Source: Bacillota bacterium
GTDB taxonomy: Bacteria; Bacillota; UBA5301
Assembly (NCBI GenBank): GCA_017656135.1
Contig: JACDOJ010000001.1
Coordinates: forward strand, 1 to 64,000
Reading direction: 5' to 3'
Length of the DNA stretch: 64,000 bases
Position 1 is the stretch's first letter, and each line of letters begins with the position of its first letter. The notes below the pieces were generated by a model, which saw only the letters and a list, made by a program, of their open reading frames with translations, ran no database searches and was not told where the DNA came from. Of the stretch, positions 1-64,000 are shown in pieces. Both the position numbers and the translations under genes were made by a program.

Positions 1-599
1 ACCGGTGAACCTAACTTGGCCAAAACAAGCCCGCCCAGCCAATAGGCCAAATAAGACATAACAGCTGAGCTAAGCAGCATGCCTGCTGGAAAGATCATGC
101 GCAGCAGTTTTCCGTACTCCTCGGGGGAAGGTACTACCCCAGGTGACTGACCCCCCATCTTCTGATAGAAATTCTGGACCATAGAAAAACTCTCGGTGAA
201 AGAGTCGACCATGGTTTCCAAACTGTTGATCCCGGTGATCCACAAAGTCAGGAAAAAGGTGGCCACAGTCACAATCAGCATGACCACAGTCCCGAAAGCC
301 ACAATCCGTACCGGTTTGAAGTTCTGGCGCAGGCCTTCTCCGATGGTGAGCCCTAGGGCACCCATGGAAAGGACCAGAATGACCCCCTGTACCAGATGGG
401 AGACGATGCCGGCCAAAAGGGCAGCGGCAAAAGCCACTCCAATGGCGGTATGCATGCCATGCCGATAGGTAAGAACCAATAACGGCACCGGCACCGCCAC
501 CAATAGTGGCAGAGGCAAGTAGAGGTAAATAGTGGCTATTAAAACTGTAAGAGCAGCTAAAACTGCTCCCTCAGTCAAAGCTCTAGTATCTTTGCTCAT
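1..599 (-). CDS. YybS-family (DUF2232) multi-spanning membrane protein, 3' end outside window
   Basis: Open - frame from ATG at 599 to window edge, reads MSKDTRALTEGAVLAALTVLIATIYLYLPLPLLVAVPVPLLVLTYRHGMHTAIGVAFAAALLAG...; not in ORF track because it runs off the edge; location next to rpsF-ssb-rpsR fits YybS. Confidence 0.75.
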   Translation of the reverse strand, partial: MSKDTRALTEGAVLAALTVLIATIYLYLPLPLLVAVPVPLLVLTYRHGMHTAIGVAFAAALLAGIVSHLVQGVILVLSMGALGLTIGEGLRQNFKPVRIVAFGTVVMLIVTVATFFLTLWITGINSLETMVDSFTESFSMVQNFYQKMGGQSPGVVPSPEEYGKLLRMIFPAGMLLSSAVMSYLAYWLGGLVLAKLGSP

Positions 600-617
600 A
601 CCGCCGGAAAACCCCTT

Positions 618-935
618 TTACATCAGTTTGCCGTGCAGATAGTTGGAGAGGGCCGAAAAGTCGCCGTACCACTGTTCGATTTCATGCCCTTTGGAGATGT
701 TGGCCTTTACCTTATTCTCTATCTTTATATCCAGGCGGGAAAAACTAATGCCCATCCTCTTGCCCAAAAGATAGCAGGCTACCACAATGTTGGCCAAAGA
801 ATCAGTAATCGCTTCCTCATGGTTCTTCAACATTGATTTGAAAAGAGCTGAAACCCCTCCGATTAGCTCCGCCTTGAGCCACTCGATGGTCTTGGCGTTC
901 CGGGCAATGTCAATTAACTCTGAGCGGCTTGCCAT
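618..935 (-). CDS. MazG-like family protein
   Basis: 105 aa; IDIARNAKTIEWLKAELIGGVSALFKSM...ITDSLANIVVACYLLGKRMGISFSRLD pattern typical of small MazG-like proteins. Confidence 0.65.
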   Translation of the reverse strand: MASRSELIDIARNAKTIEWLKAELIGGVSALFKSMLKNHEEAITDSLANIVVACYLLGKRMGISFSRLDIKIENKVKANISKGHEIEQWYGDFSALSNYLHGKLM

Positions 936-1097
936 CGTTAATCCCCTCCTGTGGATAATGCTACTTAGTTCTCCAAGGGCCGAAACATGTCCTCCCAGCT
1001 TGACGGGGACAATTCATGGCAAGAGTGGCGGCGCTAACCAAGGGGCGATAGGGACAGAGCACCGCCAAAAGCGGTGCCCTGAGCTGTGAATTGAGGC

Positions 1098-1328
1098 TTA
1101 GTCGACAGTATAGGGCAAGAGAGCCACCTGACGTGCCCGCTTGATAGCGGTGGTCAATTGACGCTGGTGTCTTGCACAGTTACCGGAGATCCGCCGGGGG
1201 AGGATCTTACCTCGTTCGGTCAGGTAACGGCGCAGTCTGCCGGTATCTTTGTAATCAACCTGCTCTATTTTATCATGGCAGAAGCTACAGACCTTTCTAC
1301 GCTTTCTGCGTCCACGGTCACGAGCCAT
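1098..1328 (-). CDS. rpsR: 30S ribosomal protein S18
   Basis: [64 protein letters not shown]. Confidence 0.97.
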
Positions 1329-1345
1329 TGGTTATTCCTCCTTTT

Positions 1346-1744
1346 CTAGAAAGGTAAATCGTCTTCGGTGGAGCCGCCGAAATCACCGGGCTCCGGGCCT
1401 AACTGCTGATTATCTTTGGGCCAGTCTAAGAACTGGACGGAGTCTGCCACCACTTCCCAGGCCCTTCGGCGGGTACCGTCTTGAGCATCATAGGAACGAA
1501 CCTGCAGACGGCCGTCGACCCCCACCAAGCGGCCTTTGTTCAAGTGGTTGGCGCAGTGCTCAGCTTGGCGCCGCCAGACCACAACATCGATGAAATCAAC
1601 TTCCCTCTCGCCGCTTTGGGATCGGAAGGGCCTCTCTACGGCCAGAGTAAAGTTGGTAACCGGTACCCCGTTTGGGGTATACCTAAGAGCCGGATCAGCA
1701 GTGAGCCTGCCGATCAGGACAACTCTGTTGAGCATCTCCGTCAC
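1346..1744 (-). CDS. ssb: single-stranded DNA-binding protein
   Basis: [37 protein letters not shown]..., acidic C-terminus ending DDLPF. Confidence 0.97.
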
Positions 1745-1761
1745 TCCTTTGCTGGGGGAGA

Positions 1762-2049
1762 TTACTGCTCATCCCTGACTAACAAATGGCGTATGGGCTC
1801 ATCGGTGATCTTCAGGATACGATCCAACTCATTTACGGCCTCAGTGGTCGCGGTGAAGTTCATCACCACATAGTAACCCTCGGTGTTCTTGTCGATTTCA
1901 TAAGCCAAACGACGTTTGCCCCACTTGTCTACGTTGGTCACCTCGCCGCCGGCACCGGTTATAATCTCGGTGTACCTATTCAAAGCAGCGTCGATGGTTT
2001 CCTCGTCCAACTGGGGTCTGAAAACTATCATCAGTTCGTATTTACGCAC
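1762..2049 (-). CDS. rpsF: 30S ribosomal protein S6
   Basis: [30 protein letters not shown]...[23 protein letters not shown]. Confidence 0.97.
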
Positions 2050-2144
2050 CGGGTCACACCTCCTCCCTATGGACTTATCGGCCCTGCCACATCTGGGCAG
2101 AGCAGGGATGTGGACAATTCGTCCACATGTGCTCTGTTAGTATA

Positions 2145-2345
2145 TCACTTACTGTCTGAATCATCAAGAATTACCTTCTTGACCCGTTTCTCAAATTTGG
2201 TTCTGGGCAGCATCACCGACCGACCGCAGCCCAGACACTTGATCCGGAAATCCATCCCCACCCGGGTCACCTCCCAGCGGTCACTGCCGCAGGGGTGGGG
2301 TTTCTTCATTTGCACCACATCGCCAATGCGGTATTTGCCGGGCAC
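2145..2345 (-). CDS. DUF951 family small protein
   Basis: 66 aa; [54 protein letters not shown]. Confidence 0.9.
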
Positions 2346-2357
2346 AGCCTTTCCCCC

Positions 2358-3248
2358 CTACTCTTTGGTTTCTTTGGTTTCCGGTTCAGACCGCAGGTAG
2401 ACGGTACGCTGTGGGAAGGGAATCTCAATGCCGGCGGCATCCAAATGCTCTTTGATCTCTTTCTTTAAGATCCGTTCGGCCATCCACTGCTGCATGGGTG
2501 GGGTTTGAGCCCACACCCGGATATTGACGCTGGAATCAGCTAGCTCCTGGACTCCCAAAACTGTGGGACCTTCTACAAAGAGCCCCTCGTTGGCCTCGGC
2601 GACTTTCTTAATGGCCTCCCCAATGACCTCGATGGCCCGGTCCAGATCGCTGTTGTAACTGATGCCCACATCGAACATGACCCGCATCTTCGGGCCCATG
2701 AAGTTGGTGACTTCGGTGATGTTTCCGTTGGGGATGATGTAAAGCTGGCCGCCCCAATCCCGGAGCTTGGTGGTCCTGATCCCCATTTCCTCAACGATAC
2801 CGCTCCTGCCGGCTATTTCTACATAATCACCGACATTGAACTGGTCTTCAAAGAGAATGAAGAAACCGGTGATGATATCCCGAACCAGGTTCTGGGCGCC
2901 AAAACCTACTGCCAGCCCGCCGATACCGGCTGCCGTCAAGAGAGAGGTCACCGGTAGGCCTAACTGCTGTAAGGCCATGATTCCGCCGATGAAGTAAACC
3001 GAATACTTGACGATGCTCTTGATCAGAGTGGTGATGGTTTTAGTCCGGCCCTCTTTAGACTTGAACCTGGTATTCTCGGCCACCAACCTGTCGATGAGCA
3101 CGTTGGCGAACCTCAGGGCGAACTTAGCTACCACGATAATAAGGATTAAAGAGAGGATCTTGCCGACGGCGGCAAGCAAGTTCTCCGGCGCAAAGAGCGT
3201 GCTAACGAAATCCCCGTAACCCACCACCGCGGAAAACATCAAGTCCAC
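2358..3248 (-). CDS. small-conductance mechanosensitive channel, MscS family
   Basis: LLTAAGIGGLAVGFGAQNLVRDIITGFFILFEDQFNVGDYVEIAGRSGIVEEMGIRTTKLRDWGGQLYIIPNG. Confidence 0.93.
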   Translation of the reverse strand: MDLMFSAVVGYGDFVSTLFAPENLLAAVGKILSLILIIVVAKFALRFANVLIDRLVAENTRFKSKEGRTKTITTLIKSIVKYSVYFIGGIMALQQLGLPVTSLLTAAGIGGLAVGFGAQNLVRDIITGFFILFEDQFNVGDYVEIAGRSGIVEEMGIRTTKLRDWGGQLYIIPNGNITEVTNFMGPKMRVMFDVGISYNSDLDRAIEVIGEAIKKVAEANEGLFVEGPTVLGVQELADSSVNIRVWAQTPPMQQWMAERILKKEIKEHLDAAGIEIPFPQRTVYLRSEPETKETKE

Positions 3249-3268
3249 TTTTCTTCTCCTCCACGAAG

Positions 3269-4126
3269 TTAATTAACCAGCTTAAGGGCCAAGTCAGGAC
3301 GGCCCATGGGAAAGATGTGAGCCCCTTTTGCCCGTGAGCGCAAATGCAAAAGGAGCTCTCTGGCTAAGGCCAGTCCTGCTTCAGCACCCTCTTTTTCCAC
3401 CCGTCTAACTACCTGGTCAGGGATGTTGATGCCAGGGACCTTTTCCGCCAGGTACTTGGCAGAGCGATAGTTCTTCAAGGGGAGAATACCATAGAGAATC
3501 GGCACCTGCAAGTGGGCGGTGGCCTGCTCAAAACGTTCCACCTGTTCTATAGCGAAAATCGGTTGGGTCTGGACGAAATCGGCCCCGGCCTCGATCTTCC
3601 TCTCCAGCCTCGCCACTTCCCTTGCCAAGTCGGAAGCGGTTGGATTGGCCACGGTACCGATGAGAAAATCCGTCGGGGCAGTGAGCTCCTTGCCACTGAC
3701 AGCTCGGCCCTGGTTTAAGGACCTGGCCATTTTGATCAGGCCGGTTGAATCCACATCAAAGACGCCGGTGGAATTAGGGTGATCTCCCCCTTCCGGCGGA
3801 TCACCGGTAAGAGCCAAAATGTTTTTAACCCCTAATGCCGCGGCCCCTAAAAGCTCGGCCTGGAGCCCCAAGAGGTTTCTATCCCGGCAGGTTAGATGAA
3901 ATATTACCTCCAGGCCCCACTTCTCCTGAATCAGGTGGGCCAAGGCTATGGGGCTCATCCGCAGGCTGGCCATGGGGCTGTCGGCGATGTTCACGGCGAC
4001 GAAATCCTCTTTGAGCTTTCCAATCTCCTCCAAAACCCGACTCGGGTCCGCCCCGGCCGGCGGTTCCATCTCCACAGTCAAAACGAACTTGCCTTCAGTT
4101 AAAAATTCACGCAAACTTTTGGTCAT
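3269..4126 (-). CDS. metF: methylenetetrahydrofolate reductase family protein
   Basis: FVLTVEMEPPAGADPSRVLEEIGKLK...NILALTGDPPEGGDHPNSTGVFDVDS; adjacent to metH. Confidence 0.88.
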   Translation of the reverse strand: MTKSLREFLTEGKFVLTVEMEPPAGADPSRVLEEIGKLKEDFVAVNIADSPMASLRMSPIALAHLIQEKWGLEVIFHLTCRDRNLLGLQAELLGAAALGVKNILALTGDPPEGGDHPNSTGVFDVDSTGLIKMARSLNQGRAVSGKELTAPTDFLIGTVANPTASDLAREVARLERKIEAGADFVQTQPIFAIEQVERFEQATAHLQVPILYGILPLKNYRSAKYLAEKVPGINIPDQVVRRVEKEGAEAGLALARELLLHLRSRAKGAHIFPMGRPDLALKLVN

Positions 4127-4129
4127 ACT

Positions 4130-6589
4130 CTAACTTCTCCTGGTTTTGATAAGTTTCTTGGCTTCCTGGACGGCTCCTACTGCATCTTTGGCATAGCCGG
4201 CGGCTCCAATCTTTTCTGCATAGCTCCGGGTGACCACTGCCCCGCCAACCATCACCGGCACCTGGGGCAGAACCTTCTTTAGCTGCTTAACCGTCTCTTC
4301 CATCGCTGGGAGGGTGGTAGTCATCAAGGCGCTGAGGAGGACAATATCCGCCTTATCCTCCTGGGCCCGCTGCACCACAGTCTGCACCGGAACATCCTTA
4401 CCTAAGTCCACCGTTTGGAAACCATGGTTCTCTAAAATCACTTTGACTATGTTTTTGCCAATGTCGTGAATATCCCCTTCCACAGTGGCTAACAGGGCTT
4501 TGCCAAGGTAAGTCTGGTTACTTGAGGCCAGCTCCTCTCTTAAAATGGAGAAGGCCAGCTGAGCAGCTTCCGCCGAGAGCAGCAGGTTAGGGAGGAAGTA
4601 ACGGCCGTCCTCGTACCGCCGGCCCACCTCTTCCAACGCCGGTGTCAGGATTTCCTGAATGATGGTCAGAGGGTGTAAATCAGCCTTGGCGACGAGCTCC
4701 CTGAGGGCAGGCTCCACCTTGTCCCGGTCTCCGGAGACAATAGCTTGGTAAAGTGTTTCCGAACTTGGGGCCCGATCCCGTCCAGTCTGATCTCGTCCCT
4801 CGGAACCCGCCTCAGTATCCCCGTACTGGAAGAGGTAGAACCGGGCTCCTTGGTCTCGTCCTGTCAAGAGGTTGCCGGCGTGGATGGTTTCGATGATGGA
4901 TAATTCAAAGGGGTTCAGGATCCCGGCATCGAGCCCGCTGGCAATGGCCATAGCCAGGAAAGCCCTGTTGATTAACTCCCGTCGGGGAAGTCCGTGGGAG
5001 ATGTTGCTGACCCCTAAAACAGTCGGCACTCCCAGCTCTTCCTTGACCAGCCTAATGGCCTCCAGCGTCTCCCTGGCACCTTCGGGCTCAGCTCCTACCG
5101 TCAGGGTCAGACAGTCGATAATTATGTCACCGGGATCAAGACTGTGACGAATAGCAGCCTCCACAATGGTCTCAGCGGCTTTGAGACGCCCGAGAGCGGT
5201 CTTGGGTATCCCCTCTTCGGTTAAGGTCAAACCAAGAACTGCCGCTCCGTGTTCTTTCGCGATGGGCAGAACCTGATCTAAGCTCGCCTTTTTGGCTGAA
5301 ACCGAGTTCAACAGGGCCTTCCCCTGATAGACCGCAGCTCCCGCCGCCAAGACCTCAGGGGTGGCGCTGTCCAAAACCAACGGCAGCTGGCTGGCCCGGG
5401 CCACAACCTTCACCGCCTGTTCCATGCTCTGAACCTGGTTAATCCCTGCTACCCCCACATTGACATCTAACAGCTCCGCACCGGCTCTGGTCTGCTCCCT
5501 GGCCTCTGAGGCTACCGCTTTGAAAGACCCGGAAGCTATATCGGCCGCTAGTTTCTTGCGGCCGGTGGGGTTGATCCGCTCCCCGATCAAACGCACCGGC
5601 TGACCGGAGCCGATCACCGTGTGGCTAGTTCTGGAGGCCAGGAAAAGCCGGCCTTTCGGCCTTGGACTCAAGTTTGGTCTTTGTCCACCTAGGAAAGCTA
5701 TGCGGCTAATGTGCTCTGAAGTGGTGCCGCAGCAACCGCCAATGACCGCCGCTCCGGCCCTGACCAACTCCGCCATCCCCTGGGCGAACTCAGCCGCTCC
5801 TTCAGGAAAGACGGTTTGGGTTCCTTCCAGTCTGGGCAAACCGGCGTTAGGCTCAGCCAGCACCGGGACCAAGCCCAGAACAGCCATTTTGGAGATAACG
5901 GGCCGCATTTCACGGGGACCTAAAGAGCAGTTGGCGCCGACCACTTTGGCTCCGGCGGCAGCCAAGCTGATCACTGCCGCCTCAGGAGTGGCCCCGGTGA
6001 GGGTTTTGCCCGATTCCTCAAAAGTGACGCTGGCGAAGACCGGAACTCCCAGTCTCTTAGCGGCCAGAACCGCCTGCCGGGCCTCGGCCAGGTCGCTCAT
6101 GGTCTGGACTAAAATTAGATCCGCCCCGGCCTCCACCAGAGCCTGGGCTTGTTCGGAAAAAGCAGCATAAGCCTCGCTGATACTTAGGGGGCCGTAGGGT
6201 TCCAGCAGTTCCCCTAAGGGGCCAATCACCCCGGCAACCCAGGCTCTTTTGCCAGAGTCGGCTATCGCCTGGCGGGCCAACTCCACACCCCGCCGGTTGA
6301 AGGCCGCCACTTGATCTGCCAAACCAAATTGGCCCAGTTTCTTGCGGTTGGCCCCAAAGGTGTTGGTTTCAATGACCTGGGCCCCGGCCTCTAGGTAGCT
6401 TCGGTGCACCGAAACCACTTTCTCCGGCTGTTCAAGGTTCCAGGTCTCTGGCAAAACGCCGGGGGGCAGCCCCAAAGACTGGAGGCTGGTCCCCATGGCT
6501 CCGTCCAAGACGATGACTCTTTTTCCCAAAAACGACTCCAAGCTCTGGTTAATCACCTTCAACCTCCCCACGCCTGTAGAGGCAATCAC
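4130..6589 (-). CDS. metH: B12-dependent methionine synthase core (homocysteine-, pterin- and cobalamin-binding modules; no reactivation domain)
   Basis: VLDGAMGTSLQSLG..., VIGGCCGTTSEHI, RINPTGRKKL, cobalamin motif GDIHDIGKNIVKVILENHGFQTVDLG; 819 aa. Confidence 0.93.
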   Translation of the reverse strand: MIASTGVGRLKVINQSLESFLGKRVIVLDGAMGTSLQSLGLPPGVLPETWNLEQPEKVVSVHRSYLEAGAQVIETNTFGANRKKLGQFGLADQVAAFNRRGVELARQAIADSGKRAWVAGVIGPLGELLEPYGPLSISEAYAAFSEQAQALVEAGADLILVQTMSDLAEARQAVLAAKRLGVPVFASVTFEESGKTLTGATPEAAVISLAAAGAKVVGANCSLGPREMRPVISKMAVLGLVPVLAEPNAGLPRLEGTQTVFPEGAAEFAQGMAELVRAGAAVIGGCCGTTSEHISRIAFLGGQRPNLSPRPKGRLFLASRTSHTVIGSGQPVRLIGERINPTGRKKLAADIASGSFKAVASEAREQTRAGAELLDVNVGVAGINQVQSMEQAVKVVARASQLPLVLDSATPEVLAAGAAVYQGKALLNSVSAKKASLDQVLPIAKEHGAAVLGLTLTEEGIPKTALGRLKAAETIVEAAIRHSLDPGDIIIDCLTLTVGAEPEGARETLEAIRLVKEELGVPTVLGVSNISHGLPRRELINRAFLAMAIASGLDAGILNPFELSIIETIHAGNLLTGRDQGARFYLFQYGDTEAGSEGRDQTGRDRAPSSETLYQAIVSGDRDKVEPALRELVAKADLHPLTIIQEILTPALEEVGRRYEDGRYFLPNLLLSAEAAQLAFSILREELASSNQTYLGKALLATVEGDIHDIGKNIVKVILENHGFQTVDLGKDVPVQTVVQRAQEDKADIVLLSALMTTTLPAMEETVKQLKKVLPQVPVMVGGAVVTRSYAEKIGAAGYAKDAVGAVQEAKKLIKTRRS

Positions 6590-7259
6590 TCAAATCACAC
6601 CCGGTACAACCTGAAGGCTCATCTTCACCGACCCCGCCGGCCTCACCTGGCCGGATGCCGATTAAGGCCGTAATAGATTTGCGGGGGATAAGCAGACCGG
6701 AGTCGGTCAGCTTCACCCCAATCTCGGCGGCCTTGGTCAAAGGATACAACTGGAACTGATCTTCCAAGGGCCAGTCGCCGTAGCCTGGACTGATCCGCTC
6801 CAGAGCTAAAAGCCCCTCCCTGCGGACCTGCTCTCTAAGTCTCTTATTCACCTCTGCGGCCAGAGACTCCACAGCCGAGGAGCCCAGACTGTCTAAGACC
6901 GCCCCTTTGGTATACTCGCCGGAAGCAAAAAAGGCCACCACTTCTTTTTCCAACTCTTCTCCGATGGTGACCGAAAAAAGATAGGCCTGGCAAAGCGGAC
7001 CCAAGCGGGAAAGGGTGCGGGGGCCGGCCAGACACAAAGACTCTACTCGCAGGCTCTCGCCCTCGCGCTGAACCGGGTAGAGCATACCTATTCCTCGAGG
7101 CTGGGCCAACTCCTCGGCAAGCTGGCTCAGCTCCCTGATGAGCTCTTGAATTCGCGGGGTCAACCCACCCCTGCCTTTATAACCCAGGTAGCGCAGGGCT
7201 TCGTCCTGATCGATCCGGACCTTTAAATCAGTCCACTCGCCGTTTAACGCGGTTAGCAT
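6549..7259 (-). CDS. separately encoded methionine synthase (MetH) activation-domain protein
   Basis: RISPGYGDWPLEDQFQLYPLTKAAEIGVKLTDSGLLIPRKSITALIGI; C-terminal Cys cluster CTGCDLSDCLYRR; overlaps metH. Confidence 0.8.
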   Translation of the reverse strand: MLTALNGEWTDLKVRIDQDEALRYLGYKGRGGLTPRIQELIRELSQLAEELAQPRGIGMLYPVQREGESLRVESLCLAGPRTLSRLGPLCQAYLFSVTIGEELEKEVVAFFASGEYTKGAVLDSLGSSAVESLAAEVNKRLREQVRREGLLALERISPGYGDWPLEDQFQLYPLTKAAEIGVKLTDSGLLIPRKSITALIGIRPGEAGGVGEDEPSGCTGCDLSDCLYRRGEVEGD

Positions 7260-8070
7260 TCCACTCCTCCCGGCCGTATTTCTCCTGTATCAAAACTTGA
7301 GCTAGCTTTTCTTCCTCAGCAGTCAGAACCGAAGGCACCAAGGTGATGCCCAAAGTCTTCTCCCAACCAACGCTCAAAGCGGCCGCCACCTCCGAGAACT
7401 CCACTCTCCGTCCCAGCACGCCCTCGAGATCAGCAACACTCTCGGTAAGGAGCTGGATCAAGCGGGATGCGGCAGCCTGGTCGCCGGACAAGAGGTAAGC
7501 CAGTCTCTCAGGATCAAAGCGAAGCAAGATTGAGCCGTGCTGAAGGACGACCCCCTCCTGGCGGACCTGGGCGCTGCCCACCAGTTTCCTGCCATCAACT
7601 GCGATCTCATACCAGCTGGCGGCGTCGAAACAGGCAGCGGAAGCAGGGCCGGACCCTTTTTTCCCAGGGACCATCTTGGCCGGGACCCCCAGATCCTGCA
7701 GGCCCCGTAGGATGCCTTCGCTTAAAAATCGGTAGGATTCGGTCACTCCTTTAGGTAGGTGCTCGCCCGGGACGACCAGGGAGTAGGTGACCTCGTGCTC
7801 ATGGAGGACTGCCCGACCCCCGGTAGGCCGACGCACGTAATCGACCCCCAGCTCCAGGCAGGCCTCCAGGTTAACAGCTTTCCTCGTATCCTGAAAGTAC
7901 CCTAGGGAAACACAAGGAGGTGACCAACCGTAAAACCTGACAACCGGCTGAGAACGCCCGGCAGCCACCTGCCGGAGCAGGGCCTCATCGATGGCCATGT
8001 TCTGGGCTCCGGTGCGGTATCCAGTATTTAGTAATCTCCACTGGCCGACCACTCTCATCCGCCTTCCCAT
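7228..8070 (-). CDS. lipoate/octanoate protein ligase-fold transferase, LipM-like
   Basis: WRLLNTGYRTGAQNMAIDEALL, RRPTGGRAVLHEHEVTYSLV, AACFDAASWYEIAVDGRKLVGSAQ with a Cys at the LipM-type position. Confidence 0.85.
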   Translation of the reverse strand: MGRRMRVVGQWRLLNTGYRTGAQNMAIDEALLRQVAAGRSQPVVRFYGWSPPCVSLGYFQDTRKAVNLEACLELGVDYVRRPTGGRAVLHEHEVTYSLVVPGEHLPKGVTESYRFLSEGILRGLQDLGVPAKMVPGKKGSGPASAACFDAASWYEIAVDGRKLVGSAQVRQEGVVLQHGSILLRFDPERLAYLLSGDQAAASRLIQLLTESVADLEGVLGRRVEFSEVAAALSVGWEKTLGITLVPSVLTAEEEKLAQVLIQEKYGREEWNANRVKRRVD

Positions 8071-8091
8071 TCCATTATCACCAATTATACA

Positions 8092-9078
8092 CTACTTGCC
8101 CAGCTCTGCAAGGGCTTGACTAATTTCTCCTGCCGAAAGGGGCCGGGGGTAGTTGTAGGGAACCTCGCCCGGCCGTTCGTTGTAGTAGGGACGGTTGCAA
8201 CCCGGACAGCCGCTGGTTTGGAAGGCAGCCCCGTCACTTAGGAGCTCGAACAGTTCTGTTTTGGGATATCCAAAGCTTGTGATCCTACCGGCGCTGTCAA
8301 ACATGAGGTCCACCTCCCTACCCTGGGCCAGCAAATAGCGGAGGGCTTGGAGCCTCCGATAGCTGGCCCGGCTGGGAGGGGAGTACTTAGCCAGCCGGGT
8401 GCCTAAGACAGGGGTCAAAGCGAAAAGGGCGGTGGTGATGCCCTCCTGGGCCAGGGTTTGGATCAACCTGGCCGCTTCTTCCTCGCTCTCCCCCAAACCA
8501 ATGATCAGGTGGGTGGAGATCCGCCCCGGAAAGGCCTTGGCCGTCTCCACCAGAGTGGAGTAGACTGCGGAGAAACTGCCCCCTTTGATGCGCTGAAAAA
8601 GCTCTCCGGTAGCGACATCCAGAGGGATCCCCAACCGATCGATACCGGCTGCCAAAAGGCTCTCAGCTTGCCGGATATTCACCGGACGACAGGAAGCGCT
8701 GATCGGAATGTCTTTGAGGTAGGGAAGGCTCTTCAAGTAGCGAACGGCCGAAATCAGTTTCTGGCTCCAGTCCGGTTCCAGTATGGTCTGGATGCAGATT
8801 CGCTTGATCTCAGCCAGGGGTTTCCCCAGGCCACCAGGGGGAAAAAGCTCCTCTAATTCATAGAGTGGCCAGCTCACCCTGGAGAGCCACTTCTTGTCTC
8901 CTTGGAAAGAGCGGGCCTGGGGGCAAAAGCCGCAGTCGCCCCGGCATTCCCCGTGGGCCAAAAGGTAGATGGTGGTCGGTTTCTCCTGAAGCCGGATCTG
9001 CTTTTTTCCCAGGACTGCAGCTGAACCGGTGCTGACTCTAATCTGCATCCAAACCACCCCAAAAACTGCAGCACTCAA
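8092..9078 (-). CDS. radical SAM protein, candidate half of two-component lipoyl synthase (LipS1/LipS2 type); more likely start at ATG 9048
   Basis: CX3CX2C motif CRGDCGFC; C-terminal CPGCNRPYYNERPGEVPYNYPRPL; lies between gcv genes and a LipM-like gene. Confidence 0.75.
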   Translation of the reverse strand: MSAAVFGVVWMQIRVSTGSAAVLGKKQIRLQEKPTTIYLLAHGECRGDCGFCPQARSFQGDKKWLSRVSWPLYELEELFPPGGLGKPLAEIKRICIQTILEPDWSQKLISAVRYLKSLPYLKDIPISASCRPVNIRQAESLLAAGIDRLGIPLDVATGELFQRIKGGSFSAVYSTLVETAKAFPGRISTHLIIGLGESEEEAARLIQTLAQEGITTALFALTPVLGTRLAKYSPPSRASYRRLQALRYLLAQGREVDLMFDSAGRITSFGYPKTELFELLSDGAAFQTSGCPGCNRPYYNERPGEVPYNYPRPLSAGEISQALAELGK

Positions 9079-9901
9079 AGAAAGTGCTCACTTCAATCCC
9101 CTGCTTTTGAGCACTGGCCAAAGCCGCCGGTGCCGGCTGGACGATGGCATTGATCCCGGCCGTAACTGCGTAGCTGTCCACCTCTTGACGGTAGCCCCCG
9201 CCCGGGCGCATGCAGCCCAAGGTCAGCCAAAGCTGGGGGTAATCCTCACGGATCCTGGCCAGAAAGGCCGCCACTTCCTCAGGGGCCGGTGGGGATTTGC
9301 CGGCCCAACAGGTCCCTCTGGTCGGCCGGAAGATAAGAAAGACTATTTCGCTGAAACCCGCTTCCACCAATAGCCGGACGGCGTGGGTTTCTGAAGCCAA
9401 CCTGGTTTCAGAAAGGCCCAGACAGATGTGGGGAACCACTCGGCCGTATCTCTGCAAAAGCTTGAGGGACGCTAAATACTGATGGACGGAGTAAGGGAGC
9501 CCATAGACCTCGGCCAGGGTGGCCTCATCCCCGACGAAATCACAGGAAAAAACGGTGGCAACCTCAGCCAGGCGCTGGGCAACAGTCTCATCAGCCACAT
9601 AACCGGTGTGCAGGTTTAACCTGTAGCTTTTAGCAAGCTGTCTTAATTCCTTAAGGTGCGAGGCCAAAGGCACTTCTCCGCCTGGATTACAGGCCCCGCT
9701 CACCAAAAGGCTCTGCCACCGGGGCCGTCTTGCGGCGCCGGCAACCACCTCTGAAAGGGGTTTCATCCCTTTGAGGTAGTGACCGCCGCAGTGGGCGCAA
9801 TTCAAGGGGCAGTTCACCCCGGTGACCCGGACCGCTCCGGTCCTAACCGGCAAAACGGCGATGATCCGAGGAGACTGATCTTGTTCTTTCTCACCAAACA
9901 T
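9038..9901 (-). CDS. radical SAM protein, candidate other half of two-component lipoyl synthase (LipS1/LipS2 type)
   Basis: CX3CX2C motif CPLNCAHC; LTLGCMRPGGGYRQEVDSYAVTAGINAIVQPAPAAL; directly downstream of gcvPB. Confidence 0.75.
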   Translation of the reverse strand: MFGEKEQDQSPRIIAVLPVRTGAVRVTGVNCPLNCAHCGGHYLKGMKPLSEVVAGAARRPRWQSLLVSGACNPGGEVPLASHLKELRQLAKSYRLNLHTGYVADETVAQRLAEVATVFSCDFVGDEATLAEVYGLPYSVHQYLASLKLLQRYGRVVPHICLGLSETRLASETHAVRLLVEAGFSEIVFLIFRPTRGTCWAGKSPPAPEEVAAFLARIREDYPQLWLTLGCMRPGGGYRQEVDSYAVTAGINAIVQPAPAALASAQKQGIEVSTFFECCSFWGGLDAD

Positions 9902-9905
9902 CGAG

Positions 9906-11384
9906 CTAAGCCCCTCTACCCTGCCACTTTAGATTGGGATGGCGGGCAGCAGCGGCTTCATCCAGGCGCCGGACAGGCAGATTGCGGGGGGCCTGTTTCA
10001 GTACCTCCGGATTTTCCTGAGCCTCCCGGGCGATCTGGGCCATGATTGTGATGAACTGATCCATGGTTTCCTTGCTTTCAGTCTCGGTAGGCTCGATCAT
10101 CAAGGCCTCTTCGACGATGAGGGGGAAGTAGATAGTGGGGGCGTGAACCCCGAAATCTAGGAGCCGTTTGGCCATATCCAGGGTCTTCACCCCATGGGCC
10201 TTCTGCCGGGAGCCGGAGATGACGAACTCGTGCATGCACCGGCGCCGGTAGGGCAGATCAAAGTAGTCCTGTAATTTGGCCAGGAGATAGTTGGCGTTTA
10301 ACACGGCGTTCTCAGCCACAGCCCGCAGGCCTGATGATCCCATCTGCCGGATGTAGGCGTAGGCCTTGAGGGCCACCAGAAAATTGCCGCAGTAGCCTTT
10401 GACCTTGCCGATGCTTTTGGGATGGTCGTAGTCCAGGTGGTACACTTCGCCGTCATACTGAACCCTAGGTACCGGCAGGTACGGGATGAGATCGGCCTTG
10501 ACTCCCACCGGGCCGGAACCAGGGCCTCCTCCGCCGTGGGGAGCGGCAAAGGTCTTGTGCAGGTTCAAGTGGACCACATCGAAACCCATGTCCCCAGGCC
10601 GGGTGATGCCCAGGATGGCGTTGGCGTTGGCCCCGTCGTAGTAGAGTAGCCCGCCGGCAGCATGGATAATATCGGCAATCTCCAGGATATTCTCCTCAAA
10701 AAGCCCTAAGGTGTTAGGGTTGGTCAGCATCAACCCGGCTGTGCGCTCACTGACCACTGTCTTAAGAGCGGCTACATCCACGTTGCCCCGCTCATCCGAA
10801 GGAACCTCCACCACCTTGAACCCGCACATGGCGGCGCTGGCCGGGTTGGTTCCATGGGCGGAATCAGGGACGATGATCTCCTGTTTTTGGTCTGACTGTC
10901 CCCGGTCCCGGTGGTAAGCCTTGATGAGCATCAGACCGGTCAATTCTCCGTGGGCTCCGGCAGCCGGTTGCAGAGTGAAGGCATCCATGCCCATCAACTC
11001 AGAGAGGTAGTTCTGCAGCTCGTAGATGACCCGCAGGGCACCTTGAACGGTGCCCTCCGGTTGATAAGGATGGAGGCCGGTGAACCCGTCCAAAGCGGCG
11101 ATATCCTCATTGATCTTCGGGTTGTACTTCATGGTACAAGATCCCAGAGGATAAAAGCCGCTGTCCACCCCATGGTTTCGCTCTGAAAGCCGGGTGAAAT
11201 GGCGGACCACATCCACCTCACTAACTTCAGGGAGCTCCGGTTTACGGGTGCGGAGAAGGTCTTCAGGCAAGACTTCGGCTACCTCTACAGCAGGCACATC
11301 CAATGGGGGCAGGGAGAAACCGGTCCGCCCCGGGACGCTTTCTTCAAAAATCAGTTTGACTTCCCTTGGCCCGTCAATCCTCAT
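9906..11384 (-). CDS. gcvPB: glycine dehydrogenase (decarboxylating) subunit 2
   Basis: [20 protein letters not shown]..., [28 protein letters not shown]-lysine region. Confidence 0.97.
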
Positions 11385-12730
11385 AACAATCCCCCCAATA
11401 CCTGGACAAGATAATCCATCTCTTCCTTGGTCCGCTGCTCAGTGACGCAAAAGAGCATCAGATCAGAGAGCTGGGGATAAAATCTTCCTAAAGGTAGCCC
11501 CCCAATGAGCCCATATTCGGCGAGGCGCTGGAAGATTTCTTCCGGATCCCCTTGGACCCTGACGGTGAACTCGTGAAAGAAAGGACCGGGCAGCCCGGGA
11601 GAAATCCCCTCCACCGTGAGCAGCTGCCGGTAGAGATAGTGGGCCTTGGCCAGAGAACTCTCTGCCACCTGCCTGAGCCCCTCAGGGCCCATTACGGAAA
11701 GATACACCGTGGCCGCCAAAGCATTCAGGGCCTGGTTAGAGCAGATATTGGAGGTGGCCTTCTGCCGCCTAATGTGCTGCTCCCTAGCTTGCAAGGTCAG
11801 CACATACCCCTGGTGGCCTTCGCTGTCCACGGTGGCCCCAACTATCCGGCCGGGCATCCGGCGCACGTACTTTTCTTTAGCAGCCAGATAACCCAGGTGG
11901 GGTCCGCCAAAGGCCATGGGGTTTCCCAGGGCCTGGCCTTCGCCGCAGGCGATGTCCGCTCCCAGCTCCCCGGGGGGTTTCAACAGACCAAGAGCAATAG
12001 GATTGGCCACCACAATGAACAAGGCGCCTTGGGCGTGGGCCTTCTGGACCAGTTCTCTGGGGTCCTCAATCTGACCGAAGAAGTTGGGGTACTGGACCAC
12101 TACCGCAGCGGTCTTATCGTCCACTAAATCTCTGAGAGTAGAGATACAAGACCCCTCTTCAGCGAGGTCAGCCAGGACGCATTCGAGGTCTAAGAGGTCC
12201 CAGTAGGTCTCAAGGACCCGGCGGTACTCAGGGTTCAGGCTCGCCGGGACCACCACTTTCTCCCGCCGGGTGATCCCCACAGCCATCAAAGCCGCCTCCA
12301 CTAAAGCGGTAGCACCGTCATAGAGAGAAGCGTTGGTGACATCCAGGCCGGTGAGGTTACAGATCATGGTCTGGTACTCGTAGATGGCCTGGAGGGTCCC
12401 TTGGCTGATCTCAGCCTGGTAGGGGGTATAGGCGGTGTAGAACTCGGAACGGCCCAAAATGTGCCTGACCACACTGGGAATATAGTGATCATAGGTGCCG
12501 GCACCAAGAAAGACCGCTGCTTCCGAGGCGTTCAGGTTTTTTTTAGCCAACGCTTTCAGTTCTTTGAACACCACCGGTTCAGAGCGAGGGGTCGGCAGGT
12601 CCAGCTCTTTTTGTAAGCGGATTTCTTCCGGAATGTCGGAAAAGAGCTCGTCGATGCTGCCGGCCCCGATGGCCTTCAGCATCTCCTGCCTCTCTTGTTC
12701 AGTGTTTGGGATGTAGTGCATCGCTTTCAC
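11381..12730 (-). CDS. gcvPA: glycine dehydrogenase (decarboxylating) subunit 1
   Basis: [19 protein letters not shown]..., [41 protein letters not shown]. Confidence 0.97.
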
Positions 12731-13113
12731 TCCCCATCGATAAAAGCCTCATACTCCTCGGCCGTCATTAACTGGTCGACCTCAGAGGGATCCAGCATTT
12801 CGATGACGGCAATCCAGGCGTCATTGTAGGGATCCTCGTTGATGAGCTCCGGGTTATCCTGCAGGGTTTCGTTAACCTCCACCACCGTTCCGCTGACCGG
12901 AGCATAGATGTCAGAGACGGCTTTCACCGATTCCACTACCGCGAAATCATTGCCTTTCACGACTTCCTGGCCGATGTCGGGCAGATCCACAAAAACCACA
13001 TCCCCTAACTCTTTCTGGGCGTGGTCGGTGATGCCGACGATGGCCCGCTTGCCGCTGACTCTCACCCACTCATGTTCTTTGGTGTACCTCAAATCAGAAG
13101 GGATCATTTTCAA
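12727..13113 (-). CDS. gcvH: glycine cleavage system H protein
   Basis: RYTKEHEWVRVSGKRAIVGITDHAQKELGDVVFVDLPDIG; lipoyl-lysine motif VESVKAVSDIYAP. Confidence 0.98.
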   Translation of the reverse strand: MKMIPSDLRYTKEHEWVRVSGKRAIVGITDHAQKELGDVVFVDLPDIGQEVVKGNDFAVVESVKAVSDIYAPVSGTVVEVNETLQDNPELINEDPYNDAWIAVIEMLDPSEVDQLMTAEEYEAFIDGE

Positions 13114-13124
13114 TACCTCCTTGG

Positions 13125-14231
13125 TTATCTTTTATAGTAGGGTTTCACAAAAGGCAGGGGCACTACCTCAGCTTCCACTGCCTTGTTGCGAATGTTGATC
13201 CAGATGTGGTTGCCGGTTTGACCCTCACCGACAGAAACGTAACCGAGACCAATGTTCTCCTCTAAGGTCGGAGAGAAGGAACCGCTGGTCACAGCGCCAA
13301 TGACCTCTGAGTTCCGGTTTAGGATTTCGTAACCGTGGCGGGGCACACCCCGGCCGATCATCTTGAAACCCACTAGTCTGCGTTTGATGCCTTCTTCGGC
13401 CTGTTTCTGGAGAGCCGCCCGCCCGATGAAATCTCCTTTATCCAGCTTAACGGCGAAATTAAGACCTGCCTCCAGGGGAGTAGTTTCCACAGTCAACTCT
13501 TGGCCGTAGAGGGAGTAGGCCATCTCCAGGCGCAGGGTGTCCCTGGCCCCCAGTCCTACCGGAACCAGGCCAAGATCTGAACCTGCCTCCAAGAGCTTGT
13601 TCCAGACGGTTTCTGCCTCGGAAGCATCCAGGTACAATTCGAAACCCCGCTCTCCGGTATAGCCGGTGGCGGCAATCAAGGTGTCGATGCCGGAAACCCG
13701 GCCCTTTTGGAAGGTAAAGGGAGTGATACCGGCCACATCCACCGGAGTCACCTTGGCCAGGATTTCCTCGCTGTGCGGACCCTGGACCGCAATTAAAGCT
13801 GTATCATCGGTTGCGTTGATCAGCTCCACGCCGGCGGAAGGTAGGTGGCTTTGAAACCAATCCCAGTCTTTGTCAATGTTGGCGGCGTTCACCACCACCA
13901 GGAAGATCTCCTTATCCAGCCGGTAGAGGATGAGGTCATCCAGGACTCCCCCGTCCTCCCGGCACAATAGGTTGTATTGGGCTTTCCCCGGCTCCAATTT
14001 GGCCAGCTTGTTGGTAAGCAGCCGATTTAGATAGTCGTAGGCCCCTGGACCCTGGACATAAAACTCGCCCATGTGCGAGAGATCAAAGATTCCGGCCGCC
14101 TGCCGGACCGCTCGGTGCTCCTCTAAGATTCCTGAATACTGAACCGGCATCTCCCAACCGCCAAAGGGGATCATCTTGGCCCCTGCAGCTTGATGCAGGT
14201 GAAACAAAGGGGTACGTTTTAACTCAGACAC
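13125..14231 (-). CDS. gcvT: glycine cleavage system aminomethyltransferase T
   Basis: KRTPLFHLHQAAGAKMIPFGGWEMPVQYSGILEEHRAVRQAAGIFDLSHMGEF. Confidence 0.97.
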   Translation of the reverse strand: MSELKRTPLFHLHQAAGAKMIPFGGWEMPVQYSGILEEHRAVRQAAGIFDLSHMGEFYVQGPGAYDYLNRLLTNKLAKLEPGKAQYNLLCREDGGVLDDLILYRLDKEIFLVVVNAANIDKDWDWFQSHLPSAGVELINATDDTALIAVQGPHSEEILAKVTPVDVAGITPFTFQKGRVSGIDTLIAATGYTGERGFELYLDASEAETVWNKLLEAGSDLGLVPVGLGARDTLRLEMAYSLYGQELTVETTPLEAGLNFAVKLDKGDFIGRAALQKQAEEGIKRRLVGFKMIGRGVPRHGYEILNRNSEVIGAVTSGSFSPTLEENIGLGYVSVGEGQTGNHIWINIRNKAVEAEVVPLPFVKPYYKR

Positions 14232-14258
14232 AGTATTCCTCCTTTCAGAAAGCCTTTA

Positions 14259-14298
14259 GAAAAGAAAAACAGAGGAAGACATAGCGGCTCTCCTCTGT
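14259..14298 (-). terminator. intrinsic terminator, expression platform of the glycine riboswitch
   Basis: On - strand ACAGAGGA...TCCTCTGT followed by TTTTTCTTTT between aptamer 2 and gcvT. Confidence 0.75.
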
Positions 14299-14465
14299 CC
14301 TGGTGCCTGAGAGATACCCTGCCAATGGCAGGTTGCTCCTTCGGCGGGCTATTGCCCTCTCCAGAGTGCCGTCCTCTAGTAAGTCTTTTTGCCTGAGAGT
14401 TTCGTGATACTCGCCTAATACCACTTGCTCCTTCGGCGCCTCCGTAGAGGTCTCTCCTTACTAGA
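14281..14465 (-). ncRNA. tandem glycine riboswitch (two aptamers)
   Basis: On - strand two copies of the glycine-aptamer core: GAGAGACC...GGCGCCGAAGGAGCAA...AAACTCTCAGGCAAAAAGACTT and GGAGAGGGC...CCGCCGAAGGAGCAACC...TATCTCTCAGGCACCAGGACAGAGG; directly upstream of gcvT. Confidence 0.95.
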
Positions 14466-14626
14466 ATCACCCGGCGTATCTTATTTCATTATCCTCTGCA
14501 CTTATTTTATGTAGGCAGTGGTAATTCCTACTACCGGTGGGAAAACATTCGATGATAAGCAATTATTGCCTTCTATTTATATAATGAACCAAGATGGCTG
14601 TACTAGGTTTGTAAGGGGGTAATCTT

Positions 14627-14713
14627 GTGGAACGGCTGCTGCAGCTTTTGCTAAATCCGATTCTTAAAAAGATGAATAAGACCGTTATCCTGATCAAAAA
14701 GCGCAAACACTGA
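14627..14713 (+). CDS. possible 28-aa amphipathic/cationic small protein
   Basis: GTG start 6 nt after AAGGGGGT; VERLLQLLLNPILKKMNKTVILIKKRKH then TGA; too short for the ORF track. Confidence 0.3.
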   Translation: MERLLQLLLNPILKKMNKTVILIKKRKH

Positions 14714-14781
14714 CACTGAAAACAGGGAGAAACACTCATAACAACGAATCAGTGTTTATACATCTACATGAGGTGTAGCTA

Positions 14782-15342
14782 TTGATAGAATCGATTGCAC
14801 GTTGGACTCTGGAGTTGTTTCTCCCTCTTGGCGGCATCGGTTTATTTCTAGTTTCTTTCGCCGAATCCTCTTTCTTCCCGATTCCGCCGGAAGTGCTGCT
14901 CTTGCCGTTGAGCCTGGTTCACCCAAAAAAGGCTCTTCTTTACGGTTCGGTTGTAACGGTCGCTTCAGTGTTAGGCGGGATTTTCGGATATTACATCGGA
15001 AAGAAAGGCGGTCGGCCGCTGATATTGAAGATTACCACCCCGGCCAAACTGGCGCAGGTGGAAAAACTCTTCCGCCAGTATGAAGCCTGGGCCATTGGAT
15101 TTGCCGCCCTAACTCCACTGCCCTACAAGGTCTTCACTATCGGCGCAGGGATCTTTGAAATCGACCTACGCAAGTTCATTTTGGCTTCGTGTATTGGAAG
15201 AGGAGCTCGCTTCCTCACAGAAGGGCTCCTCATTAGTCTGTACGGACCGGAAATCGCCACCTTTATCCAGGGAAATTTTGAGCTGGTAACGATCGGCATC
15301 ATGTTCGTGGTCGGTCTGATTTTGATTATCTCCAAACGATAA
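14782..15342 (+). CDS. YqaA/DedA-family membrane protein
   Basis: SFAESSFFPIPPEVLLLPLSL...LGGIFGYYIGKKGG...FRQYEAWAIGFAALTPLPYKVFTIGAG; TTG start. Confidence 0.85.
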   Translation: MIESIARWTLELFLPLGGIGLFLVSFAESSFFPIPPEVLLLPLSLVHPKKALLYGSVVTVASVLGGIFGYYIGKKGGRPLILKITTPAKLAQVEKLFRQYEAWAIGFAALTPLPYKVFTIGAGIFEIDLRKFILASCIGRGARFLTEGLLISLYGPEIATFIQGNFELVTIGIMFVVGLILIISKR

Positions 15343-15354
15343 TCTTTAAAAGAC

Positions 15355-15384
15355 GGTACTGGGAGGTGAACTCCTCCCAGCACC
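15355..15384. terminator. hairpin between convergent genes, probable bidirectional terminator
   Basis: GGTACTGGGAGGTGAACTCCTCCCAGCACC between + YqaA-like stop and - nrdJ stop. Confidence 0.55.
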
Positions 15385-15413
15385 ATTAGTTTATTATAGG
15401 TTGGAACTATTTC

Positions 15414-17687
15414 TTACCCGCATTTGGAGTAACCACAAGCTATACAGGTAACACAGCCGCTCTCATGATTCAACTTGTAACCGCACTCCGGACAGATGGA
15501 TTCGACTTCGGCGCTAGCGGCTTCAGCTACCACCTTTTCTTTAGGCTTAAAGGGCAACTGAGGCTGGAATCCGCCGCCTAAAACCTCTTCCTGATACTTC
15601 TTCATGACCCGGGCGATAGCATCCGGACAGGACGTTACAGTGACCTCCTTTCGACGGATGCAGGCAGCACACCTGATGCCCCGAAGCTGTTCATAAATGG
15701 CTTCCACCGAGATCCCACACCGCAGTGCCAAAGAGATCAACCTGCTGGTGGCCTCGGACTGAGAGGGGCAACCTCCTTCTTTGCCGGTGTTGGTAAAAAC
15801 CTCACAGATCCCGTACTCATCAGAGTTGACACTGACATAGAGAGTCCCACAGCCGACCTTCTTCCGTTCGGTACAGCCCACAGTGACATCCGGCCTAGGC
15901 CGGGGAGTGATATTTGTGGGATACGTAGGCTTTTGGTCCTCTGCCGGTTCTTCCTCCTTAACCTTGGTACCGGCGGTGAGAACCTGGGCTTCCCGGCTGC
16001 CGTCTCGGTAAACGGTTACTCCTTTACAGCCTTGTTCATAGGCCAAAAGGTAAGCCCTGGCGACATCCTCCCTGGTGGCAGAGTTGGGGAAATTGATCGT
16101 CTTACTCACGGCATTATCAGTATGAGCCTGGAAAGCGGCCTGGATCCTGATGTGCCACTCAGGGTCGATGTCATGAGCGGTGACAAAAATCTTCCGGTAC
16201 TTCTCAGGCACAGCGTCAATATCTTTAACCGAGCCTGTTTCAGCCACCTTCTCCATCAACTGCTTGGAGTAGAAACCTTCTTTCTTGGCAATCTCTTCAA
16301 AGAGCGGGTTTACCTCAATGAGTTTTTCGTTATCCAGCACGTTACGGACGAAGGCCAGGGCAAAGAGAGGTTCAATGCCGCTGGAAGCACCGGCGATAAT
16401 GCTGATGGTGCCGGTAGGAGCAATGGTAGTAGTAGTGGCATTACGCACCCGTAGGCCCTCTTTGGTATCCCAAATACTGCCTTCGAAGTTGGGGAAAACT
16501 CCCCGCTCCACAGCCAACTCGGCGGAAACTGCCCGGGCAGACTTCTGAATAAAGCCCATCACTTTGTGAGCCAAATCCATGGCTTCTTCGGAGTCATATT
16601 TGACCCCCAGCTTAATCAGCATGTCGGCAAAACCCATGACACCTAAGCCAATCTTGCGGTTGCCCTGGACCATTTCCGTGATCCGTTCCAGAGGATACTT
16701 GCTAGCATCGATGACATTATCCAAGAACCGGACTGCAACCCGAACCACGTACTCCAGGCGGTCAAAATCAATCTCCGATCCTTCAGGTCCTTCCTTGACC
16801 ATTTTAGCCAAGTTGATAGAACCGAGATTGCAGGCCTCGTAGGGCAAAAGGGGCTGTTCACCGCATGGATTTGTGCTCTCAATTTCTCCTATGTGGGGAG
16901 TGGGGTTGTCACGGTTGATTTGGTCGATAAAGACGATGCCCGGTTCACCGTTTCGCCAGGCAGCATCGACAATCTTGTCAAAGACCTCCTGAGCGGAAAA
17001 TGTTTTGACAACCTCACCATTTCTGGGGTTTCTGAGGGGATATTCCTTTCCCTCTTTGAGAGCCTGCATGAATTCATCGGTGATGGCCACGGAGATGTTG
17101 AAGTTGGTCAGGTCATCATTGTTCTCCTTAGCGTTGATGAAGTCCAAAATATCAGGGTGGTCCACCCTCAGGATACCCATATTGGCACCGCGGCGAGTGC
17201 CGCCCTGTTTCACCGCATCGGTGGCAGCGTTAAATACCTTCATGAAGGAAATAGGGCCGCTGGCCACACCACCGGTGGAAAGCACCTCATCATTTTTGGG
17301 GCGCAGCCGGGAAAAACTGAAACCTGTCCCACCCCCGCTTTTGTGGATGAGGGCAGCGTGCTTGATGGAATCAAAGATAGACTCCATAGAGTCCTCCACC
17401 GGTAAAACAAAACAAGCCGCCAATTGCTGCAGTTCCCGGCCGGCGTTCATCAGAGTCGGTGAATTGGGGAGAAATTCTAAATTAGTCATAATCTCCAGGA
17501 ACTCGGCTTTAATCTTTTCCACCGTCTCCTGGTCCTTACCGTAAACATCCCGTTCTACAGAGGCGATGTTTTCCGCCACCCTGTTGAACATGTCATCGGG
17601 AGTCTCAACTACCTCGCCTGCCACTTTTTTTAGATATCTCTTCCTCAGTACATTGAGAGCATTTTCCGACAACTTGACTCCCATCAA
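15414..17687 (-). CDS. nrdJ: adenosylcobalamin-dependent (class II) ribonucleotide reductase
   Basis: LPNSPTLMNAGRELQQLAACFVLPVEDSMESIFDSIKHAALIHKSGGGTGFSFSRLRP; ESTNPCGEQPLLPYEACNLGSINL; Cys-rich C-terminus CPECGY...CVTCIACGYSKCG. Confidence 0.96.
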   Translation of the reverse strand: MMGVKLSENALNVLRKRYLKKVAGEVVETPDDMFNRVAENIASVERDVYGKDQETVEKIKAEFLEIMTNLEFLPNSPTLMNAGRELQQLAACFVLPVEDSMESIFDSIKHAALIHKSGGGTGFSFSRLRPKNDEVLSTGGVASGPISFMKVFNAATDAVKQGGTRRGANMGILRVDHPDILDFINAKENNDDLTNFNISVAITDEFMQALKEGKEYPLRNPRNGEVVKTFSAQEVFDKIVDAAWRNGEPGIVFIDQINRDNPTPHIGEIESTNPCGEQPLLPYEACNLGSINLAKMVKEGPEGSEIDFDRLEYVVRVAVRFLDNVIDASKYPLERITEMVQGNRKIGLGVMGFADMLIKLGVKYDSEEAMDLAHKVMGFIQKSARAVSAELAVERGVFPNFEGSIWDTKEGLRVRNATTTTIAPTGTISIIAGASSGIEPLFALAFVRNVLDNEKLIEVNPLFEEIAKKEGFYSKQLMEKVAETGSVKDIDAVPEKYRKIFVTAHDIDPEWHIRIQAAFQAHTDNAVSKTINFPNSATREDVARAYLLAYEQGCKGVTVYRDGSREAQVLTAGTKVKEEEPAEDQKPTYPTNITPRPRPDVTVGCTERKKVGCGTLYVSVNSDEYGICEVFTNTGKEGGCPSQSEATSRLISLALRCGISVEAIYEQLRGIRCAACIRRKEVTVTSCPDAIARVMKKYQEEVLGGGFQPQLPFKPKEKVVAEAASAEVESICPECGYKLNHESGCVTCIACGYSKCG

Positions 17688-17721
17688 AAATACCTCCTAA
17701 TAAAGAAAAAAATGACTAAAA

Positions 17722-17769
17722 CCACTATATATTGTAGGTAGTCCTCACTTATAATACTATAAGTTGTGT
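17722..17769. promoter_or_regulatory. paired NrdR-box-like operator
   Basis: CCACTATATATTGTAG (17722-17737) and ATACTATAAGTTGTGT (17754-17769), 32 bp start-to-start, upstream of nrdJ. Confidence 0.7.
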
Positions 17770-17792
17770 TTCTCTGCAATAGTGCGGTGGCC

Positions 17793-19448
17793 CTAATCCA
17801 ACTCTGTAATTGAACATACCCTATCTTTGCCTAAAGCTTTGGCCCGATACATAGCCCGATCAGCCAATTCCACCAACTCATTGACGGAAAGGGCATGTTC
17901 CGGATAGGAGGCCACCCCGATACTGAGAGTTACTTCCCGGCCGAATTGAGCGTGTTCTTTGGCCTGTTCTTCCTTAAATCTAGTTCGTAACCTTTCAGCC
18001 AAAAGCAGTGCCTCTTGATGAGGAGTGTCCGACAGAATAACCGTGAACTCCTCGCCACCGTAGCGGGCAACCAAATCCCCTTCCCTGACGTTCTCGGTCA
18101 AGGTCTTGGCCACCTTGCAAAGTAGGGCATCACCAGTCTGATGACCGAAGGTGTCGTTAAACTCCTTGAACCAGTCAATGTCGATCATCAACAGGCTCAA
18201 GCAGCTCCCCTTCCGATCAACCTTGGCAATCTCCTCCCGAAGGCGGTCCTTGAAGTGACGAACATTGTACAAGCTGGTCAGACCATCGGTGATCGCCTGC
18301 TTTTTCAGGTGCTCATAGAGTTTGGCTTTCTCCAAAGCCAGGCTCAGTTGGGATGAAACCATGGTAAAGAATTCCTTTTCCTGGATAGCATTGGTGAAAT
18401 AACAGTTAAAAAACCCCATCATCCCAACAACTTCTTCGGAAACAACCAACGGGGTGGCCAAAAAGGCATTGATTCCATGATTGAGGAAGTAGTTCTGAGT
18501 TCCGGCCACCGGCGGTGTCTCTCTGTATCGCCAAACCAGAACCTCCTTAGTCTCCACTAGGACGGGTAGCATTATTTTAGCCAGCTGAATACAATCCCCC
18601 GGGTCCAGGCAGCAGCACTCAGAGACTTGGATATCATCGATATCCCCTTCCTCACCTACCAAGGCAAAAAAGGCAGCATCCACCCCAAAGAGCTCAATGG
18701 TCTTTTGCATGGTGTGGTTGAGAAGTTTGGTTTTATCCAGAGTTGCGGTGGTGCTCTTTAGCACCTCAGTTAACAGAGCCAACTCCTGGTTGCGCCGGAG
18801 CAGTTCGTTTTGGTACTCCTCCAGGGACTGAGTTCTCTTTTTCAGCTCGGCGTTCATTTTCTCCAGCTCTCGAGCGGCAGCGGTCTGTTCTTGAAAGGAG
18901 TTTTTCAACTCCCTGACCAAAAGCTCCCGTTTATGCTTTTCCTTTTGGATCTGCCGGATGGTCTCTGAGAAGAAAGAGGTATAAATTGCCAGGCCTAACA
19001 TGGCCAGGAAATGAGCGAGGAAGGAAAAACTCAGTCCTCTCTCGTTCCAGGCCAGGCCTGTGAAGAGAAGGTAAATGGCGGTGGTATAAGCCACCGCAGC
19101 CTTCACCGGTAAAAAACGGGCGCCCCAGACCACGGCGATATAAAAGAGAAAAACCGCGACCTGCAAGGGATTGCCCAGGCTTAAAAAGAGGACGCTGACG
19201 CTCAAGACATCCAAGACTGATAAAATGAACTTTCGGCGGTTGCTCTCCTCTTCCCAGAGAGGCATCAAGATGCAGGTGACAATCAAGTACAGCAGGATGG
19301 CCCAAGGGGTGTAGGGTGTCGGACATATGGCACAGAATACATACACCTCTACCAGCATCCAGAGGATGAAAAGGACCCTGACGACGACAATCACTTTTTC
19401 ACCAGGGTTCAATTGGCGAAAGGCGGTGATAAACTCCTTCAAGAGCAT
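17793..19448 (-). CDS. membrane-anchored GAF-GGDEF diguanylate cyclase
   Basis: Several N-terminal TM segments, coiled coil, GAF-like region, DGLTSLYNVRHFKDRL...ARYGGEEFTVIL. Confidence 0.9.
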   Translation of the reverse strand: MLLKEFITAFRQLNPGEKVIVVVRVLFILWMLVEVYVFCAICPTPYTPWAILLYLIVTCILMPLWEEESNRRKFILSVLDVLSVSVLFLSLGNPLQVAVFLFYIAVVWGARFLPVKAAVAYTTAIYLLFTGLAWNERGLSFSFLAHFLAMLGLAIYTSFFSETIRQIQKEKHKRELLVRELKNSFQEQTAAARELEKMNAELKKRTQSLEEYQNELLRRNQELALLTEVLKSTTATLDKTKLLNHTMQKTIELFGVDAAFFALVGEEGDIDDIQVSECCCLDPGDCIQLAKIMLPVLVETKEVLVWRYRETPPVAGTQNYFLNHGINAFLATPLVVSEEVVGMMGFFNCYFTNAIQEKEFFTMVSSQLSLALEKAKLYEHLKKQAITDGLTSLYNVRHFKDRLREEIAKVDRKGSCLSLLMIDIDWFKEFNDTFGHQTGDALLCKVAKTLTENVREGDLVARYGGEEFTVILSDTPHQEALLLAERLRTRFKEEQAKEHAQFGREVTLSIGVASYPEHALSVNELVELADRAMYRAKALGKDRVCSITELD

Positions 19449-19494
19449 CCACTTCCATTTATCTCGTCTGCTATCCTAGAAATTTCCACATTTG

Positions 19495-20292
19495 CTACAA
19501 ACATCCTGCAGACCGGTAGAACCGGATTTGGCAATGCTCATAAACTCGGCATTGCCCTGCACAGAGTCTGGAATCGCCCTTCTGACACCAGTGTCTGCTC
19601 TTAACTAACAGGGGAAAAGGATTTCCATGGAAATAGTTCTGGATTGCTTGCAGACATTCCTTGGTGGAGACATCTCTCAGGTAGTAGCTGTCCGTCCCGA
19701 CGAAACCTAAATACCAAAGGGGCAGCTTAATTTCAGCATCCACTGCCAAACAAACCGAGTCGGAAACCTTCGGCCAGATGCCGGCCTGTTTCATCTCCCG
19801 GCAGAACCAGTAGGCCCTGAGGTCAATCCCCGAAAAGCCGCGGATATAGTCCAAGAGCCGGTCAGAGTCACCCCCAACCAACTGAAAAGCTCCACCGATA
19901 TCCCCGGCACATTCGGCAAGCACTCGCACTCCTGCCTCGACCAAGGCATCGGCTTTGCGTTGGCGGGAGGTCAAAGCCCGGTAGTGCCGGCGAAAGACTG
20001 AGATGATTGACTCGATTCGGTCCCCTTCAACCGCGGCCAAATTGGCTGCCTTGGTCAACCCCCGTTTTCGCAGTTCAGAAAAAGTCCTGTCAACTGTGGA
20101 AACCTGAACCTTGGCCCCGGAGAGGATCGCATAGATGAGGAGTTCAAATCGACCAAGAGGAGTACCCAGATCCAACTCAATGTCACCGGTCCGGGTCCAC
20201 ACTTTGCCGGTTTTCGGGCTGTCTTGCCAGTCTTGGTACACCCTCGCTGCCGTTTCTTCTAAATCCCGACGATCTTGTGCCATTCCAAACAA
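19495..20292 (-). CDS. divergent endonuclease III / HhH-GPD-like protein with C-terminal Cys cluster (ORF extends to 20361; TTG 20292 or ATG 20283 preferred)
   Basis: GRFELLIYAILSGAKVQVSTVDRTFSEL resembles EndoIII N-terminal helices; CLAVDAEI resembles VDTHV; C-terminal CX7CX3CX5C resembles the EndoIII Fe-S loop. Confidence 0.5.
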   Translation of the reverse strand: MFGMAQDRRDLEETAARVYQDWQDSPKTGKVWTRTGDIELDLGTPLGRFELLIYAILSGAKVQVSTVDRTFSELRKRGLTKAANLAAVEGDRIESIISVFRRHYRALTSRQRKADALVEAGVRVLAECAGDIGGAFQLVGGDSDRLLDYIRGFSGIDLRAYWFCREMKQAGIWPKVSDSVCLAVDAEIKLPLWYLGFVGTDSYYLRDVSTKECLQAIQNYFHGNPFPLLVKSRHWCQKGDSRLCAGQCRVYEHCQIRFYRSAGCL

Positions 20293-20321
20293 AAAACCAG
20301 CCTCCTTTTGGGATTGGCTGG
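20290..20321 (-). terminator. intrinsic-terminator-like hairpin downstream of DUF92 fusion, overlapping the SD region of the next gene
   Basis: On - strand CCAGCCAATCCCAAAAGGAGGCTGGTTTTTTG; 6 bp CCAGCC/GGCTGG stem plus U6. Confidence 0.7.
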
Positions 20322-20365
20322 CTTCAATCCAAAATATACCAATATTTATCATTTTTGTCAATAGA

Positions 20366-21856
20366 TTACGCGAACATCCCGAACAGAGCCATGGCTACTG
20401 CGGTAGCGGAAAGTGAAGCCAAGAAATTAACTAAGTTGTTATCCATCCAGGTTAAACCCTTTATCGGCCGGGTCCGGCAGCCACAGGTGTGCACCCGCTG
20501 TTCGGTCTCCTTGAGGCAATAATCACAGTAGTAGGTTACCTGCAGCTTGGCTCCGAGCAGGCTGTCGATGACCGAACCCAAGAACCCTGCCGCCAGTACC
20601 GCCAGGGTGCTGACCAGAGTTATACGCCAGTTAAACCCACCTATAACAAAGAGGATCAATCCGGAAAGAGCAATTACCAGGCTGCCGGCAAAAGCGCCCC
20701 ACAGGCCGGCAGTGGAAACCGCTCCTGATGTTCCCGGCGGAACCTGACGTCGGCTGAAGATCATCCGCGGCTTACCCTCCAAAGCCATACCGATTTCGGT
20801 GGACCAGGTATCTGCGGTGACCCCGGCAATCGATCCGAGAAAACCCACGAATAGCAGATGGGGTTCGAGGACGTTCAGAAAGGATAAGACAGCCAAAGCC
20901 GCACCAATTCCCCCGTTGGCCAGGACCTGGTCTATTCCCCGGGCTGTGTCGCCGGTCTCTCTTTTGGCCCGCTGTTTATTCTTACTCCAAACCGTAAGCA
21001 GACTGGAGGTGGTGAAGAAGATCAAAAGAGCGGGAATCCAGTTCCAGCCCCCGAAAGTGTAGATGAAGGTGCCGACCAGAACCGCGCCGGCCACCCCACC
21101 TTCGTCCAGAGCTTTCAATAAATAGGCAACCACAGCCACCAAGAAACTGCCGATCACCCCTGTAATGAGGAGGGTAATCTGGGCCGAGGGAATATTGGTC
21201 TGTACCAGATAGAACAAGAGGAAAGCGGTTCCAACGGGAACTATCAGGTTGTCAGTGCGCCGAATGGAGATGGCCTCTAACAAAGCAGCAAAGGCTGCAG
21301 TCAAAGTCACGTAGGCAATCAACTGATCCCCGGCGAGGTCTAACTGGTTGGAGGCGGTCCAAACCAGAGTCCCCCAGGCCCCGACAAACATTGCCAAGGT
21401 TCCTTCCCAGCTCTTTTCCTCATCGTAAATATAATACTTGTGTACACCGAACCTACGGCCTACCGCAGCTGCCAGGGTATCTCCCCAACCTAACACCAAA
21501 AGCCCGGCAACGGCAAAGGGGCGCAATTTCGGTTCCCAAAAGAGGTAGAAGAGGAGGATCAGGGAGAGAAAGATATAGACAGCCCCAAAGACGCTGGCCC
21601 GCCGGTGGAAAAGACCTCTGACCCCACCGCTGGTGAGGTAGAGCAGGGCAAAGACTGCCGGAGCCAAGACGAACCACTGCCAATCCTTGAAAAGAGGCGG
21701 CAAGAAGAAAGCACTGTGGGTGAGGCCGAGAATAGTCAACCGCCTGCCTGTGAAAGGGCTGAGTTTGAACCAGTGCCGGAGCACTTCGACGGTGGAGAGA
21801 ACAGCCACAAAGTAAAAAAGGCTGATGACAAAAGCCGCTGGGTTATTGGGCAGCAT
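20366..21856 (-). CDS. fused polyprenol kinase-like (VTE5/SEC59-type) plus DUF92 (VTE6/TMEM19-type) membrane protein
   Basis: N-half LVLGWGDTLAAAVGRRFGVHKYYIYDEEKSWEGTLAMFVGA; C-half DUF92 pattern DQVLANGGIGAALAVL...ADTWSTEIGMA...SRRQVPPGTSGAVSTAGLWGAFAGS. Confidence 0.8.
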   Translation of the reverse strand: MLPNNPAAFVISLFYFVAVLSTVEVLRHWFKLSPFTGRRLTILGLTHSAFFLPPLFKDWQWFVLAPAVFALLYLTSGGVRGLFHRRASVFGAVYIFLSLILLFYLFWEPKLRPFAVAGLLVLGWGDTLAAAVGRRFGVHKYYIYDEEKSWEGTLAMFVGAWGTLVWTASNQLDLAGDQLIAYVTLTAAFAALLEAISIRRTDNLIVPVGTAFLLFYLVQTNIPSAQITLLITGVIGSFLVAVVAYLLKALDEGGVAGAVLVGTFIYTFGGWNWIPALLIFFTTSSLLTVWSKNKQRAKRETGDTARGIDQVLANGGIGAALAVLSFLNVLEPHLLFVGFLGSIAGVTADTWSTEIGMALEGKPRMIFSRRQVPPGTSGAVSTAGLWGAFAGSLVIALSGLILFVIGGFNWRITLVSTLAVLAAGFLGSVIDSLLGAKLQVTYYCDYCLKETEQRVHTCGCRTRPIKGLTWMDNNLVNFLASLSATAVAMALFGMFA

Positions 21857-22511
21857 CTGGTTTCACCTCAGACCGCACGTACTCCAACACCTGGCAAAAG
21901 GTCTCGTAAGGAATATAAGGGATGCCGTTCTCCCGGCAGTAGGCGGCCAGTTTCTTCTTGGCGAACAGCAAATCGGCTTCGCCCGCCGCACATTGGTCAG
22001 ACAAGCCGTCACCGATGAAGATCACCTTGTATCCTTCGGCCTTTTTTGCCACCACCTTCTGCTTCTTACAGGTCCCGCACTTATTGCACTCCGGGTTACT
22101 ATGAGGATGGGTAAAATGGAAACCCTCCTCATCAACCCGGACCACATTGGAGTAGTAGACCAAATCTTCGAGCCCAAAACGGCGAAGGTAGTCTTCGATG
22201 TAAAAGTGCATGCCATCACTGAGGATCTCCAGAGGCAAACCCACGTGCCTGCAGTAGCGGGCAAACTCTGGGAAACACGGATCAGGCCTGACCTCTTCTC
22301 TGATGAACTGGATGATTCTCCCCTGGTCCCGACAGGCAAAATCAGCGTAAATCACCGGCAGGTACTGAAGGGACTTGCCGCCGGCTTCTAAAATGGCGTA
22401 CTCCTTCTCCCGCCAACCAGGAGGGGCGAAGGCATCTAAAATCTTGACCTGGTTGTCATCTAAAGTCACTGTTCCATCGTAATCAGTGTAGACCCAGTAT
22501 TTTGCGGACAC
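21843..22511 (-). CDS. HAD-IB phosphatase, MtnX-like
   Basis: VYTDYDGTVTLDDN, ILSDGMHFYIEDYLRRFG, VIFIGDGLSDQCAAGEADLLFAKK. Confidence 0.82.
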   Translation of the reverse strand: MSAKYWVYTDYDGTVTLDDNQVKILDAFAPPGWREKEYAILEAGGKSLQYLPVIYADFACRDQGRIIQFIREEVRPDPCFPEFARYCRHVGLPLEILSDGMHFYIEDYLRRFGLEDLVYYSNVVRVDEEGFHFTHPHSNPECNKCGTCKKQKVVAKKAEGYKVIFIGDGLSDQCAAGEADLLFAKKKLAAYCRENGIPYIPYETFCQVLEYVRSEVKPDAAQ

Positions 22512-22526
22512 TTTTCTCCCCCTGCC

Positions 22527-23312
22527 CTACTGGTTATAGGCGTAAATCTGAAATAATGCCGCCACGTTCCGGTTTAATTGGGATCGTAACTCAGCATGGG
22601 AAAGGCCCCGGATCTCCGCCAGCTTATTGAATACTTCCACCACATAGGCCGGTTCATTGCGCTTGCCCCGGTGAGGCACGGGAGCGAGGTACGGGGAGTC
22701 GGTCTCAAGGACAATCCGGTCCAGAGGAACTTCCCTGGCAACCTCTAAAGGTCTTTTGGCGTTCTTGAAGGTCAAGGTTCCGCCAAAGCCGATGTAGTAG
22801 CCTAGTTCCACACAGCGCCGGGCCATTTCCGTACTCCCAGAGAAACAGTGCAGCACCCCTCGAACCACCCCGGCGTACTCCTCCAGAATTTGGAGGGTGT
22901 CGGCGTGGGCCTCCCGGTCGTGGACAATCACCACCCGGCCGGTCTCGGCTGCCACCTGCATCTGGTCCCGAAAGACAGCCAGCTGGACTTCTCGGGGAGA
23001 GTGGTTATAGTAGTAATCGAGTCCGATCTCTCCGATGGCGACCACTTTCGGATGAGAAGACAGCTCAATGAGACGCAAGCGCACCTCCTCGCTATAGGTC
23101 TTGGCATCATGGGGGTGAACCCCGATGGCCGCAAATAGGCCTGCGTACTTTTCAGACTGTTCGACAGCCCGCTGGGAGGTCTCATAATCGGAGCCGGGAA
23201 TGATTATTTGGGTTACCCCTGCCTCTTTTGCCCGCTCCACCGCTTCTTGCCAATCTGCCTCAAACTGTCCATCGTTCAGGTGAGCGTGGGTGTCGGCCAG
23301 AGGCAGCCTCAT
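22527..23312 (-). CDS. tatD: TatD family hydrolase (metal-dependent DNase)
   Basis: DTHAHLNDGQFEADW, AIGEIGLDYYYNHSPREVQ, VLHCFSGSTEMA, LETDSPYLAPVPHRGKRNEPAYV. Confidence 0.95.
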   Translation of the reverse strand: MRLPLADTHAHLNDGQFEADWQEAVERAKEAGVTQIIIPGSDYETSQRAVEQSEKYAGLFAAIGVHPHDAKTYSEEVRLRLIELSSHPKVVAIGEIGLDYYYNHSPREVQLAVFRDQMQVAAETGRVVIVHDREAHADTLQILEEYAGVVRGVLHCFSGSTEMARRCVELGYYIGFGGTLTFKNAKRPLEVAREVPLDRIVLETDSPYLAPVPHRGKRNEPAYVVEVFNKLAEIRGLSHAELRSQLNRNVAALFQIYAYNQ

Positions 23313-25234
23313 TTAACTTTGCCTCCTGGAGCAATTTCCCGTTCCGGAGTAATCAGGGCCAGCTCCCCTTCACCAGATGCAGCTAAGAGCATACCCTGAG
23401 AGATTTCCCCTCTCAGTTTGGCCGGTTTCAGGTTGGCGACGATCACAATCTCCTTGCCGACCAGCTCCTCTGGCCGGTAGTGCTCGGCAATCCCGGCAAT
23501 AATCTGCCGCTCTTCCGGCCCCACCTGAACCTGGAGTTTGAGCAGACGGTCGGCGTTGGGATGAGGTTCGGCTTTGATAATCTTGGCCACCCTGAGATCA
23601 AGTTTAGCGAAATCATCGATGGTTATTTCCGACTTCAAATCGGAGAGAGTCTCTTTTTCTGCCACCTGGTTATCCTCCTCGGACTGGGGTTTGAGGGCAG
23701 TTTCCTCGTCAATCCTGGGAAAGAGGGGCTCTCCTTTGGTAACCCGGGTCCCAGCTGGGTAACCTCCCCAGGCCAGTTCCGAAAAACGCTGATCCTGGAC
23801 GCTGCCTTCAAGGCCCAGACGCTGCCACATCACATCCGCCGTCTCCGGCATCATCGGACCGATTAAGAGCGCCACCTGGCGCAAGACCTCAAAGAGGGTG
23901 TACATTACGGTAGCAAGCCTTTCAGGATCCTCTTTCGCCAGGGTCCAGGGGGCCGTCTCGTCAATGTACTTGTTGGCCGCTCCAATCAGACGCCAGACCT
24001 CTGCTACCCCTTGGTTGATCTCCAAGTTGTCCATGTGCTTGCGGTAATTGGCTCCGACCTCCTCGGCCAGTTTCTTAAGCTGTTCATCCAGCTCCTGGTA
24101 GGGGCCTGGAGCCGGAACCTCCAGCTGGTAATATTTCTGTAACATCGCCGTAGACCGGTGGAGGAGGTTGCCCAAGTCATTGGCGAGGTCGGAGTTAATT
24201 CGCTTGATCAGCGCCGCCCGGGAGAAGTTGCCATCTGTACCGAAAGAGATCTCCCGAAGCAGGAAGTACCGGATGGCATCAGCCCCGAATTCCGCGATGA
24301 GCTCGATGGGGTCCACAACGTTCCCTTTGGATTTGGACATTTTGTCCCCTTCCAAAATCAGCCAGCCATGACCAAAGACCGTCTTCGGTAAGGGGAGATC
24401 CAAGGCCATGAGCATGATAGGCCAGATGATGGTATGGAAACGCATGATCTCCTTGCCGACAAGGTGCAAATCAGCGGGCCAAAACTTAGCAAACCGCTCC
24501 TCATCCTGGAGGTAGCCGGCTGAAGTCAAGTAGTTAGAGAGAGCATCGAACCAGACGTAAATCACATGCCCCTCGTCTATGGGAACCGGAATACCCCAGT
24601 CAAAGGTGGTCCTGGAAATACACAGGTCCTCCAGGCCGCTTTTGATGAAAGAAACCATCTCGTTTTTCCGGGACTCGGGCCTGATGAACTCCGGGTGCTC
24701 TTCGATGTACTCCAGCAAACGGTCGGCGTACTTGGACATCTTGAAGAAGTAGGATTCTTCCTTGGTCAGCTCCACCGGCCGCCCGCAATCCGGACACTTT
24801 CCGTCCACCAGCTGCCTCTCCAGCCAGAAGGTTTCACAAGGAGTGCAGTACCATCCCTCGTACTCGCTCTTGTAGATATCGCCCTTTTCGTAGATTTTTT
24901 TGAAGATGGCTTGCACCACTTTGATGTGCCGATCTTCAGTGGTACGGATGAAGTCATCATAGGAGATGTTCAACTTCTCCCAGAGCACCTTGAAGCTCTC
25001 CACGATGGGGTCAACATACTCCAGGGGAGTGACCCCTTTTTCTCTGGCCTTGCGCTCAATTTTTTGTCCGTGCTCATCTGAGCCGGTCATGAAAAGAACC
25101 TCATAACCGCTCATCCGCCGATAGCGAGCGATAGTATCAGCTATTGTCGTGGTATAGGAATGGCCGATATGCAGCTTGTCGCTGGGATAATAAATAGGTG
25201 TACTGATACAGTAAGTCTTGCCGGGCATACTCAA
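23309..25234 (-). CDS. metG: methionyl-tRNA synthetase
   Basis: CISTPIYYPSDKLHIGHSYTT, GHGWLILEGDKMSKSKGNVVDP, C-terminal tRNA-binding domain. Confidence 0.97.
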   Translation of the reverse strand: MSMPGKTYCISTPIYYPSDKLHIGHSYTTTIADTIARYRRMSGYEVLFMTGSDEHGQKIERKAREKGVTPLEYVDPIVESFKVLWEKLNISYDDFIRTTEDRHIKVVQAIFKKIYEKGDIYKSEYEGWYCTPCETFWLERQLVDGKCPDCGRPVELTKEESYFFKMSKYADRLLEYIEEHPEFIRPESRKNEMVSFIKSGLEDLCISRTTFDWGIPVPIDEGHVIYVWFDALSNYLTSAGYLQDEERFAKFWPADLHLVGKEIMRFHTIIWPIMLMALDLPLPKTVFGHGWLILEGDKMSKSKGNVVDPIELIAEFGADAIRYFLLREISFGTDGNFSRAALIKRINSDLANDLGNLLHRSTAMLQKYYQLEVPAPGPYQELDEQLKKLAEEVGANYRKHMDNLEINQGVAEVWRLIGAANKYIDETAPWTLAKEDPERLATVMYTLFEVLRQVALLIGPMMPETADVMWQRLGLEGSVQDQRFSELAWGGYPAGTRVTKGEPLFPRIDEETALKPQSEEDNQVAEKETLSDLKSEITIDDFAKLDLRVAKIIKAEPHPNADRLLKLQVQVGPEERQIIAGIAEHYRPEELVGKEIVIVANLKPAKLRGEISQGMLLAASGEGELALITPEREIAPGGKVK

Positions 25235-25731
25235 ACCTCCTTATTTCTCCTGCGCCGGAACCAGCTATAAAAAGCACCGGATGCCAAGGTCAGAAACCAG
25301 AAAACCAGCAGCTTATTGAGGTAGCCTCCGCTGCCAAACCGGAAGTAGCCGTAGAGCCTGGCACCCCAGAAGTCATACCAAGTGACCAAAAGGGCCAAAC
25401 CTAACTGGCTGAGGACCCGTTGAATCTTGTTCCCCTGAAGGTAGTGCTGGATGAGGGCTGCCCCGGAACCGAAAAAGACAGCAACAGCCACCAGGACATC
25501 AATAGGTACTCCTACCAGAGAGAAATCGGTGACGGTATACTCCCACAGTCCCTGGGCCCGGGCAGCTATCTCCAAAACCACACGCAAACCTAAGAAAACC
25601 AGACCTGAGAACCAAATGCCTTTCTTCTCCTCAGAAGAAAGTCTGGCCTGTCTCAGCAATAAATACACTACCAATACGCTCACAATCAGGGTTCTGACCC
25701 TGAAACCAACGAAACCGGAGAGCCAGTACAT
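25231..25731 (-). CDS. hypothetical integral membrane protein
   Basis: 166 aa with several hydrophobic segments; 4-nt overlap with metG. Confidence 0.6.
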   Translation of the reverse strand: MYWLSGFVGFRVRTLIVSVLVVYLLLRQARLSSEEKKGIWFSGLVFLGLRVVLEIAARAQGLWEYTVTDFSLVGVPIDVLVAVAVFFGSGAALIQHYLQGNKIQRVLSQLGLALLVTWYDFWGARLYGYFRFGSGGYLNKLLVFWFLTLASGAFYSWFRRRRNKEV

Positions 25732-25756
25732 CGCCGCCTACCTCCTTGGGTTGGCC

Positions 25757-27064
25757 TTACTTGGATTCCACCTCTGTCAAGGCCGCATCCAACTGGTCAA
25801 TCATTTGATCAATATCGTCTTCAGTGATCACCAGCGGGGGCTGGAAGGCCAAGACATTACGGTCGATTCCGTTCTTACCAATTAATACGCCGTGGTCCTT
25901 CATGTACTCGAGGACCAGGTCGGTCTCTTCGATAGCCGGAACCTTGGCCGGGTCATTTTTATCCTTAACCAGCTCTGCCCCTTGCATCAAGCCTAAACCG
26001 CGAACATCGCCGATGAGCCGGTGTTTCTCGGCCAGCTCTTCCAGACGTTCCCGGAGATAGACTCCAAGTCTCGCTGCTCTCTTTGGCAAATCCTCTTTTT
26101 CAATGTAATCCAAAACAGCCAGGCCGGCGGTGGCTGAAACCGGGTTTCCACCTAAAGTGGAGGCTCCCGGCCGGGTATAGCTCATGGCAATCTCATCAGT
26201 GGTGATGAAGGCGCCAATGGGGGTACCGTTACCCAAGGCCTTGGCCACAGTCATGATATCAGGTTCCACATCCCAGTTTTCAATACCGAACATCTTGCCG
26301 GTCCGGCCAAAGCCCGTCTGAACCTCGTCGATAATCAAGAGGATGTCGTACTTCTCCAAAATGGCCTTGACCTTCTCGAAGTAACCTGGCGGCGGGGTGA
26401 TGATTCCGCCGTTGCCTTGAATAGGCTCGGCGAACATGGCCGCAACGTTTTTGGAGGTCTGGGTGAGAATAGCTCGCTCCACGGCATCAGCGCACTTAAG
26501 GTCACACTCAGGGTAGGAAGCCCCGTATGGGCAGCGGTAACAGTAGGCATTGGGAACGAAAGTAATACCGCCTACCGGTGTCGGCTCGGTGCGCCACATG
26601 GAGAGGCCGGTGAGGCTCATGCCTAGCATGGTTCTGCCATGGAGGGCGTGGTGCAAAGCCAGAAACTCATATTTATTATTCTGGTGTAGTTTGGCTAAAA
26701 GAGCCGCGCCTTCGTTGGCCTCAGACCCACTGGCACAGAAAAAGGTACGTTTGAGTTTACCAGGGGTGACCTCCGCCAGCCGCTCGGCCAAATCGACGAT
26801 GGGCTGGGTCAGATAGATGGTGGTGGTGTGCTGCAGGGTTTGAACCTGCTCAGCCACGGGGCCGCTTATCGCTGGGTTGCAATGCCCGCAGTTGACCACC
26901 GAGACCCCGGCAAAAAAGTCCAGATACTCCCGGCCTTCAGAGTCGTACAGGTATTGCATGCTCCCTTTAACCAGCTGCATAGGTCGAGAGTAAAAGTGAT
27001 AGACACAAGGGATCAAATACTCCTGCTTCTTCCGTAAAATTTCCTCAGGGCCAATATAACTCAA
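25757..27064 (-). CDS. class-III PLP-dependent aminotransferase (AGXT2/4-aminobutyrate type)
   Basis: YLDFFAGVSVVNCGHCNPAI, LLIIDEVQTGFGRTGKMFGIENWDVEPDIMTVAKALGNGTPIGAFI. Confidence 0.92.
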   Translation of the reverse strand: MSYIGPEEILRKKQEYLIPCVYHFYSRPMQLVKGSMQYLYDSEGREYLDFFAGVSVVNCGHCNPAISGPVAEQVQTLQHTTTIYLTQPIVDLAERLAEVTPGKLKRTFFCASGSEANEGAALLAKLHQNNKYEFLALHHALHGRTMLGMSLTGLSMWRTEPTPVGGITFVPNAYCYRCPYGASYPECDLKCADAVERAILTQTSKNVAAMFAEPIQGNGGIITPPPGYFEKVKAILEKYDILLIIDEVQTGFGRTGKMFGIENWDVEPDIMTVAKALGNGTPIGAFITTDEIAMSYTRPGASTLGGNPVSATAGLAVLDYIEKEDLPKRAARLGVYLRERLEELAEKHRLIGDVRGLGLMQGAELVKDKNDPAKVPAIEETDLVLEYMKDHGVLIGKNGIDRNVLAFQPPLVITEDDIDQMIDQLDAALTEVESK

Positions 27065-27091
27065 AACTGATTCCTCCTTATGGCCTTCTCT

Positions 27092-29080
27092 TTAACGCAA
27101 ACCCGTGATGCCCCGGGGGTAGGCTCCCAGCCCCAGGGGTTTGTGGTAACTGCCGACAAACTCTTTAGCCTGCTCCTTTAGGACTTCTGCCGATTCTCCG
27201 CTGTACAAAAGATCCAGAGCCTGGCGGTATGCCTTCACTACCTTGGAAACCACTTTCGGGGTGCTGAAAGGCAATTCCAGCCTGAATCCGGCCAAACCCA
27301 GTTTGGAGAAAGAGGCCAGGAAAGGCAAAGTGCACAGCTCATTGGCGAGCAGAATGTGGTTGCGGCAGTACTGGTCGATGACAATCTCCCGAATGCCGCC
27401 ACGGATATCTTTGAGGGCGAAACGCCGGCTGCGGCACGGTCCTGAACAGATGTCTTGCCTGGTGCCACCTTCTAACAGAGCCGCAGGTAAGCAGTGCTCC
27501 AAGACCATTGCAGTTAAGCTGCCGTGGACCAGGGCCTCCACCGGTAAAGAACTGTCGGCGGCCAGCTGTTTGACCCGGGCAAAAGAGCTCTCCGGCTCAG
27601 CAGTCACCTGGACCAAACCCTCTTCCTTCAAAAGCTCAGCGGCTTTGCTGTTGAAGATGTTGAGAGAGTAGTCGCCGTACAGGGGTAAGGTGGTTTCGGC
27701 CTTAGCCAGCTGTAAAAGGCCTGGGTTCGCCACCATCACTCCAGCCGGCTTGGTGTCCAGGCTCTCCAACCAGCGGAAGAGCATCCGGTATTCTGCCATC
27801 TCCCGGGACATGGTAATCCGGGGAGTGCTGATCACACCCGGTATGCCGCGTTCTGCCAAAAATTCCAGGGCTTTTTGGATATTTCCTCGAGACCACGTGA
27901 AATCCTTGTCTACCGGAACTTCTCCTCCAAAATAGATGCGGTCCGCCCCGGCTTCGGCAGCCAGCTTCAGCGCCTCTAAATCTCCCACCTTGACCGCCAA
28001 AGCGGGTTTTGGCTGCAGCCCTTCTTCTGCCACTTGTTTGGCAAAGGGGTCTTTTTGAACCAGCCTCTCAGTAAGCTCCATCTCCCGAACCCCGGTACTG
28101 AAAAACTGGGGCTCCCGCTCGCCGGTATAACCGATCCCTTTGGGGCCAGGGTGTTTCAGAGCGTAGCAGTTGGTGAGATCCCGGACCCTGTTCTGATAGA
28201 TCCTCTCTTTGAGGGACTTGTCCCACTTGTAGCCGGTGGGATCTTCGAGGTAAGCATCGATAGCCTGCCGGTAAGCGGAGACAATCAAGGCCAGGTACTC
28301 CGCCTCTCGCATCCGCCCTTCTATTTTGAAGGAACAGACTCCTGACTGGACCAGTTCCGGAATGTGGTCCAAAACGTACATGTCGCCAAGGGCCAAGAAA
28401 TACGGGCCGTCTGCCTTGGTCTCCAGGACCTCGCCGCTTCTGGCGTCGACAAATTCATAAGCCCAGCGGCAAGGCTTCATACACCGGCCCCGGTTGGAGC
28501 TCTGGCCGAAGAGGAGACCGCTGGCATAACACTGGCCGCTCTGGGCAATGCACATGTCACCGTGGATGAAGTATTCCATCTCCAGTCCCGACTCATCCCG
28601 CAAGCGGCGAATCTCCGCAAAAGGAATCTCCCTGTTCAAAACAACCCTGGTGACCCCGTATTTCTTCAAGAACTGCAGGGTCTCCAAGTTGTGAGTGTTC
28701 ATCATCACACTAGCGTGCAGTGGCACGGTAAGTCCCAAGTCTCTGGCGAGCTTGAGGACCCCTAAGTCCTGAATAATCAGGGAGTCCGGCCCAATCTCAT
28801 TCAAATATAGGAGGTAATCCTTGAGCTCTGCCAGCTCTTCATCGCTCTGGAGGTTATTCATGGTCACGTAGACCTTTACCCCTCGGGAGTGGGCATACTC
28901 GATGGCTTCTTTGAGGCTCTCGTCGGTGAAGTTATAGTCGTCCCGGAACATCCGCATATTGAACTTCTTGCCCCCGAGGTAGACGGCATCAGCCCCAGCG
29001 GCTATCACAGCCTCCAAGACATCCCATCTCCCTACAGGAGCCAATAACTCCAATTCCAGGTCTTCTAAGTGTAGTGTCAA
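27092..29080 (-). CDS. U32 family peptidase-like protein, extended form
   Basis: LELLAPVGRWDVLEAVIAAGADAVYLGGKKFNMR, EYFIHGDMCIAQSGQCYASGLLFGQSSNRGRCMKPCRWAYEF. Confidence 0.9.
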   Translation of the reverse strand: MTLHLEDLELELLAPVGRWDVLEAVIAAGADAVYLGGKKFNMRMFRDDYNFTDESLKEAIEYAHSRGVKVYVTMNNLQSDEELAELKDYLLYLNEIGPDSLIIQDLGVLKLARDLGLTVPLHASVMMNTHNLETLQFLKKYGVTRVVLNREIPFAEIRRLRDESGLEMEYFIHGDMCIAQSGQCYASGLLFGQSSNRGRCMKPCRWAYEFVDARSGEVLETKADGPYFLALGDMYVLDHIPELVQSGVCSFKIEGRMREAEYLALIVSAYRQAIDAYLEDPTGYKWDKSLKERIYQNRVRDLTNCYALKHPGPKGIGYTGEREPQFFSTGVREMELTERLVQKDPFAKQVAEEGLQPKPALAVKVGDLEALKLAAEAGADRIYFGGEVPVDKDFTWSRGNIQKALEFLAERGIPGVISTPRITMSREMAEYRMLFRWLESLDTKPAGVMVANPGLLQLAKAETTLPLYGDYSLNIFNSKAAELLKEEGLVQVTAEPESSFARVKQLAADSSLPVEALVHGSLTAMVLEHCLPAALLEGGTRQDICSGPCRSRRFALKDIRGGIREIVIDQYCRNHILLANELCTLPFLASFSKLGLAGFRLELPFSTPKVVSKVVKAYRQALDLLYSGESAEVLKEQAKEFVGSYHKPLGLGAYPRGITGLR

Positions 29081-29107
29081 AGTCCTTACCTCTCTTTATA
29101 GTGAAAT

Positions 29108-30010
29108 TTAGGAATTGATAATCTCGACGTCCTTCAAGCCTGAAGTCTCGACCCCGACCTTTTCGGCCACCCTTTGGTTGATGAAGACTTTCGTCTTTTT
29201 GGGCCTACCAATGGGGATCTCCCCAGGATCTCGGCCTTGTAGTATCTGAGCTGCTATCTCCCCTACCTGAACCCCTAACTCATAGTGGAGGGAATCCACA
29301 CAACAAAGGGCCCCTTCGCGGACCGTATGGGCATTTGGCCCACACAAGGGAAGTTTCTCACGGTAGCAGTACTCCGCCAGTGGCCGGAAGTTGTCCTCAA
29401 TCATCCGGCAAATAGGCACATACACGAACTGGCTGCCTTCCAGCATCGGCAATTCTCCCAACATATTGGGGTCGTGAACCTTCAGGGGAAGTATCTCGAT
29501 CCCCCTTGCCTCAGCCTCTTTTCCCAAATCCGCCAGTTCCAAAGGAGCGTTGGGATCATCAGGGTCATAAGGCACAGCCACCTTGCCCAAACCCGGCCGG
29601 AGAGCCTGCAAAAGATCAAGCTTTAGAGCAACATCCACCTTGCCGCTGACCCCGGCCAAGTGGTTTCCTGATCCTTGCCAGCTGGCAACAAGTCCGGCTG
29701 CCAGAGGATCATAAACCGGGGCAAAGACCACCGGAATCCCGTAAAACTCAGTCGCTTCCTTGGCAAACTTGGCTGCCGGCGTGGTGCAGGCGAAAATCAA
29801 ATCCACCCCGGATGCCACCAAATCATCTGCTTCCTGGCCAAAAGAAGGTACGTTTTCTTGGACATTCCGATAATCAATTTCAATTTCTTCCGAGTCTAGG
29901 CCGGCCTTTTTGAGCCCGGCCAGGAAACCCTCCACGGTATCATCAAGTTCTTTTTTGAGCTGCAAAATTCCTATATGAAAAGACATCACAGACCCTCCAG
30001 ATTCAGCCAA
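29108..30010 (-). CDS. ABC-transporter substrate-binding-like (TrpX/PF04392-type) protein without obvious signal peptide
   Basis: HIGILQLKKELDDTVEGFLAGLKKAGL...VASGVDLIFACTTPAAKFAKEATEFYGIPVVFAPVYDPLAAGLV; probable start at internal MSFHIGIL. Confidence 0.8.
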   Translation of the reverse strand: MAESGGSVMSFHIGILQLKKELDDTVEGFLAGLKKAGLDSEEIEIDYRNVQENVPSFGQEADDLVASGVDLIFACTTPAAKFAKEATEFYGIPVVFAPVYDPLAAGLVASWQGSGNHLAGVSGKVDVALKLDLLQALRPGLGKVAVPYDPDDPNAPLELADLGKEAEARGIEILPLKVHDPNMLGELPMLEGSQFVYVPICRMIEDNFRPLAEYCYREKLPLCGPNAHTVREGALCCVDSLHYELGVQVGEIAAQILQGRDPGEIPIGRPKKTKVFINQRVAEKVGVETSGLKDVEIINS

Positions 30011-30067
30011 TGGTAATCCACAGGCATTATATCAAAATATGGTTATTGGAAAAAGGACATTTGCCCT

Positions 30068-30096
30068 TTGACTTTAAATGGAAGTTACGGTACAAT
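30068..30096 (+). promoter_or_regulatory. sigma-A promoter for abrB-like gene
   Basis: TTGACT, 17 bp spacer, TACAAT. Confidence 0.7.
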
Positions 30097-30139
30097 CTTC
30101 CTGTAGAATTTTGCAGGATAATCTATTATACGAAAGGAG

Positions 30140-30400
30140 TTGCTTACAATTACAATGAAGTCCACAGGAATCGTTCGCAAGGTAGACGAGCTAGGACGAG
30201 TCGTTATCCCCATTGAATTACGTCGCACTCTCAACATCGCAGAGCGCGACTCCTTGGAGATTTACGTTGACGGCGAGCAAATCATTTTGAAGAAGTACGA
30301 GCCAGCCTGCATCTTCTGTGGTAACGCCAAAGATGTGCGTACCTTCAAAGACAAAATGATTTGCCCAGACTGCCTGAACCTGATGAAAGAGGTTTCCTAA
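30140..30400 (+). CDS. abrB: AbrB/SpoVT-type transition-state regulator (ATG at 30155 is the alternative start)
   Basis: MKSTGIVRKVDELGRVVIPIELRRTLNIAERDSLEIYVDGEQIILKKYEPACIFCG. Confidence 0.93.
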   Translation: MLTITMKSTGIVRKVDELGRVVIPIELRRTLNIAERDSLEIYVDGEQIILKKYEPACIFCGNAKDVRTFKDKMICPDCLNLMKEVS

Positions 30401-30423
30401 CCAACTGAAACCTTGCTAAAAGA

Positions 30424-30453
30424 GCCGTGGTTTGAAAAGCCACGGCTTTTTAG
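30424..30453. terminator. intrinsic terminator between convergent abrB and rsmI
   Basis: AGCCGTGGTTTGAAAAGCCACGGCTTTTTAGTT; perfect 8-bp stem. Confidence 0.85.
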
Positions 30454-31302
30454 TTACTTATCCAGCTCAGTGGCTATCCTGTAGGCAATGTTCTTGCGGA
30501 TGCCCGTCTCCTCGATTACTATTCGCACCGCATCCTTGACACTGTTTCCTTCAGCCAGCAACTCCTCCAACCTTCCCCTGACCAGGTCACAATCTACCGG
30601 AACCTCCCCGGGTTCAGCTTGGGCCGCACCGGCTAAAACCAGAGTTAGCTCCCCCTTGACCCCTTTCTCCGTGAAGTAGCTCAAGGCATCCTTAACCGTT
30701 CCCCGCCAGACCTCTTCGTGCTGCTTGGTCAGCTCCCGACAGACGGCTATCGGCCGGTCCGGAATCAGCTCCGCCAGGTCTTCCAGAGTGCTTAGCAAGC
30801 GATGCGGAGCCTCATAAAAAACGAGGGTGTGTTCTTCTTTTACCAACTTCTGCAAGTACTTGACCCGTTCCTTGCGAACTCTAGGCAGAAACCCTTCAAA
30901 GGCAAATCGCTCCATGGGCAGGCCGGAAAGAGCTAAAGCAGTGGTAACTGCCGACGGCCCGGGAATAACTTGGATAGGGTATCCCTCCTTGAGGACGTAG
31001 TCGATCAAATAACCTCCGGGATCTGAAATGCCGGGCATACCGGCATCAGAGACCAGAGCCACATCCTTTCCGTCCTCCAGTTTCTTAATGATTATGGGGC
31101 TTTTACGCCTCTCATTGTGTTCGTGCAGGCTGGTGACAGGGGTTCCGATATCATAGTAGTTTAGAAGCTTCCTGGTGTGCCGGGTGTCCTCTGCCGCGAT
31201 CAAATCGACTTGTTTGAGCACCTCCAGACAACGTAGGGAAATATCCTTCAGGTTTCCTATGGGAGTGGCACAGACGTATAGACAACCGTGAGAATCGCTC
31301 AT
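30454..31302 (-). CDS. rsmI: 16S rRNA (cytidine(1402)-2'-O)-methyltransferase
   Basis: LYVCATPIGNLKDISLRCLEVLKQVDLIAAEDTRHTRKLLNYY, LVSDAGMPGISDPG, VIPGPSAVTTALALSGLP. Confidence 0.96.
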   Translation of the reverse strand: MSDSHGCLYVCATPIGNLKDISLRCLEVLKQVDLIAAEDTRHTRKLLNYYDIGTPVTSLHEHNERRKSPIIIKKLEDGKDVALVSDAGMPGISDPGGYLIDYVLKEGYPIQVIPGPSAVTTALALSGLPMERFAFEGFLPRVRKERVKYLQKLVKEEHTLVFYEAPHRLLSTLEDLAELIPDRPIAVCRELTKQHEEVWRGTVKDALSYFTEKGVKGELTLVLAGAAQAEPGEVPVDCDLVRGRLEELLAEGNSVKDAVRIVIEETGIRKNIAYRIATELDK

Positions 31303-31341
31303 TTTCGGTCTCCTTTCCCTTTTGGAGCCACATTTGGCTAA

Positions 31342-32988
31342 ATGTATAAATCCCAGCTTGATGGCAAAAAATTCTTACTGCCCGCAAAAAGGCAGAAGGT
31401 GGAACCTATGAACCTAGAGGACATCTACACAATCCTGAACCAAGCCAACCTGCTTAAAACCGCTCCCAAGCCGGTGCCGGACCTCGAGATTGGCACCATT
31501 TCCGTCGATTCCCGCCGGGTGGAGCCAGGGGCGGTCTTCATCGCCATCCCCGGAACCCGGCATGACGGGCACGCCTACGTCCAAGAAGCCATCGACAAAG
31601 GAGCTGTAGCTGTAATCAGCGAGCGCCCGTTGGAAGTTTCAGCGCCCATACTCAGGGTAGTTAATTCGAGAAAGGCCGCTGCTATCCTTTCTGCCTATTA
31701 CTGGGGCCGTCCCGGTAAGGACCTACTCTGCCTGGGAGTAACCGGGACAAACGGCAAGACTACCACCGCCTTTATGATCGATGCCATCTTGGAGGAAGTT
31801 GGGTATAACACCGGCCTCATCGGCACCGTCTTAACTAAGATAGCCGGCCGGATTTTTGAATCAGCCATGACCACCCCGGACGCTCCTGAGCTACACCACC
31901 TCCTCCATCACATGGTGGAACAGGAAGTAGAGGCGGTAACGATGGAGGTCTCTTCCCACGGTATAATGCAGGACCGTTGTTACGGTTTGGAGCTGGATGT
32001 CGGCATCCTAACCAACATCAGCACTGACCACTGGGATGTCCACCCTACCTTCGAACACTACGTCGAGACCAAACTGGCCTTCTTCGACCTGGTGACAGAG
32101 GGCGGGCTCAAAGCGGCCAACGGTGATGACCCCAAAATCCGCCAGGCTCTAGCCTCTCACCCTATAGAGGGGCTGGTCACCTTCGGTATTTCCCCTGAAA
32201 GCCAGGTAAAAGCCCGCGGCCTGAAAACCCATGGGCACGGCACCCGCTTTATCCTGGCCTGGAACCGGCTGCCCAGCCGAGGCGGAGCACCGGTGGAAGC
32301 CGGGGAGGTTCCCGTAGACCTCAGCCTCCCAGGAAAACACAACGTTTACAACTCCCTGGCCGCTGCCACAGCCACCCTGTTTTTAGGCATTGATCCCCAC
32401 ATCATCCCCAGAGCCCTCAAGTCTTTCAGCGGGGTAGCCCGTAGGCTTCAAGTAATCTACGACGGTGACTTCACGGTCATTGATGATTTTGCCCACAACC
32501 CAGCCAGCATTAAAACCGCACTGGAAGCAGCAACCGGCCTCACCCAGGGGAAACTGATCATTGTTAACGCCATCAGAGGAAACCGGGGCCTGCAAATAAA
32601 CCGGGAAAACGCTGAAACCCTGGCTGACTTCATCCAGGAAAGCCAGCGCCAAACCAGACTGATTGTCACTGCCAGCCAAGAGGCCGTCGGTGAGCATGAC
32701 CGGGTTTCCTCAGGAGAAAAAGAGGTCTTCCTGCAAACCTTGCGCAAAAAAGAAATACCTTACTCCTTTTTCTCCACCCTAAAAAAGGCCATCAAAACCG
32801 CCCTCAAACAGGTAGCAGCCGGAGACCTGCTCCTGTTATTAGGTGCTCAGGGAATGGACCAAGGGAGTCGGGTATTTCGGGAATTGATGGCCCAAACCCC
32901 AGAAATAGCCAAGGCCGACCCTTTTGATGAGTTGGCAAAAGAGCCGGCCATTATCGGAATCTCCGAGTATTTAGAAAACCGTGGCTGA
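31342..32988 (+). CDS. MurE-like Mur ligase family protein (probable start ATG 31408)
   Basis: ISVDSRRVEPGAVFIAIPGTRHDGHAYVQEAIDKGAVAVI, LGVTGTNGKTTTAFMIDAIL, VIDDFAHNPASIKTAL; DNPR motif absent. Confidence 0.85.
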   Translation: MYKSQLDGKKFLLPAKRQKVEPMNLEDIYTILNQANLLKTAPKPVPDLEIGTISVDSRRVEPGAVFIAIPGTRHDGHAYVQEAIDKGAVAVISERPLEVSAPILRVVNSRKAAAILSAYYWGRPGKDLLCLGVTGTNGKTTTAFMIDAILEEVGYNTGLIGTVLTKIAGRIFESAMTTPDAPELHHLLHHMVEQEVEAVTMEVSSHGIMQDRCYGLELDVGILTNISTDHWDVHPTFEHYVETKLAFFDLVTEGGLKAANGDDPKIRQALASHPIEGLVTFGISPESQVKARGLKTHGHGTRFILAWNRLPSRGGAPVEAGEVPVDLSLPGKHNVYNSLAAATATLFLGIDPHIIPRALKSFSGVARRLQVIYDGDFTVIDDFAHNPASIKTALEAATGLTQGKLIIVNAIRGNRGLQINRENAETLADFIQESQRQTRLIVTASQEAVGEHDRVSSGEKEVFLQTLRKKEIPYSFFSTLKKAIKTALKQVAAGDLLLLLGAQGMDQGSRVFRELMAQTPEIAKADPFDELAKEPAIIGISEYLENRG

Positions 32989-32992
32989 AGGC

Positions 32993-34222
32993 CTAAAACT
33001 TGTTTTCGTCATCTCCTGTTTTGGACCGTTTAGACTTACGGCGCTTATTTTTTGACGACTTCTTGCGACTCTTGTTCCCGTCTGAATTGGAACCGGTATT
33101 CTTCTCTTTGGACTTTTCTTTATCTTTAGATTTGCCTTTCTCCCGATTCTTATCTTTACTCTGAGAGTTTTTCTTGGACTTACGCCGCTTCCGGCGCTTG
33201 CTCTTTTTGCCCTTACTTTTTCCTTTGTCGTCCTTCTCGTTGTCCTTCCCGTTTTCACCCTTTTGAGGGGCATCTTCTTCCTTCTCTTGCTCCTTGGTCT
33301 CGAAAACATGAACTTCAGGAGCTTCCGAAGCTTCCTGGCTAGATTCGGGGTTCGCCTCGGCCACCAGCGGGCACTTGTCGACGGTGACCTGTTTGCGTAC
33401 AGGACAGTGTTGAGCACAGGTATCGCAATCGGGAGTGTTGTCCCCCAGGTTGAGGACGATCTCCACCCCTTCCTCGACCTGAACATTGACTTCCCCAGTC
33501 AGAGGGTTGACTTCCGTAACCTTCCCCTTGCCCTGAGGAGTATCAATGACGTCCCCGACGTTTGGCAGCTGGGCCAAAGCATCTTTGTAGGTATCGGCCT
33601 CGTACTGGAGGCAGCACATCAGTCTGCCGCAAAGGCCTGAGATTTTAGTGGGATTAAGAGAGAGGTTCTGATCTTTGGCCATCCGGATGGAAACCGGTTG
33701 AAACTCCCCCAGAAAGGTCTTGCAGCAAACCGGGCGCCCGCACAGGCCCAGGCCACCAATCATCTTGGCCTCATCCCGTACCCCAATCTGGCGGAGTTCG
33801 ATGCGGGTCCTGAAGACCGAAGCCAGATCTTTCACCAGCTCCCGAAAGTCCACCCGGCCTTCAGCGGTGAAATAGAAGATGATCTTCTTGTTATCGAAGG
33901 TGATCTCCACATTCACCAGCTTCATGGGGAGACCATGCTTGGCGATTTTTTCGAGGCCGATCTGAAAGGCTTCTTTTGCTTTTTTCTCGTTTTCCTCCAC
34001 CTTTTTGTAGTCAGAATCATCGGCCTTCCGAATGACTTTCTTTAGAGGAGTCACAATGTCTTCCTCGGAAACCAGTTTCGGCCCCACCACCAGGTAACCA
34101 AATTCAATACCCCTGGCGGTTTCCACAATGACTCCATCACCTAACTGCAAATCAAGTTCATCTGGGTCGAAATAATATATTTTACCGGCCTTTTTAAACC
34201 GGACACCAACTACTTTTTGCAT
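32993..34222 (-). CDS. ricT: PSP1-domain protein RicT (YaaT) with long Lys/Ser-rich C-terminal tail
   Basis: VVGVRFKKAGKIYYFDPDELDLQLGDGVIVETARGIEFG, GLCGRPVCCKTFLGEFQPVSIRMAKDQNLSLNPTKISGLCGRLMCCLQYE. Confidence 0.92.
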   Translation of the reverse strand: MQKVVGVRFKKAGKIYYFDPDELDLQLGDGVIVETARGIEFGYLVVGPKLVSEEDIVTPLKKVIRKADDSDYKKVEENEKKAKEAFQIGLEKIAKHGLPMKLVNVEITFDNKKIIFYFTAEGRVDFRELVKDLASVFRTRIELRQIGVRDEAKMIGGLGLCGRPVCCKTFLGEFQPVSIRMAKDQNLSLNPTKISGLCGRLMCCLQYEADTYKDALAQLPNVGDVIDTPQGKGKVTEVNPLTGEVNVQVEEGVEIVLNLGDNTPDCDTCAQHCPVRKQVTVDKCPLVAEANPESSQEASEAPEVHVFETKEQEKEEDAPQKGENGKDNEKDDKGKSKGKKSKRRKRRKSKKNSQSKDKNREKGKSKDKEKSKEKNTGSNSDGNKSRKKSSKNKRRKSKRSKTGDDENKF

Positions 34223-35127
34223 TAAAAGGCTCTCCTTTGTATGTTGGCAAGTTTTATGGATAGACTGCGCAGTACTGCGTCAGGGTTCACATTGTATTTT
34301 AACATCTCGCGCCCTTTCTCTATTTCTTCCAGCGCCCTGACCCCCAGCATCTTTTGGCTGATTGCCTTCTTTTTATATTCTTCCTGGCAGAGATCTAAAA
34401 ACAACTCCCGGAAATCAGGGCTCTCTTTAAACTGGGCATAGAGATCTTTCCCCAGGTCCCAAGGGCGATTTCCCTGAACTGCCGCCAAAAACCTCTGAAC
34501 CGGTTCACCGAGCTCAGCCCACTCCCCGGCAATCCGGAGCGCCTTTCCTAAAGAGCCACCGGAAACCGAGGCAATACGCTCTCCGTCAGACACCCCCCGC
34601 TCTTGTAGTACCTGGGCAATGGTTTCGTCCGGTAGGGGCTGAACCGGAACCACTGTACACCGCGAGGTTATAGTGGGCAAAAGCAGATTTTTATTGGCCA
34701 AGAGAATCAACACTGAGTGTAGGGGCGGCTCCTCCAAGGTTTTCAGGAGGCTGTTGGCCGCTTGGTCAGTGAAGGACTCGGCGCCATCTAAAATAAAGAC
34801 CTTGTAGTTTCCTTCATAGGGTTTGAAGGCGATCAATTGCTGCAACCGCCGGATCTGTTCGATTTTGAAGCTCCGCCCTTCCGGCTCGAAGACCACAAGG
34901 TCTGGGTGGTTTCCCTCGGCAATGCGGCGGCAGCTCCGGCACAGGCCGCAGGGTTTGTTCTCGGCACTACAATTTAAGGCAGCGGCAAATGCCAGGGCCA
35001 GGCTTTTTTTACCGGTCCCTTCCGGGCCCACCAGGAGGTAGGCATGGCCCACCCGGCCGGTCCTGATGGTACGCTGCAGTATTTTCTTAGCCCGGTCTTG
35101 TCCAATTATCTCTGAAAAAGCCAGCAA
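34222..35127 (-). CDS. holB: DNA polymerase III delta' subunit
   Basis: IIGQDRAKKILQRTIRTGRVGHAYLLVGPEGTGKKSLALAFAAALNC, Cys cluster CGLCRSCRRI. Confidence 0.93.
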   Translation of the reverse strand: MLAFSEIIGQDRAKKILQRTIRTGRVGHAYLLVGPEGTGKKSLALAFAAALNCSAENKPCGLCRSCRRIAEGNHPDLVVFEPEGRSFKIEQIRRLQQLIAFKPYEGNYKVFILDGAESFTDQAANSLLKTLEEPPLHSVLILLANKNLLLPTITSRCTVVPVQPLPDETIAQVLQERGVSDGERIASVSGGSLGKALRIAGEWAELGEPVQRFLAAVQGNRPWDLGKDLYAQFKESPDFRELFLDLCQEEYKKKAISQKMLGVRALEEIEKGREMLKYNVNPDAVLRSLSIKLANIQRRAF

Positions 35128-35146
35128 AACTAAGTCCCTCTCCCAG

Positions 35147-35596
35147 TCATGTATACATATCTAAAAGCAGGCCTCTGATTTCATCGACAATCTCCAGAAG
35201 GTGAACGCTGCCGGCGTGGTTGTTTATAACCTCCTGGCCCAGCTTCTCCAGGGCCTCGTTAACCTTCTCTACCACGACCATGACCTTGTGCCGGCCGCCA
35301 CTGAATCCGGAAATCTCTTTAACCTGGTGACTTTCGCGAATGACCTTGTCTAAAAAGTTTTTGACCAACTCACGGTAACGCTGAAGGTTGCGGAGGGTCC
35401 TCGATTCAATTAAAGCATGAGCGGCCTCATCAAGCTGGGGAATTAAGAGCTCCAAATCCTGTTTGGCTCTCTCTAGGTGGGCATTATGCAGGTTTTCAGC
35501 GAAGCTGACCTGACCCTTTCTGGCCCCCTGGGCCCTGATCCTACCCGAGGCGGCAAAAGAGGAGCTTTTCTTGGAACGGGTATTGTTGATTTTCAT
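35147..35596 (-). CDS. YaaR family (DUF327) protein
   Basis: 149 aa; position between holB and yaaQ; RTLRNLQRYRELVKNFLDKVI...GRHKVMVVVEKVNEALEKLGQEVI. Confidence 0.85.
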   Translation of the reverse strand: MKINNTRSKKSSSFAASGRIRAQGARKGQVSFAENLHNAHLERAKQDLELLIPQLDEAAHALIESRTLRNLQRYRELVKNFLDKVIRESHQVKEISGFSGGRHKVMVVVEKVNEALEKLGQEVINNHAGSVHLLEIVDEIRGLLLDMYT

Positions 35597-35600
35597 ATCC

Positions 35601-35969
35601 TCAAACCTTCACAAACTGGTCCACATCTAAGACGAAGACAGTCGCCCCTCCCACGGTGATCTCCACCGGTGACGGCAAGAAGGTGTGGATCGACCGTCCA
35701 ATGGCTGAAACCGGTGAAATCAGCTGCTGTCTTGTGGAACAGGACTCCTTCACCAGCTCAATAACCTCATCTACCCGTTCTTTCTCCACCCCCACCAAGA
35801 TGGTACTGTTTCCTTCCCTGAGCAGCCCGCCAGTACTGGCCAGCTTGGTGGCGCGGAAATCCTTTTTGAGCAAATTTTCAATCAGATCATGGGCGTCCTG
35901 GTCCTGCACAATCGCTATGACCAGTTTCATTTCCTTTCCCTCCTCGTTAGGATGTGAAAATGCCCGCAA
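35601..35969 (-). CDS. cyclic-di-AMP receptor, YaaQ/DarA family
   Basis: MKLVIAIVQDQDAHDLIENLLKKDFRATKLASTGGLLREGNSTILVGVEKERVDEVIELVKESC. Confidence 0.95.
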   Translation of the reverse strand: MRAFSHPNEEGKEMKLVIAIVQDQDAHDLIENLLKKDFRATKLASTGGLLREGNSTILVGVEKERVDEVIELVKESCSTRQQLISPVSAIGRSIHTFLPSPVEITVGGATVFVLDVDQFVKV

Positions 35970-36615
35970 ACCGCTCTTGAAGCACCTTTTTACTGCTGGC
36001 GAAGATCTCCTGGGGCGACTTATCCTTGGTAGTCAAGACTACAAACCTCTCCGGCTCCTGCTCTGCCAACCGAAGGTAGCCCCACCGCACCCGAGCATGG
36101 TACGCCGGAACCCTCCGCTCGATCCGGTCACCGCCGGATATCCCCTCATCACTGCTGATTCCGATGGCCCGGTTCAGCACGATCTCTGGATCAGTGTCGT
36201 ACAAGAAGGTCAAGTCAGGTTTGAGACCGTCGGTGGCCAGCTCATTGATGGCTCGCACTTTCTTTACATATTGGCGGCCTAACCCGTAACCCTGGTAAGC
36301 GATACTGGAATCAACATACCTTTCACACAACACCACTTTCCCTGCTTCCAGAGCCGGGAGGATGACCTGTTTGATCAGTTGAGCGCGGGAAGCAGCGTAG
36401 AGCAGCATCTCCGTTTCCGGAACCATTTCCTCGAACCGGGGATCCAAGATCACCTGACGGATGGCCTCTCCGATCACAGTTCCCCCCGGCTCACGGGTCA
36501 GCAAGAAGTCCAGGCCCAACTCCAGAAAGTATTCCTTGAACAGTTTGGCTTGGGTCGTCTTGCCGCAGCCGTCTGTCCCCTCTAAAGTGATGAAAATCCC
36601 TTTTCTCTCGCTCAC
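35947..36615 (-). CDS. tmk: thymidylate kinase
   Basis: GIFITLEGTDGCGKTTQAKLFKEYF, LTREPGGTVIGEAIRQVIL, CERYVDSSIAYQGYGLG. Confidence 0.96.
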   Translation of the reverse strand: MSERKGIFITLEGTDGCGKTTQAKLFKEYFLELGLDFLLTREPGGTVIGEAIRQVILDPRFEEMVPETEMLLYAASRAQLIKQVILPALEAGKVVLCERYVDSSIAYQGYGLGRQYVKKVRAINELATDGLKPDLTFLYDTDPEIVLNRAIGISSDEGISGGDRIERRVPAYHARVRWGYLRLAEQEPERFVVLTTKDKSPQEIFASSKKVLQERFAGIFTS

Positions 36616-36621
36616 CTGATC

Positions 36622-38208
36622 TTACATCCTCTCATCGCTGAGATTACCAGGGTAAAAGACCACGTGCCGGTTGGGCTCCTCTCCCATGCTTTCCGAACTC
36701 AGGCTGTAGCTTGCCGCCAGCTGATGTTGGAGCCGACGGATATACGAGTTTTGGGGCCTCAAAGCCACCGGCTGCTTGGTCATAAGAACCTTTTTAGCCG
36801 CCTCTTCAGCCTCCTGCAAAGGCTCATCAATCCCCTCCGCCATCAGCTCTTGGAGGTACTTCTCCATTTGAGCAACGGTATTACTGCGGATAGGATGAAT
36901 AGGCAGATTGCGCTTGGCGCCCTCTTTGAGTTTCTTCGGCATCTTCCGGTACTGTCCCTTTAAGGTGAGAATTACATCGGCCACCTGGAGATCTTTTACT
37001 ATGTGCACTGGTGCCTTGAGATTGCTGATGGCCTTCTCCAGCCTGTTACGGCTCACCCCGTAGGGGTAGATGTGGATGATCCGGTCTAAGGTCGCAGTGC
37101 TGAAGTCGAACCGGCGGCTCTTACCGTTCCCGCCTTTGCCTGTTTGCGTTCGGGATTTCCCGTTGTCTTCGGGGCGCTCTCCCCTGAAGTCATCCAAAAG
37201 GGTGGCCGGCTGGATCACCTGGATCTCACCCTCCGGATAGCGTTGCCTGATCTCAGGCTGAGGGTCATAGCCTCTCAGGAGCAAGTCCACCGTAGCCGCC
37301 ACATCATGGTGAATGGCAAACCGGTCCCGGTCTTGAATCTCAATAACCACGTCAAAAGTTGGCGGATGCTTCCGCTCCAGGACCGTTTTCTGAGTGCCCC
37401 GGCGTTTAGCCTCTTCATCTCCTAAAGTGACAGCCTGTATCCCACCGACCAAGTCCGAGAGGGTGGGGTTGGAAATCAGGTTGTCGAGAGTGTTGCCGTG
37501 AGCAGTGCCAATCAGCTGAACACCCCGCTCAGCGATGGTCCTGGCCGCTTCGGCCTCGGATTGGGTGCCGATCTCATCGATTACTATTACCTCCGGCATG
37601 TGGTTTTCCACAGCCTCAATCATCACCTCAGCCTGGTCCTCCACCCGGCGCACTTGCATCCGCCGGGCCCGGCCGATGGCTGGATGAGGTATGTCACCGT
37701 CACCGGCAATCTCATTGGAGGTGTCCACTATAACCACCCGTTTATTGAACTCGGTGGCCAAGATCCTGGCGGTCTCCCGGAGCAGAGTGGTCTTGCCTAC
37801 CCCGGGTCTACCTAAGAGCAGGACGCTCTTGCCGGTCTCCATCACATCCCTGACGATATCGATGGTGCCGTAAACTGCACGACCTATTCTGCAGGTAAGC
37901 CCGATAATATCTCCCCTGCGGTTCCGGATGGCCGAAATCCGGTGAAGGGTCCTTTCAATACCGGCTCGGTTATCTGTCCCAAAGGAGCCTACCCGGGCCG
38001 TTACATAATCCAGATCTTCTCTGGTCACCAAAGTGTCTTCCAGATAGTCAAGGCCGCTATCATACCGCAGTTCTAGTGGCCTCCCCAGATCCAAGACGAT
38101 CTCAATTAACTCATTTTTTTTAGGTGAAGCATTAATTACCTTGACGATCCGAGGAGGTAGAACCTCCAATAGCAAATCCAGGTTATCGGTTATAGCTGTC
38201 TGGGTCAC
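36622..38208 (-). CDS. R3H-domain AAA ATPase (SpoIIIAA/Ycf45-like); ORF extends to 38319 but GTG 38208 has an SD
   Basis: TDNLDLLLEVLPPRIVKVI, VLLLGRPGVGKTTLLRETARILA, VIVIDEIGTQSEAEAARTIAERGVQLIGTAHGNTLDNLI. Confidence 0.9.
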   Translation of the reverse strand: MTQTAITDNLDLLLEVLPPRIVKVINASPKKNELIEIVLDLGRPLELRYDSGLDYLEDTLVTREDLDYVTARVGSFGTDNRAGIERTLHRISAIRNRRGDIIGLTCRIGRAVYGTIDIVRDVMETGKSVLLLGRPGVGKTTLLRETARILATEFNKRVVIVDTSNEIAGDGDIPHPAIGRARRMQVRRVEDQAEVMIEAVENHMPEVIVIDEIGTQSEAEAARTIAERGVQLIGTAHGNTLDNLISNPTLSDLVGGIQAVTLGDEEAKRRGTQKTVLERKHPPTFDVVIEIQDRDRFAIHHDVAATVDLLLRGYDPQPEIRQRYPEGEIQVIQPATLLDDFRGERPEDNGKSRTQTGKGGNGKSRRFDFSTATLDRIIHIYPYGVSRNRLEKAISNLKAPVHIVKDLQVADVILTLKGQYRKMPKKLKEGAKRNLPIHPIRSNTVAQMEKYLQELMAEGIDEPLQEAEEAAKKVLMTKQPVALRPQNSYIRRLQHQLAASYSLSSESMGEEPNRHVVFYPGNLSDERM

Positions 38209-38266
38209 GGAATAATCACCTTCTAATGTGATTATATCAGAATTTGTCCTTATATTATCTGTCCTT

Positions 38267-39763
38267 CTATTCCCGTACGACTCTGATTCCGCTGTCAGCT
38301 CCGGTAATCCGGAAGCCAAAGGTGGATAATCTCACTACATATTCTATTTGCTCCTCACTGATAACTTCCCCGGGAATCACCACCGGAATCCCCGGAGGGT
38401 AAGGGGCCACAATCCCTGCGCTGATTCGGCCCACCGCCTGAGTCGGGGCTACCACCTCCATCGGTGAGAAATAGGCCTCCCTGGGAGTGAGGGCCATCTC
38501 GCCCCCGCCTCTGGGCAGCGGAACCCGAGGCACTTCCCCCTTCCGATGGTTTCTGGCCACTAAGTCCTCTAAAGCCAGCTCCAGCCTGGAGATGGAGCTG
38601 ACGTCATCACCTGGGCCCAAAATAAGCAGGATCCGGGCAAAGTCGGCCATCTCCACCTGGATGAGATACTCTTTTCTCAACAGTTCAGCCACCTCTAAAC
38701 CGGTCAATCCCGTACCGGAGCAGTCCAGGACCACTTTGGTGGGATCCCAGTATTCATAGCCCAACTCCCGGACCTCAGACTCGCCCAGTACCCTGAGGCC
38801 GGGGATGGGCTGTAAGCGTTTACGGAGATCCTGTGCCAGCTCCAGCACCTGAGAGGTTATCTCGCCACCGATGGCCTGGTACTGGTAGACTGTGGCCTCC
38901 AGGGAAGCTAAGAGCAAAAAGGAGGGGCTCGTGGACTGCACCAGCTCTACGAACCTGGCCACCTCCTCTTCGCTGATCAGATCCCCAGAAAGGTGCAGCA
39001 TAGAGCTGCCGGTAAGGGAGGTCAACAGCTTATGAGTGCTCTGGGCAACCAGATCCGCTCCCTGCTCCAGAGCTGAAGGCGGCAGGTCCCTGGAAAAGGT
39101 GAAGTGGGGCCCGTGGGCCTCATCCACTAACACCGGTACACCGGCTTGGTGAGCGGCTTTAACCATAGGAGCAAGGTCGGAAGCGAAACCATAGTAGCTG
39201 GGGTTTTGACTGAAGACGGCAGAAATCGAACCGCTCTCTAAGACAGACTGCAGCTGGTCTTGCGGCAGGCGGGAATCAGGCAGGTCAGTGCTTGTCCCCT
39301 CTGGAGGCAGAATAACAGGGTCAGCGCCGCTTAAAATCAGTGCTCCCAAGACCGAGCCATGGGTTTGCCGAGGAATAACCACCCGGCCGTCTTTAGCCGC
39401 TGCCAGAAACATAGCCTGAATCCCGGCAGTGGTACCATTGGTCAAAAAGAAAGTTCGCTTAGCCCCAAAAAGAGAAGCCGCTTTTTCCCGCGCTCGCAAA
39501 AGTAAGCAGGAGGGGAGGACCTCGCCTTCCGGGCCCCACAGGACCGGAGGATCAATATCCAGCTTAACCCCCCAGTTACGCAAAGCTTCCGCAAAGATCT
39601 GGTGCATGCGCCCCCCCTGTTTGTGTCCGGGGGTGTGCATAGGGAGGACACCTTGCTCACAATAATCCAAAAGAGCGGATAAAAACAAGGGCCGCTCTTG
39701 ATCATACACTGTCATTAGTTGAACTCTCCTTCGAGCCAGTGCAGCATTCTGGAGGCGAAACAC
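38267..39763 (-). CDS. aminotransferase-fold Orn/Lys/Arg decarboxylase (YaaO type)
   Basis: LPMHTPGHKQGG, FLTNGTTAGIQAMFLAA, VLVDEAHGPHFTFS, DLVAQSTHKLLTSLTGSSMLHL. Confidence 0.93.
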   Translation of the reverse strand: MFRLQNAALARRRVQLMTVYDQERPLFLSALLDYCEQGVLPMHTPGHKQGGRMHQIFAEALRNWGVKLDIDPPVLWGPEGEVLPSCLLLRAREKAASLFGAKRTFFLTNGTTAGIQAMFLAAAKDGRVVIPRQTHGSVLGALILSGADPVILPPEGTSTDLPDSRLPQDQLQSVLESGSISAVFSQNPSYYGFASDLAPMVKAAHQAGVPVLVDEAHGPHFTFSRDLPPSALEQGADLVAQSTHKLLTSLTGSSMLHLSGDLISEEEVARFVELVQSTSPSFLLLASLEATVYQYQAIGGEITSQVLELAQDLRKRLQPIPGLRVLGESEVRELGYEYWDPTKVVLDCSGTGLTGLEVAELLRKEYLIQVEMADFARILLILGPGDDVSSISRLELALEDLVARNHRKGEVPRVPLPRGGGEMALTPREAYFSPMEVVAPTQAVGRISAGIVAPYPPGIPVVIPGEVISEEQIEYVVRLSTFGFRITGADSGIRVVRE

Positions 39764-39924
39764 CTGCTGATAAGGTGCGCCCGTTCCAGATACCCGGGAC
39801 TTCCCGGCATACTCGCCAAGACCTCCCGTTCACACTTAGCACAGATGCACCCGGAGCCTAGGCGGGTAAAGAGGATACTCAGCCTCCCGCAAAGAACGCA
39901 GCGGTACGAAAAATCCATGGTCAA
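39715..39924 (-). CDS. Gin/CsfB-like sigma-G inhibitor
   Basis: 69 aa with CVLCGRLS...GCICAKCEREVL (two CXXC); next to YaaO-type gene as csfB is in B. subtilis. Confidence 0.75.
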   Translation of the reverse strand: MTMDFSYRCVLCGRLSILFTRLGSGCICAKCEREVLASMPGSPGYLERAHLISRCFASRMLHWLEGEFN

Positions 39925-39959
39925 CGCCTCCTTTATTAATGTGCCCCATCTACTACACC

Positions 39960-41918
39960 CTATTCCCCGCTGCTAGACACGGTGCTTGTCGGGTTTTGGT
40001 CTTTCGCATCTTTCATCGCTGTGCCGGCGATCCGTTTATCGCCGACCCTTTTCGTCCATTTGATCTCATCAAAGTACTCCAAGAGAGCAATAGCATATTT
40101 CCGGCTGCTCTCGGTGGCATCCCGGAAAGCCGCGGTTTCCAGACCGCCTTCCTCCTGGATAATATTTTTCGCCAGCTCCTTGGCCTTCTCCAAATTGTCC
40201 CGGTGAAAGATGATTCCTTCACTGACTTTGACCACACTGCCCTTAAGAAGGAGGTAATTAAGAATCTCGGTCAAACCCTCCCCGCTTTGGTTGAATTTGG
40301 CCGCCAAGTCAGCCATGTTGGGGGGAGAATATCCTGCCGAGAGCAGTTCCTCCTCAATCTGACCGGCAATTCGTTCTTCTTCCGGGCCGAGCTGTAGTCC
40401 CTTGCCCGGCAGTCCAACTTCCTTATCATAAACATTGATTCGACCGACTTGAACCCAGTGCTCCAAGAGGCTGGCGAAGAGCTTTGGTTCCCAGTCCGGA
40501 ACCAGCCGGCTGCGCAGCTCTTCCTTGGAGTAGCCTTTGCGCATCGGGTACTCGGCGTGAAACGCCTCCAAGAGTTTCCCGGCCTTTTCCCAGAGCTGCT
40601 TCTCTCCTGCACTCCAAAGAAAGACCTGGTTGTTCTCGAGGTCGATAATCTCTCCCTCCCTGAGCAGGGTCCGAATCTGCGTGCGCAGCTCCCCAGGATC
40701 CAGCAAAGTCTTCTTGCGCAGCTCATCTCGGGTAAGAGGGGTGGTCGGCACCCGCTCGAAGGACAACCGCAAAAGGTCCAGGGGATGACCTTCGTCTTCC
40801 CGGCGCAAAATCTCCAACGTATCTGGGCTCTTCCGCTTCCACCTTAAAGGATTGCCGCTTAAGATCTTACCTCCGGCCACGGTGTGAGCCGGGGAATAGG
40901 TTCTGATTACAAAGAGATCTCCCCGTGCCACCACCACCGGATCCTCTAACATCAACTGGCCGTAGCCGGTCTGGCCCGGTTCAACAGTTTCAGCCCCTAA
41001 GACTCTAAGCCTGGCCAAGACCTCACTGGTACCCACGTGAACCCGGACCCTTTCTCCGTGGGAAAGCTCTTTGGCCTTCTCCAACACGCTGATTTTGACA
41101 TCGACGATGGTGGTCGGCTCCAAGAGTCCGGGCTCTAAAATGACATCGCCCCTTTTCAGCTGGGACTTCTCCACACCGGCCAAGTTCAGAGCCACTCTCT
41201 GCCCAGCCTCCACTGATGAAACCGGTTCATCATGGACCTGAATCTGGCGAACTTTCGCCCGAATCCCGGCGGGCTGGATCTCCACCTCATCCTTGATCTG
41301 GATGGTGCCGCCGAGCAAGGTTCCGGTAACAACCGTGCCGTGCCCGGAGATCTGGAAGACCCGGTCTATCGGCAAGCGTAGGAGCTTGGAGGGCTCGCTT
41401 TTTTCCGCTTCGGAAACCACCTTTTCCACCTGGGCCAACAGCTCAGGAATCCCGTCACCGGTGACAGCCGATACCGGTACCAGGGGGGCGTTTTCCAAGG
41501 TAGTACCAACCAGACGTTCCTTAATATCCTCCTGCACAAGTTCGAGGAGCTCGGCATCAACCAGATCCTTCTTGGTGACCGCGACCACTCCATACTTCAC
41601 CTGGAGCAGGTTCAGGATATCTAAGTGCTCATCAGTCTGAGGCATAACCCCCTCATCGGCTGCCACCACCAAGATCACCACATCTATGCTGCTCACCCCG
41701 GCCAACATGTTCTTAATGAACCGCTCATGACCGGGAACATCGATGATCGCCGCCTTCTTTCCGCTGGGTAATGTAAAGGGGGCAAAACCCAGGTCAATGG
41801 TGAGCCCTCTTCTCCTCTCCTCTTCCCAGCGGTCGGTGTTAACTCCCGTGATAGCCTTGACCAAGGTGGTTTTCCCGTGGTCCACATGTCCGGCTGTACC
41901 CATTATGATCCTGCGCAT
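39960..41918 (-). CDS. selB: selenocysteine-specific elongation factor
   Basis: IIMGTAGHVDHGKTTLVKAITGVNTDRWEEERRRGLTIDLGFA; C-terminal winged-helix extension. Confidence 0.96.
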   Translation of the reverse strand: MRRIIMGTAGHVDHGKTTLVKAITGVNTDRWEEERRRGLTIDLGFAPFTLPSGKKAAIIDVPGHERFIKNMLAGVSSIDVVILVVAADEGVMPQTDEHLDILNLLQVKYGVVAVTKKDLVDAELLELVQEDIKERLVGTTLENAPLVPVSAVTGDGIPELLAQVEKVVSEAEKSEPSKLLRLPIDRVFQISGHGTVVTGTLLGGTIQIKDEVEIQPAGIRAKVRQIQVHDEPVSSVEAGQRVALNLAGVEKSQLKRGDVILEPGLLEPTTIVDVKISVLEKAKELSHGERVRVHVGTSEVLARLRVLGAETVEPGQTGYGQLMLEDPVVVARGDLFVIRTYSPAHTVAGGKILSGNPLRWKRKSPDTLEILRREDEGHPLDLLRLSFERVPTTPLTRDELRKKTLLDPGELRTQIRTLLREGEIIDLENNQVFLWSAGEKQLWEKAGKLLEAFHAEYPMRKGYSKEELRSRLVPDWEPKLFASLLEHWVQVGRINVYDKEVGLPGKGLQLGPEEERIAGQIEEELLSAGYSPPNMADLAAKFNQSGEGLTEILNYLLLKGSVVKVSEGIIFHRDNLEKAKELAKNIIQEEGGLETAAFRDATESSRKYAIALLEYFDEIKWTKRVGDKRIAGTAMKDAKDQNPTSTVSSSGE

Positions 41919-43334
41919 TTAAACAAAAACCTCCCGACTGCGGCCTAGTGTTTCAGCGATGAAGGGTATCTGGTCGTCAGTGATAGTCCTAGCGTTGAGG
42001 AGTACTTTCTCCTGGCTAACCCTGACAATCACCGGAGGGTCCTGTTTTCTCAGCCACTCTTCCAGGTCGACCGGGCTGACCCAGGACAAAACCACTGAAA
42101 CCGCTGTGCTGGGAATCTCCGCGCCAGGCAGAGAACCGCCGCCGGCCTGAGCCGGATCTGAAACCAACTCCACGTGTGCTCCCGGTGCAGTAGCAGCAAT
42201 GGCTTCAGCTAACCTCCTGGCTCTTTCGGCCACCGTTTCCTCGGATTCAGAAAGCATCCGCAAGGTGGGGATCTCAACCAGAGCCAGCTCGGGCAGGAGG
42301 TACAATTTCAAGGTGGCCTCCAAGGCGGCCAAGGTCATCTTGTCGATCCGCAAAGCCCTGGTAAGTTGGTTTTTCTTGATTTTTTGAATCAAATCTTTTC
42401 GGCCAACGATAATGCCGGCCTGGGGACCGCCCAACAGTTTATCCCCGCTGAAGGTGACTACATCAGCCCCGGCGGCGATGCTCTCTTGAACCGTTGGCTC
42501 TTTGGGCAGGCCCAAACGGGAAAGATCGACCAGAACCCCGCTGCCTAAATCTTCAATGAGGATTATCCCTTTTTTCTTAGCCAGTTTAGCCAGATCCGAG
42601 AGGGGAACGCTCTCGGTAAAACCCAGGATGCGGAAGTTCGAGGTATGCACCTTCAGGATAACCTTGGTCTCTTCAGTGATGGCCTCCTCGTAGTCATAGA
42701 GGTGGGTCTTGTTGGTGGTGCCCACTTCCCGCAGGACGGCCCCGCTCCTGGCCATAACCTCAGGTACCCGGAAGGAGCCGCCGATCTCCACCAGCTCACC
42801 CCGGGAGACCACCGCCTCACCGCCTTTGGCCAAAGTATCCAAGACCAGCATAATAGCAGCGGCGTTATTGTTGACCACCAGACCGGCCTCGGCGCCGGTG
42901 ATCTGGACCAAGAGTTCTTCCACGTGGGAATAGCGTGAACCCCGCTCCCCCTTCTCAAGGTCGTACTCAAGATTGGAGTAGGTCCCGGCCACCCGCTCCA
43001 CGGCCTTCCGAGCCATATCCGCCAACGGAGAACGCCCCAAATTGGTGTGGATGATCACCCCGGTGGCATTGACGGCCGGGCGCAGATGCAAATCCTGCTC
43101 CCAGCCGTCAAAATACTCCTCAAGGCTTTGGCTCCAGGCCTCAGGTGACTCTGGAACAACCGCTGCCCCAGCCAGGACCTTTTTGCGCAGCTTATCCACG
43201 TAAAGCCGTAAGGCCCCCACTACCGCGTCCCGGGGCCACTTCTCGGCCTGCTTCTCCACAGGATCTAGTTCCAGCAGCTCGTTGATGGGGGGAATCCGCC
43301 TGAGCTGTTCGTTAACCGCGTTTTTCAATATCAA
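41919..43334 (-). CDS. selA: L-seryl-tRNA(Sec) selenium transferase
   Basis: RPAVNATGVIIHTNLGRSPLADMARKAV, VVTFSGDKLLGGPQAGIIVGRKDLIQKIKKNQLTRALRIDKMTLAALEATL. Confidence 0.97.
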   Translation of the reverse strand: MILKNAVNEQLRRIPPINELLELDPVEKQAEKWPRDAVVGALRLYVDKLRKKVLAGAAVVPESPEAWSQSLEEYFDGWEQDLHLRPAVNATGVIIHTNLGRSPLADMARKAVERVAGTYSNLEYDLEKGERGSRYSHVEELLVQITGAEAGLVVNNNAAAIMLVLDTLAKGGEAVVSRGELVEIGGSFRVPEVMARSGAVLREVGTTNKTHLYDYEEAITEETKVILKVHTSNFRILGFTESVPLSDLAKLAKKKGIILIEDLGSGVLVDLSRLGLPKEPTVQESIAAGADVVTFSGDKLLGGPQAGIIVGRKDLIQKIKKNQLTRALRIDKMTLAALEATLKLYLLPELALVEIPTLRMLSESEETVAERARRLAEAIAATAPGAHVELVSDPAQAGGGSLPGAEIPSTAVSVVLSWVSPVDLEEWLRKQDPPVIVRVSQEKVLLNARTITDDQIPFIAETLGRSREVFV

Positions 43335-44377
43335 CCCTCCACCAGCAGAGATTTTGCTTTCGCTTCGGTGATCTCGCCAACTACCACCGCAGTAACTCTC
43401 TCACTCTTCAAAGCGGAGACCAGGCTGTCGGCTTCCTTCCCTGGCACAGCCAAGAGCAGTCCGCCGGAGGTCTGGGGATCTGCAGCCAACTCAAAAAGGG
43501 TGGAATCCAACCCCTGGCCCATCTGCACCTTATCCTCAAGGAAAGACAGGTTGGAGACCAGTCCCCCTGGGAGGTAGCCTTTTTTGGCGTAATCATAAGC
43601 CCCTGGTAAAAGAGGCAGCTCGGAAAGGTATACGTGAGCTGTCACTCCACTTCCGGAAGCCATCTCCCACAAGTGGCCTAAGAAACCAAAACCGGTGACA
43701 TCCGTGCAGGCATGGACAGTATACTCTGCAGCTGTTTCCGCGGCAGTCTTGTTCAACTCAGCCATGGATTCGGTCATGGCCTTTACTTCCTCTTCTCCGG
43801 CAGCACCTTTCTTAAGAGCTGTGCTAATTACCCCGGTCCCCAAGGGTTTGGTCAAGATCAGTTTGTCTCCAGGTTTAGCCCCTACGTTTTGCCAAACCTT
43901 CTCCGGATTCACAATTCCAGTCACCGAAAGACCGTACTTAGGCTCATCATCCTGAACCGTGTGCCCACCTAGAAGGGCCACCCCGGCCTCCTGCACCTTT
44001 TCAGAACCGCCTTTGATAATCTGGCCTAGAATACCCAAATCCGAGTTACAGGGGAAACAGACAATATTCAAGGCCGTCAGAGGCCGGCCCCCCATAGCGT
44101 AGACATCGCTCAGGGAATTGGCGGCGGCAATCTGACCGTACCAGTATGGATCATCGACAATAGGGGTGAAAAAGTCCAGAGTCTGGATCAATGCTGTCTT
44201 CTCGTCGAGTTTGTACACCCCGGCATCGTCCACCGTATTGAAACCAACCAACACATTTTCGTTATAAGGCGCTTCAGGCAAGTGACGCAAAACTTGCGCC
44301 AGGTCTCCAGGACCAAATTTTGCTGCTCAACCTGATTTAGATGATAACTGGGTCAATCGAATTTTTTCCTTGTTCAT
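43331..44377 (-). CDS. selD: selenide, water dikinase, Sec-containing; UGA at 44327-44329 read as Sec17
   Basis: Track ORF starts at 44290; upstream in-frame reading MNKEKIRLTQLSSKSG-U-AAKFGPGDLAQVLRHLPEAP with AAAGGAGG SD. Confidence 0.93.
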
Positions 44378-44444
44378 TAGAGACGGCCTCCTTTGCCTGA
44401 AGTTTGCCCACTGGGAGCATCTCCCTATTATTTAGACAAACAAA

Positions 44445-44474
44445 GGGCGAGCCCTGCCATGAGAGGGTTCGCCC
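44445..44474 (-). terminator. hairpin A between selC and selD, terminator-like
   Basis: GGGCGAGCCCTGCCATGAGAGGGTTCGCCC; followed on - strand by TTTGTTTG. Confidence 0.6.
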
Positions 44475-44486
44475 AACCGTTCTTTC

Positions 44487-44523
44487 AATAAAAAAGCGAC
44501 CCCTGCCGTGAGCAAGGATCGCT
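44487..44523 (-). terminator. hairpin B immediately downstream of selC, intrinsic terminator
   Basis: AGCGACCCCTGCCGTGAGCAAGGATCGCT; followed on - strand by TTTTTTATT. Confidence 0.7.
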
Positions 44524-44534
44524 GGTATGCAATT

Positions 44535-44631
44535 TGGCGGGAGTATGTGGGAATCGAACCCACCACGGACAGGGCCACTGCCCGTCACTGGATTTGAAGT
44601 CCAGGAGGCCCACCAGGACCCATCCACTCCC
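44535..44631 (-). tRNA. selC: tRNA-Sec (anticodon UCA)
   Basis: GGGAGTGGATGGGTCCTGGTGGGCCTCCTGGACTTCAAATCCAGTGACGGGCAGTGGCCCTGTCCGTGGTGGGTTCGATTCCCACATACTCCCGCCA; long variable arm, TCA anticodon, encoded CCA. Confidence 0.96.
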
Positions 44632-44675
44632 TAGAGACAAGTGATATTATAACACACTTTTCCCCACAAGGAAAT

Positions 44676-44698
44676 GGGCCCCGTGTCAGGCGGGGCCC
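44676..44698 (-). terminator. terminator-like hairpin downstream of formate dehydrogenase operon
   Basis: GGGCCCCG...CGGGGCCC perfect 8-bp stem; weak U tract. Confidence 0.6.
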
Positions 44699-44722
44699 TT
44701 CGTTGCTTCTCTTCCCTACTCT

Positions 44723-45409
44723 TTAGGCATCTTTTCCGGTCACCCGACGATACCACTTGGGATAGTGGCTCTTGGCAAACTCCTCGTCGACCCAACCGGT
44801 GGTCATGCCCTTTAAGGCAGTCCTCATCTTCGGATGGATCAGGCTGAGGTACATGTGGACCAACAGCATAGATGTCATGAACAGCCAGCTCAGATCATGA
44901 ATGGGGTAGGCCAGGCGAACTGCCCACTTAGGGAAAGTCTCCGGGAACCACATCACGAAACCGCTGATGGTCAAGGTAAAGAGCGTGCCCACAGTCAGGA
45001 TGGAGTTGACTTTCTCACCGGAGTTGATAAAATCAGCCTCCGGGAGATCTCCATGCCGTCCCATGAACTCGGTCACAATATACTTGGCGGAAAAGATGAA
45101 GTCTTCTTTCTTCCAAGTAAATGCAACCTTCAACCACTCTTTCATCTGCTGCCTGGAGCCAACCAAGAGGAGGACTAGAGCGAAGAGAGCATAGGGAATT
45201 GCCACTACCCTGTGAATGATACGGGCATTCTGGATACCGCCGAAAAGGTTACCGATCCAGGTAGTTGCCGGCACATAGATGGATAGACCGGTCAACAACA
45301 GGGTAAGGAAGGTAACGGTATGAACCCAGTGGGCAGCGATGCCCGCTTTGGTAAACCTGCGAACCTTTCCGTCCTTTACAATTCCAATATTAGGCTCTTT
45401 GTTGGCCAT
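44723..45409 (-). CDS. formate dehydrogenase cytochrome b (gamma) subunit
   Basis: AGIAAHWVHTVTFLTLLLTGLSIY, multi-TM cytochrome b pattern; adjacent to beta and alpha subunits. Confidence 0.9.
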   Translation of the reverse strand: MANKEPNIGIVKDGKVRRFTKAGIAAHWVHTVTFLTLLLTGLSIYVPATTWIGNLFGGIQNARIIHRVVAIPYALFALVLLLVGSRQQMKEWLKVAFTWKKEDFIFSAKYIVTEFMGRHGDLPEADFINSGEKVNSILTVGTLFTLTISGFVMWFPETFPKWAVRLAYPIHDLSWLFMTSMLLVHMYLSLIHPKMRTALKGMTTGWVDEEFAKSHYPKWYRRVTGKDA

Positions 45410-46207
45410 TTACTTCACTCCCCCTTCAACGTGGGCTCCGGTCTCCTTCGGCGGTTTCTGGACGAAGTTGAACCAGGTGGCTACCAAGAGCAACAGAACG
45501 GAAGCACCGACTGCCACATTACCAACCGGACGGGCAAGGTACTGCCAGAACTTGACCTGCCACGGCACTTGGGTACCGTGAGGCGGCAGACCGTAAACCG
45601 CCGGATCTTCAGTGAGGATGTACAGGACAGTGCCACCGGCTTCTTCGTTGCCGTAAATGGTAGCCCGTGGGAACCGCTTCCGTACCTGAGCCAAGCGAAC
45701 CTGTGCTGCTCTCAGCATATCTTCCCGCTCACCGAACTGAATGGCTCCAGTGGGACAGGTCTTGCTACAGGCGGGAGTCAACCCGTTTTCGATCCGGCTG
45801 ACACACATGTCACACTTGCTCATTTTGTGAGTGTTGTTGTCGACCTTAGGCACTCCGAAGGGGCAGTTCTGAACGCAGTAACCACACCCGATGCAGAGGT
45901 CCCTGTCAACATAGATTGCTCCTTCTGGGCTGCGCTGGATGGCGTTTTTCGGACAAACCATCATACAGGCTGCTTCGGTGCAGTGCATGCACTGCCTTTT
46001 GCCGAAGATCCACCGGATTCCGTCGGCCTCCTCGACCTCATTCATCTTGACGATGGTGTAGGTCTGGGTGGCGAAACCTTCTTTAGTCTGGTACGACCCA
46101 TTGAAAGGCCGGATATCAGCCGCTAGGTCGTTCCAGTTTTTGCAGGCCACTTCGCAGCCACGACAAGCCATGCACTTTGAGGTGTCAATGAACAAAGTCT
46201 TGGCCAT
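45410..46207 (-). CDS. formate dehydrogenase iron-sulfur (beta) subunit
   Basis: CMACRGCEVACKNWN, CMHCTEAACMMVCPKNAI, CIGCGYCVQNCPFGVP, CDMCVSRIENGLTPACSKTCPTGAI; C-terminal TM. Confidence 0.95.
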   Translation of the reverse strand: MAKTLFIDTSKCMACRGCEVACKNWNDLAADIRPFNGSYQTKEGFATQTYTIVKMNEVEEADGIRWIFGKRQCMHCTEAACMMVCPKNAIQRSPEGAIYVDRDLCIGCGYCVQNCPFGVPKVDNNTHKMSKCDMCVSRIENGLTPACSKTCPTGAIQFGEREDMLRAAQVRLAQVRKRFPRATIYGNEEAGGTVLYILTEDPAVYGLPPHGTQVPWQVKFWQYLARPVGNVAVGASVLLLLVATWFNFVQKPPKETGAHVEGGVK

Positions 46208-49186
46208 TTACTCCACCCCCCTTATATCTACGAGGAAGGCCTTGTATTCTGGGATGTTAGTATTGGCATCACCGATATGCGGTGTCAGGTTGTTGGCTGT
46301 AGCACCGGTTACAATACCGGAGAAGCCAAAGCACCACGGCAAGCCAACCTGGTGGACTTTCTTACCGTTGACTTCCAAAGCCTTCATCCGTTTAGTGACC
46401 AGAGCGTAGACTTCGATTTCACCACGAGCGGAAGAAACGATGATCTTCTGCCCGTTCTTGATCCCTTTCTCAGCAGCCAGGTCCTCACCGATCTCCGCGT
46501 ACATGTACGGAATCAACTCAGCAAGCCACGGCAGGTTCCTGGTCATACCACCGGTCTGCCAGTGCTCGGAGACGCGGTAGGTGGTGCCCACATAGGGGAA
46601 CCGACTGGAATTGCCCTTGGCGTTCATCGGAGTATTCCAGACCTTCACTGCCGGGTTCAAGTCTACACTGGAGAGGATGTTCTTGGTCGGAGTCTCCCAA
46701 GGCTCATAGTGTTCGGGTAGAGGACCTTCGGCACGGGCTGAGTAAATGCAGCCAACACCTTCAGGCCGCATGATAAAGGCATCCTGACCGCCTGGTGCGT
46801 ATGGGGCCTTGGTTTTGCCAAAGTCAGGCACATCGTAACCAACCCACTGACCTTTGGCCTCATCCCACCAGATTGCCGCCTTGTCTTCCGCCCAGGGCTG
46901 ACCGTTGGGATCGGCAGAACAGCGGTTGTAGATAATCCGCCGGTTAGCCGGCCAGGACCAAGCCCACTCTAGGTAGTTGCCCATTCCACCTGAGTCGGTG
47001 GTGTTCCGGCGCTTCGTCAAGTTACCCTCTTCCGGATACATGCCACAGTAAATCCAGTTACCACTGCAAGTAGTCCCGTCATCCTTCAACTTGCTGAAGA
47101 GCGGGAGCTGTTTGCCGGTAATGAAGTCGTAGCCATTGATCTCCCGGGCAACTTTATCAATGTCAGGCTCTTCTCCGTTTCCGTAATCCCAGAAGAGATC
47201 GGTGATGATCTTATCCTTAGGATCGGTGGAGCCTTCATGGAGCTTAGCGATCTTCTTGTACAGGTTGTGGATGATCCAGAGGTCGGGTTTGGAATCACCC
47301 TTGGGCTCCAAGGCCTTCCAGCGCCACTGCACCCACCTACCGGAGTTGGAGATGGAGCCCTCCTTCTCAAAAGAAGCTGCTGCCGGCAGGAAGAAGACTT
47401 CAGTCTTGATATCAGCCGGATTTGCCCCCGGGCGTTTCCAGAAGGATGCAGACTCAGTCTCCCACAAATCCACTGCTACCAGCCAATCCAGGTTCTCCAT
47501 GGCCTTAGCCTCTTTGAGGGCATCCGGACCGCCGACGACCGGATTCTGACCCCAGAGGAACATACCCTTGATGTGCCCTTCGTACACGGCTTCAAAGAGT
47601 CCGATGTGGTCGTAGTAAACTCCTGGTTTCTTCTTCGGCAGGTAGTCATAGCAGAAGTCATTTTCTTTGGTAGCTGCCGGGCCCCAGAAAGCCTTGAGTA
47701 AGCTAACCATGAACTTCGGCTTATTAGTCCAATAACCTGATGCCGGTGTCTCGTTCTTCAGGTAATCCGCCAGGGTAGCATGTTTCTCGGTAGCGACAGG
47801 GCTGGAAAGGTACCCGGGCAGGATGTGCTGCAAGAGAGCCATATCTGTGGACCCTTGCACATTGGACTCACCGCGTAGAGCGTTGACACCGCCGCCAGGA
47901 CGACCGGTATTACCCAACAGCAGCTGCAGCAAGGCGTAACTGCGAACATTCTCGGTACCGACAGTATGCTGGGTGGTTCCCATAGCGTACATAATGGTAC
48001 CGGTCTTATCCGGAGCACCTGTGGCACAGAAGGTTTCAGCCACTTTGAGGTAAACATCTTTGGGCGTACCGGTGATCTTACAGACAGTGTCCACATCGTA
48101 GCGGCTATAGTGACGCTTCAGGATTTGGAAGACACAGTTGGGATCCTGCATGGTCATATCCCGTTTGTAGCTACCATCTGCGTTCTTCTGGTATGCCCAG
48201 GATTTGGTGTCGTATTTGCGGCTCTGCGGATTGTAACCGGTGAAGAGACCGTCATCGAAACCGAACTCGGGGTTTACCAAGAAAGTGGCGTTGGTGTAGT
48301 TTACCACATAATCCCGATGATAGAGTTCGTTATCCAGGACATACTTAATTAGACCGCCGATGAAGGCGATATCGGTACCACTACGTAACGGAGCATAGAT
48401 ATCTGCCAAAGCCGAAGTACGGGTGTAGCGGGGATCAACGTGGATAATTTTGGCCCCTCTCTTCTCCCGAGCTTCAGTCAACCACTTGAAGGACATCGGA
48501 TGGTTCTCGGCCGCATTGCTGCCTATAATGAGGGCACAATCAGTATTCTTCAGGTCAATGTAGTGATTGGTCATTGCTCCTCTACCATACGTGGGCGCCA
48601 GACCGGCGACCGTAGAGGAGTGTCATATACGGGCCTGGTGCTCAAGATAGGTAATACCTAGGGCCCGAGCAAACTTGTGCAAGAGATAGGCTTCCTCGTT
48701 GTCCAAGGCCGCACCACCTAAATTGGCAATACCATCGGTGCGGTTAACGATAATGCCGTTCTCTTCGCGGACAAAGGTAGCATCCCTGGTCTCTTTGACT
48801 CTTTCCGCGATGCGTTCCAGCATCCAGTCCCAACTTTTTTCTTCCCACCGATCGCTGCCAGGAGCGCGATACAGGGGTTTGGTAACCCGTCTGTCAGTCT
48901 CATGAATCTGTCTGACAGCTGAACCTTTGCTGCAAAGTGCGCCCTGGTTGATGGGATGATCCGGGTCACCTTCACTGCCGATAAGCTTACCGCTTTTGGT
49001 GTAGATGAGGATGCCGCATCCACAGGAGCAGTAAGGGCAGATGGTCGGGGTAGCCTTGCAGGATGCGATCTTTAGTTCAGGAACCTTGGCCTCTACGGCA
49101 TCAAGGTTGAATCCCAACTCCCGAACAAAGAGGGATCCTGCGGCAATCCCAGAGATTTTAAGAAAATCCCTACGACTGACTCGCAT
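46208..49186 (-). CDS. fdhA: formate dehydrogenase alpha subunit, TAT-exported selenoprotein; UGA at 48623-48625 read as Sec
   Basis: Track ORFs 46208..48574 and 48623..49273 are one frame joined by UGA: [37 protein letters not shown]; N-term RRDFLKISGIAAGSLF; Fe-S motif CPYCSCGCGI. Confidence 0.96.
48577..48625 (-). promoter_or_regulatory. bacterial SECIS element of fdhA
   Basis: UGACACUCCUCUACGGUCGCCGGUCUGGCGCCCACGUAUGGUAGAGGAG; 9-bp CUCCUCUAC/GUAGAGGAG stem and GCC-GGUCU-GGC apical hairpin. Confidence 0.85.
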
Positions 49187-49490
49187 TAAAGACTCCACTC
49201 CTTTCAGTTTTGGCGATTCACCGGCTAGGCTCTTTCTTGCCATCACCTCCCAGATTTGCCTGCGGTGAATCATTGAATGTGGCGTAATCAGGAAAAATAG
49301 TTGGTTAAAAATAAAGCCCCTGATAACAATTTTAACACCATGGAAAAACGAAAGACAAAGGTAGAAATTAGTGGTTTTCGGAATTTTCTGTCGTCTTTCC
49401 CCAACTACGTCCTTGCTAAAACTGATCCAGGGTAATTATTCTCCCTGAGTGGAACAATTCCTTCCCAATCCAAAAAATTCGAAGAGGGAG

Positions 49491-49518
49491 AAAACCCCTC
49501 AACTCTTGGGCGAGGGGT
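49491..49518 (-). terminator. intrinsic terminator downstream of fdhE
   Basis: On - strand ACCCCTCGCCCAAGAGTTGAGGGGTTTT. Confidence 0.75.
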
Positions 49519-49540
49519 CTAGGGATCTTCTTGAGCTGGG

Positions 49541-50383
49541 CTACTGTTTGGTCTTTGCCGGGTCCTTGCTAAATCCTTCCTTTTGAGCCAAGAGGTCCAA
49601 ATGTATTGTTAACAGGTCTTCCAAGAACATGTAAGGCTGGCTGGAGAGCTCCCGGGCGTCCAAGGTTTTGATGTAGCCCTTGCAGTTATCACAGACATCA
49701 ATTTGGTAGTTGCTATCCTCCACATCCAAGTACCTGAGTTGTTCATGTCCCGCTCCACAGTAAGGGCACTCCAGGCGTTTGTACAGCCAAGTCGTGTCAC
49801 AAAGGGAACAGTAGAGATACCTCTTACCGCCCTCCCCTTCTAACTTGGCGATCTGACCCAACTGGCCACAGACTGGACAGTGGGGCCGGGTCCAATCAGA
49901 ATCATTGATCAAGTGCCGGGTGGCTTCAGCATATGAAATATAAAAGGGACGCAGGGAGTTAATAAACAGGAAGGAGAATAGGGATTGGTCCACACCTTCC
50001 TTCTCCGCCTGCTCCAAGATCGGAGCCAAATCCTCGTTAGCAAAGGTTTCACCCAGTTTAGAGAAATCCCAGGGAATCTCCTTGATCTTAGCCAGCTCTG
50101 CGCTTTTCTCTGAGCGGTGTTTCAAGAGGATTTCGATAAGTTTGTAAAACAGTTTTTCCACCTGGTTCGGGTTTAGGGGAGCAGACCAGTTCTTAATCAA
50201 CGGTTCTCCTTTGAGGAGGCTGTCTTTAACCTCCTTGGCGGAAGGAATTTCTTTAGGTTCTTCCACCTTATTGGCCACTTTGATCTGTTCTTTCAGAACA
50301 TCCCGGTAAAAACTGAGAACTGGTTCCAGTCCTTCGTTGGCCTCGATGGCCTTATCGAACTTCTTGATAATACCTTTGTCCAC
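49541..50383 (-). CDS. fdhE: formate dehydrogenase accessory protein FdhE
   Basis: CPVCGQLGQIAKLEGEGGKRYLYCSLCDTTWLYKRLECPYCGAGHEQLRYLDVEDSNYQIDVCDNCKGYIKTLD. Confidence 0.95.
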   Translation of the reverse strand: MDKGIIKKFDKAIEANEGLEPVLSFYRDVLKEQIKVANKVEEPKEIPSAKEVKDSLLKGEPLIKNWSAPLNPNQVEKLFYKLIEILLKHRSEKSAELAKIKEIPWDFSKLGETFANEDLAPILEQAEKEGVDQSLFSFLFINSLRPFYISYAEATRHLINDSDWTRPHCPVCGQLGQIAKLEGEGGKRYLYCSLCDTTWLYKRLECPYCGAGHEQLRYLDVEDSNYQIDVCDNCKGYIKTLDARELSSQPYMFLEDLLTIHLDLLAQKEGFSKDPAKTKQ

Positions 50384-50412
50384 GTGATCCCCTCCAGTTG
50401 ATTTTCCCGAGA

Positions 50413-51771
50413 CTAGTTGCGCAGTCCTTGCAGTGGTGCGGGAATGCGCCCGCCGCGGTTGATAAAAGCTTGTGGGTTTCGGGTGTTAATTTCTAATACC
50501 GGAGCCCGTCCTAACAGTCCTCCGAATTCCACCCAATCTCCTGGTTTTTTCCCAGGGGCGGGAATGATACGGACTGCTGTAGTTTTGTTGTTGATCACTC
50601 CGATGGCAATCTCATCGGCAATGATACCGGCAATAACCGGGGGAGGCGTATCCCCTGGTATAGCGATCATATCCAAACCTACCGAGCAGACTGCCGTCAT
50701 CGCCTCCAGTTTGCTTAAGGATAAGCTGCCTCGGTAAACCGCCTCGATCATCCCGGCGTCCTCGCTCACCGGAATAAAAGCCCCACTGAGACCTCCAACG
50801 TAGGAGGAAGCCATGGCGCCGCCTTTTTTGACTGCATCATTGAGCATGGCCAGAGCGGCTGTGGTTCCGGCCCCTCCGGTCATCTCCACTCCCATGGCCT
50901 CTAAGATACCTGCTACACTGTCTCCGACCAGAGGTGTCGGAGCCAGAGAGAGATCCAGTATGCCAAACTCCACCCCTAGTTTTTCCGCGGCTCGGCGGCC
51001 GATAAATTCCCCGGCCCGGGTGATTTTATAAGCAGCCCGCTTGATGACCTCGCTAAGAGTGCCGAAGTCACCTGAACCGGCGCTCTTCACCGCCTCCAAA
51101 ACCACCCCGGGGCCGCTGACTCCCACATTGATGACACTCTCGGTCTCCTCCACACCGTGGACGGCACCGGCCATAAACGGATTGTCACTGGGCATGTTAG
51201 CAAAGACCACCAGTTTAGCGCAGCCGATACCATCAGAGTCGGCGGTGTTTTGGGCCGTTTCCACCACCACCTCCCCCATCCGGGCCACGATATCCATGTT
51301 GATTCCCGCCCTGGTGGAGGCGAGGTCCACTGAGGAACAGACCCTCCGAGTGCTGGCCAGTACCTCCGGGATGGACTCGATCAGCCTGAGGTCGCCATCG
51401 GTAGTTCCTTTGGCAACCAAGGCGGAGTAACCTCCGATGAAGTCGATGCCGATCTCCTCGGCCGCTTTATCCATAGCTTCAGCCACCGGCTGGGGGCTCT
51501 CTTCAAAGGAATCAGCCAGCAAGGCCACGGGGGTCACAGAAACCCGCTTGTTGATAATAGGGATCCCGTATTCCTTTTGAATTTCCGCAGCCACCGAAAC
51601 CAGATTCTGAGCCACTTTGGTGATTTTGGTGTAGACCTTCTCGGCACAGCCACGAACTGTAGGAGCAGTACAATCCCGCAGGCTGATACCTAAGGTGATG
51701 GTGCGAATATCCAAGTTTTCGAACTCCACCATGCGGATGGTCTCTGCAATTTCCTTAGCTGATAAAGACAC
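50413..51771 (-). CDS. PFL family protein (DUF711/UPF0210)
   Basis: [62 protein letters not shown]. Confidence 0.92.
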
Positions 51772-51783
51772 TGGTTTGACCTC

Positions 51784-52122
51784 CTAGATAGTGTGCATAA
51801 ACCGGAAGACTTCTTCCTTGTGGATGTAGATCTTGACCCCAAGCTTTTTAGCCTCTTCCTCAAGCAACTTGCTCAGCTCATGGAAGCTGCAGCGCATCTT
51901 GGAGAAATCCACAATCATATTCATGGTGAAGAGATCCCGCATAACCGTCTGGGTGATATCGGCAATGTTCACATTCTGGTCGGCTAAGACTTTTGCCACA
52001 CCGGCGATGATGCCTACCCTGTCCTTGCCGATGACGGTCACCACCCCGCGGTCCTGTACATCATTGGGCCTTGCCATGGCTTTTAATAACTCAAGAGACC
52101 CTTTCTTCTCCATAGCTCTCAC
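51784..52122 (-). CDS. ACT domain protein (UPF0237)
   Basis: [46 protein letters not shown]; adjacent to UPF0210. Confidence 0.92.
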
Positions 52123-54575
52123 TCCTGTTCCATATCCTCACTACCACCGCTCTCCGTGCCGGCAATCTGGGCCACTGCCACCACGTGATCGCCTTCAGCC
52201 AGGCGCATAATCCGCACCCCTTGGGTTGCTCGTCCAATAGAGGGGATGTTATTCACCGGAACCCGGATGATGACGCCTTCAGCAGTGGTCAACATGATGT
52301 CATTATCCTCCCTGACCACTTTCACCCCAACAATCGAACCGTTCTTGTCCGTTTTATTGAGTGTCTTGATGCCACGGCCGCCCCGACCCTGAAGCCGGTA
52401 CTCGTCGATGTCAGTCCGTTTGCCGTATCCGTACTTGGTGACGACCAGTACTTCAGAGTTGGGTTTGACCACATCCATGCCCACTACTTCGTCGTTCTCG
52501 GCCAATTTGATGCCGCTGACCCCGTGGGCTGTGCGGCCCATGGGCCGGACGTCTTTCTCAGAGAAACGGATGGACATGCCTTCTTTAGTCACCATGATGA
52601 TTTCCTGGTTTCCGTTGGTCATCCGAACGCCGATCAGTTCGTCCCCATCCACCAGGCCTATGGCATTAATACCGTTGGAGCGGATATTTTCAAACTCACT
52701 GAGAGAGGTCTTCTTAACCCGACCTTTCTTAGTCCCCATCACCAAATACCAGCTAGGGTCGAAATCTTTGATGGGTATAACCGCATTGATGACTTCCCCC
52801 GGCATAATCTGAATCAAGTTGATGATGGGGGTGCCCCTTGCCTTCCGGCCGGCTTGAGGTATCTGATAGCCTTTCAGCTTATGGACCCGTCCCCGGTTGG
52901 TAAAGAAGAGGATATCGGCGTGGGTTGAGGTGATGAAAAGGTGCTCCACGAAGTCTTCATCTTTGGTTGTGGCACCGGAAACCCCCCTGCCTCCCCTTCT
53001 TTGGGGCTTATAGGTATCTGCCGGCAAGCGTTTGATATACCCTTGGTGGGTGATGTTGACTACTATAGACTCATCAGCAATAAGATCCTCAATCTCAAAG
53101 TCTCCCACCGCGCTGCCGATGGTGGTGCGGCGGGGATCGGCAAACTCTTCTTTGATCTCCAAGAGTTCAGCCTTGACAATGCCGTATACCTTGCGGACAT
53201 CTCCGAGAATCTCTTTATAATAGGCGATCTTCTCCAGGAGGTCTTTGTACTCCGCCTCCAGTTTTTCAATCTCCAAAGCGGTAAGGCGCCGCAGCCGCAT
53301 ATCCAAGATGGCCACCGCCTGTTTTTCACTGAGTGCAAACTCTCTCATCAGGGTTTCTTTGGCAACCTGGTCGTCCTCGGAACCGCGGATGATCTTGATC
53401 ACCCGGTCCAAGTTGGCCACGGCGATCTTCAACCCTTCTAAGATGTGGGCCCTTTCCTCCGCCTTGTTCAGGAGGAACCTGGTGCGCCTAGTCACAACAT
53501 CCCGCTGATGCTCCAGATAGTACTGTAGGGCCTGGCGCAAGGTCATGATCTTAGGTTCGTTGTCGACCAAGGCCAGCATAATCACTCCGAAGGTATCCTG
53601 GAGCTGAGTGTGCTTATACAGCTGGTTTAAGATGACATGAGGATTGATGTCCCGTTTGACCTCGATAACCACCCGCATACCCTTGCGGTCGGATTCATCT
53701 CTGAGATCAGTGATGCCCTCGACCTTCTTGTCCCGCACCAGCTGAGCGATTTTTTCAATTAAGGCCGCTTTATTGACCATGTATGGGAGTTCGGTGACGA
53801 CAATCCTGCTCTTGCCGTTGGACAGCTGTTCGATGCTGGTCTTGGCCCTGACCTTGATGGAACCCCGTCCGGTGCGGTAGGCCTTTTTGATGCCGTCCCG
53901 GCCTAGAATGATACCGCCTGTTGGAAAATCCGGGCCTTTGATGTACCGCATCAAGCGGTCATCTGATATTTCAGGGTCATCTATGAGGGCCACCAGACCG
54001 TCGATCACTTCCCCAAGATTGTGCGGAGGAATATTGGTAGCCATACCGACAGCGATACCGCTGGCCCCATTGACCAGAAGGTTCGGAAAGCGGCTGGGCA
54101 AAACCATAGGCTGCTCCAAGCTCTCATCGAAGTTGGGGCCGAAATCGACTGTATCTTTGTCGATGTCGGCGAGCATCTTCATAGCGATCTTGGAGAGACG
54201 AGCCTCAGTGTATCTCATCGCCGCCGGTGGATCTCCATCGACGCTACCAAAGTTGCCATGCCCATCTACCAGCATGTACCGGTAAGAGAAATCTTGGGCC
54301 ATGCGGACCATGGCGTCGTAAATGGCAGCATCACCGTGAGGGTGATACTTACCCATGACCTCGCCGACGATACGGGCCGACTTTTTGTGGGGTTTATCGG
54401 GCCATAAAGCCAGTTCACTCATGCCGTACAGAATCCGGCGCTGAACCGGTTTAAGTCCGTCCCTGACATCAGGCAGAGCGCGCTCCACAATTACACTCAT
54501 GGCGTAATCCAGGTAGGAGCGTTTCATTTCTTCTACGATCTTTACTGGTACAACTTTTCCGTCTTTGTATTCCAT
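52119..54575 (-). CDS. gyrA: DNA gyrase subunit A
   Basis: [55 protein letters not shown]. Confidence 0.98.
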
Positions 54576-54590
54576 CTCAGACCTTTCCTC

Positions 54591-56522
<1,932 letters not shown>

Positions 56523-56789
56523 CTACTTCAGATAATTATCTAAATGAGCTATATCGTTGGCACCCCGTTTTTTGAGTGTGCTTGCTGAAATCTGGGACAG
56601 ATAGGTGCCTTTGGTGGTAACCACAAAAGATTTAGGATTGCCTTCGGAAACGTCGATGAGCTCCCCTTTATCCTCCGTTTCCTCCAGGAACCTTCGGGTC
56701 AGTTTGGAGTGAAACCGCAAATTATAATCAAAGATGGCTACTACCTGGGAAAAAGTGATGACGTGGTCCCCTCCTAAATGCAGAAACAT
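56523..56789 (-). CDS. remB: RemB/YaaB-like extracellular matrix regulator (DUF370)
   Basis: MFLHLGGDHVITFSQVVAIFDYNLRF...KSFVVTTKGTYLSQISASTLKKR; between recF and gyrB. Confidence 0.88.
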   Translation of the reverse strand: MFLHLGGDHVITFSQVVAIFDYNLRFHSKLTRRFLEETEDKGELIDVSEGNPKSFVVTTKGTYLSQISASTLKKRGANDIAHLDNYLK

Positions 56790-56814
56790 AACTCCTCTCC
56801 CTCCTAAATCTTTC

Positions 56815-57966
56815 TCAAAGCTGATTTACCTTGCCGTTGGCCACTTTGAACACCTTAGCCGCTTTCAGCTGGTCAAGATCAAAAAAATCCAGTTCGGTAC
56901 TGGTAACAATGACCTGAACCTGATCTTTTACCACATCCATCAGATATTTTCGGCGAGTTTTGTCCAGCTCTGATAAAACATCATCCAGTAAAAGAACGGG
57001 GTATTCCCCGGTCTGTTCCTTCATAAACTCAAGTTCCGCCAGTTTCAAAGCCAAGGCAGCGGTGCGCTGTTGTCCTTGGGAACCGAAAGTCCGGACATCC
57101 CTTCCGTTGACTAGGAGATTAAGGTCATCTCGGTGGGGACCGTACCCAGTAGCCCCTCGTTGGATTTCCTCTTTCTCCTTGGCTTTAAAGTACTTCAGCA
57201 GGACTTCTCTCTGTTCGTTTTGGTCCACCTGCCAACTGCCATCCAGTATCCTGGTTCTTTGACCACCCCAAGCCGGATAACTGGAGACGTACTCCAGGGC
57301 CAGTTCTTCTCTGTCTTTAGTGATGGCTTGGTGAATTGCTCTGGCATAGGCAGTGATCCGGTGTAAAGCTTCGATACGCTTGGCAGTTAGCCGGATAGCT
57401 AATTCGGTTAATTGCACGTCAAAGACTTCTTTAAGAGTGGGATTGGCCCCGTTTTGCACCTGTTTCAAGAGGTTGTTTCTTTGCCCCAGAACCTTGGAAT
57501 AATCTATGAGGTTGCTACGGAAACCGGGGTTGATCTGGGCCAACTCCAAATCGATGAAACGCCGACGGTGGCTTGGTCCTCCCTTGACTATATTTAAGTC
57601 CTCCGGTGTGAAGATAACCACAGTCAAATAACCCAAGAGTTCACTGCGTTTTGCTAACAAGGTGTGGTTTAAGGTGATGGTTTTGCCACTTTTTTTGTCG
57701 TACTCGACCTTTAGTATCAGGTCTCCCCATTTGGATTCCACCTGGACCTGAACCTGGTAAGCTGAAGCACCACTACCGACATTGATCAAATCCCGGTCCT
57801 GTGGGGTTCGGAAAGACTTTCCGGTTCCTACCAAGTAGATGGCTTCCAGTAGGTTAGTCTTGCCCTGAGCGTTCTCACCACAGATGAGATTGAGTCCTGG
57901 TGCGAAAGAAAGCTTTTGGTGGTCATAATTACGAAAATTGTGTACTTCTAACCCCTTGATAATCAC
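56815..57966 (-). CDS. recF: DNA replication and repair protein RecF
   Basis: GLEVHNFRNYDHQKLSFAPGLNLICGENAQGKTNLLEAIYLVGTGKSFRT. Confidence 0.97.
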   Translation of the reverse strand: MIIKGLEVHNFRNYDHQKLSFAPGLNLICGENAQGKTNLLEAIYLVGTGKSFRTPQDRDLINVGSGASAYQVQVQVESKWGDLILKVEYDKKSGKTITLNHTLLAKRSELLGYLTVVIFTPEDLNIVKGGPSHRRRFIDLELAQINPGFRSNLIDYSKVLGQRNNLLKQVQNGANPTLKEVFDVQLTELAIRLTAKRIEALHRITAYARAIHQAITKDREELALEYVSSYPAWGGQRTRILDGSWQVDQNEQREVLLKYFKAKEKEEIQRGATGYGPHRDDLNLLVNGRDVRTFGSQGQQRTAALALKLAELEFMKEQTGEYPVLLLDDVLSELDKTRRKYLMDVVKDQVQVIVTSTELDFFDLDQLKAAKVFKVANGKVNQL

Positions 57967-57969
57967 AAT

Positions 57970-58191
57970 CTATACTCCAGACTGAACAATCTTCCATTCA
58001 CCGATATTCTCAACTGCAATGATATCTCCTGGACGCAATTTTCGTCCCCTTCTCAGCTCCACTTCCCCGTTGACTCTGACCAGGCCACTTTTGATCAGCA
58101 TTTTCCCTTCGCCGCCGGAGCCAACAACATTGATGTATTTGAGAAACTGGTCCAGAGTTATATATTCAGTGTTGATAGTTACGCTTTCCAC
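57970..58191 (-). CDS. yaaA: S4-domain protein YaaA
   Basis: YITLDQFLKYINVVGSGGEGKMLIKSGLVRVNGEVELRRGRKLRPGDII; between dnaN and recF. Confidence 0.93.
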   Translation of the reverse strand: MESVTINTEYITLDQFLKYINVVGSGGEGKMLIKSGLVRVNGEVELRRGRKLRPGDIIAVENIGEWKIVQSGV

Positions 58192-58195
58192 AATC

Positions 58196-59299
58196 TCACC
58201 TTAGCATAACCGGCATAACGACATAGGTGTAGTTTTCATCGTTCTCAGGGTGAATCACCGCCGGACTGTGCTTTCCGGTCAGTTTTAGTATTACCGAATC
58301 GGTGTCTAGAATCCTGAGAACTTCGATGATGTAGCGGGCGTTAAAAGCAATCTCCAAACGTTCTCCGCTAGCAGAGATGGAGACTTCATCGTAGGTTTCA
58401 CCGACATCCGGGACATTTGCTGATAAGGAGAGTTTCTCCGGTTCAATGTTAAACTTGACTACACTGCTTCCCTCTTTGGCCAGAAGGGATGCCCTCTCTA
58501 CAGCGGAGAGGAAGCTACTTCGGTTCACCTGGGCCTCGGTGATGAAGCTGGTGGGGATGACCTGCCGGTAGTTGGGAAACTGCCCGTCAATTAAGCGGGA
58601 AATAAACCGGGTTTCCCCCACTTTGAACAAAATGTGATTTCCGCTGAGCAGGACCTGAATCTCATCATCGGTGCTCTCTAAGACCCTGCTGACCTCAGTA
58701 AGGCACTTGGTGGGGATGATGACCTTTTGCTCGCCCAAATCCTCCTCTAAGGTCCGAGACGAATAAGCCAAGCGAGAGGTGTCAGTTGCCACCAGGGATA
58801 AGGTCGTCTTCTGGGCATCCCAGAGAACACCTGTCAAAAAAGGTCTGGTTTCATCGAGGGAAACAGCAAAGGATGTTTCCTTGATCATTTTTCTAAGAAC
58901 ATTTTGCGGGATAGACCAGTACCCATCAGCCCTGGTTTCCGGCAGAGAAGGAAAATCCTCTGCTGACATGGGGTTAACTACAAACCGGGAGCGCCCGCTC
59001 TTGATTTCCACGCTGTTCTTACCAGAAACCTCTCCTACAGAGATACCTTGACTGGGGAGTTTGCGAACAATGTCAGTCAAGTACTTGGCTTCCAGGACAA
59101 CTGAGCCTTCTTCCTGAATATTGACTGGGAGGAAGCTTTCAATTCCCAACTCTAAGTCGGTGGCCACGAGCCTCAACCGGTCGTCTTTGGCCTCTAAAAG
59201 GATACCCGATAATATCGGTAGGGTTGATTTAGAGGGAACTGCCTTGCCTACAACTTGAAGGCCCTGATAAAAAAGATCTCTGGGACATTCAAACTTCAT
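58196..59299 (-). CDS. dnaN: DNA polymerase III beta subunit (sliding clamp); ORF extends to 59329
   Basis: MKFECPRDLFYQGLQVVGKAVPSKSTLPILSGILLEAKDDRLRLVATDLELGIE; ends YTYVVMPVMLR. Confidence 0.97.
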   Translation of the reverse strand: MKFECPRDLFYQGLQVVGKAVPSKSTLPILSGILLEAKDDRLRLVATDLELGIESFLPVNIQEEGSVVLEAKYLTDIVRKLPSQGISVGEVSGKNSVEIKSGRSRFVVNPMSAEDFPSLPETRADGYWSIPQNVLRKMIKETSFAVSLDETRPFLTGVLWDAQKTTLSLVATDTSRLAYSSRTLEEDLGEQKVIIPTKCLTEVSRVLESTDDEIQVLLSGNHILFKVGETRFISRLIDGQFPNYRQVIPTSFITEAQVNRSSFLSAVERASLLAKEGSSVVKFNIEPEKLSLSANVPDVGETYDEVSISASGERLEIAFNARYIIEVLRILDTDSVILKLTGKHSPAVIHPENDENYTYVVMPVMLR

Positions 59300-59368
59300 T
59301 GCAGATTCCGCCTTTCTCCATAAATTCACACTACTGTTTCTGTCATATAAATTATTTATCTAATCTAA

Positions 59369-59536
59369 CAGCAGTAGTAATAAGGTCTGTGGTTTTGTTG
59401 ATAACTCGCGTCTTAGCCCATAAAAAACAGTTTTGGCTGTGGATACCATTGTGGGCGAGGCTTAATAGTTATCCACATCATTAACGATTTACGGCGTATT
59501 TTGTAAAAAACCGCCGGTTATCCACAATTATCCGCA
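59369..59536. other. oriC segment 1 (dnaA-dnaN intergenic): DnaA boxes and candidate unwinding element
   Basis: TTATCCACA 59469-59477 and 59518-59526; TTATCCGCA 59528-59536; TGTTGATAA 59396-59404; CAGCAGTAGTAATAA trinucleotide run 59369-59383. Confidence 0.8.
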
Positions 59537-59562
59537 AACAATCCTCGGAACAGTCAACAGAA

Positions 59563-60906
59563 TCACTTGAGGTTGCGGATCAACTCTTTGATGGTCTTGG
59601 CGAACTCGGGATCCTGGTTTATTGTTTCTGAAATCTTTTCAAAAGCGTGTAAAACCGTAGTATGATCTCGGCCGCCGAAGGCTTCCCCGATCTTAGGCAA
59701 AGAGGCATCTGTGAGCTCTCGAGCAAGGTACATGGCTACTTGCCGGGGAAAAGCCACTGCTCGGCTTCTTTTCTTTGTTTTCATCTCTGAAACGTCAATA
59801 TTGAAATAATCTGCAACAGCCTGCTGAATGTCTTTGATCTCAATACGTTTGTTTTTCACTGCGGATAGAATGTCCTTAAGAACTTCAGTTGCCAGCTCAA
59901 GATCCACAGGCTTATTGGTCAAAGCAGAGTAGGCCACAACCCGAATTAAGGCCCCTTCCAGCTCTCTGATATTGGAATGAATATTTTCTGCGATGAAAGA
60001 AAGTACTTCCTGAGGCACCTGCATCTTTTCTAGGCGGGCCTTTTTATCCAAAATGGCTATCCTGGTTTCCAAATCAGGCGCCTGGATATCCGTGATCAGG
60101 CCCCATTCGAAACGAGAACGCAGCCTGTCTTCTAAGGTAGGAATATCCTTTGGCGGCCGGTCACTGGAGAGCACAATCTGTTTGTTGGCTTCGTGAAGTG
60201 CATTAAAGGTATGGAAAAATTCTTCCTGAGTCCTCTCCTTGCCGGCCAGAAACTGGATATCGTCTACCAGCAAAACATCGATATTGCGGTATTTATTACG
60301 GAACTCCGCAGTTTTATCATCTCTGATGGCATTGATCATGTCATTGGTGAACTGTTCTGAGGTCACGTAAACCACGTTCATTCCCGGTGAGTTCTCCAAG
60401 ACAAAGTGGCCGATGGCATGCATCAGATGGGTTTTCCCCAGTCCTACTCCACCATAGATAAAAAGGGGGTTGTAGGCCCTGGCTGGGGCCTCGGCCACCG
60501 CCAAAGAAGCAGCATGAGCAAACCTGTTGCTGTCTCCGACAACAAAGGTTTCAAAGGTGTACTTAGGGTTCAATTTGGCTTCTTCAACCTTGTTGCTCAC
60601 TTTGTCGTCTTTGGTTCCAGTTTCTTGTTTTTGTAAAGGGGGGCCCTTAGGTTTTTCCTCTGGGAGCAACACCTGCAAATTCCATTCCCTGCCGGTGACC
60701 GTATGTAAACTCTTTTCAATCAGGGGGATGTACCGGGAGACCACCCAATCCCGGGAAAACTCATTGGGTGCCTCCACCACAAAATTATTACCTGAGGTAT
60801 ACAAAGGGGTTAACCCTTTAACCCAGGTTTTGAAGCTGGTTTTGGGCATTTCAATGGCCACGATTTCCAAGGCTTTTTTCCATACTTCTTGAAGGTTGTT
60901 AGACAC
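59563..60906 (-). CDS. dnaA: chromosomal replication initiator DnaA
   Basis: [41 protein letters not shown] start. Confidence 0.99.
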
Positions 60907-61760
60907 TAGTTCTCACCTAATAATTTTAATTTATCTCTGTTGATTAACGCGTCTAAAGCAGGATTGAGTTTGCGTTTTCCTGATTCGGCCATGACAACAA
61001 GTCCCTGGTCAGTGAGGGCCACTAAATCTCGATAGGCGGAGCTGGGGCTGGTCCCAACGTATTCTGCGATTTTCGAGGGGCCCAGGGCACCTTTCTCCAG
61101 CAAAACTGCGAGGATCGCTTTTTGGCGCTGGGAAAGGTCTTGAAGGACCTCTTTCAGCCTAATATTATCCTTGTAAGATTCACCACGGGAAAAGTCAGCT
61201 CCTCCCAGGTTTTTGGATGAAGAGGATAAATGGCTGGTGGCGGCTGCCTCAGGCAGAGAGAGCTGTACTATGGTACCACGGTCCAAGTTATCTTCAATGT
61301 GCAATCTGCCACCGATGGACTGCATCAATCTAGATACAGTGGTCAGACCGGATCCCACTCCTTTGATATACTGCCGCATCTGCGCTGTTGAGGTAGTGAA
61401 TCCAGGTTGCAGTGCTCGAATTTTGTCTGAGATTCCCGGGCCTTGATCACTTACCTGGATTCCCGTTCCGTTGGGAAAAATAGAGACGACTACCCCTTGG
61501 CAATTAGCATGGATGACATTTTCCGTTACCTCTTTTACCACGGCAAATGGGAGGTTGCCGCCGCTTTTTTGGTGGAGTGAGTAAGTGGTCTCTGCAAGAT
61601 CTTTTAAAAATTGCGCCAAGTCTGGTGATTCAAGATCCTGAATTTTGGGAGGTGTTGAAAGGTTGTCATAAATGGCGATCCGGGCTGAGTAGATAGGGCG
61701 CTTTTTACCTCTTTTTGAAATGAAATAGAACCACTTGAAATCATGTAACAATGATTTCAC
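60906..61760 (-). CDS. HATPase_c (anti-sigma/histidine-kinase-type ATPase) protein with C-terminal winged helix
   Basis: [41 protein letters not shown]...[25 protein letters not shown]-terminal [48 protein letters not shown]. Confidence 0.85.
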
Positions 61761-61778
61761 ACCTCTTAAGACTGATTC

Positions 61779-62181
61779 TTATCCACAAACAAAACCACCA
61801 ATCTGGTAGGGATAGTTAGGATATTCGTTATCGAGATATCCACAACCTCTTTTTTCTGAATGTGGATAAACTTTTTGGCCAGTGAATGGAAGGCTAAAAC
61901 CCCAGTAACAAAAGGGGTTTTGGATTCTTTCAGCAGTTAATAATGATACCGGGTTTTTGGAGAAATGTCTAGGATTTAAGCACAATTTCCACAGGTTTTC
62001 CACAGGCTGAGGATTCACAGAAAACCCACAAGCAAAACCAGGTTATCCCCAGAGTTATCCACAATCTCCACTGAAATCATTTCACTTTCTGCTAAAACCA
62101 CTATACCAAAGGGATCCAAGAATAAAACACAGCTATCCAAAGAATTATCCCCAAGGTTATCCACAATGTGTGGATATCCAC
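61779..62181. other. oriC segment 2 (HATPase gene-rpmH intergenic): DnaA-box cluster
   Basis: TTATCCACA 61779-61787, 62055-62063, 62157-62165; TGTGGATAA 61861-61869; TTATCCCCA 62043-62051 and 62145-62153; palindrome GTGGATATCCAC 62170-62181. Confidence 0.88.
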
Positions 62182-62187
62182 TTGTCC

Positions 62188-62216
62188 TTGACTTTGCCCT
62201 TTTGGTTGGCTATAAT
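62188..62216 (+). promoter_or_regulatory. sigma-A promoter for rpmH
   Basis: TTGACT, 17 bp spacer, TATAAT. Confidence 0.8.
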
Positions 62217-62250
62217 TTTAATGATTGTCTATATAGGGGGTGGGTGCAGC

Positions 62251-62385
62251 GTGAAAAGAACTTTTCAGCCTAACAACCGTAGGCGGAAAAAGGTTCACGG
62301 TTTTCGTCAACGGATGCGCACCCGCGCAGGTAGGCGGGTTCTGCAGCGCCGCCGTCAGCGTGGGCGTAAACGGCTGTCAGCTTAA
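62251..62385 (+). CDS. rpmH: 50S ribosomal protein L34
   Basis: GTG start; [43 protein letters not shown]; track ORF start at 62170 overlaps the promoter. Confidence 0.98.
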
Positions 62386-62451
62386 ATGCAGGGTAGGAGG
62401 TCCAAGAGGGGCCTCTTTTTTATGTAGAAGGGTATTGAAATAGGTGCGGTA

Positions 62452-62805
62452 ATGAAAACTAACAAGTTAACCACTCTTTCCAAACAAAAGCAAATCTCCA
62501 AAGTTTTTGAAGAGGGCAGCTCTTACTCCAACCGGTTTTTTGTGGTTCGGGCTCTGCCTAATGGAGGAGATGGACCGAGGTTTGTCTTTGCGGTGGGGAA
62601 AAGGTACGGCAAGGCTGTAGAGCGTAACCGGATAAAGCGGCGAGCCCGGGAAATACTGAGACAAAATCTGGATATAATTCCTACTGGATACGATTACGCC
62701 ATAATTCCCCGGCTGCCTTGTCAAACTGGGGAGTTTGCAGAGCTGGAGACGCACTTGCTTCAGGCCCTTGCCGGTGCAGCCAGCCGAAAGGGGAATCAAC
62801 AGTGA
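62452..62805 (+). CDS. rnpA: ribonuclease P protein component
   Basis: [33 protein letters not shown]...[30 protein letters not shown]. Confidence 0.97.
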
Positions 62806-63014
62806 TGCAACAATTGGTGATTAGGGCTATCCAAGCCTATCAGCGATACATATCGCCTTGTAAACCTCCGTCTTGCCGGTTCTACCCAACTTGTTCCCAG
62901 TATACTTTGGAAGCCGTCCAGAAGTACGGTTGGTTGAAAGGTACTTGGTTGGGTTTGAAACGGATTTTGCGGTGCCATCCCTACCACAAAGGTGGGTATG
63001 ACCCGGTTCCGTAA
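62805..63014 (+). CDS. yidD: membrane protein insertion efficiency factor YidD
   Basis: [64 protein letters not shown]; real start ATG 62805, track start 62718. Confidence 0.96.
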
Positions 63015-63088
63015 GGTTTTATTTGCCATTAGGCAGGATTTTAAGCCCTTGGAAACAAAATTCATTTTGTTAACTTTTCTTAGACAAA

Positions 63089-63742
63089 GTGAAAGTGGGG
63101 ATGAAGCATTTGAGCTTTCTAACAGGCATTATTAGCTCTTCCCTGGAGTTTTTTCATTCTTTTACCGGAAGCTGGGGATTAGCTATTATTTTATTAACAG
63201 TTGCGATAAGATTACTGCTTTATCCGTTGACTGCCAGCCAAACCAAGAGCATGGCTGCTATGCGGGACTTGCAGCCGAAGATGAAAGAATTACAGGCTAA
63301 ATACAAGGACAAACCGGAAGAATACCAGAAACGAATGTTGGAGCTATATAAAGAGCATAAAGTTAACCCTTTAGGCGGTTGTTTGCCGGTTTTACTCCAA
63401 ATGCCCATTCTTTTCGCCCTTTTTTACGTACTTAGGGAATTTGATTTTGGCTCGCAATCCGGCTTTCTGTGGATCCAGTCCCTGAGCCAGCCTGATTCTA
63501 CCTATTTAATGCCGATTTTAACTGCGGTTACTACTTATATGCAGATGATGCTGACTCCAACGGATTCCTCTCAAAAGACGATGATGTACATCATGCCTGC
63601 CTTCATCGGTATCATCAGCATGCAATTCCCGGCAGGCCTTACTCTGTACTGGGTAGTGAGTAACATCATCGCTTACCTCCAGCAGATGGTAATCAATAAA
63701 CGTCTTTTAGGAAGCGAAGAAGAGGGGAGCGTCGCAAATTGA
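63089..63742 (+). CDS. yidC: YidC/Oxa1/SpoIIIJ membrane protein insertase (ATG at 63101 possible)
   Basis: TGSWGLAIILLTVAIRLLLYPLTASQTKSMAAMRDLQPKMKELQAKYKDKPEEYQKRMLELYKEHKVNPLGGCLPVLLQMPILFALF. Confidence 0.96.
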   Translation: MKVGMKHLSFLTGIISSSLEFFHSFTGSWGLAIILLTVAIRLLLYPLTASQTKSMAAMRDLQPKMKELQAKYKDKPEEYQKRMLELYKEHKVNPLGGCLPVLLQMPILFALFYVLREFDFGSQSGFLWIQSLSQPDSTYLMPILTAVTTYMQMMLTPTDSSQKTMMYIMPAFIGIISMQFPAGLTLYWVVSNIIAYLQQMVINKRLLGSEEEGSVAN

Positions 63743-64000
63743 GATCAGTTGAAGCCGTAGGCAGAACCGTCGAAGAAGCTATTGCCGAGGCTCTGGACCA
63801 ACTGAAGATTCAGCGGGACCAGGCCCAGATAGAAGTCATTGACGAGGGAACCAAAGGTATTTTTGGACTAATTGGCACGAAACTGGCCCGGGTCAGAGTT
63901 ACCATCAAGGACCAGACCGTTCCGGAGCCGGGGGATACGGCGCTGAAGCCAGAAACCGAAGAGGCTGAAGGTCTCCAAGCTAAAGCTGAGTGGGGTAAGA
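63739..64000 (+). CDS. jag: Jag/KhpB (SpoIIIJ-associated) protein, N-terminal part; truncated by window
   Basis: TTG start overlapping yidC stop; RSVEAVGRTVEEAIAEALDQLKIQRDQAQIEVIDEGTKGIFGLIGTKLARVRVTI. Confidence 0.9.
   Translation, partial: MRSVEAVGRTVEEAIAEALDQLKIQRDQAQIEVIDEGTKGIFGLIGTKLARVRVTIKDQTVPEPGDTALKPETEEAEGLQAKAEWGK

Follow-up and report, generated by a model that had tools for sequence, protein, structure and literature searches.

A lipoyl synthase composed of two proteins has already been published, bacteria included (PMC9585515, PMC10332631). In Thermococcus kodakarensis these are separate radical-SAM proteins, LipS1 (TK2109) and LipS2 (TK2248), each with a CX3CX2C motif, for which the order of sulfur insertion has been established (PMC9585515). 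Mutagenesis assigned the auxiliary cluster of TK2109 to C230, C276 and C277, with H159 as a suggested ligand, and that of TK2248 to C85, C276 and C279 with H178 (PMC9585515). The bacterial genes for LipS1 and LipS2 cluster with the gene for the H protein and with one for a member of the ligase family (PMC9585515). In the sLpl(AB)-LipS1/S2(-LipT) pathway of Hyphomicrobium and Thioalkalivibrio, the two enzymes act together with sLpl(AB) on LbpA, a carrier of the GcvH fold, and in Sporomusa they are linked with canonical lipoate-synthesis genes (PMC10332631). The LipM/LipA route of Bacillus subtilis begins with LipM, which transfers octanoyl onto GcvH, with acyl carrier protein as the donor (PMC6067878). 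As the biochemistry of LipS1/LipS2 and the grouping of their genes with that of the H protein have both been described before, the type of enzyme considered here is already known. A full-text literature search found this H-protein clustering reported and no paper describing the order gcvTHPAPB-lipS1-lipS2-lipM.

The locus studied here lies in a stretch of 64,000 nucleotides (the window). It resembles the T. kodakarensis system in having a pair of distinct radical-SAM proteins that both carry CX3CX2C, in the counterparts of the auxiliary Cys/His ligands, and in a genome without classical LipA according to profile searches. Unlike the T. kodakarensis pair, this predicted one is bacterial and belongs to a single operon-like gcv run that also includes a LipM-like transferase and a glycine riboswitch. 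As in Hyphomicrobium and Thioalkalivibrio, the expected target is a GcvH-fold carrier, but the set in the window comprises GcvH and a single-domain LipM-like partner instead of LbpA and sLpl(AB). The predicted steps are those of B. subtilis, a GcvH-specific octanoyltransferase followed by radical-SAM sulfur insertion, except that LipS2 and LipS1 together would take the place of LipA.

The gcv-lip-met gene run

On the minus strand, the genes follow one another without interruption in the order glycine riboswitch-gcvT-gcvH-gcvPA-gcvPB-lipS1-lipS2-lipM, and the genes for the MetH activation protein, metH and metF come next (Table 1). The gaps and overlaps throughout the run measure a few to a few dozen bases.

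Table 1. Features of the minus-strand run in the window.
Feature	Position	Strand	Evidence
Glycine riboswitch aptamer, upstream of gcvT	14371..14469	-	Rfam RF00504, 69.8 bits (gathering 32)
gcvT, aminomethyltransferase	13125..14231	-	ORF; same place in relatives' gcv-lipS order
gcvH, lipoyl carrier, presumed substrate	12727..13113	-	TIGR00527, 176 bits (cut-off 115.85)
gcvPA, glycine dehydrogenase subunit 1	11381..12730	-	ORF; 4-nt overlap with gcvH; conserved order
gcvPB, glycine dehydrogenase subunit 2	9906..11384	-	ORF; 4-nt overlap with gcvPA; conserved order
LipS1, radical-SAM lipoyl synthase subunit (predicted second sulfur, C6)	9038..9901	-	NF053742; conserved ligands
LipS2, radical-SAM lipoyl synthase subunit (predicted first sulfur, C8)	8092..9078	-	NF053743; conserved ligands
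LipM-like octanoyltransferase, single LplA-B_cat domain	7228..8070	-	PF21948, 153 bits
MetH activation-domain protein	6549..7259	-	PF02965, 26.5 bits (cut-off 25)
metH, methionine synthase without activation domain	4130..6589	-	TIGR02082, 537 bits, below cut-off 1010.85
metF-like methylenetetrahydrofolate reductase	3269..4126	-	MTHFR half of NF006396, 323.8 bits

The preliminary description reported two overlapping radical-SAM reading frames placed between gcvPB and a LipM-like gene. Both frames were found at these positions and with these neighbours: lipS1 starts 4 nt past gcvPB, and lipM follows 21 nt past lipS2. The gcvPB-proximal frame encodes 287 aa and contains the segments CPLNCAHC and LTLGCMRPGG. 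The second one, which contains CRGDCGFC and SGCPGCNRPYYNE, encodes 328 aa if translated from TTG 9078, with a 41-nt overlap between the two frames, or 318 aa if translated from ATG 9048, with an overlap of 11 nt (ATGCAGATTAG). The lysine in the ESVKA motif of the gcvH product is conserved in all 36 of 36 homologues.

The gene for the MetH activation-domain protein overlaps lipM by 32 nt; its product belongs to the same run and has no part in lipoylation. The profile match of metH stops at position 859 of 1182, and the score of the metF-like gene is below the 453-bit cut-off of the bifunctional model. The same layout of metF, metH and a separate activation-domain gene after lipM (window 3269-7259(-)) was seen in two relatives (L062, L063). 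A scan for promoters and terminators gave no enrichment over shuffled sequence. Apart from this run, the window carries a gene for selenocysteine tRNA at 44539-44631(-) (Rfam RF01852, 77.8 bits).

Identity of the radical-SAM pair

We compared both frames with the curated NCBIfam equivalog models of LipS1 (NF053742, cut-off 230 bits) and LipS2 (NF053743, cut-off 270 bits). The gcvPB-proximal frame matched the LipS1 model over profile positions 5-268 with 239.1 bits (E=6.5e-71), only 9 bits above the cut-off, and the frame at 8092-9078 matched the LipS2 model over positions 1-292 with 324.5 bits (E=6.4e-97). This settles which protein is which, left undecided in the preliminary description, where the comparison with LipS profiles had been proposed. 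Given these E values and scores above curated cut-offs, together with a gene order that recurs in dozens of genomes, the pair is not a chance match.

The presumed iron-sulfur ligands are strongly conserved. In LipS1, the radical-SAM cluster (C31/C35/C38) and the auxiliary cluster (C230/C277/C278 with H158) are invariant in 59/59 homologues. In LipS2, the auxiliary cluster (C95/C291/C294 with H190) is invariant in 57/57 homologues, and the radical-SAM cluster (C45/C49/C52) is kept in 56 of the 57, the one remaining row being gapped there. All cluster ligands of the two T. kodakarensis proteins have counterparts in the window pair, with positions paired through motif and spacing and not through direct alignment.

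A search with phmmer against the PDB sequences recovered no relative of LipS with a solved structure. The AlphaFold models have a mean pLDDT of 92.9 for LipS1, with biotin synthase and HydE as the nearest folds, and 92.4 for LipS2, with HydE, biotin synthase and LIAS. Structural likeness to biotin synthase, HydE and lipoyl synthase is as expected for predicted structures from this part of the radical-SAM superfamily. The biotin-synthase-like folds might also suggest that the pair are biotin-synthase-like or other radical-SAM sulfur inserters working on a substrate other than octanoyl-GcvH, and the bioB model TIGR00433 does match the LipS2 frame. However, this match reaches 44.5 bits against a cut-off of 225, whereas the LipS2 model gives 324.5; BioB was thus rejected for this frame. 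Moreover, the ligands match the LipS pattern, the surrounding genes make up an operon-like gcv-lipM run, and this linkage persists across many genera, so we consider this explanation hardly credible.

The split lipoyl synthase of LipS1/LipS2 type that the preliminary description had put forward is therefore well founded, on the curated scores, the counterparts of published ligands, the gcv/LipM context and a genome without lipA. We take the window pair to be a genuine LipS1/LipS2 lipoyl synthase that serves specifically the H protein encoded in its own operon, with a probability of roughly 93 %. Judging from the sequences, its catalytic role would be the insertion of sulfur into octanoyl-GcvH. 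In the proposed mechanism, LipM would transfer the octanoyl group to the GcvH lysine, with acyl carrier protein as the likely donor. Drawing on SAM and its own auxiliary [4Fe-4S] cluster, LipS2 would then insert sulfur at C8, and LipS1 would do likewise at C6, completing the lipoyl arm for GcvP and GcvT. The order, C8 by LipS2 before C6 by LipS1, is transferred from the T. kodakarensis enzymes and is predicted by analogy. The aptamer suggests that the gene set may be controlled by glycine via the riboswitch.

The octanoyl transferase and the lipoyl carriers

The LipM-like protein (280 aa) consists of the LplA-B_cat domain alone, and profile searches found no LplB accessory domain in it or beside it. 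C147 and K162 are each conserved in 32 of 32 homologues. These features fit LipM, a candidate assignment based on the domain layout and the conserved cysteine rather than on a curated LipM model. C147 would be the catalytic cysteine, which we take to be equivalent to the active-site cysteine of B. subtilis LipM.

The protein could instead be an ATP-dependent LplA, so that the substrate of LipS2 would come from free octanoate and not from octanoyl-ACP. The nearest solved structures are indeed those of lipoate-protein ligase A from Thermoplasma acidophilum, and sLpl(AB) is the usual bacterial partner of LipS1/S2 (PMC10332631). On the other hand, the LplB accessory domain is missing, the invariant C147 is absent from the aligned segment of T. 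acidophilum LplA, and LipM has been reported alongside LipS1/S2 in some bacteria (PMC10332631). We regard an LplA as unlikely here; it would alter the partner and not the identification of LipS1 and LipS2.

In the assembly (1.9 Mb, 99.4 % complete), we searched for lipA genome-wide, as had been advised, and found none: the best TIGR00510 score was 29.7 bits against a cut-off of 310, and the same search detected the gene in the controls E. coli and B. subtilis. The absence of LipA noted earlier for the window thus extends to the whole genome. Three weak matches to the lipA profile were discarded, as their scores are far under the cut-off and their frames, at 444-457 aa, exceed LipA in length. 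A search of the genome revealed no lipoyl E2 protein; the single strong biotinyl/lipoyl match falls in a 618-aa frame, which is probably a biotin enzyme. Three GcvH-type proteins were found, GcvH and two paralogues, and with neither lipA nor a lipoyl E2 they are the only visible lipoyl carriers. Since no lipoyl E2 subunit was seen, the window pair would naturally act on GcvH, and a relay of the LipL type should be unnecessary.

Distribution and the second LipS1/LipS2 pair

In a sample of 300 genomes of the phylum, LipS1 of the gcv type occurred in 67 and LipS1 of a second type in 19, the gcv-type class being assigned from examined loci or, for genomes without fetched loci, from the score. The lipA gene was present in 6/67 genomes with gcv-type LipS1 versus 98/233 of the others (Fisher p=9e-8, uncorrected for relatedness), and the two genes tend to be mutually exclusive. 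At the class level, a LipS1 match was found in 7/7 genomes and lipA in one. Carriers of the gcv type include Carboxydothermus islandicus, Desulfosporosinus, Propionispira, Pelosinus, Peptoclostridium, Frackibacter and Desulfofundulus.

The order gcvPB-lipS1-lipS2-lipM was kept in 28/41 sampled and 30/47 named loci, with Carboxydothermus, Desulfosporosinus, Propionispira, Pelosinus, Frackibacter and Halothermothrix among the genera that show it; some records are shared, so the two counts are not independent. The departing loci include contig ends and rearranged orders; in Chloroflexota, for example, the gcv genes come after lipS1-lipS2. In two genomes of the phylum we found natural LipS1-LipS2 fusions (L082 8796-10946(+) and L081 8016-9944(-)), each a single open frame with both full domains and the LipS1 domain first, which supports joint action of the two proteins. 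These data support the view that the two-protein synthase is mainstream among anaerobic Bacillota as a way of making lipoyl-GcvH, rather than a curiosity of archaea and sulfur oxidisers. Searches for lipA only would score such genomes as unable to make lipoate, which bears on models of glycine metabolism and of the reductive glycine pathway in anaerobes.

The window pair is not the sole candidate lipoyl synthase of this genome, as a second pair is encoded on contig C3 (L013 8715-13296). Its LipS1 homologue scores 220 bits (cut-off 230) and its LipS2 homologue 228 bits (cut-off 270), so both fall short of the curated models. Encoded next to them are a ligase of the sLpl(AB) type, a GcvH-like protein devoid of cysteine and homologues of TusB, TusC and TusD. 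This pair is closer than the window pair to the sLpl(AB) layout of Hyphomicrobium and Thioalkalivibrio. In other genomes, second-type loci likewise encode GcvH-like proteins and sLpl(AB), frequently together with an FAD oxidoreductase-like protein that may be LipT.

The window pair could thus be LipS1/LipS2 and still be redundant, with GcvH lipoylated by the C3 pair or by salvage through the ligases on C3 and C6, since the genome has sLpl(AB) with LipS2/LipS1 on the former contig and an LplA-like gene on the latter. Yet each of the three ligase/transferase genes lies near its own GcvH paralogue, LipS1 trees place the C3 and window copies in different groups, and the window pair retains its catalytic residues. 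Redundancy therefore appears quite improbable, and a window pair dedicated to GcvH remains our preferred reading.

A broader reading joins these observations, and for it we see the chances as evenly balanced. One bacterium would have two carrier-dedicated pairs, the gcv-type pair with LipM for GcvH and the separately branching pair with sLpl(AB) for the GcvH-like protein whose gene neighbours those for TusBCD; a lipoyl carrier might in this way be connected to a Tus sulfur relay. In much of the phylum, the gcv-type LipS1/LipS2 would take over from LipA, in two genomes as one fused protein.

We made several further observations around these paralogues. The C3 set (L013 8715-13960) adjoins a divergent gene for an ArsR-TusA fusion, and its LipS2 copy has an insert with an extra cysteine (SGCPGKTCRYACNRP). 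In four genomes (G043:C7, G084:C40, G111:C84 and G129:C335), lipA lies about 10 kb or less from second-type LipS1/LipS2, which means that the two kinds of lipoyl synthase gene share a locus there. The third GcvH paralogue is encoded beside the LplA-like gene (L014 4768-5700, G000:C6:14366-14728), and the two genes adjoin others for FAD-linked oxidase-like and Fe-S (CCG-type) proteins.
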